Part shown: piece by piece, positions 1 to 64,000 of the stretch
How the letters are laid out: every line of letters starts with the position of its first letter
Numbering within the stretch: the first letter of the stretch is position 1
DNA from: Phytophthora sp. 'mugwort'
Taxonomy: Eukaryota > Oomycota > Peronosporomycetes > Peronosporales > Peronosporaceae
Direction: 5' to 3'
Assembly (NCBI GenBank): GCA_033558025.1
Contig: JAUCEF010000012.1
Location: 186,001 to 250,000 of the forward strand
Length of the DNA: 64,000 bases
Program-made: the position numbers and the translations under genes
Notes under the pieces: model-generated
Database searches by the model: none
Told to the model about the DNA's origin: nothing
The model's input: only the letters and a program-made list of their open reading frames with translations

Positions 1-635
1 CCACGCACGTAGCACTCTACCGTCGTAGAGGTCTTCTGACGGTACAGCGCACACACGGACATGTTACCTCGCTCAATGCCGTGTGTTTCCTCAAAGCTTG
101 GGATCATGGACAACGCCAACGAGTGTGAAATGCTGTATCCAATTCGTTCACGTCCACGGTCTTGTGTAATTCCTGTTGCGTCGAGTGACACGTAGTCGCG
201 ACCTTCATAGAGTCGCCATTTGACGGCTACGGTGCGGAACGGGTCGTCAAAGCTGGGATGAACAATCTCGTACAGCACTTTGCTGTCTCGAACGCTGTCC
301 TTCGTACAGGCCGACTGAATCTTCATGGCCTCATCCGTTGTGGCCACTGCTCCGTACATGATATCCTCGAGCTTCCCCTCAATAGTTCCGAGTAATAGAA
401 GCTGGGGCGTTGCGGGGCACTGTGCTGAAGGCGAGAGCCGTTCACTGTAGATGCGCACGTTGCCTCGCCGTCGGACCTCCCGCCAGCGCTGGGGATCAGC
501 GCGTCCGTCCTTAGTCACCACAAGGGTATTGTACTGAGCGATATTGTGTCCTGCGAGTGTGTCTGCAAGGTTCTGCAACATGTTGCAGTCCTGCCTGGAA
601 ATGGTCGGCTCTGGTAACAAGTGAACGAGCCGCAT
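1..635 (-). CDS. START-domain protein, partial (3' end beyond window)
   Basis: An open frame runs from an ATG at 635 on the minus strand to the window edge without a stop, about 211 residues. It aligns along its whole length with the N-terminal halves of the two complete START-FYVE proteins in this window (43195-44421 and 23935-25185). Shared stretches include HNIAQYNTL, LLLGTIEGKLEDIMYG, VATTDEA, VKWRLYEGRDYVSLD and ERIGYSISHS, and it ends in TVECYVRG. In this family a START lipid-binding fold is followed by a FYVE-type zinc finger, so the zinc finger is expected to lie off the left edge. The likely role is cytosolic or membrane-associated lipid binding; ligand unknown. The frame has no break in the visible part, so the gene may be functional. 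Confidence 0.85.
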   Translation of the reverse strand, partial: MRLVHLLPEPTISRQDCNMLQNLADTLAGHNIAQYNTLVVTKDGRADPQRWREVRRRGNVRIYSERLSPSAQCPATPQLLLLGTIEGKLEDIMYGAVATTDEAMKIQSACTKDSVRDSKVLYEIVHPSFDDPFRTVAVKWRLYEGRDYVSLDATGITQDRGRERIGYSISHSLALSMIPSFEETHGIERGNMSVCALYRQKTSTTVECYVR

Positions 636-1873
636 ACTTATGAGTTGTGTAGCGGGGTTCTAAAGTAACAGTGAGCGTGACAACTAAGCAGACCCGAGCT
701 GGGCGCTCTCTTATCTGTCGCACACTGAAGTGTTGCGTGCAACGAAGCAAACGGAGCATTTGAGAACAAATTATAGCCTCGGGGTCAGTGTTTCAGCTGG
801 ATCTCGCCTGCGTGCCTTCCTTATCAAAGAAGAGTCAGAAGGCAAGAATAATAAGTCATGTTCACCTCGGAATTTCGGACCTTGCGTGGAGTTGATAACA
901 TACCGTAAGTACGAATACCTGTAATACCGTACATGGCCTGCAGATGCTAAGATACGTGCATGTGAACAATCCACCAAATGCTGTATTTGTGTACGATGTA
1001 ATCATCATTGATGACATCAAAGTGGAATATTGTGCAGCATTCTGAAGTATTGGTCAATCCATCCCCGCAGCGGATGAATCAAGATTGTAGCTACAGTACT
1101 GAGTGTTCATGCAAATCCTAGCCTGACGATCATCTTGGTGGTCAGCGACTTGGTAGAGGGGACACTTCTTATAACACTTTCGTGCCACACTCGAAGTCTT
1201 TCCGGGCCACGAACAACACTGGAAAGGCAGTAGGTGCAGTTCGGCCTGAACAAAATCTGTAGTCATTGTTTCGCTTGTTACCCTCGCATCCAAGACATCT
1301 ACAGCTTGCTACGACTAGTATCTTCTGCGACGACGAAGAGAGCGATAGATCTAGTATCTAGGAATATCAAACGCGTGGCTAGTTGCCACGCATTTGATAT
1401 AGCCACTGGATAGAGCAAGGCAGCAGCATCGGCGACCGTGGCAAGTGCCTGGATGCACAGTGCTGAATATCCCGCTGACCACTCGCCGCGCCATTGGTGG
1501 TCAGAGTCGTCGTGTACCCTCACCAATCGCTGAGCGGCCACATGCGCGTCCGCGGTGCTGACCACCATTTCGTTCTGGATGTTTGCCTGGAGCTCCACAT
1601 CCACATTCAGAGCTCCGTCAAGTTCGATATTCGAAACGGCCACCGAGACTAAACTTCGAGCAGCCCGATCGACTGCGACTCGCGAGGCGCTGAAGAAACG
1701 ACCTGTCGATGACAAGACGATCGTGAATAGCAGCTAGTTGCCACACCGAATGTGAAACCTCCCACTGAGCGGCGTTCAATGCTCAGGGACGAGCTGTTAA
1801 TGGGCAGTTACGCGTCTTTCTCATTTCCTGCCGCTGTAGCTGAGTAAGCAGCATGCCAGGTTGAAGGTGTTGG
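636..1873. other. Intergenic, no recognised gene
   Basis: I recognise no gene here. Minus-strand frames at 1299-1715 (138 codons) and 1054-1293 match nothing I know; the second has several Cys and could be remnant zinc-finger coding sequence, but that is a guess. A short hairpin lies at 1364-1400. Confidence 0.4.
1364..1400. repeat. 16-bp stem inverted repeat
   Basis: Arms 1364-1379 and 1385-1400 are reverse complements with one mismatch around a 5-base spacer. No terminal repeats or coding sequence are associated with it; the function is unknown. Confidence 0.7.
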
Positions 1874-1889
1874 CTAATAAGAACAGAGA

Positions 1890-2450
1890 TTGGCAATGTT
1901 TTGTGTGATTTCTATTGAATTGAAGTCGCTGTATTGTGCGCCACTGGAAAAGCTCGGTACTCCGAAGCAGAAGGAGGAGCACTTGACGCCCTTCGTCAGC
2001 GGAGAGAGGTTGGGCTGCTTCGAACTGAGCGAGCTAGGCAACGGCAGTGACGCTGGTGCTGCTTCAACCACGGCATGCGCTAGTGACAACTTGTTGCTGA
2101 GAGAGCGGTGCTTGTCATTAAAGACGGTCCAGCCGTACCTTGAGATGCGTCACCGAGGTGAAGTTCGCACCTACAATGAACGAGGAGGGGTAAGAAAACG
2201 GGGGATGTCATGTTCGACGTGAGGCTTGAGGACATCGCGTACGGCTTCGTTGCCACCACTGACGACGCCATAAAAATCACAACACCAGCAGCATCGTGTT
2301 ATGCGAAGTAATATGTTCGACTTCCGAGGACTCATTCTGCAACATCAGCTTCAACTGGAGGCTCTACCATACAAAGAACGCCTACGTTTATCTCAATGCC
2401 ACTGAGATCGTCAGACTGGCAAGAGCAGGTCGGTTACGGCGTCTCCCCCC
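1890..2450 (+). pseudogene. START-domain family pseudogene
   Basis: Plus-strand frames contain separated pieces of the same START family seen at 1-635. They are [13 protein letters not shown] around 2145-2190 (compare VRRRGNVRIYSER), then LEDIAYGFVATTDDAIKI around 2226-2279, then FNWRLYHTKNAYVYLNATEI around 2348-2410. The pieces are in family order but in different frames, with a stop after the second. No zinc finger is visible. The copy is opposite in strand to the one at 1-635, which points to an inverted duplication that then decayed. Confidence 0.75.
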
Positions 2451-3340
2451 CCCCCTAAGGCGGCTCGTGGCATCAACCATTGCCTCTCCAATAGAGAAGC
2501 CAATAGAGAGGCAATAAAAAAATGATCAATGTTAGAGGTACCAAATAGTTCGTACTTAAGTGAATGCTAGCGTTACATTAACAGTGTACTGTACCTGCAG
2601 GCACAGAAGCAGTGGTGCTAATGACAGTACGATTAGAAACGTCTAAATGTTTATACTGTTTATACGTTTTTTAGACTGTGCGTATTAACAGATTTTACGT
2701 ATCGAGCAAAGTAATTACCGTAAGAAGTAAACTTAGTTTTAATATACTATGAACCCAACAGGGTACTATTAAATAGTACCCACTGGCTGCGCTGTGGTAC
2801 ACCGTGCCGCCTGAACGAACGTTTTGGATCAGACGTTTTTTACACCCGCTGCCAGCACTGACAGAAGCGCCTGTAGGCTACAGGTCATCGACGAAGACGT
2901 TGCAGCTACCTGTGTCAAAGAAAGGGGGTAAGTAGTGAGGCAATCTTGTCAGAATAGATTTCATACATTTCAGCGTTTGTAGAAATTTTTCTCAAGGATT
3001 GACTGGCTGCTGTGTCACGCTCATCTGTAGGTTGCGCGAAGGTGACTCAGCACCTATTGTTGCGCGAGTGTTCATAACACTTCCAGCACGTATCATCGAC
3101 AAGCTGGGTATTTGAGCGGCTGCCTTCGGCTTCTTCCTCTCGCCGTCGTTGTCGCCCATGAATGCTGTGCCGGTCACGTTGATTAACGATCATTACGTTC
3201 ACGACGAAATGCTCGCAGGTCCGACTTGTTCATGCACCTACAAGACCGCCCGCAAACTGAAGAGCATGCTTGCCCGAGCATCGAGACGGTGTAGATTCTG
3301 ATAACGCAATCAAGTAGATTCTATTACGATAGTTATGGTG
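2451..3340. other. AT-rich spacer, no recognised gene
   Basis: No coding similarity recognised. A minus frame at 2992-3177 (about 60 codons) is unassigned. A perfect palindrome lies at 2761-2781. Confidence 0.4.
2761..2781. repeat. Perfect 21-nt palindrome
   Basis: The sequence GGGTACTATT-A-AATAGTACCC reads identically on both strands around a central A. It could be a remnant of a small palindromic insertion or a protein-binding site; nothing nearby decides between these. Confidence 0.8.
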
Positions 3341-4170
3341 TTACGCGATACTACGTGATACTATGGAAGGCTTTTTGAGAAGATAACGCTTTCTCAAAAA
3401 CAGCATGAATGCTGGAGTTAGCTTCGACGGTAACGAGATGTCCCGGGGTTTGCATTCGAAAAATATGAGCAACGCTACACCACAACTCGCCATATCCGGT
3501 TGGCGTGGCTTTGTTTCTCTCTTGATGCCCAGCACAGTGCAGAATTCGCCGATCAGGTTCTCCAACATTTTGTCACATGCCTCGTAATACATCGATTTCT
3601 TCGCTTGTAATGATCAAATATCGTGATACCCCTGCTTTCACGTCGTAAGTCGAAAATTGCGCCATACCACGGATCGTTCTGCACATGAAGAGATAAAAGC
3701 ACCATCGATTTGACTCGTGAAAAGGCTCGCCTTGTGCAATTGTCTCGAGTTAAACTTCCGTTTGGAATCGATGAAAACTGGGTTCGCAATTTCCACGCCG
3801 GGATGTTCACGTTGAACCAACGCTGTTCCGTGTTCCATCGCAGCATCGTCTACCCAATTGGCTTCACTGAAAGACAGCAGAGCGCGATACGGTACGCTTC
3901 CGAATGGCGTATGTCGTCCTCCACGGAGAAGAGTGATCCAACTTTGGAGGAACCCCTATGTGCTTGATACTTGTTGGCTGCCCAGTGGATTGTCTCTTCC
4001 GTTGCAAAAACATAACTCGTAACGTCGTACCTCCTGTCCATTACGTTGATGTCACTGTGCGCATATATTCCAAACCGAGGAACTCTCACGCCAATACCAT
4101 ATCAGAGCATTCATCAGGTAGACTTCTGCGAAACGTCAGTATAGCTGACAGCGCTTTCTGCACGAATTCC
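3341..4170 (-). pseudogene. Ulp1-like (C48) cysteine peptidase domain, decayed
   Basis: Minus-strand frames give the C-terminal core of a SUMO-protease-like fold in order. There is a strand VQNDPWYGAIFDL near 3640-3680, where family members normally have His-Trp and here Pro replaces His. Next is ITIFD with the catalytic-type Asp near 3615, then SCGVALLIFFEC with the catalytic-type Cys near 3482. Frames change at least once between 3553 and 3592. Frames at 3850-4170 are consistent with the N-terminal part of the domain but are less clear. It lies downstream of, and on the same strand as, the MULE transposase at 5861-8342. Ulp1-like peptidases are known partners of some MULE elements, so I read it as the C-terminal module of that element. 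The missing His shows the copy is dead. Confidence 0.7.
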
Positions 4171-5140
4171 TAGTACGGAAATACGTAGCAGATATTCGTT
4201 TCACACTCAGCTGTGGCATAAATACCGTCAATAGCTTTTCTTCGTTTTCGGTACACTCCGCACAATGATAGCCGGAATCACGGGCTAGGCTTTTTCGTAG
4301 CTGTAGTCTTGGTCCAGTTGCGATAAGGATGTTGCGTACACTTCGAACAGGTGCCTGTGTCCCTTGGACAAGTTTGCTTGCTGTCTTGCGGCCACGAGCG
4401 ATTCGCTGTTTCTTCTGGACTTGCTTTTGCTGCAGTTGAACTTCTGGGTGACCTCGCCTTACGGCACTCTTGGTTATGCGAAACGATTCCGATGACTCCT
4501 AAGAGCCGCTAGTTTCGAGTTGACGCTTGGATAATCCAGGTGTTTCAGCAGCGTTACTTGGTTATGAAACTGGTTGGGGAACTGGTGGCACACCATGCGT
4601 GCCTTGAGGCACCTGGGAAGTACAGCAGGCACTGTGTGAGTGCCTTGGGGCACCTGCGGAGGTACGGGAGGCACGCCGCGAGTGCCATGGGGCACTGTAA
4701 CGGTGGCGCGAGGTACATCAGAGCTGACGGAGTCATCGCGGGGAGGGGGCTGGGGGTCTTTGGGAGGGTAACGAGGTTCAGACGGATCTTCAGTTCCTTG
4801 TGTCGGCAGCAGCACTTATTCCATCACTTCGTCAATAGCAACACTGCATTCGCTCATCGCTTCAGCAACATTGAGTTCGATAGCCCTGCCATTCGCTCCG
4901 GCAGTATGCGTAGATGGGCACGACAACAGAGATAATAACTCCTTTGCTCTTTACGACCGACAAACGGAGCAACGCCGTCCTTGATAATGGTTTCAATTTC
5001 TCCAATGATTCCATCATTTAACCGAACGCAAACGTGCCGTTCCTGTTCGTGATGTCAGCGATATGCTTTCCGCGCTCGAGAGCGTGGTTGTACTTGGTTG
5101 ATCCAGTAAGAAAGGTGATATTATGAGGGCATGTCCCCTG
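4171..5140 (-). pseudogene. Linker between MULE transposase and Ulp1-like domain
   Basis: Minus-strand frames carry transposase-like tail sequence near 5030-5110 (KYNHALERGKHIADI after one shift), an acidic stretch near 4860-4905, then a proline-rich linker at 4590-4815. The linker contains a decayed repeat of about 45 nt that reads VP-x-GT-xx-VP-x-VPPQ. A basic stretch near 4290-4450 leads into the peptidase. The series is collinear with a SWIM transposase followed by a peptidase, but frames are broken and single assignments are weak. Confidence 0.45.
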
Positions 5141-5860
5141 TCAAGGAGGACAGCAGCGAGGACCACGGCGGAGAGTGAAGACGAGGACGAACGTGGTGCA
5201 AGGCAGTAGCGCGGACGCGAAGGACGGTTAGGCAGGACTGACCGACGCGAAGCGGGTCAACCCGCTGGCGACTCTTTTAGCCCGTCAGCTAGAAGATCGC
5301 GCGCACCCGAAGAGCCGCAGCGGGACGGATGGCAGCGACCAAGTGATGCCCAAGGACAGCTAGAACGACGGGGCAGACGCGATCTTTAAACAGACGGACG
5401 CGAGGGACGGCGAATCGTCGCTCGACGGCAAACCGGAAGAGCTGCCGCAGAGCAGAGGCACAGAAGTATGATAATGGAGGCAGCCAGTATTTTTGTTCGA
5501 CATTAAGAGCAGAGAACACAAAGATAGACGCCACCGGTTTGGTGGAGCGACTTGCAGTGAACGTAGCTTCAGTAACCAGTTGTAGCCTGTGGAAGGAGTT
5601 GAGAAGCATCGAAGAGGAAGACACGGATCGCGGGCGTAGCAGTCATGAATGTGCAGGAGACGGGTATCTTCAACCCCGCGTGGTCGTAACCATACCCATT
5701 CGAAGCAATCGTGGAGCACCAGCAGGCCCCAAGAGGTAGATTAGCCCTCGGTACCGTTGCCCACGCCGCAGTGTTCCACGCGACCAGAGATCTCTGGCTC
5801 GCTACGCCACAGCATAGTTGCGCAAGGAACGCAGTTGCCAGGCGTCGTGCATATTTCGTG
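5141..5860. other. GC-rich insertion in the MULE relic, unassigned
   Basis: This GC-rich block separates the SWIM finger from the transposase tail. It has open frames on both strands (for example 5539-5739 plus and 5289-5624 minus), but I recognise none. Its composition differs from the AT-richer sequence on both sides, which suggests an inserted fragment. I could not identify clear end repeats. Confidence 0.4.
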
Positions 5861-8342
5861 TTAGGGTAGTATATATATTAGGCAATTGGCAGCTGTAGCC
5901 AGCGGAACACCACCACCTGAAGAGGGTAGGACCGCCGCGCTGACAACGCTGTCATCGTTGAGGAGTGGCAGCTTACTATCCATCGAGAACCCCCCAAAAC
6001 AAACTTGGTGACGTCTTGCCGACATTACTGAGTCAAGCACTTGAAACTTGGTACACACGATCTCAGTGTCGGCGATGTTTTCTTCTTCTGTAGGCTGGTT
6101 AAGCTTGCAGGACAACTTCCACCTTGGCGCAATGCATCGGATCGGAATCGTCGTTTTACCTTGAATCAAGCGCCAATACACTACATGTCGGCAAGGCAAC
6201 AGCGTTGTTCTCATGAATACACAGGAACAGCGATATTGCTTTAATGCAACATCAAATGTTAGAACAGTCAAACGATTGAGGATATGGATACACATAGCTT
6301 ACTGAAGTCTCTACGTGATAAGATACTGAGCTATCGATTTCACCAGTCAGCGCAAACATTGTTGGGTGGTTTTCACTTCGTAATGCGTTTTACGTTCGAT
6401 ATCCTGTACTGCCTTTCCACAAGACGGTACCCATACGGACTCACTTCGCGTGCGAGCTTCTCCAGTTCAGCATCCGCCATCGTATCGCATTTGGTCCACA
6501 TCAGTAATTTTCTCTTGGTATACTCCATCTCCGCAACAGCAGCAAGAACATCAACGTATCAACACATTCATCCAAAGTCATTTCAGATTTCAAGACATCC
6601 TTTATGTAACCCCACGATATTTCAAGCCTGATCATTACAAGCAAAGCCAATATTAATATGACATCGGGAATAACAAGCAGAAATTAGATTACCACCTGTT
6701 GTTTGTGTGGTTTCCCAGATGAGGGACGTCTGAACGGCATACATCGCCCATCTTTCCTTCGTCGCACCCCAATTCCGCATAAAGTAGTTGAGGAACGGGT
6801 GCTTAGCTTCGGGAATATCATCAGCACCGCGCAGATGAATACCGTCCAGCAAGAAGTACATGTATTTCAGGTTGTGTATTCTCCAACCGACGTGGCCTGT
6901 CACATCAAATCCACCGCGTCCTCGACTGATCTTTGTCAAAACTCGCTGGGTCACGGAATTCGCTCTTCGACATCTCCGTTCTGATGTACTTCTTCAGATG
7001 ATAGTGACATAAAATCACTTTCGCGTCGGGAAACTCCTTCTCCAGGAGACTCATCTCGCCAATGTCCTTATCAATTACGATAACTATAATCTGCTTTCAT
7101 GACGAGTTGTTAAACTTCAAAGATTGAATAGAGTCCATGAGGCACTCGACGCTTTCATTTTCCATGAGGCTATGATGAACGTGTTGACCCTCATAACGGA
7201 AGCACCAGAAGCGTTAGCGTAGTGTTCACCAAAACGATTACGTAACTCCAACCACAACAAAGTAACTGCAGGACTCAATACGCGCTAGAGTGGATGCCAT
7301 GTAACTTTAGTACACATCAAGTAGTATTAGTTATATTCACTTAGACCACCATGAACGAAAAGAGCTTGTAGCGCGACTCGTTTGTGTTGTGCGTTGCGTC
7401 AACAGAAGAACTTCTGGGAATGCTTTGAACTAACGCCGCATCTGTTTCCAAGGTGATTGTCTGCGCCGGCTTGACTTCGTCAACGAAATCTGGGACACGG
7501 TTTCCACAGGTCTTACGCAAAACCCCGTAAGACAGTCTCAAGATGATCCTCCACGCTGGACCCCCCCTCTGCGTCGTACCCGCATCTTGCCACCATGTTG
7601 TGTACGTCTCGAAGTGCAACATTCTTGCCTACATACAGCATGACAAGACAAATAGAAATTAAAACCGTTAGAAACCACAACTGAAGATCAGAGTTGTCAG
7701 GAACGTACCGGTTTGTTTGCGCAGGTACTGCATGATCAACTTAGGTTTCGACCCGCCGCCTGGAGCTCGTCAACCTAAGCGAGGAGATCAGGATTTTCGA
7801 CACGTCGGTTAGAGGCATGGTTCTCGTATATTGCTTTTGAAACATTGTGATTATGCCGGACAAAGCCAAAGGTCAAAGGCAGTAACCATAAATTTCCTTC
7901 AGCATCATTCCACGAAACACTTGCCTTGATATTCGCCTTACAGCCCGAAGTCTTCTCGTGGTAAGACTTCCGTATTCCCTTTACACGACGCTTTCGAGAT
8001 CAGTCATGAGTACACACCAGCTTAATCCAAAAGTTCTTGAACTCGGCTGGAATCAAACGTTCTGTTCCCCACGGCTAATTGAGCAGTTCTACCTTCTCCT
8101 CTCTCTGCCGGTGCACTTCACCCTTCCCCCCCCCCGCTCCGCGTGATGCACGCTGCATAATATCCGGTTGCGTTTAGCAACCGTTGTAGACGTTCGTTGC
8201 CGGAAATTTTGATGTCTTGTCTCTTGGTAATGCTCGATGTAAGTGAAAAAGGCGGCCCAGCTTTCATGCCACTCGGCGCTGACATGGGGGCGACGCCCCA
8301 GGCGTCGGGCGGGACTTGACGCTCAGGCTCGTCGTCACTCAT
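5861..8342 (-). pseudogene. MULE (Mutator-like) transposase with SWIM finger
   Basis: Minus-strand blocks follow the MULE order. The N-terminus starts at an ATG at 8342 (MSDDEPERQVPP) and shifts frame to SWAAFFTYIEHYQET near 8220-8260. A GT-AG intron of about 80 bases lies near 7629-7708, followed by a block with ALRDVHNMVAR. The first catalytic Asp lies in DATHNTNESRYKLFSFMV near 7345-7400. A second block near 6965-7095 reads VIVIDKDIGEMSLLEKEFPDA (shown to 20 residues: VIVIDKDIGEMSLLEKEFPD) and then CHYHLKKYI. Next is FLNYFMRNWGATKERW near 6745-6800, and then the SWIM finger CSCVFMRTTLLPCRH near 6180-6230. Frameshifts and stops occur between blocks. The enzyme would cut and paste DNA through a DDE RNase-H fold. 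Ulp1-like sequence follows on the same strand. Confidence 0.85.
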
Positions 8343-8795
8343 GGCTACAGCGAAGATAAGACTTGTTAGCAGCCGCCATTTCGTATAGTAGAATCCTTTA
8401 CGCACTTACCCACTCTCTCCCTCTTCCTGACGCAGCTCACGCACTGATTTACTGGCAGGGAGGATTCTTGAATGGGAGGCTGAGAGCACGCCAGGATAGG
8501 AGGGAGAGGGTTGTCACTTTTCAGAATTTCATTTTTCGAGAATTCAGCGGTATTTTATTAGAGTAATTTACGATACAACTACAGTCGGTCTTCATATAGG
8601 TACGACCTTGGTCGTTGACGCTAACCAGTTTCAAAAAAGGGGCAATAAAAATAAAAGTATATATACTTTTTATGCATCCGTATTCATTGTTATTGATTTG
8701 TAGTGTCTCCAATATGAAACTGATAGTGTTATCTCTTATAGAATCACTTTCCGTAACTGATGCCATAAAACATGATGTCATTTAATGGGATCGTA
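8343..8795. other. Spacer, no recognised gene
   Basis: Mostly AT-rich. I see no recognisable coding region, RNA gene or repeat end in this stretch. Confidence 0.4.
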
Positions 8796-9120
8796 CTAGC
8801 CGAGCGCCGTCCGCTTTCGGGCGGTGCGTGTTTGTTGGGTCCCAACCCGTTTCGCTCGCTCAAGAGCTCGCTCCACTACCGAGAAAAGATACCTACGCTT
8901 CGCTCCGGTAGTACCGCCTACGCTCGCAGAGGCTCGCTGCGCAACTCGCCGTGTTTAGGATACTAAGTGAGCTACCTCCGCCTTCGGTTTCGGTAGGAAG
9001 GGCGGGCCTTCCAGACCCTCTATACACGAAAAGGTTAATGGCGGGGCCGCCGTCGCTTCGCTCGGCAGCAATTGCAGCCAATGGGAGCCCGCCTTCACTG
9101 CGCTCGGCAGCAATTAAATA
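8796..9120 (-). mobile_element. Helitron-like 3' terminus (minus orientation)
   Basis: CTAG at 8796-8799 is followed on the plus strand by a GC-rich hairpin with arms near 8807-8813 and 8818-8824. Read on the minus strand this is hairpin, about 8 bases, then CTAG, with T as the next base, as expected for a Helitron 3' end. The adjoining 8830-9080 is similar to the reverse complement of 62980-63170, including the shared string AGGATACTAAGTGAGCTACC. So the same non-autonomous sequence occurs twice in the window in opposite orientations. Motifs with CTTCGCTCGGCAGCAAT recur at 9055-9115. Confidence 0.65.
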
Positions 9121-9159
9121 ATTTTTTTAATTACATGGATTTTGGCCAATGAGAAGGTG

Positions 9160-10140
9160 TATTAGTGTTCACGCAGTGCTATTTTTGCAATTTCCGTCAT
9201 AGTTTTTTTAATCCGAAAGATAGTGGGATTCGATTCTATGGGTTCCACCGGTACTAACGCAAAGCCAAGCCATGCCGAAAGGGAAGTGCATGCGACCAGG
9301 CAGGAAGTGTGACACAGATACACAGACAGACGGGTTACTACAATTGATAATAGGTTGCACGAGATGACTGCAACCACAGATCGGATGCAACCAAACGTAA
9401 AAAGTCAAATCACGACGGGGAATCAGCGAAATGGTACCTCTACGACCAGCATCCGTCCTAAAAAGTCTACTCAGACTCAGATCTGAATGAATCGAGAGTT
9501 CGTTGTGTAGCACTTCAGCATTGGTGTCCTCGTTAGCGGGCTGAGGAATTCTGAAGGTACCATCTTCTTCTCGTGGGCCAATTGGCACCAGTCCAGCCTT
9601 CATGAACCCCTTGCAATGATCTCCCCATCGATGCTTTCCCATGCCACTATCCCGATCTGAGTGATTCGAAAGCGACGAGCAGTCGTAGTCGCAGGAAAGT
9701 CATGCGTCAAATGATGGTTGATGTAAAGCCGTATGTATGGCAACTCAAACGCTCTCATCACGGCGACATCCATTGGTCGGGCAAGGCGAGTGATGCCTGG
9801 AGGAACAACTCCACCTCTGTACATTAGTCCTCCCCTAAGTTGTCACGCATATTTTTTTCTTGCGTATTTTGGCTGTCCAAAAGAAGAATCGCTGGATGTT
9901 TGCTGCTGGGTCCCACACCTGTCGCAATATAAGCTCGAATGAGGTATATCACTTGCAGATATTGAAATCGTAAGGAAATACCTCGTCGATCCATTCGAGC
10001 ATCACGCGCTCATCACAGTAGGCCTTTCGTTGCACCGTTATCACGACACGGTCCCGGTGCAAGGGGTGGAGTAAAGGTTCTTCGTGCACACTGGTGCATA
10101 GAACGCCTGCAAAGACGATGGGGGAACAACGTTTTTCCTG
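9160..10140 (-). pseudogene. DDE_1 (pogo/Tigger-like) transposase fragment
   Basis: Minus-strand frames give the catalytic core and tail of a DDE_1 transposase. TVQRKAYCDERVMLEWIDEVF (key part VMLEWIDEVF) lies near 9985-10050, LLLDSQN with an Asp near 9890, and PPGITRLARPMDVAVMRAF near 9760-9815. The C-terminal helices follow in the next frame down to about 9480. The N-terminal HTH and first catalytic region are missing. The fragment ends where gypsy sequence begins at about 10141, so retroelement insertion or a deletion joint truncated it. Confidence 0.75.
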
Positions 10141-11133
10141 TTGCAGTACTCATGCTCCTACGAGCTTTCGCTCTACATCGAGCCAATCCATCGGATCGTC
10201 GCGGGGAAACGGCGACACTCAGTAGGCGCGGGGCTCCCTGCTGGGGAAGAACTGACTTCTGTTGAGCCTCATGGACGCTCCACGATGGAAGGAAATCAGC
10301 AATACGCTGAGGCGGTCAGGGAGCGCAGGGGTGACATCATCACTGTTCGCCTAGCGAGGGGGACCCGTGCCACGGTGGCTAGGGTTCCTGTGAACCTGGA
10401 CGTGAAGTTTCTCGACTTCGATGGCGTGGAACGCTGTCTGGTCCTGGACCTGGAATCGAGGTACGACCTCATACTGGGCATGGCATGGCTGGAACGCCAT
10501 CAGCCATGGATTGATTGGAGGTCGAAGACCTTGGGCGAAACGCGCTTAACTCCTGGTGGAGCTTTGGTGAGTCATGAACCCACCTCGGCTAGGAAGAAAA
10601 AGCGCTTTTGGCGCGGGCACTGGACCGAGTCGGTCAACGTGCTGGACATCGGAGTATCCGAACTTGTAGACACTGAAGGTGTCGAGGCCAAAGGTCCCGA
10701 CCAGTGCTCGTGGGTTGTGACTGGAGCGGCGGGTAACCCGCTGGGTGACACAGGTGACATATGTCACGACAACGACACCCGTCCCGATGACGGTGTGTCA
10801 TTAAACGCCATGCGTGGCGTGGCCGGCAGTATGCCGGGGAATCTAGGCCGCGGGCCTCAGGATGCAAGTGGAGCGGCAGGCAATCCGCTGGGTGACCGAC
10901 GTCATGGTGACATTGGTCACGACAGTGACACACACATCACGACGACGTGTTATTACTACACGCCATGCGTGATGTGGCCGGCCGTGGTCCGGGACATCAA
11001 GGCCGTGGGCTCACTGATGGAGGTGATGTGGCACGTATCCACGGGGTGGACGCTGCGAGCATCGCAGCTCTGCGACGGTGGTCGGTCAGGACATAACAGT
11101 CTCGGGCGAAACGCACACGGTGCAAGCACCTAG
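10141..11133 (+). pseudogene. Gypsy 1 retropepsin C-terminal part and spacer
   Basis: A 330-codon open frame contains the end of a retropepsin-like domain near residues 50-125: VPVNLDVKFLDFDGVERC, then YDLILGMAWLERHQPWIDW. The second block corresponds to the family ILGMPWLxxxxPxIDW motif and matches gypsy 2 near 50590-50660. The catalytic D-S/T-G is not present because the N-terminal half is missing. The remaining 200 codons are an acidic, repetitive spacer that contains GAAGNPLGD twice (near 10725 and 10869). Confidence 0.75.
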
Positions 11134-11559
11134 AGACGCAGCTGATGTGACGGTTAGGACCTCTCCGAGGCAAACAGTCTCAGCGGGGAGAAGGCGACGA
11201 CGCCAAGCGTCAGCCATGAGACGCAGAGCGTCTGATGCGTCTAGCATGACGAGTGATGATGCTCCTGGTGATAGCGAGCAGCTATATACACTCGTCAACG
11301 GAGTGACAGGTCGATGGCGACATCGGCCTAGAGACTATGCTCACTCCGGACGCTCTATTGGAGCTGGACGACATGTCCATGGCCGAGTTCGGCGATGCTT
11401 TGAAGGCCGTCGAGTTAGTCAAGTTGGTCATTCTACGACCTGAAGAGGAGTTAAACTCGTCGTCGCTTTGGATAAAGCAGTCCTTTAGGACACCAAGAAG
11501 GCGCTGAATGCGCGGGCAGGATCCTCGCTCGATCCTCAAGGCCCATCGGATCCGTACTA

Positions 11560-12370
11560 CCCTTTGGTGAAGGAATATCATGACGTGGTCTCGAAGGAAC
11601 CTCTCACGAGGCTACCTCCGGATCGAAGGGTACGTCATGAGATTGACCTGGTTCCTGGAACCAATACTGCGTGGCAAGACCTTTGCCACAAGAACAGTGT
11701 GACGTCATTGACGCGTTCTTCCGTGCTAAGCACGAGTCGGGTATGGTGCGCGAGAGCAAGTCTCCGCACTCAACGCCTACGTTCTGTGCCAGAAAGCCGA
11801 ATGTCAAGTGGCGAATCGTTCATGCTTTTAATAAGCTCAACGTGGCCGCCATTCCAGCGCAAACGCCTATTCCTAGGAAGGACGTTCTCCAGAACAACTT
11901 GACGGGTTGTACGGTGGACAGTGCCCTTGACTTGGTCGATGGATACTATTAATTGCTCATGCGAGCAAGCGATATTCCGCTTACGGCGGTCAGCACTATG
12001 AGCGGTATGCTCTGGGAGTAGCTAGTAATGCTCCAAGGGCTGTCGAGAGCACCTGCGACGTTCGATCATCTTGTGACGCAACTGTTCAGGCCCCACAGGG
12101 CGTATGCTCAGAGATACTTCGACGATATATTCGTCCACAGTCGTGCGGAGCACGGAAAGACTGATGTGGAGAACCACATTGAGCACCTGCGAGCGTGCTC
12201 GAGTGCATGCGCACACAGAAGTTGTATGCCAACATTGACAAGTGTGTCTTCGGCGCTAAGAGATCCCCTTTCTGGGATGCTACATTGGGAAGCGAGGCCT
12301 TCGAGCGGATCCCGCTAAGGTCAAGGCCATTGTAGACTGGCCGGTTCCAAAGAACCAGAAAGACTTACAA
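11560..12370 (+). pseudogene. Gypsy 1 reverse transcriptase
   Basis: The family blocks occur in order over several frames: HEIDLVPGT near 11637-11663, ESKSPHSTPTFCARKPN near 11752-11802, WRIVHAFNKLN, DGYYQLLMRASDIPLTAVS near 11939-11995, then YFDDIFVHSR near 12115-12145. FDDIF stands where most gypsy enzymes have Y-V/L-DD. Single-base shifts and stops break the frame, for example near 11690 and 12020. Confidence 0.85.
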
Positions 12371-12990
12371 AAGTGGCTTGCCTGGCCAATTACTTCCACA
12401 AGTACAGCAAGAACTATGCTGAGGTGGCAAGGCCACTGTCCAATCCTCTTAAGAAGGATGTGTGGACTGGTGTTGGGACACCGAACATCAAGCGGCTTTT
12501 GAAGCTATTAAAAAGAGTCTCCTCCAGGCGCCGATCCTGGCGCTGCCAGACCCCGATCGTCCTTTCAGTGTCGTTTGTAGCGCGACGGACTTTGCCATCG
12601 GCAGTGCTTTGTTGCAAGTAGACACTGAAGGGTGTGAGCGCGTTTGAATCTCGCCAGCTTAAAGCTGCTGAGAATAACTATCCAGTTATGACGAAGAGCT
12701 ACTTGTCATCAAGTATGCGCTCGTCAAATTCAGAGTTCACCTGCTCGGCTCAAAACCGTTTGTGATCTACACTGATAATGCGTCGCCTCATCTCTCAGAG
12801 AATGGCCCGCTGGCTCTCCTTCTTTGCGGAGTACAACTTCGAGGTGAAGTACAAGCCTGACAGGCAGAACGTCTTGGCCGATCGTTCGCAGGCCAGTTTA
12901 TGAGATCGCTCACGTCACGACGGTGACTTCGTCTGTGACAGACTTGATCCGCGCTTCATACACGCGTGACGAGTCCTGCGTAGCTCTGCT
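12370..12990 (+). pseudogene. Gypsy 1 RNase H
   Basis: Frames contain LANYFHKYSKNYAEVARPLS at the connection, WDTEHQAAFEAIKKSLLQAP near 12470-12530, DRPFSVVCSATDFAIGSALLQ (the catalytic D is replaced in CSATD), and later the tail YKPDRQNVLADRSQAS near 12850-12900. It is broken by shifts after 12640. It hydrolyses the RNA of the RNA-DNA hybrid in intact relatives. Confidence 0.75.
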
Positions 12991-14345
12991 ACATGCGCTA
13001 TGAAGCGCGGAGTTTGCTAACTCAGACATTAAGCTGTCAGCGCAGTTGCGTGCGAGGTTACATCAATACACTCTCGATGATGGCCTATTGTACTACGGTA
13101 CTGGTCCAGAAGACACCCCACGTGTCGTGGTTCCCCACGAAGAGGATTATCAAGTATCATATCCTCTATGAGGCACATGATACCCCACTTGGTGGTCATC
13201 TCGGTCGAGAGAAGACTTACAGCTCGGTGAGCTCTCCCTACTGGTGGCTAAATCCTTATAAGTGGGTCTGTACGTATGTACGCACATGTGAGACGTGTCA
13301 ACGGGTTAAACCTTCGCCACACTCGGCTGCGCCGTTGGCCAGCTTGCCTGTACCCACGGGGTGTTGGAAATCCATTCGTATGGACTTTATGTTCGGCTTG
13401 CCGCAGGATGCGGTGTGCAACACGGGCATCGTGGTCTTTGTCGACCGATTGAGTAAGATGGTTCATTTAGCGGCGGTGCCGGACTCCATCGATGGAGAGG
13501 GAACAGCCACGCTATCCATGGATCGTGTCTTTCGACAGCATGGTCTGCCAGAGGCAATTGTCGGATCGAGATCCCCGTTTCACGGTTAAGTTTTGGGTGT
13601 CGGTCTTTAAGGTGCTCGGCACTCGACTCGACATGTCCACGGCGGACCATCTGCAGACCGATGGTCAGACTGAACGCGTGAATTGCGTTGGCGAAGACAT
13701 GCTTCGGAATGGCTGTGCTGACAGACCCAAGCAATGGAGCGCCATGCTCCCGCTCGTTGAGTTTGCATTTAACAATGCGGTGCATGCCTTGACAGGAATC
13801 ACCCCGTTCTATTTGAAGGGTCTCACAGACCCTCGCGTGCCGCTGACGCCACCACTCCGCGGTTCTGGGCTTAGTGGGGGAGGTATAGCCGATGGGCTGA
13901 TATCAGCTCAGCTGCAGTTCGCAGGCAAGTTGACACGTTCGTGTCTACGCGTTTAAGTGTCTTACGGCAAGTACGATGCGATGGCTGAAAGCGAAGATGT
14001 TCAGAAGGAACAGGCTGATGCAAAGGGCAGAAGCAACATTGAAGTGTTTAACGTTGGTGATAAAGTTTTATTAAACGCAAAAAACCTACCTAAACATGCA
14101 GTATTTGCGGTCTTTAAGACCAAGTTGCGCCCGCGCTTCATTGGACCTTTTAAGGTCGTGGCCAGGAAGGGCCTTGCGTACAGGCTAATTCTTCCGAAGC
14201 AGATGCGTACACACCCCGTGTGTTACATAGGCTTCTTTAAGCCATATCGAGACCCAGCTCGGGCGAGCGCGGAGGGTTTGGCGCCACAGCCGGTGGCTGG
14301 CCAAAGCGCTGGAGGCACACAGGAGGTCCAACTGACCACGTAGAT
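12990..14345 (+). pseudogene. Gypsy 1 integrase with GPY/F-like module
   Basis: The frame at 12993-13589 holds the zinc-binding HHCC region (HDTPLGGHLGREKT and CETCQRVKP) and the start of the core (SIRMDFMFGLPQ, first catalytic Asp). After a shift the frame at 13492-13956 gives DRDPRFTVKFW (second catalytic Asp) and HLQTDGQTERVN with the catalytic Glu. The frame 13957-14343 holds NVGDKVLLNAKNL and the LRPRFIGPFKVV module typical of gypsy integrase tails. At least two shifts separate the parts. Confidence 0.85.
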
Positions 14346-14448
14346 CAGTGAGCGAACGGTCCAGCGCTTCGAAGCGACGAGCAGTGGACTGCTCCAGGAG
14401 CTCCAGGCGGTTGGCAACCGAGGCAAGAGACTGAAACCAGTCGTCCCG

Positions 14449-14790
14449 ATGATGTATAGCATCGATCTAGTCGGCGGGACGGTCACGGTACTCGTCGCCC
14501 ACAGCAGGAAGTCGAACAGGATCTGCACCCCCTCTCGACCGCTAGCAGATCACTGCGACTCGCAGCGCGGGGTTCCAGCCGGAAATCGACCTCCACCGCC
14601 GTTGCTCGATGAGCAGGGAGTTTCCCACTGTCATGTGGAGCGCTTTGCGGCGCGGCATCGACGCCAGGGTCGTACCCAATATCTCGTGAAGTAGAGGGGG
14701 TATCCTCACTCCCAGAACTCCGGGGAGTACGAGGTTCCCCTCCGGCAAAATTGCCCTGACGTCGTGGACGCTTTTGTTCGACGCGATCAG
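14449..14790 (+). pseudogene. Gypsy 1 chromodomain-like tail
   Basis: The frame contains HVERFAARHRRQGRTQYLVK, then a stop, then RGYPHSQNS and YEVPL. The pattern matches a chromodomain (YLVKWxGY...W) with Trp lost to a stop. The same position in gypsy 2 has a clearer copy at 54820-54975. Chromodomains direct integration to marked chromatin in intact chromoviruses. Confidence 0.7.
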
Positions 14791-16069
14791 CAGCTCCCCG
14801 AGGGCCAGCGACCGAGGCGTCGGTCTCTTCGCGCTTCTCGGCAATAGCCGCTTGGGGGGGGGGGGGGGGGCAAGGCCAGCAGCAGAGCTGCCGCTCTGGT
14901 CTTGGAGAGGGGCGCCCTCACGTGCGTGAGAACCGCTAGCTTGACGGCAGAAGTACCGAGTGCGAGAGAGCCCTGGGGGCGAGGCCGGTAGGCAGGGAGT
15001 AATTGGAGTTTCGCCTTGAGTTTCGCGAACTCGAAATGGAGTCGACGTTCGACTCGAACATCAGTTTCACTGAAACTAGTCCGAAGGGCTTTAATGGAAG
15101 AAAGCTTGTGAGCTCCTTCCACCTAACTTTGGAACTGTCCATCGTCTTCCCAAGGCGTCTCTCCTGATAGGAACACGGCTGGATAAGTCCGCATCGGTGG
15201 AACCGAGCCGTGCCGAGCATGCACTTGCAGGCGCTCACGATACTCGCGCTGAGTAGTCACCTGAGGAGTCAAGTATCGCTCTCCGAGAGACTCTCGCGCG
15301 GCGAGCTCGTCGGGTGTTGCGGCCGCCGGCCCAATCACATACGTGCTAAGCAACTCCGATGCTGCTTGGCGGGCCACTTCGCTGGGATCGCGAAGCTCAA
15401 ATCCATAGTCATGACGTGACGGGGTAAGCAATAGCCGAGCCATAGGTCGCCTCGAACATGGGAATTGCGTATCAGCAGCAAGTGGTTGCTCTAGGACTTC
15501 GATTAAAGGATTAGTGACGACACCAGATCCCATGGGATCATCTTCTGTTCCCCGCGAATGTAGCTAAGGCGCATTGCATAGGACTCGTGGAGGCGAGAGC
15601 TCGAACGGATTCGGAGTGCGCAGTCAGTGGCGCGGGCCCGGCGAGCAGACAGGAGTACTACCTGTCATGGACTCAGTGTAGTCGACCTCCACTTCACCTT
15701 CCCCAAGGTCGTCAAAGAGGGTGTCTTGCGCAAAGCGCACGGGCGCACTGCTTCCAGCGGCTTCGCCGCCTCCACTCATGGTTTCTGACCATATCGACGC
15801 TTGTGCGCTGAATGATACCCACGCACCGACAACCTCGATGGTACGGGTGGCGCGCGGTCAGAGGCCTCTCCCGTACGGGATGACGATGATAACAAAGGTG
15901 TCGGAGGCACAGAGGGGCTTAGCCCGCGGCGAGAGCTGTTGTCGCGAGGCGAACGAGAAAGATCAAAAGACCAATTGGCTGTGGACATCTGCGTGCAAAC
16001 ACTCCATGCGCAAAGGGCAGTGAAACGCTCTTGCAGCGGAAGGTTCCTGGCCTTTTGAGATTGATACAA
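14787..16069 (-). CDS. Antisense open frames of gypsy 1, unassigned
   Basis: Between the chromodomain and the 3' LTR the minus strand has three successive open frames (15776-16069, 15123-15533 and 14787-15122) of 97, 137 and 112 codons. The middle one reads like ordinary protein (for example RDPSEVARQAASELLSTYVI). Gypsy 2 has minus-strand frames in the same place. I do not recognise the product. A run of 17 G at 14854-14870 lies at the 3' end. Confidence 0.4.
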
Positions 16070-16125
16070 TCAGACCCTCGTGGATACAGTGCGTCCACAG
16101 TTTAGTGTGTGTGTGTGGGGGGGTT

Positions 16126-16465
16126 ATGTGGTTACACGAAGGTGGCATGAAGTATATCCATGTTACGTGTCACCTTGCAGTAAGTGGTACTTGGTACCAC
16201 TTCTATTAACGGGATTTCAATACGTGGCCACAGAGCCACTCGATATGCATTTGACTAGGTTAAACTATGGTATATACTTAGAGTCATTCATTTACACCAC
16301 AGGCGGCTTTGCCACAGATAAGCAAACAAATAACAGTTCAGTTTTAGCATTGAAGAGAGTATTGCCCTAGGTTTAGGAATACTGACTCTTTGAGTCTCTA
16401 GTGGTATAACTAGAGTGATCTAAGCCTCGGCGGAGACCTTAGGGGTTAGGATAACACAGCTAAGA
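16126..16465 (+). repeat. Gypsy 1 3' LTR (approximate)
   Basis: A polypurine-like tract with GTGTGTGGGGGGG at about 16108-16121 precedes TGTGGTTACACG. Within the LTR, CAGAGCCACTCGATA near 16231 matches CAGAGCCACTCAATA in the LTRs of gypsy 2, and a later CCACAGGC block also matches. The right end near 16465 (GATAACACA) is inferred from TG...CA and the expected length of about 340. Confidence 0.6.
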
Positions 16466-19007
16466 CTCAGGGTGTCATACGTCTTCTTCTGACGCACTAC
16501 GCTACGCAGCCCCGCTGCAGACGGGCAGCCTTAATCGCAACTTTGTTTTCACCCAGCGAAACAGCGTTGTGCGGTGAAAGTTGTACGGTTTAGCTAGCTC
16601 TGCTGAACGCCGTTGTTGGCCTCCTCAATCGCTTTCGCCTGCTCCCTATTGGAGTGCGGCAAAAAACAGGCCACATTAGTTTGAATTCATTTGGTGCGCT
16701 TTTGGTCATGATGTGGGGGCGCTTCTGTCAAGTATTAGGTAGGAGAGAAGGGTCCGGATTTTCTTTTTTACCATTTGAAGTTATTACCAATCACTTGACA
16801 AGTACTATGTACATGGTAGCAGAGATCTTGTGTAATACGGTAAAATTTACGCATGTTTACGCGTTCCAGTACACGCGATGTCTTCGTCAGTGACCGCCAA
16901 AGTGCTGATCGGACAAGCCGATCGCGACCAACAGTTTTCTCAGCTCTCCTTTCAGTCTAGCGCTATTGGTCAGCCATTTCTCGACTTGGACAACTCCCTA
17001 GCATATTCGCACAGCGCAAGAGTAGTGCTACATCCACAACCCCTCAACAGTCATGACTATCGTCGCCCATGCCACTCGGCCTTCACGCCCGCCCAAGTCA
17101 CTGGCTTCTACTTCCGTCCGTGTCGTAGTTGCAACGACGAGGCCGTCCTCGAATATTTTTCATTGCCGTTACGGCAGGGTTCGGAGGCAGACCCATCGTA
17201 ACGCGTATTCAAACCTAATGCAACATGTTTGCCCGAAGCACTTGAGGCTGTCATGCTCGCAGCGCCAACTCTGCAGTGAAGGGCTCTATTTGAACTACGT
17301 GCGCAGCTCATCTCTAAATTTTTCGTTGGTTCGACTGGATCATCTAAAACAACCTTCCGCAGCACTTCTGCGGATCAGGCGACGAGGCGGTAAGCTGGCG
17401 GCGGCCTCCTACGAATGTTAGTGGGTTTTAGTCAGACTATATTTTGTATTATTTGATTGCCTACCTATTCCAATTTGGGACGGATTGGTGTCGAGACACT
17501 GCTTCGTAGAGCTTTTGCAATTTTGTTTGTTCAATACTGCAATTCGTATTGTCAGCTCAATAATTATTCCTGTTGGAAATATTTTAGGTTCAAGACAGAT
17601 CTCCGCCCCGTTATAGGATAGAACACTCGGTGGAGCTCGATACAAGTGATGGTGTACCGTTACGTGCAGCTTCTTGAGCACCTGGATCACGCGTGGATTG
17701 TGGACGTTCATCCAGCGCGGCCAACACTCTCGCACTCCTGAAGGACCTCAAGAAGAACGAATCTGTGTCGATGACTCTCCAAGAAAGACGTCGCTCTGCT
17801 CGACGTTCGTGTGTAGCATGATGGTCTGATCGCCATCAACCCTCATACTCCCGTTTTTTGGTGAGCACCACTACAAGTGCATTGCCTTGGTATTTAGTCT
17901 AGCACTATGCCTACTGTCTATACGATACAGGACCCGAGCTGAAATTGTCCACAGCCCCGGTTTTGCGTGAAGTGTGTGCGCGTTCTCGACGGGAAAAGCT
18001 GTCTGATGCGGGCCGAGAAGGCAGCTTTGGCGCCGTTCCGATGTACAGCTGGGATGCCCAAGAGGAAGCAAGTGGGAGTGCTGAGAAAGGCTCCTTTGTC
18101 ACGCATCTGTAGAAGCGCCGCCGGTTAGTTGCAGTGGATCATCGCTATGCGCTTTGCAACACGATTTCGCCCAGGTCGAGCATTGTAGACCGTTGCTTCG
18201 TGTCGCGATGACGCAGTTTGGGCAGGAACCCCATCAGTTGCAGCCAATCACATTCGAATGGTCTCTTTTTAGGCCAGAACAGTGAGTATTGGACAGCTCG
18301 CATGGTGGCGAGTCGACGCGAAAGGTTCGGATAGGATCTACATTGGTGTCGTGTACTGCAGTATGACAGTATACCATTATGTCTGTTCCGTTGAGCTGAA
18401 GGCTATGCCATCATGTATGCGGCGTGGAGGACTTAGATAAATATTAGTTCCATATTCGGAATCGGTGTATGTCTGTGCGTTCACATCACCTCTGCACGCA
18501 CTCACGAGGATGTTATCCATTCAAAATCACGCGTCTTGGGCGTCATCAGGTCCATGAGCATCTAAAAGCTCGCGTTGAAAGTGAGCAAAGTTACGGATGA
18601 TGTTCAGCGTTGTCACAGACGTACTCATTTGCCGACAATCTCAGCGGCTTATGACCTCCGACGATAATAATGAATGTTAAAATATTTCTCACCTCTGTGG
18701 TAGCGTTTTTGTCGCGGCTAATGCAACGTAGATCACGTTATCGGTCATTTGTCAGGGATGCACTAGCACTGGATCAATTTACAATACCCGAGAAGAGACG
18801 AACGTGCGGTCCGGAGTGCATTAGCGAAGCCCTGATATCAGCGCCCTCGCAAGTGGGCTCGAAATATTTATATCAGAACATATGCGAGCTGTGCTGGAAT
18901 TTTGGCCGCCCGCTGGGCAACTCGTTTCCATACCCGGTACTTAGTAAGTACATGTATTGTGCTTCCCTCCTAGGTGTTCCACTAATAAGATTGCAATACC
19001 AAACCTA
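16466..19007. other. Degenerate sequence, no recognised gene
   Basis: Open frames exist (for example 17053-17421 plus, 17418-17735 minus and 18670-19038 plus), but none shows a motif I can name. The stretch at 17690-18110 on the plus strand has amino-acid use like real coding sequence, with stops. It may be very old repeat debris. Confidence 0.35.
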
Positions 19008-19410
19008 CACAGGCAGTAGTCTCAAGCAAGTCGATTGAGCAATATTCTGGTTTACGCAAATATATCATTACAGGAGGCTAATCATAATTGAATCAGCGAA
19101 TAATTGTATCAAACAGAAGCCTAGAAAGGTCGCAGTCTCAGCGGTCGGCATTGCCGTGCTCTTTGAAGCGCGCTGTCCGCGCCAGTATCAATACATCAAT
19201 CCAAACATTGGTGATCGATTTGGAGTTGGTGGCAAGCGCCGTTTAGGTGGGAGCGCACCAACGCTATCGAGTTTGGCGGCTGAGACCGCAGCCTTTCCTG
19301 TTTCCTGTTGGATGTAGGTATCCCTGATTCAGTGGTGATTATCCTCCAGTAATAATATATTGGCGGAAACCAGAATATTGCTGAATCGCTTTACTTGAGT
19401 CTATTCCCAG
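19008..19410. mobile_element. MITE-like element of about 400 bp with long TIRs
   Basis: Left arm 19008-19108 and right arm 19312-19410 are inverted copies. The strongest shared core is AGCAATATTCTGGTTT (19039-19054 and its complement near 19365-19382). It is followed by further matching blocks with AATATAT, ATTAC-GGAGG and GAATCAG. The 200-base centre has no coding sequence. The ends read CACAGGC and CACTGGG. The target duplication is not clear. This fits a non-autonomous DNA transposon. Confidence 0.8.
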
Positions 19411-19555
19411 TGTGGCCCGGCAAAAGTGTAATGCTGTTGAAAGTAGATACCCTTTTGTAATTTATTGTGCCAGGATGCAAGATCAGTATTGTAAGGCGAT
19501 GAAAATGTATTGGGGAATCTCTTCTGCTTTACATCTGCATGAACATGCTGCTTAT

Positions 19556-20100
19556 TTAGCATTCATACTTTGGCGCCTTGGTCGTGCTCAAAAGGCACGT
19601 GTTGATCTTGTGAGACAGAACATTCTCTAGATACATGGACAGCATACTCTGGCGGTGGTAAGAGAGGGTGCGCTTCACAACACAAAGAAGCCGCTGAACG
19701 GTATTCGATGTATAGCGTACCCCTTCAAGCGTCCTTAAAGCCTTACGCTGCTTGTTGAGCGCAGACAACACCTTGTCTGGGAAGCTCTATTAACGTTCTT
19801 GCTGGTGCTTTGGCAACTTAAGTCGACTGCATGGGGCGTCTCGAACGGATGCAGCATGAGCAGATGGTCCCGATTAGCTTATCAGCCCTTCCTGATACGC
19901 TACGCATGCGTCTTCAAAAACTTGGTCATTCACGATGTCAGCGTCGAGAGTAATGTGCTGACCGACGACAGGATACTTCTCGACGAGAGCATCGAAGTGT
20001 CATTAACATCGAGAACCATTAACCTCATCTTCTGCAGATACTAGTGGTGGATAAACGTCGACAAGCTCAGTCATCAACGCTCGAAGTCGGAATTCTTGGC
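19556..20100 (-). pseudogene. hAT transposase C-terminal dimerisation region, relic
   Basis: The minus strand gives YTSNTVQRLLCVVKRTLSYH followed by MLSMYLENVLSHKIN at 19610-19740. This corresponds to the hAT C-terminal motif (TSNxVERLFS...R..L.P...E..LFLK.N). Upstream frames up to about 20090 contain VDVYPPLVSAEDE and DADIVNDQVFEDACVAYQEG, which fit the region before it. Zinc finger and catalytic core are absent. Frames are broken. Confidence 0.7.
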
Positions 20101-20439
20101 GGCGTGCCAGCCGATAATGACAGATATGCGGTCGCGCAGAGAAGGAGATACCGCTCCAAATCTTGTCGGTGAAGCTCTATCTAGTTGTCGACCCAAGTGC
20201 CGGGTGCAAGCTCGTCAGCTTCCTAAAACGCAGTTTCGAGTTTCGTCTAAATGTTTGCACTTTTTTCTCAGAATTTAATAAAAATGAGCAGTACGGAAAG
20301 ATTACACGAACTTTGCAGCTTCGCTAAGCCATTGCGGTTTCCGTATGCGCCGTTGTAGCTGCTCGAATTAAAGCTACAGAGCTTCACAGGCAACGTTTAA
20401 CAATGCTGGTGTAGCCGACGAACAAAACATGCAACCACC

Positions 20440-21330
20440 CTCGTGTTGACCTCGCAGTTGTCAGCGACAAGGTGCGCAATTATGCTCGTCTCACGCTCGA
20501 AGATTACAGCTGAGTTGAAGATGCTGAACCGGATTTCTGAAGAACTATATACGAAGAGCCAAGAGGAAAACATCGAGGAAAATAACCGGATAGCAGCAGT
20601 GATCAGAAGACAAACCCGCCGAGTTCACTTTGATGATGAAGCCACGCTGAACCCGGCGGAAGAACCACCAAGGTCGGCTGGACGAATACAGAAGTCAGCT
20701 GGAGACGACACATCCCTCGTAGCTGACCTGGAGGTTGTTGGAACCGAGTTTGAGTCACAACAGCCGAGCTAATTAATGAGCCGAGTAGAAGGATCAACTC
20801 AAACACCACTTGAGGAGAATCGCGTGCCCAATGCAACCGACATTGGTCCAGTAGTGGGGCAAGCGGAACGGGGGCGACGCATCGGGGGCTCAAGACGACG
20901 AATTGAAGTGGAGTGACTTGAAGGCGTTACTTCGAGAAGAGCTCAATGGGCTCACCCACCGTCGTACTCAGCGACAAGCAAATGGCTGACAACTTTATAG
21001 TCAGTGAGGACGGCCTGTTGTACTACCAAGGTCGGAGACGATGAGCAGTTGAGTCCGATAATGGAGACCTCAAGTGAGAACGGTGATACCAACAACGAGG
21101 ATTGATGAAGTCCTCCATAACCGCCACAACTCGATCGAAGGAGGTCACCAAGGTATTGTTCGGACCTTTCATCGGGTGAAAGCTGAGTTCTATTGGGTGA
21201 GGTTTATAGGCTGATGTACTCAAACACGTCCAAGCATGTGAAGACTGCAGCACGATCCCCAAACTAAGGGATTATTGGCCTGGCAATGCTGTATACGAAC
21301 ACCCATTCCAAATAGTACCAATAATTTCGT
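20440..21330 (+). pseudogene. Gypsy relic 3: pol and integrase zinc-binding part
   Basis: A 109-codon frame at 20443-20772 with charged, coiled-coil-like sequence is followed by integrase N-terminal sequence in mixed frames. That part contains VSEDGLLYYQGRRR near 21000-21040, HNSIEGGHQGIVRTFHRVK near 21120-21183 with the two His of the HHCC finger, and PGNAVYEHPFQIV near 21280-21320. The sequence type differs from gypsy 1 and 2. The next part of the integrase appears only at 22565. Confidence 0.65.
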
Positions 21331-22560
21331 AATTCCGTTAAGGGAACCGGTCAGTTAGGGGCCGGTCTGGTAACAGCACTCGCTGACGGCGTTCCAAAGA
21401 ATGTTGGCAACAAAACAGACAAACTATCCCAGGTCTGAGTAACCCGTTGTTTCAGGTATCTTTCAAGCTTGAACTGGATCCTGCACCAATGGTCTTCGGA
21501 TCCTCCATCCAAAACATTTCTCTCTAAGTCGACCTAGACCAATTGGAGGCCGGAATTTGACTTGTATTCAGTATACTTTGTAGCTTAAAGCGACCTCGTC
21601 ATTGAAGGGGTAGGACTTTTGTCATAGAGCATATCATGACGTTTAAAATAAAAAAATATAAGATGGGTTATTGGTTTTCAAGAGTGTAGCCACTTTTGAA
21701 AACGCTGGCATTCAGGCGCACCCACGCGCGACCGCAGGTTAGCAGGATAGCGCGCGGGGCGCCAGCTCTCGCAGAGCCCCAAGATCCCCTGCGCCCCCAC
21801 AAGCGCTTCGTGCAGTTGCTCAACGTTTTGTCTCGCGACCCCCGCCTCCCCCTGCGCACAAGTCGTCTCCAGTGAAGTGATAATACCCCGCAGGGCGGGG
21901 GCCATGCTGTCGGACTGGGTAGAGCTGGAAATGGCCCACCTGGCACAGCTTTGATATCGAGCTCAAAGGGGGTGCAAAGGTCGGTTTGATGAGTCCATCC
22001 TGACGATAGCTGTATTCCTGGCAACGGAGGCATGTCGACGCTGCTTTTATTAAGGTAAGAACATAGTAGAGTAACCCCCTGTGCTTCCCGAATGGTATTA
22101 AAAGGGCCGACAGGACAGCCGACGAGCTGCCGTCCCGACGGTCCAGTAGTAGAGATGCTATTCCGCCTCTTGGAGGGAAAAAAAAATGGTTTCGGGCCAG
22201 GTCGTGCAGCGGTCAGAGGCCTTCCTTCCTTTACAGACGCCAGTCACTTCCGGATTGTTCGCTCGTGAACACCGGAAGCTTTGGCGACTGGGACGACAGA
22301 GGAGCCCGCCAGAACTTAATCGATGGTCGTTTGATTCTTCTTCGTTGTGTAGATCTTGACCATTGTGCGGGTTTGGAAATGAAAAGCTTTTCGTGTGTTT
22401 CCGCCAGCGCTGAGCTGCCGCCAACCAGTTCGTCGTGCTCCCGCCACCGCCACTAATTTTCCCGCCAAAATGGTGTGCATACATTTGCATAGGTTCGTAC
22501 TTAAACCAAATTGTACGAGTGAGAGACTGGAAAGCGGAAAGCAGCCTACTCATTGGCCAA
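21331..22560. other. Sequence separating two parts of the gypsy 3 integrase
   Basis: A GC-rich part at 21690-22020 has a minus-strand frame with coiled-coil-like residues (MAPALRGIITSLETT, NVEQLHEALVGAQGILGL) that may be gag or linker sequence of another element. The rest shows no recognised feature. I infer insertion because integrase similarity stops at about 21325 and resumes at 22565. Confidence 0.4.
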
Positions 22561-22564
22561 AAGC

Positions 22565-22650
22565 CTCTCGGCCTCCGTTTCCCTTACCGCAGACTCAGCG
22601 GGGTAACACAGCGCTATTGCTTTTCCAAGAATGTTTCATTGAAAACTAAT
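22565..22650 (+). pseudogene. Gypsy relic 3: integrase core fragment
   Basis: The reading PLPQTQRGNTALLLFQECF, ending in a stop near 22650, matches the segment that follows the first catalytic Asp in one group of oomycete gypsy integrases. It continues logically from the PGNAVYEHPFQIV block at 21320. Very short, so moderate confidence only. Confidence 0.55.
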
Positions 22651-23030
22651 ATAAATTCAAAAAATTCAAATAGTTTTTTCTGTACAATTTAATAATACAT
22701 TTGTCATGTAAAGCTATTGATTATATCTTTTACGACAATCCAAATATATGTATAGTTATGAATAATATTTTATTTGTTCAATAATTTGAGTTATGAAAGT
22801 AGTTTGTGATTTTATATTCTCGAAAAGAATTTATAATATTGATTTTGTTATTTTAAATAAAATCTTAACAAAATTTAGTTATTGAGAAAACATTTCCCGG
22901 CTGGGTGCTGGCATCGTCAAAATGCAACAAAACCGTACATGTAGTATAACTCGCTTTATTAGATGTTTTTAATCCTGAAAAGCCGTAATGATTGTTTTGA
23001 AAAGAACCCTTAAAGGTCGATTTAACCCAA
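22640..23030. other. Strongly AT-rich block
   Basis: About 250 bases at 22640-22880 are almost pure A and T with many short A or T runs, unlike both neighbours. There is no gene. It directly precedes the intact HTH gene at 23100 and could act as its upstream region or be separate insertion debris. Confidence 0.5.
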
Positions 23031-23099
23031 TCAAGTTTGGCTGAAATCTCGGTGAGCATTTCTAAATGCCATTGTTTAAAATACCTTTCTAACTCAGTT

Positions 23100-23582
23100 A
23101 TGGGCCGACTGCCGCTCAAGGAAGGCGGTGGGCGCAAGGAGCGCAAGAATGTGCGCTCGTCCACGACGTTCGAGACGCGTCTAGCTGTGATCAAGCACTT
23201 CGATGAAAGCGGCGACATGTCGTCCACCGTGGAGCGCTTCTTTCCATCGCTGTCGGATCAGGCTCAGCGCAGCAAGAAGCGCGTCATATACGGCTGGATC
23301 AAGTCCCGCGACAAAATCGAGAAGGCCTGTGAATCCGTGAGCACTGCCAAGGCACATCGCCTGCGCAAGTCGGGGGTTGGGCTCACGCTCAGCGATGACG
23401 CCGAGAAGTGCATCGTAGTATGGCTGCGCTCGATGCAGAAGCTGGGCATTCCCGTGACGGGGACGATGCTGTCCGAGCACGCGCTGGAAGTGGCGAAGGA
23501 AATGGGCATCGGCAGCGCGCTCTTCACAGCGTCAATGACCTGGAGGAAGAGCTTCCTGCAGAGACACAAGCTGACGATGTAG
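23100..23582 (+). CDS. Stand-alone CENP-B/pogo-type DNA-binding protein
   Basis: An intact frame runs from ATG 23100 (MGRLPLKEGGG) to a stop at about 23582, 160 residues. It has an N-terminal helix-turn-helix region (TFETRLAVIKHFDESGD near residues 20-36; RVIYGWIKSRDKI near 60-72). A second CENP-B/Tc5-type HTH follows (LSDDAEKCIVVWLRSMQKLG, then TASMTWRKSFLQRHKLTM at the end). This is the DNA-binding half of a pogo/Tigger transposase. The DDE catalytic part does not follow. Base composition is GC-rich and coding-like, without breaks, unlike other transposon relics here. It is either a recent 3' truncation or a retained DNA-binding protein. Confidence 0.7.
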   Translation: MGRLPLKEGGGRKERKNVRSSTTFETRLAVIKHFDESGDMSSTVERFFPSLSDQAQRSKKRVIYGWIKSRDKIEKACESVSTAKAHRLRKSGVGLTLSDDAEKCIVVWLRSMQKLGIPVTGTMLSEHALEVAKEMGIGSALFTASMTWRKSFLQRHKLTM

Positions 23583-23934
23583 AAGCTGATTGGGGTGTAA
23601 GAAGTTGGCAAGGGTTGGGCAGCTTCGCACCTGCACGACGCTTTGTGGCAGGAGTTAGTGCAATTGTACAATGTCAATGTTCATGCAGCTCCGCTAACGT
23701 TAGCGGGTGGCTGCTTCCATAACAGGGCTAAAGGCGACCTCTGGGTGAATTTCCTCCGTCCTCAGCGACGTACGCTGCCGCTACCTTTCGGTAATATATG
23801 CATGGCCTTATTAGATATCACGCGATGAATTCGGTTGGAGCTACTTGTATTTAAAATTGTTCGGAGCTTCGTTCGCCCTCAAAATGCATACGTTTTTCAC
23901 TTCTACTTTGCCATAGATATTATCCGTCGTATAT
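23583..23934. other. Spacer between HTH gene and START-FYVE gene
   Basis: Open plus frames at 23643-23828 have no recognised motif and may be remnants of the transposase that once followed the HTH gene. Confidence 0.35.
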
Positions 23935-25185
23935 TCACATCGCCTCGCGTCGGATTTCCTTCGTAGCGACGTCCAGCGCGTCGCTCAGCAACGTCTCCTG
24001 GATGCATCGCGCGCAGAACGGTCTCTTGGTCTCGACCACCTCTCCATTCTTGGGGTCCGAGAGCCACACCAGCCTCTTCACACAGCAGCGAGAGCAAATG
24101 GCGTTCAGACAGATGCCACACGCTTTGGCACCACCCAGCAGCCCGAACGACTTGTGGCAGATTCGACACGTTGTACAAGTGGTCAGTGGTTTCCGAGCCA
24201 TGACGATCGGCTTACCGCACGCGACTTGCTCTTTCAACCGCCACACGATCTTCTTCATCTGCGCAAGCTCCGTAATCCTCGCGTGGGAGAGCCACTGGTT
24301 AGCGATGACCTGCAACGCTACGCTATTAGCCACCGGGTCGCTCCTCGTCTCAAAGTCGAAGAAGCCGCGCGCGTAGCACTCCACCGTATTCGGCGTACGC
24401 TGGCGGTACATGACGCAGACCGAACGGTTACCTCGGTCGATACTGTGGCGGTCAAACTGCGGGAGCTGCTCGTCAAAGGCAATGGAGTGTGATAAAGTGT
24501 AGCCCACCCGCTCACCAGTTGAGGAAAGCGCAAAGCCCGTGGTGTCTAAACACACGTAGTCGCGTGTGCTATAGAGCTGCCACTTGACACTCACTTGTCG
24601 GAACGGTTCGCGGTCGGTCGGTTTCACTAGACAGCGCAGCACTTTGCTCTGCTCGGCACCGTCTTGTAGCATCCGCTCTTTTATTCTCTCGTCGGCGTCA
24701 GTGGCGGCTACAGCACCGTACATGACGTCATCCAGATCGCCCACGACATTGCCAAGCATCATAATGGACGGGATGCTGGGGGTGTCAGTGCTGGCGGGCA
24801 CGCGCTCCTCGTAGATACGGAGGTCTTCGACTTTGCGCATTTCGTGCCACTTGCTGCCAGGACCTACCTTGGCCACGACTCTGTCCTTCGTCTTGGAGCG
24901 ATACAGTAGCTGTGCGTACTGCTCCAGGTTCTTAGCCACCAGCACCATCTCAAGCTCTAGCAGCCCCTCGCCGTCGGCCTTCGTCACTTCCAACTCCGGT
25001 AGCTGTTCCAGGAGTGTCGGCGCTGGCATGATTTTTGCAACTAACGGCTTACTTATACTCTCTGTTGTGAATTCTAGAGTGCGAACCCGAGGCCTGAAGT
25101 GGTCTTGGTGAGGTGATGTGGCGACGGGATCCGGTGGAGATTCGATCCACATACAAACGGCTGCTATAAGTCGCTTGAGGTCCAT
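23935..25185 (-). CDS. START domain and FYVE-type zinc finger protein
   Basis: The complete frame starts at ATG 25185 (MDLKRLIAAV), about 416 residues; ATG near residue 53 (MPAPTLLEQL) is an alternative start. Residues ~80-320 carry the START-like region (MRKVEDLRIYEERV, DLDDVMYGAVAATDAD, VSVKWQLYSTRDYVCLD, ERVGYTLSHSIAF, YRQRTPNTVECYARGFFDF). Residues ~330-395 carry a FYVE-like zinc finger with pairs CRIC, CGIC, CSRCC and CARC. The typical role in the family is lipid or phosphoinositide binding at membranes; the ligand here is unknown. Its start is only 83 bases from the stop of the GH47 gene on the same strand. No breaks. Paralogues lie at 1-635 and 43195-44421. Confidence 0.92.
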   Translation of the reverse strand: MDLKRLIAAVCMWIESPPDPVATSPHQDHFRPRVRTLEFTTESISKPLVAKIMPAPTLLEQLPELEVTKADGEGLLELEMVLVAKNLEQYAQLLYRSKTKDRVVAKVGPGSKWHEMRKVEDLRIYEERVPASTDTPSIPSIMMLGNVVGDLDDVMYGAVAATDADERIKERMLQDGAEQSKVLRCLVKPTDREPFRQVSVKWQLYSTRDYVCLDTTGFALSSTGERVGYTLSHSIAFDEQLPQFDRHSIDRGNRSVCVMYRQRTPNTVECYARGFFDFETRSDPVANSVALQVIANQWLSHARITELAQMKKIVWRLKEQVACGKPIVMARKPLTTCTTCRICHKSFGLLGGAKACGICLNAICSRCCVKRLVWLSDPKNGEVVETKRPFCARCIQETLLSDALDVATKEIRREAM

Positions 25186-25268
25186 CCGCAATAATGACGG
25201 CGAACAAAACGCACTCTTTAGTTTATTTTGCTGTACTTTAGTATGATTTTGGTCGTCAAGATCGAAGA

Positions 25269-27260
25269 TTAGTTCCTCCTGCGGATGCGGAGAGGGTGTG
25301 CCTCGGTGTTGAAGACGTATTTGTCAAGCGGAATGACACTCTCAGGAGCCTGTAGCAAGTAGTGGTACTTAAGCGTTTCAGCCAAGAAGAAACTCTCCAT
25401 TTTGTTCTCTGTTTGAGCAGGCAGCTTCGTGACGTCCAGAATGGCAGCATAGCCGTGCTTGACCTTGGCGTGCGTCTCCAGCGCCTCGAAAATCTCCCAG
25501 CCAAACTCGCGATATTTGGGATTTTTGGTGACACGATATAGATAAAAAAGACTTTCAATGGTCTCAGGTCGAAGGCGGTACTTGGGGTCGATCACCTGCA
25601 TCTTAGGGAAGCTCACAATGTCCGGAGACAGTCCCGTCGGCTGGCGGTGATAAAATTGGTAGCAAGTCTCCATGAGCTTCTCGGCGAGCTCAAGATGTTT
25701 GGCGTTTTTAGCGTGATCTTCGGTTTCGGACAGCGTGCCCAATGCCAGCAATCCTGGAACGAAGCACAGGAGATGGTCCATGCGTTGAACAGCCTATAGA
25801 CACATTCAACAGACACGATGTCAAGGACCGCATCGCCATCCCATGAACCTTTTTTACAAAGCCACGCACCGAAAAGGACGGCACTTTCCGTTCCTGCAAG
25901 AAATAGAGATCATCGGGGATAGAGAAGTACAGCAAGTGTTCCTCCATGCCTCTAACGGCATCGTCATATAGCTCACGGAGATACTCGTCTTCTTCGCGCT
26001 TGCCGCTATAGATGTACACTTTCAATAAATACTCGTAGAACGAGTCGCCGAGTGCACCAAGTGTGATAACACTTCCTCGCGTGTCGAATTTCCCTCGGCC
26101 AGGATCGAAATGCACCGGAAATAAACCCGTGTTCTCGTATGACCCCTCGCGCTTTAGAATCTGATAAAACGCGTCACCCTAAGTTGCAGGAAACAAATCC
26201 ACAACATCATCGTTAAATGCCAACGCAAGAGATGCTTTCACTGGACGTTTCCTACCATCTCGGCATATTTCGGGTCTCCCGTAATGTCAGACAGATAGCG
26301 TGTTTCGAGCTGGAGTGTACCGACGTCTGCGATATGAGCCCTGTAACATCAAATAACCGTTAGCTAACTGACATTGAAGTTCATGAAATACCTCACATAC
26401 CGGTAACCTGCCCACGAAGCGAAGCTCTTCTCCTTCGTATATGGGTTAAGCAACGTGTAGAACACGCCCTCCTTCTCGTCGTATGCAGGCGTTAGAATGT
26501 CCATAACTTCCTTTGCTTTCTGCTTAAAAATTGCATCGCCAGAGAGGTCAAACGCGCTCAAGAGACCACCCACTTCTCGGATGATGGTCTCAAATACAGA
26601 GAGCTTGTTGCCATCGCGCCCCAAGTGTGAGAAATCGAGCTGATTGGCCACGTAGTCTCTGGCCCGCTGGAACTCGTCCTTCAAGTCCATGATCCAGAGC
26701 GTGTCAATACCATCCACCAGGGAACAAGCGATGTCACCCCAGACATTGCTGAGTTTCCAGCCATTCTTTGGGTCCACTTCGTCTCCGCCGAACGCGTGCT
26801 CCTCGTAATTTCCCCAAGCAAATTTCATGGCCTTGCGGATCGCCAGGCGTCGCGCTTCTTGCTGCTCGGCGGGCACCGCAGTCACGGTCTTGTTGGGGTC
26901 CTCCATGTCCGCGACGTCCTCGTCCGCCAGCATTTCCTCGACCACGTCGTGACCCGCCCCTCCGCCTTCTGTGCTGTGGATTACTGCATTAGTATTCACA
27001 TCGGGTATATGTTGTAGGCGTTCATTGCCTCTGAGATGCGCCTGCTCATTGTGGTTGTCCGGGTCCTGCTTCTCCTGCTTCGTGGCGCCCTGCAGTTCGC
27101 CCACATGAGTCGGGACGCCGCCCAGGTTAGTGGTGAGGATGGCGTACTGCACCCAGAGGAACAGAGACAGGATACAGACGGCGCCGAGAATGCCCATCCG
27201 CTTCCAGAGCTGTTGCTGCTGTGAGCGCTTGCGGCCATTGGGGGAGTACGACGGCAGCAT
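25269..27260 (-). CDS. GH47 mannosyl-oligosaccharide 1,2-alpha-mannosidase
   Basis: This class I alpha-1,2-mannosidase trims Man9GlcNAc2-type N-glycans in the ER or Golgi. It starts at ATG 27260 with a short basic tail and a single membrane segment (ILGAVCILSLFLWVQYAIL), a type II anchor, then a luminal stem. The catalytic domain has WGNYEEHAFGGDE, DGIDTLWIMDL, FETIIREVGGLLSAF and FYTLLNPYT. Downstream come RGSVITLGALGDSFYEYLLK, MDHLLCFVPGLLALG, LRPETIESLFYLYR and FNTEAHPL near the end. Likely introns with GT-AG ends: about 26344-26403, about 26187-26258, and one near 25798-25848 with a weaker GTTCAT donor. Stop TAA at 25269. About 600 residues in total, as usual for the family. All key family blocks look intact. 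Confidence 0.93.
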
Positions 27261-27580
27261 CTCGACGGCGGGGCCAACTGCAATGACGTATTGCCGTTAA
27301 CGGCCTACTGCGTAATTGTTGGTTCCTTATTACCCACATGGCCCTTCTGTATGTATGAATACCGTAAACCACGACCTCGGTAAGAAGTCCCAAAATTTAT
27401 AACTTTGACCTTTTACGTGGTAAAAATGAATAAATGCAAATCATTAAAAATTTGTTAGAAATTTATGCAACGATAAGGTGGGGTGTTTTTTCATCAAAGC
27501 CGTTACGTTATTTCTCTGTTCTCAATTGTGAATTGTTACGGTGTTGCACTGAGGTGGTGATCGACGTTTCCTACTTCATA
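27261..27580. other. Upstream region of the GH47 gene
   Basis: No gene. It probably includes the mannosidase promoter; I see no clear core element. Confidence 0.3.
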
Positions 27581-27589
27581 TCAATGATG

Positions 27590-28447
27590 GGTGGGAATCC
27601 AAGCAACAATGCCAAACCACCGGATTCAACAAGACTGGAAAAAGCAGCCTTTTCGCAAGTACAAAGCAGGAATAGGGTCCGGATTGTCAGCGGTGCTTAA
27701 CTACGTGGAGGCCAGAGCGCGTAGCAGCGAGAGACATAGGGCGGCAATGGAGCAAACATTCAGAAAGTTGTGGGGCCATAGCAACGGGTTAACGAAATAT
27801 CAGGTGTATTTGAATGGACGAATATCGGCACGGCAAAATGAACCTGTACTACGCTGGGCATCCCACAGACAAGAGCTACCTGTCACTGGAAGGATGCAAA
27901 GGGAAAGTCGAGCCAATAGAGCACAGGTTCTGGAATGTCCGGGCGCAGTAAGGTGTCGGCTCTTACTGATCAGGTAATGGACTGGGAAGAATGGACAAAT
28001 TGCTGGAGGAATTCCGACCATTCTGTGCGAACCGCAAAGTGCATAAGAAACGGAGACCAGACCACAGACACTCAAAGGAGTGATTTCCACGACGACACCG
28101 AGGCATTTGAGACAGAGTGGCACAGAATATTGAAAATCATGGTCGGCGTTTGCCTGACGGCGTTGGGGCTCACGAGGAATTATGCAGTGTATCGCGGGAT
28201 GGAAATCACGGAAGAGGCTACAAGAACCAGATTCTGGGAGACAGGAATTCGACAAATCAAAGCTCTCGCCGAACAAGAGCGTCGGCAACCAGAGGAAGCT
28301 GAATGGAGTCGCCTTCAAGTGTACTTAGAGATTTTCCCCAATCCCCCAGAAATGACTGTCGTCGATGGACACGAGCCACGAACGGCTACCGGGCCAAACT
28401 CCGGCTTATTTCCTGGTTCAGGAATTTCAGGTGTAGGTTGTACTTAA
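27590..28447 (+). pseudogene. LINE-like retroelement 3' fragment
   Basis: Frames contain NLYYAGHPTDKSYLSLEGC, then KVEPIEHRFWNVRAQ near 27900-27955. This resembles the zinc-knuckle-like tail (C..C...IEHxFWxC) after the reverse transcriptase of LINEs. Then comes a helical block with LGLTRNYAVYRGMEIT and FWETGIRQIKALAEQERRQP near 28160-28290, a pattern I associate with oomycete LINE tails. Catalytic reverse transcriptase is absent. Two frames are involved. Alternative: an unknown gene fragment. Confidence 0.5.
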
Positions 28448-30846
28448 TAAGTAAATAGACAATCTGTTTCCTCTCTCAACGATTCTATTTGAAGTTGTGC
28501 TACTGTAAAGTGGACACTGTCCCGCGCCTCCCTCTGCTGTGGGGTCGGCTATATGTGGGCTGTTACGAGTACGGTCTTGTTTTGGGGTAGCTTGAAGTTG
28601 GGAACGCTTGGTGGTTAAAGAAGAACGCTTAGACGAATTATGCAATTTATTAGTTGATTGAAGCTCTCTTCTGTTCCGCAGGGAATATTTTTTACGACTG
28701 AGAGCTAGACTACGCGAACTACAGCTTCTAGACCGCACTCATAGGTAGGACGCCAAACTTAGACCTTCCACTTGAACCACTCACCTTCTCTCCTTCGGCG
28801 GTATACGATTATGCGAACCGCTCAACTGCCTCGATCGTGGACCCGTATCATCTCGCCCGTTCCATTATGAGAACGGTTAGCTCGAGTGGCGGGGTCGACC
28901 CTCCTGAGACTAAGACTCGACCAGATTTCAAACAGGATACCTCGCAGAGAGCACATCCGCTTCGTGGTCATCCCAAAGGACGGTGAGTTCCATAGGCGAC
29001 CATTCTTTCGGCTAATGTGATTACCCCAGAGAGGATGTATTCGGCCAAGTCGTACATCATCAAGGCTCGTAGTTCGGGCTTGTCGTCGTTTCTAGCTTCT
29101 TCAGTCCCGAAATCAGCGGTAGGGAGAGGTTCACCGAGAGGAGTACCCTCCCTGACTTCGCTCGAGCGCACTTTTTTAGCGGAAGTTCGGTTCCACTCGT
29201 TCACCCGAGGTCCCCTCCCCTACTGGAGTGTGACCCTCACCGCCGTCGACAGCAAGTCCTGTATGGTCAGAGCATTCACCGTAGCTTGGTGCAGCGGCGA
29301 GATGTCATCAGCATTACCCATCGACGATCCCGTCTTGTGGTAAGCGAGGAACTATACCGAATGTCGTACCACCGTACAGTAACGTTTCGAAAACAAGCCG
29401 ACCGTTGTTTTGGTACGCTCCTAGGGGCATGCAAGACACACAGCAATATTTTGCTCCACCACCATCGAGTTGACGACGACGGATTCACACGTTTCGGGTT
29501 CCTGGTCGCACGATTTTCAGCTGCGACAAAGTTACTCCGCCACCTACGTCGTTACCATCAGTTGCGCTTGCCCTTTCGACAGTGGCTTGGGAGACCGTTT
29601 CCGGATTGGAAGTCGGTTCGCGGAAGTTGCGGATCGCCGTTTGGCTTCTCGGAGGCGACCAGTGTCTCCTTAAATCACTTCAGCCATCACTCAGGCGAAG
29701 GCAGCTCTCCAGGTGACGACTCTCGCGTCCTTGATAGCGCCTTCACTGGGATGGTGATAAGCGTACTTCGCCCCTATATCGTCAGTTCCGTATACTGGCT
29801 CGCGTTCCGTCCCATCCGTCGTTTCAGTTCGACTTCATCTAGATGGTATAGTCGGTCAAGTTCTTTATTATACTCCTCCTCATCGTCGGGCCCTCCTGTT
29901 ACGACGCCTTCTTCCAGAGCATCCAGCTCGTCCAGGCCAAATAGACATGTGTAAGGAGGAGGCACGTTCTCTTCCACCGCGCTTACATCCTGGTCTCGAT
30001 CGTCATCCGGGGGGGGTCTTCAGCTCGTCCAGACGCAGGCGAGTCTCCTGTAACGCTTCCAATGCATTCTGGCTTGGCCATCAAGGCGTCCTCAAACAGC
30101 GCATACACGCAATAGTTTTCACAGTCGACCTGTACTTCCACTTTCAACCGTTCTTCCAGGACCGTCTAGCCCACTTCATCCTCGCACTCGTACAACAAGA
30201 GTGGAGGCTTTTGAGGCCCCTGAACTGGCCGAGCGTTCAGGTTCTGGCTCTCGTGCGGCGCCTTCACGACCGTCATCATTCTTGTCACTTCCGACTGGGT
30301 TCTCCACTCTGCCGAAGTCCTCATAGACGGTCTCTTCTTCAGAAAAGGGCCCCTGATATTGTCCATAGTAAGAATCCCACACAACACTTGAGCACCCTTC
30401 CGAGTCACAACTACTCACAGCGTAGTCCTCGTTTAGGTCACTCTTGTCCTCGATGGGCCGGTATCCCTCGACATCGTCATCATCATTCTCAGTACTCTCC
30501 AGGCCTTCTCCAGTGGGCAGGGGGGGCAGTACTTCCCGCCAGTCCGACGCCAGTCCTCGTAGCATCCTCCGTTCTGTTCCTATCCCTCCGCTTCCACAGC
30601 GTGGGGTTTCCAATAGTAGCGTTCAGTGGCATCCGCTTCCGCAGTGTAGGTTTTCGCTTCGTCCGTCGTCGCGGCCGTCGCAGCGCCGCCCACCGGCGTG
30701 TCGCCCCGTGAGTCGTTTTACAGGGCCTTATTGACACAGTCGCAGCAACTTTTGTAGTTTGTCGTCGATGAGGGCTTCCATAGTCGTCCGAGCTTATCCT
30801 GTTGCTTGCCCCGCTTCGCAGACAGAGTAATCGGAGAAATATATTA
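28448..30846. other. Unassigned region with decayed minus-strand coding frames
   Basis: Minus-strand frames at 28968-29204, 29774-29977, 30166-30408 and 30176-30613 have acidic, protein-like composition. Examples are LPPLPTGEGLESTENDDDD, SEEETVYEDFGRVENPVGSD and ALEEGVVTGGPDDEEEY. They could be gag-type or linker sequence of a retroelement, broken by shifts. I recognise no motif and give no function. Confidence 0.3.
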
Positions 30847-30971
30847 GGATACTTAAGAGCGCTTTGCACCTTGCACTCTGCAGTCACTCTGCAGCCAAAT
30901 TCAATATCTAAGAGACATGCGAACTTAGCGGACAACTTTGCAGTGCAAACCTCGGTACATTGCTAAAATTA

Positions 30972-32680
30972 ATGTCGCGAAAACCCCAAGCGTTCCGGTA
31001 CTTTGTTGACAACCTTGCCCTTCAAAAGAAACACAAGTGGATCATCATCACCGCACAGAGTGCGAGGAGGGCAGCAAAGAAGCCAATTGCTGGTCAGGCA
31101 ATGCATGGCGCGACCACCAGCAGCAGCAGCCGGCGGAAGCCCAGCATCAGCAAACAGCACCAACCTAGGAACGCAAGCAGCCTCTAGCAAGCGCTGACAA
31201 GATCGCTCCAATAACCAACAGCAAGCAGCCTCGTCGGGACAACAGCAAGAGCAAAACCAACACCGCTACGCAGAAAATTGACAAGAAGAAGGAGCGCAAC
31301 AGGACCGCGTCTGGTGGCTGTGCTGAAAGGGAAACCGAACGTGAATCGATGGTTGATGTGCTTGTGAGGCACTGGTAATCTGAACATGATGGTGACTCGC
31401 CTCCACCTTTCCGCCGATGCACTCAGCTACGCGATGCACGGGGCACCTCGCCACCTATCATATTGGAGCCATTGCAGACACGTAGCGGATTACCAGTTCC
31501 AAAACGCCACGGACGCCCTACCTCATCAAAGCATGCCATTTTTGCTAGAGAAGTGAATGATGATAGTGGAGAGGAAGATGAACGTGAAACAGAGTTTTCG
31601 CCAGCTCAAGATGAAGCACCAGGATCGCCTCTCAATCCCCCCAACAGCAAGTAAATCAAGCCCGTCAGCTAAAGCCAATAAAAAACGGGCTCACCATATT
31701 TGATGCTCAAGAGGCTGTTTAGACAGCTACTACTCGAATAAAGTCCACATAACTCCATATGGAACGGACAGGAAACGTCTGAGTGACTCTGTCAAATATT
31801 TGAAGACCATTTGGGGGCTTACAGCGAACTCTCGGACTATGAAAAAAATGGGTTGACGGAATACTGGATAGCCATGAGCCGCAAGAAAATTCGTTGGATG
31901 CTGAATCCGGTCGTGAGTATGATCGATCTCTCATCGAGGTATATATTTTTACTGTAGCAAACAATACTGTACTAATCGAACGTTGCTGCTTAGGAACGTA
32001 TTCGTGAAAAACTAGATTTGATGGTTGAAGAGAGACGTGGCTTTTTCTGACCGTGCAGAGGCAACAGCTGAAAAACGAAAGAAGAGGAAGCGCTTCGCCA
32101 AGCTGGACTACGTCATCGTGAAAATGTTGCTCGCAGCATGATCGGTGATTGTGTAACTGAGATAGGTGGGCGACAACAGCGTTTAAGCAACGAGGAGACT
32201 GTTGAAGGTAGTTGAGTACTTTGTTTCTGTACTTGACACCCATCCTAATTTGATTCTATGTATGGTGTTGTAGATGCACCACTGGATAAAAGTGATAGTC
32301 AAACGCAACAGCAAGGAGGTCGTACCAAGCGCCAACGTAGAAATCCACGTCATCAGCATGTCATTGAAAGGATGCTGGGGGGGAGAAATGGAATCTACGT
32401 CTGAGCTGGAAACTAGACGCTTATAGCTAGAAGAACGACGCTTTCAGGCGGATATTGAATTACAGAACGTTTACAGTTACAGCGAGAAGACCTACAACCA
32501 TCCCATGAAGAACGACGTTAGACGCTTGAATTTGAACTGAAACAAATGGGGATGGAGCAAAACAAATTCCAAGAGGAAATTCGTGTCAAGACTAGCAAAA
32601 GCGAGAGACGTCATGCGCAATTCGAAAGGACCTACGAGTTAACGTTCAAAACGCTTGACTATAGGGAGCTATCAGCGTGA
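30972..32680 (+). pseudogene. Harbinger ORF1-like (Myb/SANT-type) coiled-coil gene
   Basis: Plus-strand pieces in order: a disordered, Ser/Lys-rich N-terminus (30972-31650), then YLKTIWGLTANSRTMKKMG and MSRKKIRWMLNP near 31795-31910. A GT-AG intron of about 80 bases follows (near 31912-31993), then ERIREKLDLMVEERRGF and EKRKRKRFAKLDYVIVKML near 31993-32130. The C-terminal coiled coil has ELKQMGMEQNKFQEEIRVKT near 32535-32600. Position opposite a DDE_4 transposase suggests the Myb-like accessory ORF of Harbinger, which helps DNA binding and nuclear import in known elements. Several stops and shifts are present. Confidence 0.55.
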
Positions 32681-32689
32681 TCTTAAACG

Positions 32690-33900
32690 TCAATCTAATC
32701 AAAGTCAATGTGGACATCAGCTATATATTCTTCCAGCGATGGTGGGAAGCAGTTAAAGTAGTCCGAAATCTGGTTGCGCCCCCATTGCATGTCAAGCAGT
32801 TGGTAAATAAATACCGCCAGAAGCCATATCGCCTCGATTGGATTAATTCAATTCGAAGTTATATTTCGCAGTCGACGAACGCAAAATTTGGGGTGACTTG
32901 GGCGTATCCCCACTCAATGTTGACGCGAACCTTCGTCCGCTTGTTGAACGCTGATGCCCACATAGGCAAGTTGCGTCCGCGAAACATGGTCACCATTACG
33001 TTGTCGTTTGGATACGCTGGGTCTCCAAAACAACGTTATGGTTTCGCATGAGGTCGCGGTGTCCATTCAGAAATGACAAGAAGTTGGATGCTCGTAGAAT
33101 GTAGCCGTCACCACGACTACCATCAGCGCATCTGTAGTAGTGGGCAATCAAACCTAGGATAATGATGTTACAACTAGAAAATACGAATATGTATAGCATA
33201 ACGCTTACCATCGGGAGATTCGAGTGTTTGATACTTCAAGCAATGGACCTTCTTGTGAGCACTAAATTGAGCTCGTTGATCATGCGTTGGCCGGCAATTG
33301 GCTACCCTTTTCACGTCAATGACACTCCAAACGCGAAGTTGTTCTGGAACGCTAAGTCGCCGAAATGCTGCGACGTATGAATCAAGTCGAGCAGGCATCG
33401 TGGTTTATGAGAACATAATCTGAGCTTTGGCTGCCGGAAATACAAGGTGGATCATGTAGGTAGTCATCCGGCGCAGCGCTGAGGGAAACCGGTCATAACG
33501 CAGTCTCAAGTCTAGCAGCGAGCGCGGATAGCTTAGCCGGTCGAGGAGAAGGCAAATACTTAACCAAATGCGTCAGCTCTTACACGAATAAGGACGATAG
33601 CAAAGTAGAATAAGACCAAATATTACCTTCCACAGCCGAGAACTTGTTCCCATGAGGATTTGGCGTGAACAGAATCGCTGGAAGCTGTAGCAGAACCACC
33701 AACCGTTTACTTTCTGCATGATCATATAGAAAACGATTTCTGCAGTCCGAAGCCGACATCGCGTTCAGATCGAAGGCAATTATGGGCAACAGCGGCAAAT
33801 CTCGATGCAGGAAGAAACCGGACGCCAGAGCCATTCTCCACGCCCTCTCCTTGCCATCGTGCTCGATCAACTTCAACAGCAAACATGCATCTGCTGGACG
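32690..33900 (-). pseudogene. PIF-Harbinger DDE_4 transposase
   Basis: Minus-strand blocks: CRNRFLYDH and VVLLQLPAILFTPNPHG near 33650-33750 (N-terminal helices), then RRLSVPEQLRVWSVIDVKRV near 33300-33370. CRPTHDQRAQFSAHKKVHCLK followed by YQTLESPDG lies near 33210-33290; this is the family stretch after the first Asp. Next is VFGDPAYPNDNV near 33000-33040 with the second catalytic Asp. Finally VRVNIEWGYAQVTPNFAFVD near 32885-32945 carries the catalytic Glu (IEW). Separate frames and a stop after FVDCEI show decay. A non-coding insertion of about 180 bases lies at 33400-33580. Confidence 0.8.
33400..33580 (+). repeat. Insertion with tRNA-like A-box in the Harbinger transposase
   Basis: Between two transposase blocks, TAGCTTAGCCGG near 33520 matches the A-box consensus TRGCNNAGYNGG inside GCGCGGATAGC, a tRNA-like 5' start. 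No B-box follows in phase, so at most this is a truncated tRNA or SINE head. Confidence 0.3.
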
Positions 33901-34238
33901 AAGAACACGATCGTTAGTGTAGCGTGAGCACCATCGGGGGTGAAAAGCGACGCAGTAGATAGCACATTAGCCGAGCTGCACGACGTTCGCGGAGAGTAGG
34001 GACGTCACCCCCTACGATATCGGTCAAACGAGACCCCGTAGCATTTATGCGAATAGATTCTTTATCCACGAAAAACATCAAACGCTGAGGACAAAGTGCG
34101 AAGTACACAGTGCTCTTAACGTGTTTTGCGATTTGTGCTGCGAACCTTAGAAAATGCCGGAAAGGGTCTAAACCCTTCTAAACTGATTGCTAAGTTCGCA
34201 ACAAAGTACATACAAGGTGCAAGATACAAAGTAGTTCC

Positions 34239-34800
34239 CTATTATGTTGAGTTATACTGTTTACGGCGCTTAACTACTCTACGCGAATTCTAATACCATT
34301 TTTGTGTACACCACATCACCGCTCCTAGGAGCAGCGAGGGTAAACCAATAGATTATGTTATATACGAGTAGAACTTGTGGTGGTTGGCGATCAACTTGAC
34401 TTCATGCAATGCGCCAATTATTATTTAGTCTTAACAAGTGCGTGGATAATTAATGCATCTACCCCTTTCTCCATTTTTGCTGTGCTTCCCTCGTTCTTCA
34501 CCCATTAGAAAAATACTTCTTTTGCCACCAATTTTGGATACAATTGATTTTTTGGATACAGTCTCGCCGATTTTGCTTGGATATAATAAAGCATTGGATA
34601 TGACACTTTGCTGATGCTGGAACAACATGGGTTGAATCGATTTATACAAATCTTAAGTTGTAATCAATTCCATATGGCATAGAGATGTTTCCTTTAAGTC
34701 TGATTGCGTACATATAGGAGACAATAGGGGGCAATAGTAAACTCAAGTGGTTTAGCGGTTTGGTCAGGTAATTTGGCCGCGTCAATTCAACCAATCAACC
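34239..34800. other. Spacer, no recognised gene
   Basis: AT-rich, with short frames only. Nothing recognised. Confidence 0.35.
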
Positions 34801-34809
34801 GCGGAAAAT

Positions 34810-35770
34810 TCGACTACACCATTGCCCGACCTATTTGGAAAGAAATGCAAGCAAAGTGAACAAAAAACCGAACTGGCGTTGACTTTGCAGCAGATATTAT
34901 GTCCCGTAGTGCGTATCCTTGTTGTCCTTAGCCGAGTTAAGTGCGTCACGATAATGGAGTTTCATCTGCGTAACCAGGGTAGGGGTTATGCAGCAAAGAC
35001 TTTCAATCGCGGAGCGCACAAGGAAGCGCTTTCTGAAATTGCCAATGAATTATCATCAGCATCGGTTATGTTCGCCCGGTCACAAACTGATTCGAGATCT
35101 ACCGCTAGATGGTCTTTGATGCGCGCCTTAATGCCCGAAGCACCCTTCGATAGCGTTGCACATCGGCGGATATGGACCCAGGCGTAGTAGAGCCAAATCA
35201 TCGATGAGTTCCTCGGTTTGGCGATGTGCGGGGCCGTTACCGAGAACAATGACGATTTTTCGTGTAAGTAAAATGCTCGCGGAAATTTTCGGATGTCTTG
35301 GCCGTGCGGTAAACCTCGCCGATAAAGGCAGCATTTTATTCTATCCTGATGCTACCGCGTCCGAATCGGTGCAACACACGACCCATTGATGAATTCAAAG
35401 CGCATTGCACTTGAAGATTTGCAACATCAGAAATCGAGAGCATCACAACAGTCATTTTCTCTTTCTTACGAGTTATCATATTTACTGTAAGAGGGGCCCA
35501 AGTCCTCGGCCTCTCTTACAGTAAATGTGATAAACTCGTCTCGCTAAGCAGATGGCGACAAATCATTGATGTAAAGAGAGTAAGTCCCGTGTCATAACTC
35601 AGCATAGTCCCGATCCGCTCCAGCATATACGCGCAGTTGTCGTTCAAGTATTCTTCGAGTCTCTCCGTCACCTTTATCGTTACTTTCGTGACACTAGCAC
35701 GGGCGCCTCCGCGAGGCCTGATTTCGACCGAGTCTTGGGCACAATGCGGTATGCCATCGAACAGTTGATG
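34810..35770 (-). pseudogene. Tc1/mariner-like transposase (DDE_3), decayed
   Basis: Minus strand from about 35760: VTERLEEYLNDNCAYMLERI then SMICRHLL (N-terminal HTH region), then a hairpin insertion at 35469-35538. Next come VIVLGNGPAHRQTEELIDDL near 35190-35260 (Asp of V-L-D-N-x-P-A-H changed to Gly here) and LRLGPYPPMCNAIEGCFGH near 35130-35185 with the catalytic Glu. A tail block ARIKDHLAVDLESVCDR follows near 35065-35115. The first catalytic Asp region appears deleted. Clearly inactive. Confidence 0.75.
35469..35538. repeat. Long hairpin inserted in the Tc1/mariner relic
   Basis: The arms share CGAGTTATCATATTTACTGT and the complement of a nearly identical sequence ending near 35538, with only small differences, around a GC-rich centre of about 10 bases. 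It interrupts the transposase directly after the HTH block. A minimal palindromic MITE is the simplest reading. Confidence 0.75.
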
Positions 35771-36066
35771 TCGATATTCATAGCACTACTAGCCAGTCAG
35801 CACGCCCAGCGCAATACTCGAGTACGCGCTGCTTCTCGTAGATTGTTGGCTTGCGGTAGGTGGCTTGGGAGGGCTTTTGTCAAAGCTGGAGGATTGAGAG
35901 ATGAAAGTTTGGCACTCAAGCACTCGAAGGCAACTGAGTGCGCGCATTTGGGCGGGAACTCATCCCCACCACTCCACAATCACATGCTGCCATATGGTTT
36001 TGGCGGGAGTGCAGAAATCTGTTCGGTTTGGTTGCTGTTGCTCGCGTTGGTTGCTAATTACCGTCC
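35771..36066. other. Spacer left of the virus-like element
   Basis: Probably the 5' flank of the Tc1/mariner relic. No gene seen. Confidence 0.35.
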
Positions 36067-36377
36067 TGCAAGCGTAAAATACCACTACTGAAGCAACGGT
36101 ATATTATCCGCTGCTAGTAGTGGTTTTCAGTACACAATCGGGGCTGTTTTTATAATTCCATCTGGATGTACTCAAACAATTATTAACCCATGAATTAGCA
36201 AAGTGATAAAACCCTATATAATTTAGGCAGCCCCTGTCGATAGCCAATATGCAAAGAGATATATTTTTTGTTCTCAAAAGGTCCTGATAGCGAAGTATGT
36301 AAAGCTGCATAGGTTAGTGAATATAAGATATAATATTTTGTCTATATATAGACGTTCCATCCTGATAGATAAATATA
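36067..36377 (+). repeat. Left terminal inverted repeat of the virus-like element
   Basis: The reverse complement matches 39458-39779 in long blocks, for example TTCGCTATCAGGACCTTTTG (near 36283-36302 and 39567-39586), GCATATTGGCTATCGACAGG and GACGTTCCAT at the inner side. The outer edge is around CTTGCAG. Many substitutions between the arms show the insertion is old. Confidence 0.9.
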
Positions 36378-36830
36378 AAGGTATAAAATATAATGAAAGG
36401 ATTCATATACATAAGATTTCGAACAAAGACAATTTTATCGTCTTCATTGGGAGCTCAACCAAACCACACAGTTATACTGGAATGATGTTAGAGGTAATTA
36501 TACCGCATGGTTAAGAACTGGCAAGTCGTTTCGTACAATTTATGGACATTTTAAAAAACGATGGGGTCGATAGTTTTGATATAAATTGATCAGCGAGCAT
36601 GAGATCACAAAAAGTATCGATATCTATGAGCATAAGCAAGTGGCTATAAACAATACCAAATGCATAAACAACCGCGAGCATTCATTCGAATTGGGGAAGA
36701 GAAGCTCAAAACAAAAATTCTCCAGAAGAGTACGACCCGAGAAGAAAGATTCCATGTGAATGCGGCTCGATATTTAGTCGATGCAATAAGGGTAAGCTAC
36801 TCGAAGTGATTAAGCTAACAATTCTGAATT
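36317..36830 (+). pseudogene. GIY-YIG-like endonuclease with zinc-ribbon tail
   Basis: The open start (36317) reads DNFIVFIGSSTKP, like the second half of the GIY...YIGST core, preceded by a decayed first half. After a shift, GNYTAWLRTGKSFRTI and then MDILKNDG near 36540-36560 fit the helical part after the core. The tail IPCECGSIF then NK near 36750-36785 fits the C-x-C-G-S zinc-ribbon end seen on small GIY-YIG nucleases of large and Polinton-like DNA viruses. At least three frame changes. It overlaps the inner end of the left TIR by about 60 bases. Confidence 0.5.
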
Positions 36831-36961
36831 TCATGATAATTTATGAATTTCACAGGATTCCTCTGAGTTTCATAATTATATTATTTCTTTATCAAAAAAA
36901 ATGAGAGGCTATGTATACACCCAACCGATAACATGTCGAGCGAACTAACTTCTGGAAAATA

Positions 36962-37035
36962 CAATAACCAGGATCAAAAGTATATACTTCATCGAAAAAA
37001 ATCGATGGAGTATATACTTCTGATCCTGGTTATTG
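36962..37035. terminator. Near-perfect 34-bp stem hairpin between convergent genes
   Basis: Arms 36962-36995 and 37002-37035 are reverse complements with two mismatches around A6. It lies between plus-strand gene debris on the left and the small plus-strand gene and capsid 3' end on the right. In giant viruses and virophages, transcripts end at such hairpins, so a 3'-end signal is a reasonable inference; a palindromic MITE is the alternative. Confidence 0.6.
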
Positions 37036-37112
37036 TCGATGGATATTCAACCAACCCAATCTAAATATTAGTGAGGAAATCAGGATATTCCTCCACTCCA
37101 AGTTTCGAAGCG

Positions 37113-37250
37113 ATGATAACTCATACGATGACTTGGGGCAATTATCGCGGTAAGACCCTCAAGCAGATTAGCCGAATCGATTCGAACTATATCGATTGAC
37201 TTCGTAAGAGTCAATTTGTTATTGAGAAGTGTCCTAAAGAACTTTAAGAA
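37113..37250 (+). pseudogene. Small DUF3820-like protein
   Basis: From ATG 37113 or 37128 the frame reads MTWGNYRGKTLKQISRIDSN and YID, then a stop in place of the usual Trp, then LRKSQFVIEKCPKE. This is the compact pattern (mpFGkykGk-l-eI...Y-xWL) of DUF3820-type small domains found in viruses and phages. About 40-45 codons; function unknown. Confidence 0.45.
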
Positions 37251-37275
37251 TTGAACTAAGCTACTGAGTTATTAT

Positions 37276-38858
37276 CTAAGCGGTGGTATAATCGATTACT
37301 TCCCCTGTAAGACGATCATAGCTTAGCTCCTGCTCGCTCACCACAAGGACCAACATATTGGTGCCCTGGCATCCAGCTGTCGTGCCCTGGACCTGAATCG
37401 CCTGCGGAACATCACGCTCCGTTAGGCGGCTAACGTCAGCAATGAGAACGCGGTTAGTCAGCGACCATACCTGGTAATCAAGAAGACCACCACGAGCTCA
37501 GGAGTCAGATCAGTTAATTGAAGCGATTTTCGCAATCTCGTTTGTGAAGTGGCGAAATCATAGTCATGACTGATGTCGAAGGTTTGGTGGGAGCCAATGC
37601 GAACATTGAAGTTGCGGATACTCGAACCAGGGTGGAGCGTCTAGGGAGCCGAATCAAAAGGATTTTGAAACTTCTGTACAGCAGCAGAAGCGCAATTACC
37701 AGTCTGCTCAGCGAAAGGGAGGAGAATGACATATTTAGCATTCTAACAGAAGCTGATAATTGTAAATCGAAAGCAGCATTGTGTGTGAGGGTTCCCAAGA
37801 TGGACGAACGGTACATAAACACGAGAAGTGGTGAAAGGCATATAAGTACCATCCATTGAAGGTTCAAGGGTATTGAGGACAGCACCCCAAGCAATACTGA
37901 ACCAGGCATAAGCAGCAAGGACACCAGCCATGGGATTACCAGTCGATGAAGCAGAAACCATCACCGGACAGGTATTGCCACTTGCGAAAGTAGTGCTGGT
38001 GAGAGACATACCCTTCGATGCGTCGACAGCAAATAGTGGAAGTACCCTGGTTGACACGGAAGCGTAGACGGATATGAGGGTTCACCGTGAGGTCTAGCTC
38101 CTTGAAAATGGGATGTAGATCAGTTAGCTTGATCCTGAGCATGTAGTTCCACGTTCCCATGATCGCGTTAGTAGTAGCAGCACCAGCTACGAAGGCACCA
38201 CGCGCCAATTGATTTGATATTGTAGTAGAAGCTGCAGCCACACCAAGTGAAGGCCACGACGTGGAGAAATCAGATCCAGCGTTAGGAGGGTTCGACAACA
38301 GACGCATTACAAGACCATCATTAATGATATAGGCACCACCAGATGGGCCAGTAGTAGCAAACGAAGATGAGAAGGCAATAGTATTAATGTAACCATCTCC
38401 CGTAGTAGATAATGTATCAGAACTATACAAGCTGACTGAGTGGCATCCGGATAAAGAAACGACTCAGCTCCATTGAGGACTGTAGCTTGTCTGAGCTCGG
38501 ATATTGTTTCAAATCAGCTTGTAATCAGCCATACTCACAACAGTCTTCCCGTTGAGTTCAAGCGACATGCTATCGATTACATTCCAGTTACCGCATTTGA
38601 GCGTAGAGCAGAAGCGGTTAGCTGGTAGCGTATGGGCAGTACTACCGTTCTTCATCGAGACATTGTACGGTAGCACGATGTAGGCATCGCGAAGACAAGC
38701 GAATCCTTCATTCCCATTCAGCTGGGCAGTAGCATCAATAGTATGACACCATTCTGATACGATCCCTGATTCTCGCTTACCAGAAGATACCTTGATCTCC
38801 GGGTCGCTCTTGAGCGAGCTCTGGTACAAATATTGGTCGGATAGTTGAGTTCGCTCAT
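37276..38858 (-). pseudogene. Capsid-like protein (probable double-jelly-roll MCP)
   Basis: Minus-strand blocks are collinear over 1.58 kb, about 520 codons. They start at ATG 38858 (MSELNYPTN), then DPEIKVSSGKRESGI, DAYIVLPYNVSM and VIDSMSLELNGKTVVSMADY at 38520-38830. Next are FSTSWPSLGVAAAS, MGTWNYMLRIKLTDLHPIFK and RLRFRVNQGTST at 38050-38430. Then SASSTGNPMAGVLAAYAW and YVPFVHLGNPH at 37770-37960, FDSAP and HPGSSIRNFNVRIGSHQTFD at 37560-37680. The end is VPQAIQVQGT and LSYDRLTGEVIDYT before stop 37276. Length, Ser/Thr/Gly-rich beta composition and neighbours fit the major capsid protein of Polinton-like viruses or virophages. About five frame changes and one internal stop. Confidence 0.65.
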
Positions 38859-38870
38859 CGTTGAATCTAT

Positions 38871-39289
38871 ATGGATTCTAATATACTTTCATCGAAATTA
38901 AATACTATGGCTCATCTCATTAAGCCAATCACCAGCGATCATGATCTAATTGAATTTGCGGATCGATTAGGAGTCCATCTGGATAATATATTCGAATCGA
39001 GAAAAAATATCAAAACCGATCCCAAAGCAAGGTACGTACTTGGTCTTAATGAGGACTCCTAACCTTGATATAGGACACTGGCAAGCGGTACACGATGGCG
39101 AAATTTTCGACTCGACGGGCGAAGCAGCTCCGACAAAGTATGGAATCGTTAGATTCAACCCTAAAACAATATCAAGGAGCATACGGTAATTAGTGTGGTA
39201 TATGGTGCATGCTTTGGATATACTGCAAACAAAAAAATAAAATGCATCTATTAGATCGATTTAAAGACTTATATTTAATCATTCTTTAA
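38871..39289 (+). pseudogene. Adenain/Ulp1-like maturation cysteine protease
   Basis: The start is ATG 38871 or 38907 (MAHLIKPITSDHDLIEFADR). After a shift near 39030 the frame reads YLVLMRTPNLDIGHWQAVHD. Catalytic-type His is in GHW at 39076-39078, followed by EIFDSTGEAAPTKYGI with the acidic residue. After another shift and an in-frame TAG at 39191, the motif CGIWCML has the catalytic-type Cys at 39194-39196, then a stop at 39287. The order His, Asp, Cys with FDS and CGxxC spacing is that of adenovirus-type proteases of Polintons and virophages, which cut capsid precursors. Broken in this copy; it diverges from the capsid gene. Confidence 0.7.
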
Positions 39290-39320
39290 ATAAAATCAGT
39301 CATGAAATATAATAATAATA

Positions 39321-39548
39321 ATGGCGTTCAAAGAGTTACCAGTTTCATTGTCAAACGGCCACTTACAGATGGATCGATCTTTAAGCATTACCTCGAGTGT
39401 TGGATGCTTTGAGTTGAAACTTAACTTATTCATTGTTATGGTCATTATAACTTCATATTTACTATCAGGGATGGAACGTCTTTATAGTTTTGATCCTGAT
39501 ATTTGGATAACTTCATATAGGCAAAATATGGTATCTTATATTTATTAA
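39321..39548 (+). CDS. Short ORF entering the right TIR, unassigned
   Basis: A 75-codon open frame starts with MAFKELPVSLSNGHLQMDRS. Its second half is TIR sequence, so the frame is probably the cut start of a longer gene or chance. It would be the next gene after the protease. Confidence 0.3.
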   Translation: MAFKELPVSLSNGHLQMDRSLSITSSVGCFELKLNLFIVMVIITSYLLSGMERLYSFDPDIWITSYRQNMVSYIY

Positions 39549-39779
39549 TTTATGCACCTTTACATATTTCGCTATCAGGACCTTTTGAGAACAAAACCTA
39601 TGTCTCTTTGCATATTGGCTATCGACAGGGACTGCCTAAATTATATAGGATTTTATCCCTTTGCTAATTTATGGGTTAAACATTGTTTTAGTACATCCAA
39701 AATAAACTATAAAAAACATCCCCGATTGTGTACTGTAAGCCACTATTGCTGCTTCAACAGTGTATTGTTTAGCTTGCAG
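39458..39779 (-). repeat. Right terminal inverted repeat of the virus-like element
   Basis: Inverted partner of 36067-36377; both arms carry the same frame (CILAIDR-CLNYIGFY), simply because the DNA is the same. The outer edge is near CTTGCAGT at 39773-39780. No clear target duplication is visible beyond either arm. Confidence 0.9.
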
Positions 39780-41003
39780 TTCGATACGACTGTTCATTTG
39801 TTGCATTTGAGACTGTATCAAATACCGTGATTCTACCGCACCATTTAGAGTTATTGAGATATCCTCCTCTAAAGTTAGTGGAGCAAAAAACTGAACTTAT
39901 CATACATTTTTCAGGAGGGCAAGTTTTTCCCGTGGGGTGGTTCACTTAGCTGTATTGGCTGATAACAAGGGGAGCAGTGGAAGAGCTTGCGCGCGTCAGT
40001 CTCTTCGTGGCGGAAGGCGTTGAATTTGCGGTCGACAGCGACCCCGAGAGCGCCACTGTCTGTAGCGGGGAGAGGACTCGGGAGACGGTTTCCAACAAGA
40101 CTAGATGACTGTGTCGTCTTGCGAGGGGGGGGGCTCTAGTGAGGCTGAGTCGCTTGATGAGGACACAAGCACCAATTCGTTCAGCGCTGATCTACAGGAA
40201 GCAATCCGGCCTCTTGTAGCAGCGGATTCTTGCTAGCCACGCAGCCTACGCGGAAAAAAGAAGTTGTAGGGCGACTTCATCTGCTCCGTATGACAAATGA
40301 CCAATGATGAGCGAAAGAAGAGCATTTTGACGGTGTTAGCCGTGTTGCGCGAGGCGGACTCAGCAGTACGCAGCAGAGAAAGAGAAATCTTCTTTTCCTA
40401 TCTGCCGTAGTCTATCGACGCAAAGCGGAACGCCAGGGTTGTACCCTGCGATATTGTTGCCCAACTGAAGCAGGGAGAGCGCACCAGAAAGCGAGCTCGC
40501 AAGGCTTTAATGTAGACGAGTCGGATCGGTTTAAAACATTTTGCTTCTTGCGTCATCACAGTCGAACGAAATGATCCTGCTCATTTCTGGATTACTGCAC
40601 TGCCGAAAACAAAGTGTGACCTTGCACCCAAAACGAGAACGGGAAGTAGCCTGAATTATCGTGCGTGAGTAGGCGCAATCGATTCCCTGGGAAAAGACCA
40701 TTCGATTGACCCAAAATTTATTTTGTGATTAGTTTGGGGAGAATAAATATTCAGGAGTCTGTCACACTGCCGATATGCAATGAGGAGACGCCCCTATTTA
40801 CGACGGTTGTGCTCAAATCGCAAAACGTACTTAGGTTCGGTAGAATCCGGTGTTTGACGAGGTCTCATTTCTTTCCAAATAGGTGAGTAGTGGTGTTCCG
40901 TGTGCGACATCAAGCGAGGCGGGCCATGTTTCGAGGCACTCGCTTCAAAAAATAATGGGAAAATCCCTCGTATAGTCAGTTCAAGATTTGCCATGGAGAG
41001 CCC
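39780..41003. other. Spacer with possible decayed coding sequence
   Basis: Plus frames at 40105-40510 (SEAESLDEDTSTNSFSADLQ; MTNDERKKSILTVLAVLREA) look coding-like with breaks. Position upstream of the DDE_1 transposase suggests element debris. Not recognised. Confidence 0.3.
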
Positions 41004-42690
41004 GTGATGGCCTCAAGTGAGCCTCCCTTGGGAGCAAGCACTATGCTCTGTGCTGGACGGCGAGTCCATCCGTGGGCGGCCAGGATGTTCCGGCTGGATC
41101 CAGAAGCCCTGCGACGGCGCCTTCATGGCACGGTGGCAATCCACGCACGACAAAGGGGGGCAGCCAAAATACTTGTAACGGGGCGATGTGAAAGGGTTGA
41201 TAGAGGTGATTGTGGCGCGCTCGCGCATGGGATTCTGCCTCGAGGAGCCGGAACCACGCGGTATGATCTGCCAGTGTGCTCTCGACCACAACCCCGACGG
41301 CGTGCCGGCTCAATTTCCTAACAAACGTGCGTCCAGCACTTCGTCAAGCGGCACAAAGCCGATATGTCCTACCGAAAGCATCCTGGCCGGCAAGAGAGCG
41401 GAGCACTCTACGGAAGCGGTAGTGAGGGGGTATGCTCTTCGACTAGAGAAAGCACTGCGGGGTCTGCCTCCCGAGTGCGTGTGGAACTGCGATGAGACGG
41501 GCACGTGCGCCCAAGGAACGACAAGAGTTCGTGTCCTCTGCTCTCGCGCCCTCGCAGCAAAACACGTCGCTCTCATGACCGACAAAACGTATCGATGATG
41601 GGCTGCATCAGTGCTGCAGGCGAGTGGATCCCGCCCATGTACATTTTCGCTGGAGAGAATTTGAAAAAGGAGTGGCTGGATGAGGCCGTTGATGGATCGA
41701 TGTATGCAATTACCAAGAGCAATAACGTCAATGGAAACGTCTTCTTCTACTGGTTCAACTTTTTCGTTGGCAAGATTGGCCTCGCTCGCCCACAGCTTCT
41801 CGTTATGGACGGTCACTACTCTCATCTTTCACAGCGCAGCGTGGGATTTGCGCTCGCTAATGACATCAAGCTGTTCTTATGCCTTCGCATGCATCTCATT
41901 TTCTTCAGCCCCTAGATGTCGAGTATTTGGTGACTACAAAAGAGAATACGAGTTTGCTGTGGCGGCATTTCCAGCCAGCAAAGGCCTGGTGGATGCAGCA
42001 TTACCGGTTCGAGATGATGTGCCAGCTCTCTCGCGTGTTCCATTCCTCCGGTCATTTACGAAGACAAGGATTGGTTGGCGTTTTTTTCAAGACGGGTATT
42101 TACCCCTTCGATGTGGACATTATGCTGAAAAAAATGATGTGCTCACTTTCGTCTTCGCATAAGCAAAATCTTACGCATCACGCCGCGTTGGAGACCTCGG
42201 GCATTGGTTTGCATCTTACCGATAGTCCAAAAAAGCAGCTGAAGCACCAGGGGTTGGATCTCGATGCATTTCGAGTCGTTGCGCATCAGACTAAGACGGT
42301 TACAATGCCTCAGGAGAAGCCCCCCCGCGCGGAACCGTCATCACGTCCAATATGACAGAAGGTGTTCTCCTCACCAGTCAGGATATGGTGGACGTGATCA
42401 ATATGAATGCAGAGCAGAAAGCCATGCGACTCGAAGATGCAGCCTCCCGGCGGCTACGCAGAGTCACCCTACGCGAGGAGACCGAGAAAGCCAAAGCTAT
42501 AAAGCAGGTTGCGGCAGCGTGAGAGTCGAAAGAGGGCTGGGACATGCGGGGTGAAGTTGTTGCTGCTCGCCGGATCCGCAGCTTCACCAAGCGGAAAGCG
42601 GCGAAGCAGCAGGCAGCCAGGTTGGAGAAGACTATCATCCGAGCGGTGCGCAAGCGCATGAAGCAGCCCGCAGCTTCGTCGGAATAGTGC
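41004..42690 (+). pseudogene. DDE_1 (pogo/Tigger-like) transposase, nearly complete
   Basis: HTH region MFRLDPEALRRRLHG near 41085-41130, EVIVARSRMGFCLEEPE near 41198-41250, then VWNCDETGTCAQG (first catalytic Asp) near 41480-41518. A one-base shift near 41575 leads to MGCISAAGEWIPPMYIFAGE near 41598-41657. NVFFYWFNFFVGKIG and LLVMDGHYSHLS (second Asp) follow near 41735-41830, and another shift gives PSHASHFLQPLDVEY near 41880-41920. A charged C-terminal tail runs to about 42690. Complete order with two or three shifts, so a young relic. I could not fix its TIRs. Confidence 0.85.
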
Positions 42691-42989
42691 AAGCGACATG
42701 CACTTGGTGACATCACCAATGAGTGCCTCGTTTAGTTGTCGAGGGGTGTATCCGCCAAACTACCCCTATGCATAGTTAAGCCAAGTCAAACAAAACGTGA
42801 GTCGGTTCGATGTCGCACACGGATACAACTCACCTAGTAAAATCAAGTTATTAATAGTGCTAGCCTTTTGGGCAGTCTCAAATACAAACCCGTGTATAGA
42901 AAGGAAGTCTCTCAATATTACCGTGATTGTACTCAAATTTGGTTGGATTATTCAGTGTGAAAAAATGCAACAGCTGAGTCAAAATTGAA

Positions 42990-43060
42990 AGGAAAAAAAA
43001 ACGGATTGGCTAATTTAAGTGAAAGTTATGGGGTATTCCAACCTTTTGGCCAGCACTGTA
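42990..43060 (-). mobile_element. Tc1/mariner-type terminal repeat, solo
   Basis: Read on the minus strand, 43058 leftward is CAGTGCTGGCCAAAAGGTTG followed by GAATACCCC, preceded by TA at 43059-43060. This form is typical of mariner/Tigger-type TIRs. I see no partner copy in the window, so it is either one end of a larger decayed element (possibly that at 41-42.7 kb) or a solo end. Confidence 0.5.
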
Positions 43061-43194
43061 CATGTTAACTCAATACTGCACGAATGACGGAACATAACGG
43101 AGAGCGGATCCGTGCACTGTCAGATAACCATTACGAAAACACTCTCGTACTAGTATGAGCCACCACAGACCCTTGGTATTTCTTCCTCACAACT

Positions 43195-44421
43195 CTAAGC
43201 AGCCGACGAATTTCGACATATTTGGATTCGACTGCTGATCCGGCTGCGGCAGGATGCCGCACTGTGCGAAAATCTGACCCTGGATACCTCTGCCATTTCC
43301 TGAGCCTTTGCCAGGCACGCTTCACGATACGCCTTTGAGCTAGACAATTCCTCCCTGACCACTTCCAGCGCGTTGCAGTTAGCTGCATCTGTGAGGCATG
43401 TGGAGCAAAAGCTTCGCTTTTTATCGAGCACAGTGCGCTTGTCTGGGGCCACAATGCACACGAGCTGCTTGGCGCAGCATCGTGTACAAACTTGCCGTAA
43501 ACAACACTTGCAGGTCTTGTGGTTTGTGCCCAGGAAGCCGAAGCTCCTTGAGCAAACTGCACACCGTCCTCGAATGGGTGCAGGTGGCTGCTGGGTAATT
43601 GATGGGCGGTTGTCTGGTAGGGACAAGGACGTCGTGCAGCCTGAGCTCTTGCGCATGCGCCACACCAGCTTCTTCATCAGCGCGCACTCTCGCTTCCGTG
43701 CAAAACACGCCCACTGCGCCGCGATGGCCTGAAGCGACATGGAGTTGACCATTTCGTTCTGTGTGTGGAAGTCGAAGAAGCCACGCACGTAGCATTCGAC
43801 GGTCGTCGGGGTTTTCTGGAGATATAACGAGCAGACCGACATATTGCCTCGTTCGATGCCGTGCGTCTCCTCCATGCCAGGGATCTGCGCGAAGGCCACC
43901 GAGTGGGAGATGCTGTAGCCGATGCGCTCGCGCTTGACCGTGTGTGCGATTCCCGTGGTATCCAACGACACGTAGTCGCGTTGCTGGTCGTAGAGGCGCC
44001 ACTTGACGCTCACATGGTGGAACGGATTGTCCACGGTAGGCTGTACGAGCTCGTGCAGCACCTTGCTGTCGATGACACCGTCCTGAACACAGGTGGAATT
44101 GATGCGGATGGCCTCGTCCGTCGTGGCCACGGTGCCGTACATAACGTCGTCGAGCGTGCCTTCGATGGTGCCGAGCAGGAGCAGTGAGGGCGTGGAGGGC
44201 AAACCATTGTGGCGGCTGCGCTCGCGATAGATGCGCATGCCGTCCTTGCGGCGTAACTCCTTCCAACGGCGACTGTCGGCAAAACCGTCCTTGGTCTTGA
44301 GTAGCGTGTTGTACTGCTGGATGTTGTGCACCACGAGCGTTTCGGCCAGTTCTCGTAGTAGGTCGCCGTCCTTCTCCGACATAGCCAGCTCTAGTAGGGC
44401 CAGCTCCGTCATCGACTTCAT
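43195..44421 (-). CDS. START domain and FYVE-type zinc finger protein
   Basis: Complete frame from ATG 44421 (MKSMTELALLELAM), 408 residues. START-like region at residues ~30-250 (HNIQQYNTLLKTKDGF, LLLGTIEGTLDDVMYGTVAT, VKWRLYDQQRDYVSLD, ERIGYSISHSVAF, TPTTVECYVRGFFDF). FYVE-like zinc finger at ~285-345 with pairs CAVC, CKCC, CTRCC and CSTC. The closest relative in this window is the partial gene at 1-635; the gene at 23935-25185 is more distant. Probable lipid-binding adaptor at membranes. No breaks, GC-rich third positions, so it looks functional. Lies alone between transposon relics. Confidence 0.92.
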   Translation of the reverse strand: MKSMTELALLELAMSEKDGDLLRELAETLVVHNIQQYNTLLKTKDGFADSRRWKELRRKDGMRIYRERSRHNGLPSTPSLLLLGTIEGTLDDVMYGTVATTDEAIRINSTCVQDGVIDSKVLHELVQPTVDNPFHHVSVKWRLYDQQRDYVSLDTTGIAHTVKRERIGYSISHSVAFAQIPGMEETHGIERGNMSVCSLYLQKTPTTVECYVRGFFDFHTQNEMVNSMSLQAIAAQWACFARKRECALMKKLVWRMRKSSGCTTSLSLPDNRPSITQQPPAPIRGRCAVCSRSFGFLGTNHKTCKCCLRQVCTRCCAKQLVCIVAPDKRTVLDKKRSFCSTCLTDAANCNALEVVREELSSSKAYREACLAKAQEMAEVSRVRFSHSAASCRSRISSRIQICRNSSAA

Positions 44422-46249
44422 TGACGTCTGATTCCAGCTGGACTTGTCCAGATCCTTTTTTGCGTTATGCTACCCGTAGCAGGCGTTTCGCGCTTCCTTG
44501 TCAAATGCGATAGTGAGCTACGAGCACCACTACATTCCGCCTTGAAGAGTGTCTTCTTAGGCGCCACCGCCACGAGGACAGGCAAAACCAAGCTGCGCAA
44601 GTAGCCCGCGCAGATGAGCCACGTACGAGTATTTTGTGGCATACTAATGGTTTGCAGCCCACTTGCTGAACCGACAAAAGTTTGATGTCCAAAAACCGGA
44701 GAATTATAATCTGAAACGTTGGTACGATTCGAAGCCTACACTCTGACAAATTACAGGTGGCTATGCAAGTAACCAGTAATTATAGCTGCTATACAAATGC
44801 AATAGGTTTTTATGATGTTTTTGGTATGCAAAGCGATTCGCTGGAAACACTCACGACTCGAGATTCTCGCCATCCTCTGTAATGAATAAGGTGCTGCTGC
44901 GACGTACGGAATAAAGCAGATGAGCTCTCGCCCGACAACAGCAATGAGTGCGGACGGATGAGTCCGAGCATTTAGGCTCTACAGGCCGAAGTCAACATAT
45001 TGATCAGCCTGTATTTTTTTTCAGGTATTTTTAGCAGCACGAGTAAGCATTTGCACGATTCCTCAAAGTACCATCATTAGTCACATTTTGCCCCGAATAA
45101 GATGAAACAAGGTCGCGCACTGAAATGAAGCCAGAATCGACTTAATCACAGGTAATCGCCCCACCAGATCAGCGGGCGAGCCCGGCTAGGCAAATAGCAG
45201 GCATTGCATGAAGCGTTGGTCTTTTTGCAGCGGCGGCCTGCTCCATGGCGAGGTTGTGACATCATCACTGTTGGATACTGATGGCAATTGCTGGATGACA
45301 GCAACCTTACCTCATTGCGGCAGCAGCACACTGGCCGCAACTAGCATCACCGAAATATGAGCACTAAACAAGTGCATCTAACCTTCGACCTGGCTGACGC
45401 ACGCGTACGGGGCCACTGTTTCGCCGACGGTCATCCCGCCACCGTCAGCTTGCACGCAGCAACGTTGCGTCGTCATTAGCGACAGCCGCTGGGTGATCTC
45501 GTGGGCAGGGCGCTTCAAGACGGTGGTGATGGAGCCCGACTGGACGGATCTGTACATACGGACCTGTAATAAAGTCCAGGACTAAGCTTTATGTTGACGT
45601 CAACTATTGATACAGACCTCGTATTTTTTGAGCGAGTTGCATCTGGCGCGATCCGCCTTTTACTGTTAATATGCATCGGGATAATAGCTGGTGATGACAA
45701 TGGCAGCAATGGCGTCGGCATGGACACCGTTGCATTTCGCGCGGAAACCGCCAGTTGGAATTTCCAAGTATTACGTATTGCACTGATCTGAAATTTATCC
45801 ATATTTTGCCACAGATTTCGCGGCCACAGTATCCCTTGTTCCAAATACCAATACAAAAACTCTCTAGTTAGCTAAAGATGCCGATGACGTACGGAACTCA
45901 TTTGTAGTTGACTCTCTGGTCACCGAAGCTCAAACAGTGGCAAGCAAAATTCGCAAAAGGCACGGTTAAACCCATGGAACTATGCTCCAGGCCGCATAAT
46001 TCTCTATCATGTTTTTTCTACTTGACACGTGATTTGACTATTGTTGCTTCCAGGAACGATAACACCATTTCAACTTTAGGAGTCGAAAAGAAAGTCAATA
46101 TGTCAGAAGGTAAGAACGTTCCGATATCTAAATTCGATACATTGAAAATATAATCTTGTGTAGGACCCGCCGAACAACTGGATGCCAGTGCAGAAGGCTC
46201 GCCGACTGAAAGCCGCTAACTGCTCAATTTCGACCTCAAGCACCTAGCC
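44422..46249. other. Intergenic, no recognised gene
   Basis: Contains a minus frame at 45515-45856 (113 codons) and a plus frame at 45591-45791, which are shadows of each other and unassigned. A ribozyme-like string near 44950-44990 was considered and rejected. Confidence 0.4.
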
Positions 46250-46457
46250 TGTAACGGGGTTACATGAAGAGTGCCAAGTCACTCTTCAGAGCAGGTGTAC
46301 CAAAGTACACTAAGTGATGTAGCTAAACATCACTATGACGTCGACGGTGATGACGTCATGAATAGGTATCACATATATGGTACAAAGACTTCAGAGCCAC
46401 TCAATAGGATAACATCTAGGGAACTTTATAGGTGACTAATAGTTAGTATGTAGACGC
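46250..46457 (+). repeat. Gypsy 2 5' LTR, left part
   Basis: Matches the first part of the 3' LTR (56410-56612), with shared blocks such as CATCACTATGACGTCGACGG and CAGAGCCACTCAATAGGATA. The interrupted copy continues at 48992. Confidence 0.93.
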
Positions 46458-46461
46458 TTAA

Positions 46462-48815
46462 CCCTTTGAGGAGGCGGATTTATTCTGTATCCTACAGAAC
46501 AAGGGAAACACTTGAATAAAGTATGCACCTTTCTTGCCAGACTTTTATCTATTGCAAGCCGATCGCCATTGTTGCGTGACAAAAACATTGCGTCGAGACC
46601 ACCAGCTGGCCATTTTGGAGGCTCCCCTTTGCTAGAAGTTGATTTGCTGACATCATCAAACCTGTAATAATGAATTCCTCCTTCATCCCGATGCCGCATG
46701 AGGTTGGAGAACGAGTGGCCGTCGTAGGTTGAGCACAAGTTCGCCCACAAACCTTTCGGCCTTTTCTACATAGTTCTTCTTCTACTTCTTCTAGTCTAGA
46801 ACTGGTCGAAAACACTAGTTCTTCTTATACTCTTCTAGTCTAGAACTGGCCGAAAAGTTGGTGCGCGACATACTACAACAAGGAATAAAGGCCATCACTA
46901 ACGAGGATTGCTAGTAGCTGTTATCAGTCTCTTTCTCTTCTTCCCTTGCTCGACACGTTTGCGTTTGCGGAACCGGATGCGCTTTTGTAGATGCTGAGGG
47001 ATCACCGTGCCGTTGATCCATGTGCGATACCAGATCTGGCTGCAGTCATCTCATTGCCAGTCTCCTGACGACGAACGCGGTTGCACAGCGGGACGTACCC
47101 TCCGTGCTGGCCAGTATACTTTGACAGAAAAAGTCATGTATGCCTTTGTGCCGTATCGATGCGACTTGTCCTTCTTGAAAACGCGGACAGAGTTGAACTT
47201 GGTTCGATTGGGTATAGTCCCTTGTCAAAGTTGATCCGGGGGCCCATTCGAATATCAAAACGTGCTATCCAGAACTTGCAGCACGGGCCTCACTTGTCAG
47301 GCTTTATCTCTTGGGCGGTGTCAGTGGGCTTGCTGGCAAAGTGCAAGTAGCGCATCACAGTCTTGAAGCGGTCGCGCGACATATATCTTCCAAACGTGCC
47401 GCGTGGTACAGCACCATCTTCAGATGTTGCCCACTGCTTATCCAAGCCATCGACATGACAGCATAGTGATCGGGCTATCAGAAGCCCAACCACGTGGAGA
47501 ATTTCATGAGCCTGGATTGGCTTCGTCCGACGTAGTTTTTCCACGAGTTCTTCGAGAGGTTGCACGCTCTTGGAGGGGTCCTTGGCATGATCTTGAAGCT
47601 GTTTGGCACGAATCTGCTCGCCGATAGCCTGAATTGAGTTCTTTCGATAGTCTGACGCTGCAATATGGAACCAGAGTTTCTTCGTAACAAAGTAGAACAG
47701 CAGGCCCAGCGGAGAGCCACCAAATGCTGCAGCGGACTGTTGAGCCCCAAGACCCGCTGTACAAGTCGTCAGCACCATCCAGTTGAAGCTGATCTTTATT
47801 GATAACAATATAGAGTAACGGAACAGCAGTTAGCAAATCGGTGCTTATACAGAACAGTTCATTCTGTAAAGTACAGAATTATAGAGTTGGCGTAAAAGTA
47901 TTCTGTAGCTTACAGACTTACCCGAATGGGCTTCAAAGATATCAAGCCCGAAGTCGCCATCTTGCGCATCGCATCATCATTTCATCATCTGACTCCACAT
48001 CACTTTCGTAGTCATGCGAGAGTGCCTCCAAAGCATCACTATTTGACTCGATTTCGTCTTCAACAGGAGAGGAAGGTCGCTAACGTTCAAGTCGTCGTCT
48101 GGTACGAGGCCAAGCAAGTTCTCGGCTCGCATTGCATGATAAATTGATCGTTATCAACCACGTTAATTGTAGCTGTCTCCGAGGCAACCAGCGGGAGGTT
48201 GTCATCGTCTTCACTTGTGTCAGCAATTCCACTAGGTGTACTGGCTAGAGCAGGAAGCGAATCCGGCGTCCCAACAAGAGCGGTGGTTGAGCTGGCTTTA
48301 CCACTCGGCGTAGATGACGCAACAGCGTAGCAGCAGGAGAGCTGCTCTCAGGACAACGTGCAGTAGTATCTGGTGCATGCGACTCGTTACCGCTTGATGC
48401 GGAAGGCTGAGGAGGTTGAGCACCAGCTGCAGCGTATGAAGCCAACTCCCCGAAAGGTAGAGGACGCCCGAATCCGGTAGTTGAAGGATTCCAGTCTTGC
48501 GCCCGTGAGTCATAAGTTCTTCTTCGCCTATATTCTAACACAGTTAGTACATCGAAGCGTTCACTCGTATCAAGCAAACGTACCAACAAAGTAATCTTCA
48601 CCGTGTCTGTAGCTATCGAGGCGGCCCTTCACGCACGGCTTCACGTAGGTGTAGTGGCGGCTCAAGCCTTTCGGCCTGCGCGATCTCCATCCCGCTGCAC
48701 TGAGCTCACGCCACAGTTCCTTGAAGGTCTTCTCATCCGGCCGATTCATTTTCCTGAAATGAAAGGCGGGGGAGAGGGAACCTCTCGCAGTTTTATACTC
48801 CTTTTTGTTGCTCAC
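46462..48815 (-). pseudogene. piggyBac (DDE_Tnp_1_7) transposase
   Basis: N-terminus near 48750: MNRPDEKTFKELWRELSAAG then GWRSRRPKGLSRHYTYVKPC, a conserved block of oomycete piggyBac-like proteins. A Ser/Pro-rich stretch follows at 48245-48600. A good 172-codon frame at 47290-47808 includes TFGRYMSRDRFKTVMRYLHF, the start of the catalytic domain. Downstream frames hold WAPGSTLTRDY and RHKGIHDFFCQS near 47130-47255, and a late block VSKSTSSKGEPPKWPAGGLD near 46600-46660. The middle of the catalytic domain, including later Asp residues, is missing and frames are broken. Confidence 0.85.
46773..46857. repeat. Tandem duplication of about 42 bp
   Basis: Two adjacent copies end in TCTAGTCTAGAACTGG followed by YCGAAAA, preceded by TTCTTCTAC or TTCTTATAC repeats. 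Located inside the piggyBac relic; probably replication slippage. Confidence 0.75.
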
Positions 48816-48991
48816 AGAAACTCCCTGTCTATCTCACCTGCATAGATCGTTCTTGATGCGAACCCACAACCTCCTGTTATACAAATAAATCTCTATATGC
48901 CGCATTTGGTACTCAATACAACTTTCCGGGATATAATGTCCTGCATAATTCCAAATTCTGTATTATACAGAGTACCGTCCTCAAGGGTTAA

Positions 48992-49142
48992 AAGGGTCAC
49001 CTATAAATATATTCAATTTTAATTCTACCTAATTTTGATAACAGTCTGACAGGCCAGGGACTAGTGAACTGCCGTTTACTGAGAGTTTGTATACTCTCCG
49101 AAAGTCACACTTCCTGTGCGCAAGGTGTTGTGTGCCCCGTCA
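48992..49142 (+). repeat. Gypsy 2 5' LTR, right part
   Basis: Matches 56620-56772 of the 3' LTR (for example AGGCCAGGGACTAGTGAACT and CTGTGCGCAAGGTGTTGTGT). Directly after it TGGTAGCACTTG at 49147-49158 is a candidate tRNA primer-binding site; the tRNA was not identified. Confidence 0.92.
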
Positions 49143-49212
49143 CACTTGGTAGCACTTGTAGTCAATCCACGCCTAGGCGGGTTACTACCTAAAACCTCTG
49201 GGTCCTAGCAAC

Positions 49213-50230
49213 ATGGACCGGAATGAGTTTCCTCATCTGAACGAATCACAGTTCGAGTCCGTTTGTAAGATGACCGGCACCTTTGGAATGGATGCCTTGG
49301 CAGCTTGGCTTCGTCAACGCAAGTTGAGCAGGTCGAACGCGGTCACGCGTTCGACATGTATGAGCGGGGGCTCATCGAACATGTTCGGACTCCCTGCAAG
49401 TTCCGGCCGCAGAACCGAAACCGGTCTATCCCAAGCCGTTAAGGTTGAAGGTAAACCCTTATGAAGGGAAGGAAGATGAAAACCTTCACTACTGTGTGCG
49501 AGAGATAAAGCTCGCAATGGATGCGGCTCTCATCTCTTCGGAGCACCTCCAAGTGGCTTTCGCCCTATCCAACCTTAGCGGGCGTGCAAAGAGTTGGGCG
49601 TATACGCGGGAAGCGGCAACGCCTGGATGTTTCGCATCCTGGGCTCAGCTGTGTGAACAGCTTAGAGTCGTGTTCCACCCGGCGAACTATGAGTACCGCC
49701 AGCGGTCACGCTTCCTGTCATGTAAACGTGGAAGACGTGAGCTGCACAAATACATCCAGGAGATGCGGGTGCTCACCGCATCCCCCGTGGGAAACCCACT
49801 CCATGAACACATAAACAAAGTGACGGTGTTCATGGACGGCCTAAGGGTAGGCCCGGCCCGCACCCAGCTATTTCGGGAGCAGGCCAATACTCTGGAAGAG
49901 GCGATCCAAGTCGCCCTCTAAGTGGAGTACAGTCATCGCCAGGCGCGCACGCCGGCGGCGATGTTGCCAGGGCTACGACACCAAGTCGCGGGTCCCCAAA
50001 GCGGGCCAGTTCCCATGGAACTTGGGCTCGCCAAGCAGCATAATATTCGCTGCTATAGCTGGGGTAATCTAGGACACATGCCACGTGCCTGTCCTGGGGG
50101 GGGGACAACGAAAACGTTTCCCTCCCAAGCCCATAGCGCTCAAGGGTCGCTGGCAAAGACCGCGACCTCATGGGCAGGGGAACGCAGGACACCACTAGGG
50201 GCGGGGCGCCCTACTGGGAATATTTAAGTC
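49213..50230 (+). pseudogene. Gypsy 2 gag
   Basis: ATG 49213 (MDRNEFPHLNESQFESVCKM), shift at about 49455 to VNPYEGKEDENLHYCVREIK. The Retrotrans_gag core follows with FALSNLSGRAKSWAYTREAA, WAQLCEQLRVVFHPANYEYR and YIQEMRVL up to a TAA at 49921. A zinc-knuckle-like CYSWGNLGHMPRAC near 50051-50092 follows, where the second Cys is Trp (TGG at 50060-50062). Gag packages the RNA in intact elements. Only a shift, one stop and the lost Cys separate it from a full frame. Confidence 0.85.
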
Positions 50231-50284
50231 TTCATGAGCGGTGCGCGGTGGCGGGCACCATGGCGACTTAGCCCCTGAGAGTCT

Positions 50285-50710
50285 TTGCACCCTCGAATTG
50301 AAGAAGGGCAGCGTTGGGCTGCTAGTATACACGTAAGTGTACGAGGATATACCCATCCCTTCCGAGTCTTGATAGACTCCGGGGGCGTCGAAGAACTTCG
50401 CACGCCGCCAGACTGTTGCGGAGAACAGCAACAAGTTGGCCGATGCTTTACGAGAAAGCAAAGGCAACGTGACATTGTCAGTACAACTGGCCGACGGAAC
50501 GGTGATTACCGTTCCCAAGATCCATGTGGATCTAGCTGTGAAGTTCGAGGACTTCGACCGCATGGAGCAGTTTACTGTCCTAGAGATGGGCAAGTATGAC
50601 TTGATCCTGGGCATGCCCTGGCTCGAGAAACATGAGCCGTGGATCGATTGGCGAAACAAAAAGCCATCGGGGCCAGCCGTCCCGCAGTTACTAGCAGAGC
50701 GTTGGTGAGT
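50285..50710 (+). pseudogene. Gypsy 2 retropepsin
   Basis: FRVLIDSGG near 50360-50386 holds the catalytic D-S-G. After a shift, LSVQLADGTVITVPKIHVDL and KYDLILGMPWLEKHEPWIDW near 50590-50650 complete the domain. Frame change near 50395. Confidence 0.85.
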
Positions 50711-51350
50711 CATGTTCCCACCTTTGCCAGGAACTGGGGCGTCCAAGGGGCGCCGGGATGCGAAAGCATCCAGTGAATTTTTGGGAGCCGCCGACGTATT
50801 GAGTGACGCCTTAGAAGCGGTGGCAGCAGAAGCTGCACCTGGTCGAGTGCGGCAGTCCTTACAGGATAGCCCTCGACCCCGCCGGAATCTAGATCGGCGG
50901 GTGAGGCTTCAAGAGTGGCGGTGCCCCGAGGCACCAACCAGGTGTAACCTAGGTCCACACCGCCAGACAGAAACTGGCGAGGAAGGCGCAGAATGCGCAT
51001 CCTGTGTGGATAACCTTGTTCCACATCAGGTCGCCCAGACCATAACTGAAGAAGAAGTGGCGGAATGCACTTCTTCTGTGGGTAACCATGTTCCATACGA
51101 AGCCCTAGAGGCTTTGGACGTCGTCAATGAAACGCCTAGACGTGGGGAACGAAGTACCACGTCACAGTCGCCATCGACGACATAAACGATACCGCAAATC
51201 GAGTCTGAAGTCATTTCAGACTGGAGTCGTTTCAAGCGACTCGGAACCCACGGTCCGGGTTCTTCCGACGCGGCCAGTCGAAGAGTGTTATCACATCCTT
51301 GACAGCTAGACCGGCCATCGGGTCAAGGGAGGCGGAATCCAGGAAAAGCA
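50711..51350 (+). other. Gypsy 2 spacer between protease and reverse transcriptase
   Basis: An open, hydrophilic frame (50712-51185) with repeated CxxxVDNLVPHQ- and SxVGNHVPYE-like units near 51000 and 51085. It corresponds to the acidic repetitive spacer of gypsy 1 (10560-11130). No catalytic motif. Confidence 0.6.
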
Positions 51351-51351
51351 T

Positions 51352-52330
51352 ATGCCAGTGGTGTCAGAGCTCCTGAACCTCGAAGAGTTGACGCCGACAG
51401 ATTTCCTGGTCGGCCTGAAGGCAGGAGAAATCGCGGATGTGGTAATCTTGAAGCAAGAGTCCAATCCGGAGGAATTGAATTCCTCCTCAGTTATGGACGA
51501 GGACGTCCTGGAGGCATTCCCCTCCCAGCGTTCCGCGCATTTGGGTTCTGAGATTCTCAAGAACCCGAAGGATCCAGTGTATCCTTTGATGAAGGAGTTC
51601 GAGGACGTGATGTCCAAGAATCCACCGTCTCAACTCCCACCAGATCGTAGGATCAGGCACGAGATCAATCTCGTGCCGGGCACAAAGTACTGTGTCACCA
51701 GACAATGGTCACTGCCGCGAGAGCAGTGCGAGGTCATTGATGCCTTCTTCGCCGCAAAGGCGACGGCAGGCATGGTGCGGGAATCGAAATCCCCGCACTC
51801 GACGTCAACTTTTGCGTTAGGAAGCCGAACGGGAAGTGGCGTCCGGTTCATGCTTTTAGTAAGCCGAACAGCGCAACGGTGCCGGCCCAGACACCCATCC
51901 CGCGAAATGATGCGTTGTTAAACAACATCGCCGGGTGCGAGTTATACAGCGCCCTGGCTCTGATGAACGGATACTACCAGATCCTGAAGCGCGAGAGCGA
52001 CATCCCGCTCACCGCAGTGAGTGGCTTGTGATGCCACAGGACCTGTCTGACGACATCTTCGTCCATAGCCGTGCCGAGGGAGGCAAGACAGCTATGTAGG
52101 TGCATTTGGAGCACCTCCGTCGAGTGTTGGAGGTCATGAGAGCGAACAAGCTCTATGCCAACGTCGACCGGTGCGTCTTCGCGGCGCAAACGATCAAAGT
52201 ACTCGGTTGCTTCGTTAGCAATATCGGCGTTCGAGCCAACCCGGAGAAGGTCAAGGGAATTTCGGCTTGCAACGCCAAGGTCCCAGAAGGGCCTGAGGAA
52301 GTGGCTGGGCTTAGCCAACTACCTCCATAA
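51352..52330 (+). pseudogene. Gypsy 2 reverse transcriptase with internal deletion
   Basis: Long frame 51352-51921 with HEINLVPGTKYC and ESKSPHSTSTF, then a shift. YYQILKRESDIPLTAVS near 51970-52022 is followed almost at once by DDIFVHSRAEGG near 52050-52085. Gypsy 1 has about 40 residues between these blocks, so roughly 100 bases including the first part of the YxDD region are lost. The thumb block YANVDRCVFAAQTIKVLGCF follows at 52155-52215. Confidence 0.87.
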
Positions 52331-52900
52331 GTACAGCGAAGGGTAAGAGGGTCTGGCTAGACCCTTGTCGGATCTTCTGAAGAAGGATACCGACTGGCAC
52401 TGAGGGCGTGAGCACCAGGAAGCCTTTGACAATGTCAAGGCAAGCATACCGAAGGCGCCTGTCCTGGCACTGCCGGACGAGACGAAGCCGTTCAGCGTCG
52501 TCTGCGATGCATCCGATTTATGCAATCGGGTGTGCATTGCTGCAGCACGATGCAGCAGGATGTGAACGAGTGATCTCGTTTCAGGCCAGGCAGCTCAAGG
52601 TTGCCGAACGGAACTACCCCTTTCATGACAAGGAGCCGCTTGCCATGAGGTACGCCCTTGTCAAGTTCCGGGTGCATCTCCTGGGCTCACAGCCCTTTGT
52701 GATCTACACAGGTCACGCATCCTTACGGGTGGCGGCAAATTCGCCCCATCTGCCCAAAGGATGACGAGGTGGCTGTCCATTTACGCGAAATATAACTGCC
52801 ACATCAAGTACAAGCCTGACAAGCTCAACGTGCTTGCCGATGCGTTGTCACGCAGGCCGGACTATGAGCTGGCGAACATAAGTCGCGCCACGACCGATCT
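52331..52900 (+). pseudogene. Gypsy 2 RNase H
   Basis: Contains EHQEAFDNVKASIPKAPVLA near 52410-52470, KPFSVVCDASD with the catalytic Asp near 52486-52517, and FQARQLKVAERNYPFHDKEP near 52580-52640. The tail is HIKYKPDKLNVLADALSRRP near 52800-52858. One shift near 52520 and one near 52735. Confidence 0.82.
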
Positions 52901-53089
52901 GTATGATCAGATACGCATGGCGTATCGGGGCGATGAAGCCGTGGCACCTTTGGTGCGTTTCCTGGTCGCTGGCAAGGAAATCAAGACCGAGTGGCTCACG
53001 CCATGTCGTCAGAGAGCCCGGCTCCATCGATACGCGTGGGCCGATGCCTGCTCTACTATCGAGTGGATCCCCACAAAACCCCTCGGGTA

Positions 53090-54250
53090 GTCGTTCCAAT
53101 CGACGAGATCTCAAGTTTGCCATCCTACAGGAGGCGCACGATGCGCCGTCCAGCGGTCACTTGGGCCGCGAGAAGACCTTCCATCGGTCTGTCAGTACTT
53201 TTGGTGGGCCCACATGTACAAGTGGGCCGCACAGTTCGTGAAGACATATGAAACATGTCTGCGGGTGAAACCCGCCGGGCACGCCTCGGCTCCCTTGCAG
53301 AGCCTGCCCGTTCCAGCGGACTGCTGGAAGTCGATGAGTCTAGATTTCATCTTCGGACTTCCAGCCGACGGCCACGGAATCGCCGGTATCTTGGGGTTCG
53401 TGTGCCGTCTGAGCAAGATGGTGCGTCTTGCTCCGGTTAAAGACACAGGGACCGGGGAACAGGCTGCGAAGCAGTTCCTGGATGGCGTTTTCCGCCATCA
53501 TGGTCTGCCGGAGACAATTGTCTCGAACCGTGACCCGCAGTTTACCGCTGCGTTCTGGCGAACGCTGTTCCAACTACTTGGAACGAGGATGCACATGTCC
53601 ACTGCCGATCGTTCGCAAACGGATGGTCAGACGGAGCGTGTCAACCGGGTGCTTGAGGGCACTACGCAGTATCTGTGCGGAATCTCCTCGCAGTTGGTCA
53701 GAACGTCTGCCAATAGTTGAGTTTGAACTCAACAATGCGGTTCACACATAGGCCGGATATACCCGTTCTACCTGAATGGCTTACTCCATCCACGGATGCC
53801 GCTCACTTTCTTTTTTACGAGGCAGCCCCCCGTCTTCTGCTCTAAGTGGGGGAGAGGCTCGGAAAGCGCTTTCCTCCCGAGTGTCGGAGATGAGACCTGT
53901 TTCCTTTTGGAAACAAGTGGAGTATATTATAGACACCAGGCCGAGCGTAATCAGCCGTGTCCGTGATGCCATGACAGAGGCACAGGACAAACAAAAGGAG
54001 TACTCAGACAAACATGGAAGAGGAAATTTAAACGTGTTTAATGTGGGGGATTAATCCTACTAGATACTAGGAACCTACCACTCGCCACGTTAAGTTCCAT
54101 TGGGAGCAACAAACTGAAGCACCGCTTCATTGGACTCTTCGCGGTCCTGGCCAGGCATGGTGCGGCATATACCATTGAACTGCCTAAGCCGATGTCGACC
54201 CACCCGACGTTCTACGTGGGCCGTCTGAAGCGGTACCATGATCCGCAGGG
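53090..54250 (+). pseudogene. Gypsy 2 integrase
   Basis: HDAPSSGHLGREKTF near 53138-53182 and CLRVKPAGHA give the HHCC finger. The frame 53214-53720 holds SMSLDFIFGLPADG (first Asp), SNRDPQFTAAFW (second Asp) and RSQTDGQTERVNRV with the catalytic Glu near 53625. Then NVFNVGD near 54037 and LKHRFIGLFAVLARHG near 54115-54160 (GPY/F-like), and THPTFYVGRLKRY at 54198. Shifts after 53720. Confidence 0.87.
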
Positions 54251-54801
54251 CTCACAGGCCCCAGCTCTACAAAGCGAGGCTGCGACTCTCCTCTCTGAGC
54301 GCTCCATGAGCCAGAAGCCCAGATCCCTTGCGGTGCCGCGGAAGTGGCTCTATACGAAGGAACCCCGGCTGCATACGCCGAGTGTGAGCTATACCGATAC
54401 GGCAGGGAGTACGCAGGAGGCGCTCCAGCCTGGGGCACAGGTCGCAGAAGGTCCCAACGAGAGAGAACTCCCGTTAGACTCGGTCCAGGGACGCCCGAAA
54501 GGCAGCCAGACGTTGGGAAATCTCGTCCACGTCATTCGTATGACGGTCAACCCGTCCTTCACGGGCCGACAAGTCATCGGCCAGACGATTCACGTCGTCA
54601 CGAATCGGCCCAAGGACCCCAGCGCTCCCGGCCTGGGCGGCAGCATCCCCGCCCTCACCAAGTCCAAGCGCAATCGCAAGCGCAAGAACTCGACGACGAA
54701 GAGCGGTGTCTCAACGACCCAAGGTGGAGCCGAAGGTGGCACACCAGGTCCTGAGCTGGACCGGAGGGGCGGCGCCTCATACTCGTACTCGTTCGAGGGC
54801 A

Positions 54802-56220
54802 CTACCGCCTCTCCTCGACCGTAATGGGGAGACCCATAACCACTTGGAGCGTGTGCTCCAGGAGCGGCGCGTTCAGGGGAATCGCCAGCTCCGCGCGAAG
54901 TGGAGAGGATACTCGGAAGATGAGTACTCGTGGGAGGCTGTCGCGATCTGGGAACAGCGGCGGCTTCATAAGTAGTTCGGGCTTTCTTGCCCGAACGGGG
55001 TGTGGTCGTAGAGCCAAGACCATACCCGCGCTCATCATGACCGCTAGAAGCGGAATGCTTCTGCAGTTCTCGAGAGAGCTGCCGTATGCAACCTCATGGG
55101 CAAACCCAATATGCAGATCTCGGAGGTCAAAGATGACCTCCAGGGTGAGATCCTGTCGGAGAACCTCAAGTTGTCCTTTTGAACAGCGCGTAGCTGCCCA
55201 CTCCCCAAAGACGGTCTCGAGGGCCATCACGGCTGGATAGCCCCACACAGGTCGAAGTCCCGACCGGAGTTCTGGCTTCTTTCGCCGGCTCGTGAACTCC
55301 TTGAGCGGGATGTTGTGCGGTGCCAGGAGCACGCACCGAGCGATGATCACGTTCTGGAACAGGGGCTGCTTGGCCACCAGGTGGCGCTCATAAACGCCCC
55401 GAGAAGTGCGCCCGCCAAGAAGCACGCGAGGCGGCTGGAGCTGACCCATGTTGGCGTCGGCTCCGTGGGACTTCTCAGGAGGCAAGTACTCGGGAGCGTA
55501 AGGTGGCCCCCACGAACAGGTGAAGAGTACTTCACAGGCGACCGAGTCGCCGTGGCCTACACTCCCTTATGACGAGCAGCCTGGTACTCAGACTGATGCT
55601 CGTCGAGATCGTTGGATATCTCTCGGCCGATAGGGTCCTCTTCCTCCTCGTCGGAAGAAGAACTGAAGAGGCCCTTGTTCGTGAGCGTGAGGGTTCCATA
55701 CCCTTCACGCATCGAGAACTGGAAGCAGCTCGCCGCTTACGGCTAACTTCCAAGGCTGCTGTAGCCTTAGCAGCCTTGACGCGGGCAGTTGCCTCAGAGA
55801 GCGTCAAGTTCTTGACCGTAGAATGAGGTTTCTCTTCGTCCTCCTTTGGTGAGCGCGGGCTCCCCTGACGCTCGGACGTCTTCGACGCGTCGCCATCGTC
55901 GCCGTTAGGGCTAGAGAGCGGGGGTACGGGACCTAATCGAGTCCGACTGACTCGGGTCGCCGTCAGACCCCTTGACGAGCGGGATTTCGTTATCGCCACA
56001 GGACATGGGAGACTTGTCCGAGTCCTCCTAACAGTCCACTGAGGAGCTCAGGGTCCTCCTCAAGTGGTTCAGGTGCCTTGGGGGTCATCTTGGATGCCAC
56101 CTTGGTGGATCCCTTAGCGGCAGAGCCTTTGCTGGACGGCTTAAAGCTCTTAGCCTGCTGCTTGGAAGCAACAGGCTTGGCAGACGCTTTCGCACCGCTG
56201 CCAAACCGAGTCTTGGTCAT
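54802..56220 (-). CDS. Antisense open frames of gypsy 2, unassigned
   Basis: From ATG 56220 (MTKTRFGSGAKASAKP) the minus strand has three long frames in series (to 55990; 55532-55999; 54802-55485, about 227 codons). The first is Lys/Ser/Ala-rich; the last contains LKEFTSRRKKPELRSGLRPV and LEVIFDLRDLHIGFAHEVAY. It overlaps the chromodomain on the other strand at its end. Gypsy 1 has frames in the same place. No family recognised. Confidence 0.5.
54820..54975 (+). pseudogene. Gypsy 2 chromodomain
   Basis: The frame reads HLERVLQERRVQGNRQLRAK, then WRGYSEDEYSWEAV, then EQRRLHK and a stop. This is a recognisable chromodomain (VExIL..R...G...YLVKWxGY....TWE). It marks the element as a chromovirus-type gypsy. 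Confidence 0.82.
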
Positions 56221-56409
56221 GCTTGAGGCTGACGAGGAAGCAGAAGAAGAAGAAGAGCACGCGAAAGTTCTCGGGCTCAAAAAGGAAATGAATCGGCTGC
56301 GGAAACCAACCGCAGCAAAGTCGAGGTAATTCGACTTGAAGAGTGAAAGGCTGCGATTTCCTTTCACCCGCCCTGGATGGTCGGTAAACCGAACCTAAGT
56401 GGGGGAGGA

Positions 56410-56772
56410 TGTAAACGGGGTACATGAGGAGTTCAAGTCACTCTTCAGAGCAGGTGTACCCAAGACTAGTGATGTAGCTAAACATCACTATGACGTCGAC
56501 GGTGATGACGTCATGGATAGGTACCACATATATGGTACAAAGACTTCAGAGCCACTCAATAGGATAACATTTAGGGAACTTTATAGGTGACTAATAGTTA
56601 GTATGTAGACGCATTGAAAGGGGTCACCTATACATATATTCAGTCTTAAATTCTACCTAATTTTGGTAGCAGTCCCACAGGCCAGGGACTAGTGAACTGC
56701 CGGTCACTGAGCGTTTGTATACTCGCCGGAAGTCACACTTCCTGTGCGCAAGGTGTTGTGTGCCCCGTCACA
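56410..56772 (+). repeat. Gypsy 2 3' LTR
   Basis: Complete 363-base LTR directly after the polypurine tract; matches the split 5' LTR along its length. Confidence 0.93.
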
Positions 56773-57280
56773 AAACTACTGCCAATACCACCCCCACCCC
56801 CAATGTCGATGATCTTTGATCGTGCGATTGGGAAGTTCTTGTAGGATCAATTGGTGGTGTGGGTCGAAGAACCGTTTCATAACTGCCTTGGACACTGATA
56901 AGCAATTACCCATGGTTTAGTACGGGTTCGCGTCACCGCAGATTGGATGCCAAGAGTGCATCACCGTGGAGACAGCTTCGATGTTGGCGGGACGCGGGAC
57001 GTTGTCTACCATCTGGCCGCGGTGTTTCCGGAAGTAGGTGAGGAGATGACAGATGAAGTCCGCGGCCGCATAATGTGATCGTCAACCCAGTGGTAGTTAA
57101 AGAAGAAACCGGACGGTTTGCCAGGATTGGAGTGTGCCCGTGCACTAACGATATTGCACCATCAACCACATTGAACGCACCAGGTTACCCTGTCCACCCA
57201 AAAGGCGCTTCGAGCTCGATCATCAGAGCATTGTCGGCTTCAAATGTTTCCGGACATCTAATGCTCGGCGAACGGATAGG
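56773..57280. other. Unassigned, possible decayed coding sequence
   Basis: A plus frame at 57075-57290 and minus frames with FICHLLTYFRKHRGQMVDNV near 56995-57060 and HSWHPICGDANPY near 56935-56975 look coding-like. I do not recognise a family. Confidence 0.3.
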
Positions 57281-57400
57281 AACTGTATAGCAGGCGAAAG
57301 TGGCTCCATAGCACGGGACTAAAGCTGTATAGCATGCAAATATGGCTGTATAGCATGTGATCATTGTTGTATAGCTGCTGATAACAATTGATGTATACTA
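57281..57400. repeat. Left half of a GCTGTATAGC-type repeat array
   Basis: The motif CTGTATAGC or close variants recurs at about 57283, 57308, 57328, 57348, 57369 and 57393, spaced 20-25 bases. The array continues on the far side of the pogo element at 59556-59740. Confidence 0.7.
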
Positions 57401-57780
57401 TGTAATGATGGTTGTAAGGGAATGGCCAATAAAGGGCCGTTTGCCAAACCCTTATTTCTATAAATCATATCTCAGGATCCTCTTGCTTGGGTGATGAAAT
57501 GATACAGGTCTGAAACCCCAATGTCATCAGGAATTTACAGTCAATTTTTTAAGACAGTCCAATCAGGAATGGTGTGACAAGGGCCTCACAAAGATGAAGC
57601 TCATTCTCGTATAATTGTCAATAGAAGGCCGAGGTTTGTGTTGTTGTTTGTATGAGTGAAACCAGTCTGGGCGAGAGCAAAGGCGTACTTGCTCAGCTTA
57701 TATTTTGCTTTCGCATAAAACCAACCAGTGTATAAAATACGAGAGATAAAGCCATAAATGTGAGCGCTATACGATTTGAG

Positions 57781-57888
57781 AGTGCTGACAGCTCAAGTCG
57801 TTAACGCGGCGGGCTTATTGAGGGTCCTTCGGGGGACAGGGTTATCGCGGGTTCGAGTCCGCTCGATGGCGTTAATGCTTCGCATTAA
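57781..57888 (+). repeat. tRNA-like sequence (Ser/Leu type), possible SINE head
   Basis: A T-arm-like GCGGGTTCGAGTCCGC at 57847-57862 includes a perfect B-box (GGTTCGAGTCC). A-box-like AGCTCAAGTCGTTAACGC precedes it at about 57790, and a long variable arm GGGTCCTTCGGGGGAC lies between. The acceptor stem does not close well and it sits inside a transposon, so a tRNA pseudogene or SINE fragment is more likely than a working tRNA. A small hairpin TTAATGC-TTC-GCATTAA follows at 57872-57888. Confidence 0.55.
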
Positions 57889-57972
57889 ATGGTAACTCTT
57901 GTTATCTATTCAGTTTCCAAAAACCCTTACTAACATCACTATTTGCTTTAGAGCAGGACTGATACAGCAATA

Positions 57973-59370
57973 TCAGATGGCTGTGCTCCAGCAGAGCTCT
58001 CCTTCTTCTCTGCTGCCTTTGAAGCGTTTTGGGGCCTTCGCAGTCGCAGCTTCTTCCAGCTTCGCATGGGTCAGTAGATGTCCACCCAAACTTACCGCTT
58101 GCGTTTCGGCGCCTTTCTCGGCTGCACTGGTAAGGTCAAGATCTCTTTCTCGATAGTCGGCTTGGCTTGTAGCCACATGGCAAGATTCACGTGACGTGGG
58201 GCACCGTTCCTCTTGTAGCCGTGGAGGTGGTTGTTCACGTTCACCAGCGAAGACAGGGAAATCCCGAGCGCACGAAAACCAATCTTGATGTTACGACCAA
58301 TGTTGATGCTTGTCCACGCCATCCCTGCGAGCTGTATTGCAGTATGTTTCTCGATTGATTAACATACGTTAGCGTCTTCCTCCACTACTGGCCGATAAGG
58401 TTACAAAGCTTGTCCTTTAGCGTTGCAAACACAGCCACATACAGTGGCTGTGGCAAGTGCGTGACGCTTGGTGGCAGCAAAACGAGCATAATGCCTAAGC
58501 TGTCCGCGGTGGGAAGCACGGACAGCGAGTAGTGGGATCCACATCCATCAAGCACCAGGAGAAGAGGATGCTTTACGCTTCTTGGCACTGAAGAATAAAA
58601 ATGCAGCCACCGCTCAAACATGTAGGTATTGATAAACCCACTAGGCGACGTAGTTATGCCCCCCCCCCCAGGGATATCACACCCCTTTAAAATGTTCCAT
58701 GCAACCGTCTTACCGGGTAGGATAAATACAGGAGGCACCATGAAACCTGCACTACCTCCACATGCGACAATGGTCAGGTGGAAGTTGACAGAGGGGTCCG
58801 TGCACCAAATGTTGCTCGAGCCGTGGACAGGTACCACCTTCTTTTTGCTGTTCTTATTTGTCTGGAACGCTATTTCATCCATATTAAACACTCTTGAGCT
58901 GTCCAAGCCTAACTCAATCACTTGTCTAACAAGCTATAAAACGGAGTAGTCAGGTCAGTATTAGAAGCACTGTTACGCTTCATCGTGAGCGACAGTGCCG
59001 TCCTGGTTGACAGCGTCGGGTGTCTATTGAGAAAACGACGGTACCAACTGTCTACAACGCTTTCACCACTCACAAGCAGTGCCACTTCCTTAACCTTCCG
59101 CATAATTTGCCCTCGGTCGGCTGGGAACCCCGCAATCTGACGCCCGACAATCCACTCGTACAAATATCGCCCGGTCTCCTCTGGAAGGCGGGTTGTCGGA
59201 CCTCGTCCGGTCGGCTCGAGCGAGCTTCCATTCTTGGCTGCCGTTACCCACTCACGAATCGTCCTCTCGGAAATTCCAAGGGAAGCTGCAATAGCAGGAA
59301 CACGTACCCCACCTTGAACTCGTGGCACCGCATCCTTCCTCTTCTTCTCGATATTTAGGCATTAGTGCCG
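57973..59370 (-). pseudogene. pogo/Tigger (DDE_1) transposase, nearly intact
   Basis: HTH: VPAIAASLGISERTIREWVT near 59240-59300, then ADRGQIMRKVKEVALLVSGE and WYRRFLNRHPTLSTRTALSL. A one-base shift near 58925 leads to SSRVFNMDEIAFQTNKNSKK (first Asp). FMVPPVFILPGKT, LLLVLDGCGSHYSLSVLP (second Asp) and PPSVTHLPQPLYVAVFATLK follow, where the usual third Asp (QPLDV) is Tyr. The tail at 57973-58322 includes INIGRNIKIGFRALGISLSS and a Lys/Arg-rich end. The start codon frame is also shifted near 59350. The replaced acidic residue and two shifts make it inactive. Confidence 0.88.
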
Positions 59371-59555
59371 CTGTCTTAAAGGAATGGCTCCAAACAATCG
59401 GACCAAGCCTATAAAGCGTCGAAGATTTTTGACTCATTCAAGTTTTGTCCAGTTAGGAGCTCAAGCTTACTCAAAATCGATCATATTGGCTATATTTCGT
59501 GCGGCCGTTTACTGGTCGACGGCCCTTTATTGGTCATTCCCCTTATCGCTTGTGC

Positions 59556-59740
59556 AGGTGGCTGTACAGCTTTTGGATTTTGGCTAGAGTGCAAGAGCAT
59601 GTGACGTGCTCGTGTCTGTGTAGCCGTGAGCTGCGTCCGTATACTCGTGTATATCGGCTGCCTCGTGACCGCGGGCTGTATAGCCGCGCTGGAATCACTT
59701 AGCTGTATAGCTGCTAACCTGATGTGGCTGTACAGATGGA
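59556..59740. repeat. Right half of the GCTGTATAGC-type repeat array
   Basis: Variants GCTGTACAGC, CTGTGTAGCC, GCTGTATAGCC, GCTGTATAGCTG and GCTGTACAGATG recur between 59563 and 59735 with 20-30-base spacing, more decayed than the left half. Confidence 0.65.
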
Positions 59741-60440
59741 GGACGCGCAGGACCAAATGTCGGTCGAGAAATCGTTTGACAGTTGTCCCGGATTCCGCGT
59801 TAGATCTTAACCAATATTGCCTGTGACGACAAAAATTTCGGGCTCATTTACTTCTTTTGCCGAGCGACGAGCGGCCATTTTACCCATCCCACCCACTTCG
59901 CCTCCCGGCGGGTTTATGCGGTGAACTCCGTTTCAGCTACTTGACTCTCTTGGAATAAGGAGATAACATCTTCCCTATTATCTTCCTATGTGGATTATAT
60001 ATCCGAAATGAGGCAGAGTCAGCGTCACCACGGCGACCGCTGTTTCTTCCTTAGTTTCGCGGTACGTGACTACGTCCCCGTCCGTACCCATACGTCTCAT
60101 CACCGACCCGCATACGCGGCGAGGGACCTCATCGCGCCAGGCGTGACCACTCTGTAGGAATGAAGCCGCCAAGTTTAAAACGCCTACCACCTCCGCCAGC
60201 TATTCGCGACCCTGTTAGTGTGCGCTCAGGTAGCGCACGGCCGAAGGCTATGGGACTAAACTGTCGAGAGACTTCGCTATTAAGTATCACACCTGGAAAA
60301 TCGGCCACAGGAGGATATGATTAATTATCATTCGCTGAAGAGCCTGTATGATTTTGCTACAAGCTAGCAGGTAAGCCGATTTTCCTCTGCCGCAGCTTCA
60401 TGAGTTTCCGGCGTTGGTACTGACCTCGCTGATGCAAACA
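59741..60440. other. Spacer, no recognised gene
   Basis: A short minus frame at 59978-60190 is unassigned. The right part may be internal Helitron sequence upstream of the helicase. Confidence 0.35.
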
Positions 60441-60449
60441 ACATCCCCC

Positions 60450-61990
60450 ACAGCGACATGAAGGACTACGACCACTCTATGCTTCAAGACATCGTCGACC
60501 GAGAAGATTACTGAGCGTATGCCAACAGGCGGTGTCTAGAAGCAAGTCGTGGAAGCTGTTGATAATCCCAGGTTGGCAGTAAGATTTCTTCATTGATGGG
60601 TCCGGTGGAACTGGAAAGTCTACACTGCTCAGGCACATATTTGCAAAAGTGCGTATGTCCGGGAAAATTGCCATTGCGGTGGCTTCGAGTGGAATTGCGT
60701 GTTGCTCCTGAGGGTTGTCGCACAGCACACTACATTTCAAGATCCCCTCGAAGTTGGACGAAAACTCGACATGCTTAATTTGTAAACGGTCCCACTTAAA
60801 AGAATTAATCAAGCTGGCCAGTTGTCCATCTAGGGCAAATCTCCAATGGCGATCGATCACTGCGGACGTACTTGACAGCGAGGACGAGCAGTTCAGTGGA
60901 AAAGAATTGGACCTCTCGGTGATATCAGCCAAATTCTTCCTGTGGTTATTGGAGCCCCCCCACACACCCTCCACCACCACAAACCGTCGACGCTTGCCTA
61001 ATGTCTTCGGTCCTTTGACCGCATTCCGTTAGATCCATCTAACGGAGAACATGCACGAACCCATTCTCCGAATTTTCGCTTCGAGTCGGAGAAGGGAGAC
61101 GCGCGGTCAATCCGTCGCTTAACCACGATTGCATCAAGAATCCGATCGATCTTCTGATCGACAATCTGCAGGACGTGGCAACCAAGGAGGATAAAGATAT
61201 CCGGTCTGGGGTCATCCCCAAGGCGTTAAGGCTGGCCATCGATAAGATACTCGGACATCAACACCCCGACACTAGCATCGACGCGTACTTCGCCAACCGC
61301 ACGATTACAACGACAACCAACACAATGGTGCACCGTATCAACGAAGCAGCGGTGCAACGACTTAAAGGTGTTTCGCAGGAGTATCTGCCCAACGATTTAT
61401 AAGACGACGATGCAAACTTCGTTCAGCCGGAGGCGTTACAACCGTCAATATCAACGGAGTCCTTGCGCACAAATCCACTCTGAAATAGGGCGCTCCCATC
61501 ATAATGATGAGGGACCAGGACCCTAATCTTGGACTGTGCAATGGGACGCGTATTCGTATCGTCGAGCGCAAGACCCACGTTACCCATGCGACCGTCCTGA
61601 CAGGCGAGCATCAAGGCCGGTATGTCCATCCGGCGGATTGTGTTCATCACGGACGGGGAGGCGCGCGATCTCCGTTTCGTCTGCGATGCAAGCAGTTTCC
61701 GTGCAGCCAGACTTCACTATGACGATGATCAATAACGCACAATGGCAGGCTCTGTATAATTTAGGACTTATCCTGACAACTTCTTGCTTCTCACTCGAAC
61801 AACTCTATATGACGTTATCAAGAGAGCCAGCACGATCAAAGACTCAAAGTGCGCATCGAGGATCCGGAGCTGGAGGGAATGACGGAGCTTACACGTCAAT
61901 TTATAGTCTACGGACAGATATTCGACTGAATGGGAGAGGTACACTCTGTATATATATTTGTTACCAATACATACATACGCTACACTTATA
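60450..61990 (+). pseudogene. Helitron Pif1-like helicase, decayed
   Basis: MKDYDHSMLQDIVDREDY near 60460-60510, then FIDGSGGTGKSTLLRHIFAK near 60587-60650 with the Walker A motif GGTGKS. After a shift come LDENSTCLICKRSHLKELIK near 60757-60813 and, further on, YFANRTITTTTNTMVHRINE near 61290-61345. NGTRIRIVERKTHVTHATVL near 61541-61600 belongs to the C-terminal part typical of Helitron helicases. The helicase middle is replaced by other sequence and there are many stops. The HUH Rep domain is not seen. Role in intact elements: rolling-circle transposition. Confidence 0.82.
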
Positions 61991-62117
61991 AAGGTTATCT
62001 TTTAAATATCGAAGCGTGACCAATCTCCGCCGAGCGAAGCGAAGGTGGGGGATATGCGCTGAAGTAAAACAAACTGGAACAGCAAGCGCAACAAGTTGGG
62101 ATCCAGCACACCATCAC

Positions 62118-62146
62118 CGCCCGCAAAACGGGCGCCACTCGGCTAG
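62118..62146 (+). mobile_element. Helitron 3' terminus A
   Basis: Perfect 6-bp stem CGCCCG/CGGGCG (62118-62123 and 62129-62134), 8 bases, then CTAG at 62143-62146. This is the expected 3' end of the Helitron that carries the helicase at 60450-61990. The next base is A, not the usual T. Confidence 0.75.
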
Positions 62147-62439
62147 ACTTTTACCAATTGTAATCCTTGTAGTCCCCTAGCTATGTGTATGTCGGTCACG
62201 CTGTTGACTCGCCATCTGAACCTCCCTTTTAGCACGGGTTGGGTCGCCATTTATCCTATCGGCTCCCATTGTCTTTCAGACAATAAGAAGTATACCTGAA
62301 ATTGCAAGAATAGTCATATGTTTTAGTTAGGACCTCTTGCCATCTCCAAAATCCGTGGTGTAGTTACTTGCTGCCGAGCGCAGCGAGGCGGCCTCCCAAT
62401 AACTCAAACTGTTTATTGCTGCCATGCGAAGCGAAGGCA

Positions 62440-62800
62440 GCCACCCTATGCGTGCAGCGAGCTGGAACATCGAGCAGAAGGGGTTGGGACGAGTACGTGT
62501 AGTACAGCGGAGCAGAACGTGTTTGGACCACAAAAGAAGTAGTGTAACAAGGTGAAACTCCCAGCAGAACGGGTTCGGACGTAGATATGTGCGGAACCAG
62601 TTGTGATCGTAAAAGGTGAGTGGTGCGAGCTGGAACAGCGGGCTGAACGGGTCGTGACACGACAGGAGTATTAAAGCGAGCAGAGTGGAACCGGGTAGCA
62701 TGGGCTAGGAGTAGAGAAGCGAGCTGTAACAGCGAGGGGAACGGGGTGGGACTCGTGGTCGGAGTAGTGCAACGATTTGGAATAGTAGGTGGAACGATGT
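62440..62800 (+). repeat. Decayed minisatellite upstream of Helitron end B
   Basis: Units resembling GCGAGCTGGAACAGCGAG followed by GAACGGGTTGGGAC recur at about 62456, 62627, 62678 and 62718 with variable length (about 45-65 bases). A unit also occurs before end A near 62069-62097, which links the two termini. Confidence 0.6.
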
Positions 62801-62825
62801 GGGACGCAGCACACCAGACGAGTGG

Positions 62826-62856
62826 CGCCGCCCGCTTTGCGGCGGCGCTCGGCTAG
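62826..62856 (+). mobile_element. Helitron 3' terminus B
   Basis: 6-bp stem CGCCGC/GCGGCG (62826-62831 and 62839-62844), 8 bases, then CTAG at 62853-62856. The preceding CAGCACACCA block is shared with end A. A second, tandem 3' end of the same Helitron type, 710 bases downstream. Confidence 0.75.
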
Positions 62857-62979
62857 CCCTCAACACGAGGGAGCAACTTGTTGGTCTGTCGGCCTGTGTG
62901 TTAGAATCTCAGCAGTCCATTTTTACTTCGCGTCACGTTTTCTAATCTAAGCCAAACCATTGGACACAAAGCTACAGAT

Positions 62980-63180
62980 GGCGGCGCCACCTTCATGTTT
63001 AGCGGGACCGGAGGGCCCGCCCATCGTACCGAATTCAAAGGCGTTGGTAGCTCACTTAGTATCCTAACACGGCAAATTGTGCAGCGAGCCCTTGCGAGCG
63101 GATCGGAGGGCTTGCTGCCCGAACGAAGCATAGGTATCATTTATCTGTAATGGAGCGAGCTCTTGAGCATTTTCACACCG
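62980..63180 (+). repeat. Repeat shared in inverse orientation with 8830-9080
   Basis: The reverse complement matches the sequence beside the Helitron end at 8.8 kb (for example GCTCAAGAGCTCGCTCCA and GGATACTAAGTGAGCTACC). Non-autonomous Helitron-associated sequence is the best reading. Confidence 0.65.
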
Positions 63181-64000
63181 CCGCGTATCGGCTGCGCATG
63201 ACCGATATGTTGACCTCGTCCGGCAACTTGAGCAGTCGTAGCAGTGTGGGTACGGTGTGTTTCTCTAAAGCCTTTTTGGATGAAGACGTTGAGGTCAACA
63301 GCAGCGGTTTTGTCGGATCCATCGAATCGGGTTTCTCGCTAATTTGGCGGGGAACACTTGGTCCAGCGGTGACGCGACTGTTGCTAACGTTTGCTCTGGC
63401 AAGCATGTGAGTACAATCACGCATGCTCACGGAACCGGAAGTCCACACCAACGATTTGCCACCGATTACGAGGAATCTCTACACGCTGAGCGCCCACAAG
63501 GTATCGTGAGCATATGTCCCGACTTTGTGCAGCCACCTATGTAGATTTTTGATTGTATGTTTGCTCGAGCCGAGTGCGGGAGAGCCGATTAAGGCCAGCT
63601 CAGCGGCTAGCTGTTGTGACAAATCTGAGGGGTACAGGCGAGTGGGAGCGTGTCCTCAGACGCTGCAGTAGTAACGATCACATCATGCCATGTTGCCGTA
63701 GCTCAAACCGTCTGAAACCTTTAGCACAAAATAATATATCATATTTCATAGTTTGGTCGATTTGGGGAGTTAGTATATTCAGTATTTATTGCACAATGTT
63801 TATTTTTTGCTGTATGTATCAAAATAGTCCACATTATATGCTTACATGTACAGATTATTGCCCCACAAAATATTTTGTTTCGATTACACTGGAGGACGTG
63901 ATGCATGGCATATCACCCCTTTGAACTTGGTAGATATTCCTGGAGCACACTCTGCCATTACGAACTCGATTCAAGGCGTCAGTACATGTATACTCTTCTT
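63181..64000. other. Right edge, no recognised gene
   Basis: A plus frame at 63150-63410 (86 codons, with FLDEDVEVNSSGFVGSIESG) reads like protein but is unassigned; a second frame at 63553-63924 is AT-rich and doubtful. Confidence 0.3.

What the first reader, a model, noticed from the sequence alone, without database searches (positions are those of the whole stretch)
36067..39779. Miniature TIR-bounded virus-like element with capsid, protease and nuclease relics
Seen: inverted repeats of more than 300 bases enclose only 3.7 kb, with relics of four genes including a capsid-like gene and an adenain-type protease. Known: this gene pair and long TIRs define Polintons, Polinton-like viruses, adintoviruses and virophages, which are normally about 14-30 kb. 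Inference: either an internally deleted derivative that kept its morphogenesis genes and was mobilised in trans, or a compact type not yet described in oomycetes. It stands out from every other element here.
Basis: partly seen in the sequence, partly recalled or inferred. Interest (0 to 1): 0.95.

Follow-up and report, generated by a model that had tools for sequence, protein, structure and literature searches.

The report
Internally deleted, decayed oomycete Polinton copy
The 3.6-kb element is one broken copy of a virus-like transposon (Polinton/Maverick) that lost about 14 kb from its middle; long relatives sit elsewhere in the same genome, so it is not a new miniature virus.

Summary
A 3,632-bp unit (36116-39747) is bounded by inverted repeats of about 230 bp (204 of 232 aligned positions identical) and by a perfect 6-bp target duplication, GCTGCT (36110-36115 / 39748-39753). 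It carries relics of four genes: GIY-YIG-like (weakly identified), ExoX-C-like, a double-jelly-roll capsid gene and an adenain-type protease.

It is not a compact new type. 36116-39354 is colinear with the left 3.4 kb, and 39358-39747 with the right end, of 16-18 kb elements in the same genome. Pieces of those elements and their kin encode a packaging ATPase, family-B DNA polymerase, integrase with chromodomain and S74-type fibre. One deletion of about 13.9 kb explains the small size. Only this locus spans the junction among 40 scored of 96 candidate matches. Two other short copies carry different deletions. The capsid family is widespread in Phytophthora, and such oomycete elements are in print (PMC7805220, PMC10120064; passages read). 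Verdict: an ordinary deletion derivative of a known kind. Open: whether the deletion came before or after insertion.

The parts
36110..36115 (.). left copy of target site duplication GCTGCT
   Evidence: identical to 39748-39753
36116..36347 (+). left terminal inverted repeat, begins AGTAGTGG
   Evidence: family of 43 scored loci
36415..36809 (+). GIY-YIG-like gene relic (weakly identified)
   Evidence: colinear with L015:593-925; no Pfam hit; 28% over 53 aa to the GIY-YIG protein of L009, E 1e-5
36933..37250 (+). relic of a small gene with ExoX-like_C repeats; interrupted by a private inverted duplication at 36961-37036
   Evidence: colinear with other copies; homologous frame L018:2090-2407 has PF20600, E 7.8e-21; window pieces alone give no Pfam hit; hairpin comparison
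37276..38877 (-). capsid gene relic in four open pieces; about 92 bp are missing at 37786-37789 relative to other copies
   Evidence: fold of homologue P0015:
38907..39250 (+). adenain-type cysteine protease relic, catalytic boxes in two frames with a TAG
   Evidence: fold of homologue P0121:
39322..39354 (+). first codons (MAFKELPVS..) of the next gene, cut by the deletion
39355..39357 (.). junction of the large internal deletion (about 13.9 kb relative to the C8 copy)
   Evidence: blocks end at 39354 and restart at 39358; junction sequence; spanned by no other scored locus
39358..39514 (-). right-end inner region with the start of a small minus-strand gene
   Evidence: matches right ends of C1, C8, C3, C14a, C14b copies
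39515..39747 (-). right terminal inverted repeat
39748..39753 (.). right copy of target site duplication GCTGCT

Best explanation
It is a dead copy of a Polinton/Maverick-type endogenous virus of a Phytophthora-like oomycete. Shown: the unit has inverted repeats and a 6-bp target duplication, lies near the end of a 1.4-kb repeat element, and matches both ends of 16-18 kb elements of the same genome with the middle 13.9 kb missing. Inferred: a full-length element was copied by its own DNA polymerase and inserted by its own rve integrase. After insertion, end joining at short shared sequence (GTTTCATC stands at both breakpoints) removed the block with packaging ATPase, fibre, integrase and polymerase. 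The remaining genes decayed by stops, frame shifts, a 92-bp deletion and a small inverted duplication. It most likely does nothing now.
For: Colinearity with both ends of long copies; 6-of-6 duplication and empty-site alignment; junction found only here, 39 of 39 other scored matches break at it; two further short copies with other deletions; Polinton genes in long copies and kin; capsid homologue like mavirus and Sputnik capsids; protease homologue like adenovirus proteinase; stops and frame shifts in the relics.
Against: The two arms differ by K2P 0.132, about the median between arms of different elements (0.127), and are not sisters in the arm tree, unlike C1, C3 and C14a; internal regions differ from the nearest copies only by 0.04-0.08. 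If arms are identical at insertion, this does not fit a simple single-copy history. An intact duplication is also expected if an already shortened unit was inserted. Only 40 of 96 junction candidates were scored.
Confidence: 0.75

Rival explanations
1. The deletion came before insertion: a defective genome arose during replication, perhaps by recombination of two relatives, and was inserted as a 3.6-kb unit by enzymes of an intact element (mobilised in trans).
For: Perfect duplication around the short form; arms as different as arms of different elements and not sisters; capsid and polymerase frames of full length exist in the genome, so helpers are conceivable.
Against: No other scored locus has this junction; short copies L015 and L016 have other junctions; no breakpoint of recombination seen; the non-deleted C8 copy also has unlike arms (0.105).
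Confidence: 0.18
2. Assembly error: a long copy was collapsed to 3.6 kb.
For: Repeats of this kind are hard to assemble; reads cannot be checked here.
Against: The junction has bases belonging to neither parent breakpoint, and the sequence differs from every fetched copy by several percent on both sides.
Confidence: 0.04
3. A compact autonomous virus type with only capsid, protease and nuclease.
For: Complete-looking ends and duplication.
Against: The cut gene start at 39322-39354 and the colinear long copies; all genes broken; single copy.
Confidence: 0.02
4. An unrelated transposon that caught host gene fragments.
For: None found.
Against: The same gene order stands between the same repeats in long virus-like copies; capsid homologue folds like mavirus capsid.
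Confidence: 0.01

Closest known systems
Integrated Polinton/PLV elements of oomycetes with the Gossevirus (GKS1) group capsid (PMC7805220, PMC10120064; passages read)
   Same: Host group, inverted repeats, short target duplication, capsid plus protease; long copies here also have rve integrase and family-B polymerase.
   Different: This copy is 3.6 kb, lacks the middle genes and is broken. Its capsid was not compared directly with Gossevirus sequences.
Partial Polintons on contig 2.45 of Phytophthora parasitica (PMC8204020; passages read)
   Same: Short Polinton remnants, listed there with 164 to 6,016 bp.
   Different: There listed by RepBase match without borders; here both ends, duplication and deletion junction are defined.
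Mavirus and Sputnik virophages
   Same: Capsid homologue has mavirus as best solved match, Sputnik among the next.
   Different: Any dependence on a giant virus is untested.
Non-autonomous DNA transposons and MITEs (general knowledge, recalled)
   Same: Ends kept, middle lost.
   Different: No amplified family: the junction is spanned by this locus alone among the scored matches.

Membership tests
Polinton/Maverick (as a lineage) | Long terminal inverted repeats | tested here: met
   204 of 232 identical; shared with 16-18 kb copies
Polinton/Maverick (as a lineage) | Short target duplication of about 6 bp | tested here: met
   6 of 6 here; C3 6 of 6, C8 5 of 6, C14b 5 of 6, C1 4 of 6, C14a not readable because its flanks are reverse complements
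Polinton/Maverick (as a lineage) | Double-jelly-roll capsid gene | tested here: met
Polinton/Maverick (as a lineage) | Adenain-type protease | tested here: met
Polinton/Maverick (as a lineage) | Packaging ATPase, rve integrase, family-B polymerase in the long relatives | tested here: met
   Pox_A32 above cut-off; rve E 2.6e-7, 31.3 bits, just below its cut-off 32.6; DNA_pol_B_2 24.6 bits, just below 25.8, supported by homologues named DNA-directed DNA polymerase
Polinton/Maverick (autonomous element) | These genes inside the 3.6-kb element itself | tested here: not met
   Colinearity shows the whole block missing
Polinton/Maverick (autonomous element) | Size of about 14-30 kb | tested here: not met
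   3,632 bp
Gossevirus (GKS1) group | Capsid groups with Gossevirus capsids | not tested
   Inferred from host group (PMC10120064 passage) and from P. infestans homologues
Trans-mobilised miniature family | Several loci with the same deletion junction | tested here: not met
   1 of 40 scored matches spans it, the window itself; 96 candidates in all
Virophage | Depends on a giant virus | not testable with these tools
   Needs infection experiments

The most novel reading that the evidence does not exclude
A defective Polinton genome, shortened and perhaps recombined while replicating as free DNA, was carried by an intact relative and inserted as a 3.6-kb unit: a Polinton counterpart of a defective interfering genome, still holding capsid and protease genes when it landed.
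Probability: 0.15. Interest if true: 0.5.

Novelty: new member of a known kind. Interest (0 to 1): 0.15.

Why it matters
It replaces a claimed new virus type with a simple account. The useful by-product is that this genome holds many copies of one Polinton family at different stages of decay, with three different internal deletions among six paired copies. With other isolates this would allow a test of whether such deletions arise before or after insertion.

Tried and rejected
Direct profile searches of the window's own pieces gave nothing usable: Pfam, 10 pieces, only two hits, both below cut-off; Pfam, 5 window pieces (one repeated), no family; PHROGs, 6 pieces, only weak hits to families of unknown function, best E 0.04; PDB by sequence, one capsid piece, nothing. 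A profile of 32 capsid homologues against PDB sequences gave only chance matches such as haemoglobin and S18. A profile of the protease alignment gave weak matches to CdiA domains and one fimbrial usher entry, best E 0.0094. Foldseek with the protease model had no E <= 0.001. IMG/VR scan with the capsid alignment: 14 pattern matches, none confirmed.

Considered and dropped: the hairpin at 36961-37036 as a conserved signal (13 of 14 loci tried could be compared; none has this inverted duplication, though L009 and L022 have insertions of their own there). Arm divergence as a clock, because arms differ more than internal regions do between copies. A chimera of two elements: no breakpoint seen, left open. 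A minor capsid gene in the long copies: one piece tried, no Pfam family, so I do not claim it. Paper searches for Polinton deletion derivatives: listings only; no listed title is about this, which is no proof of absence.

A long polymerase frame (L064) gave no Pfam family at E <= 0.01, only an unrelated weak zinc-ribbon hit at E <= 1 and no PDB match; PHROGs found an endonuclease VII part in it but no polymerase. The polymerase label rests and on motifs named from memory.

Full report
The observation. The window is G000:C12:186001-250000 of an 86.3-Mb genome in 154 contigs. The inverted repeats are present; aligned, 204 of 232 positions are identical. The borders are 36116 and 39747, set by a 6-bp duplication GCTGCT on both sides. 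Joined with a single GCTGCT, the flanks align with the ends of three members of a 1.4-kb inverted-repeat element that have no insert there (L026-L028). The element thus sits about 50 bp from the end of that repeat.

What it is. The repeat occurs at 43 loci, the union of two searches that each scored 40, of 75 and 74 candidates. Six convergent pairs lie within 30 kb; their match positions are 3.4 (this one), 6.0, 7.0, 15.5, 17.4 and 18.1 kb apart. Comparison with the other five pairs: in C1, C8, C3 and C14a the stretch from 36116 towards 39354 matches the left part, with gaps, and 39358-39747 the right end; C14b has its own deletion from inside the capsid gene on. Against the C8 copy the missing block is about 13.9 kb (from coordinates). 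GTTTCATC stands at both parental breakpoints, and a few junction bases belong to neither. The next gene after the protease is cut after its first codons.

One deletion, not a family. A query across the junction gave 40 scored matches of 96 candidates: only the window spans it, and the other 39 end at query base 147 or before, or start at 149 or after. The two other short copies have other main deletions, about 11.5 kb and 10.1 kb relative to the C8 copy. So three of six paired copies are shortened, each differently.

Age and arms. The arms of this copy differ by K2P 0.132; those of the others by 0.026 (C1), 0.105 (C8), 0.044 (C3), 0.026 (C14a) and 0.063 (C14b). In a tree of 43 arms the two arms of C1, C3 and C14a are sisters; those of this copy, C8 and C14b are not, with weak support. 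Left and right arms do not form two groups (median K2P left-left 0.133, right-right 0.127, left-right 0.127; 19 left, 17 right, 7 unlabelled). Internal regions differ from the nearest copies by 0.04-0.08. The arms are therefore no simple clock, and a recombined origin is not excluded.

Known or new. PMC7805220 (passages) describes 15 elements in oomycetes, some with inverted repeats and 5-7 bp duplications, some with rve integrase and polymerase, and assigns the missing P. infestans Polinton capsid to the Gossevirus group. PMC10120064 (passages) reports up to 299 capsid copies in one oomycete genome, in Gossevirus clusters. PMC3671162 (passages) notes GIY-YIG genes in Phytophthora polintons. 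PMC8204020 (passages) lists Polinton stretches of 164 to 6,016 bp on one P. parasitica contig. A broken, shortened copy is thus expected. I did not compare the capsid directly with Gossevirus sequences.

Conclusion. An ordinary, internally deleted Polinton copy. Whether it was shortened before or after insertion stays open; the lack of siblings with this junction favours after.

Noticed in passing
34815-36107 and just after 39753: The left flank is a 1.4-kb inverted-repeat element with relatives on C11, C12 and C1 (L026-L028, about 75-96% identical in pieces); the Polinton copy is nested about 50 bp from its end.
   Followed up: partly
39803-40600: The right flank belongs to another repeat; 11 further matches at 70-81% identity in the genome. 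Its nature was not worked out.
   Followed up: no
36961-37036: A 35-bp-arm hairpin with 6-nt loop, created by an inverted duplication private to this copy; L009 and L022 carry insertions of their own at the same place.
   Followed up: yes
L009, L021, L022, L023: A second form of left end: the inner right-end sequence (homologue of 39358-39515) follows the left repeat, so the repeat is about 390 bp, and part of the GIY-YIG-like region is missing.
   Followed up: no
L015 (G000:C14:2797800-2804500): The two flanks of this 6.3-kb copy are reverse complements of each other, as in a fold-back or inverted duplication.
   Followed up: no
L064:1501-3126: The polymerase frame also holds an endonuclease VII-like stretch (PHROG 1035, E 1.1e-7) just before the region with polymerase motifs (motifs recalled); seen also as a weak Pfam hit in L012:4494-5060.
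   Followed up: partly
Phytophthora proteins P0168, P0178, P0183, P0222: Gene models that join this polymerase to PF20147, which the source name of P0183 calls a Crinkler effector N-terminal domain. Real fusions or annotation errors were not told apart.
   Followed up: no
G000, several contigs: A more distant subfamily (75-81% identical DNA in the capsid region) keeps capsid frames of 585 codons without a stop in the match at six listed loci; 150 of 299 candidates were scored.
   Followed up: no
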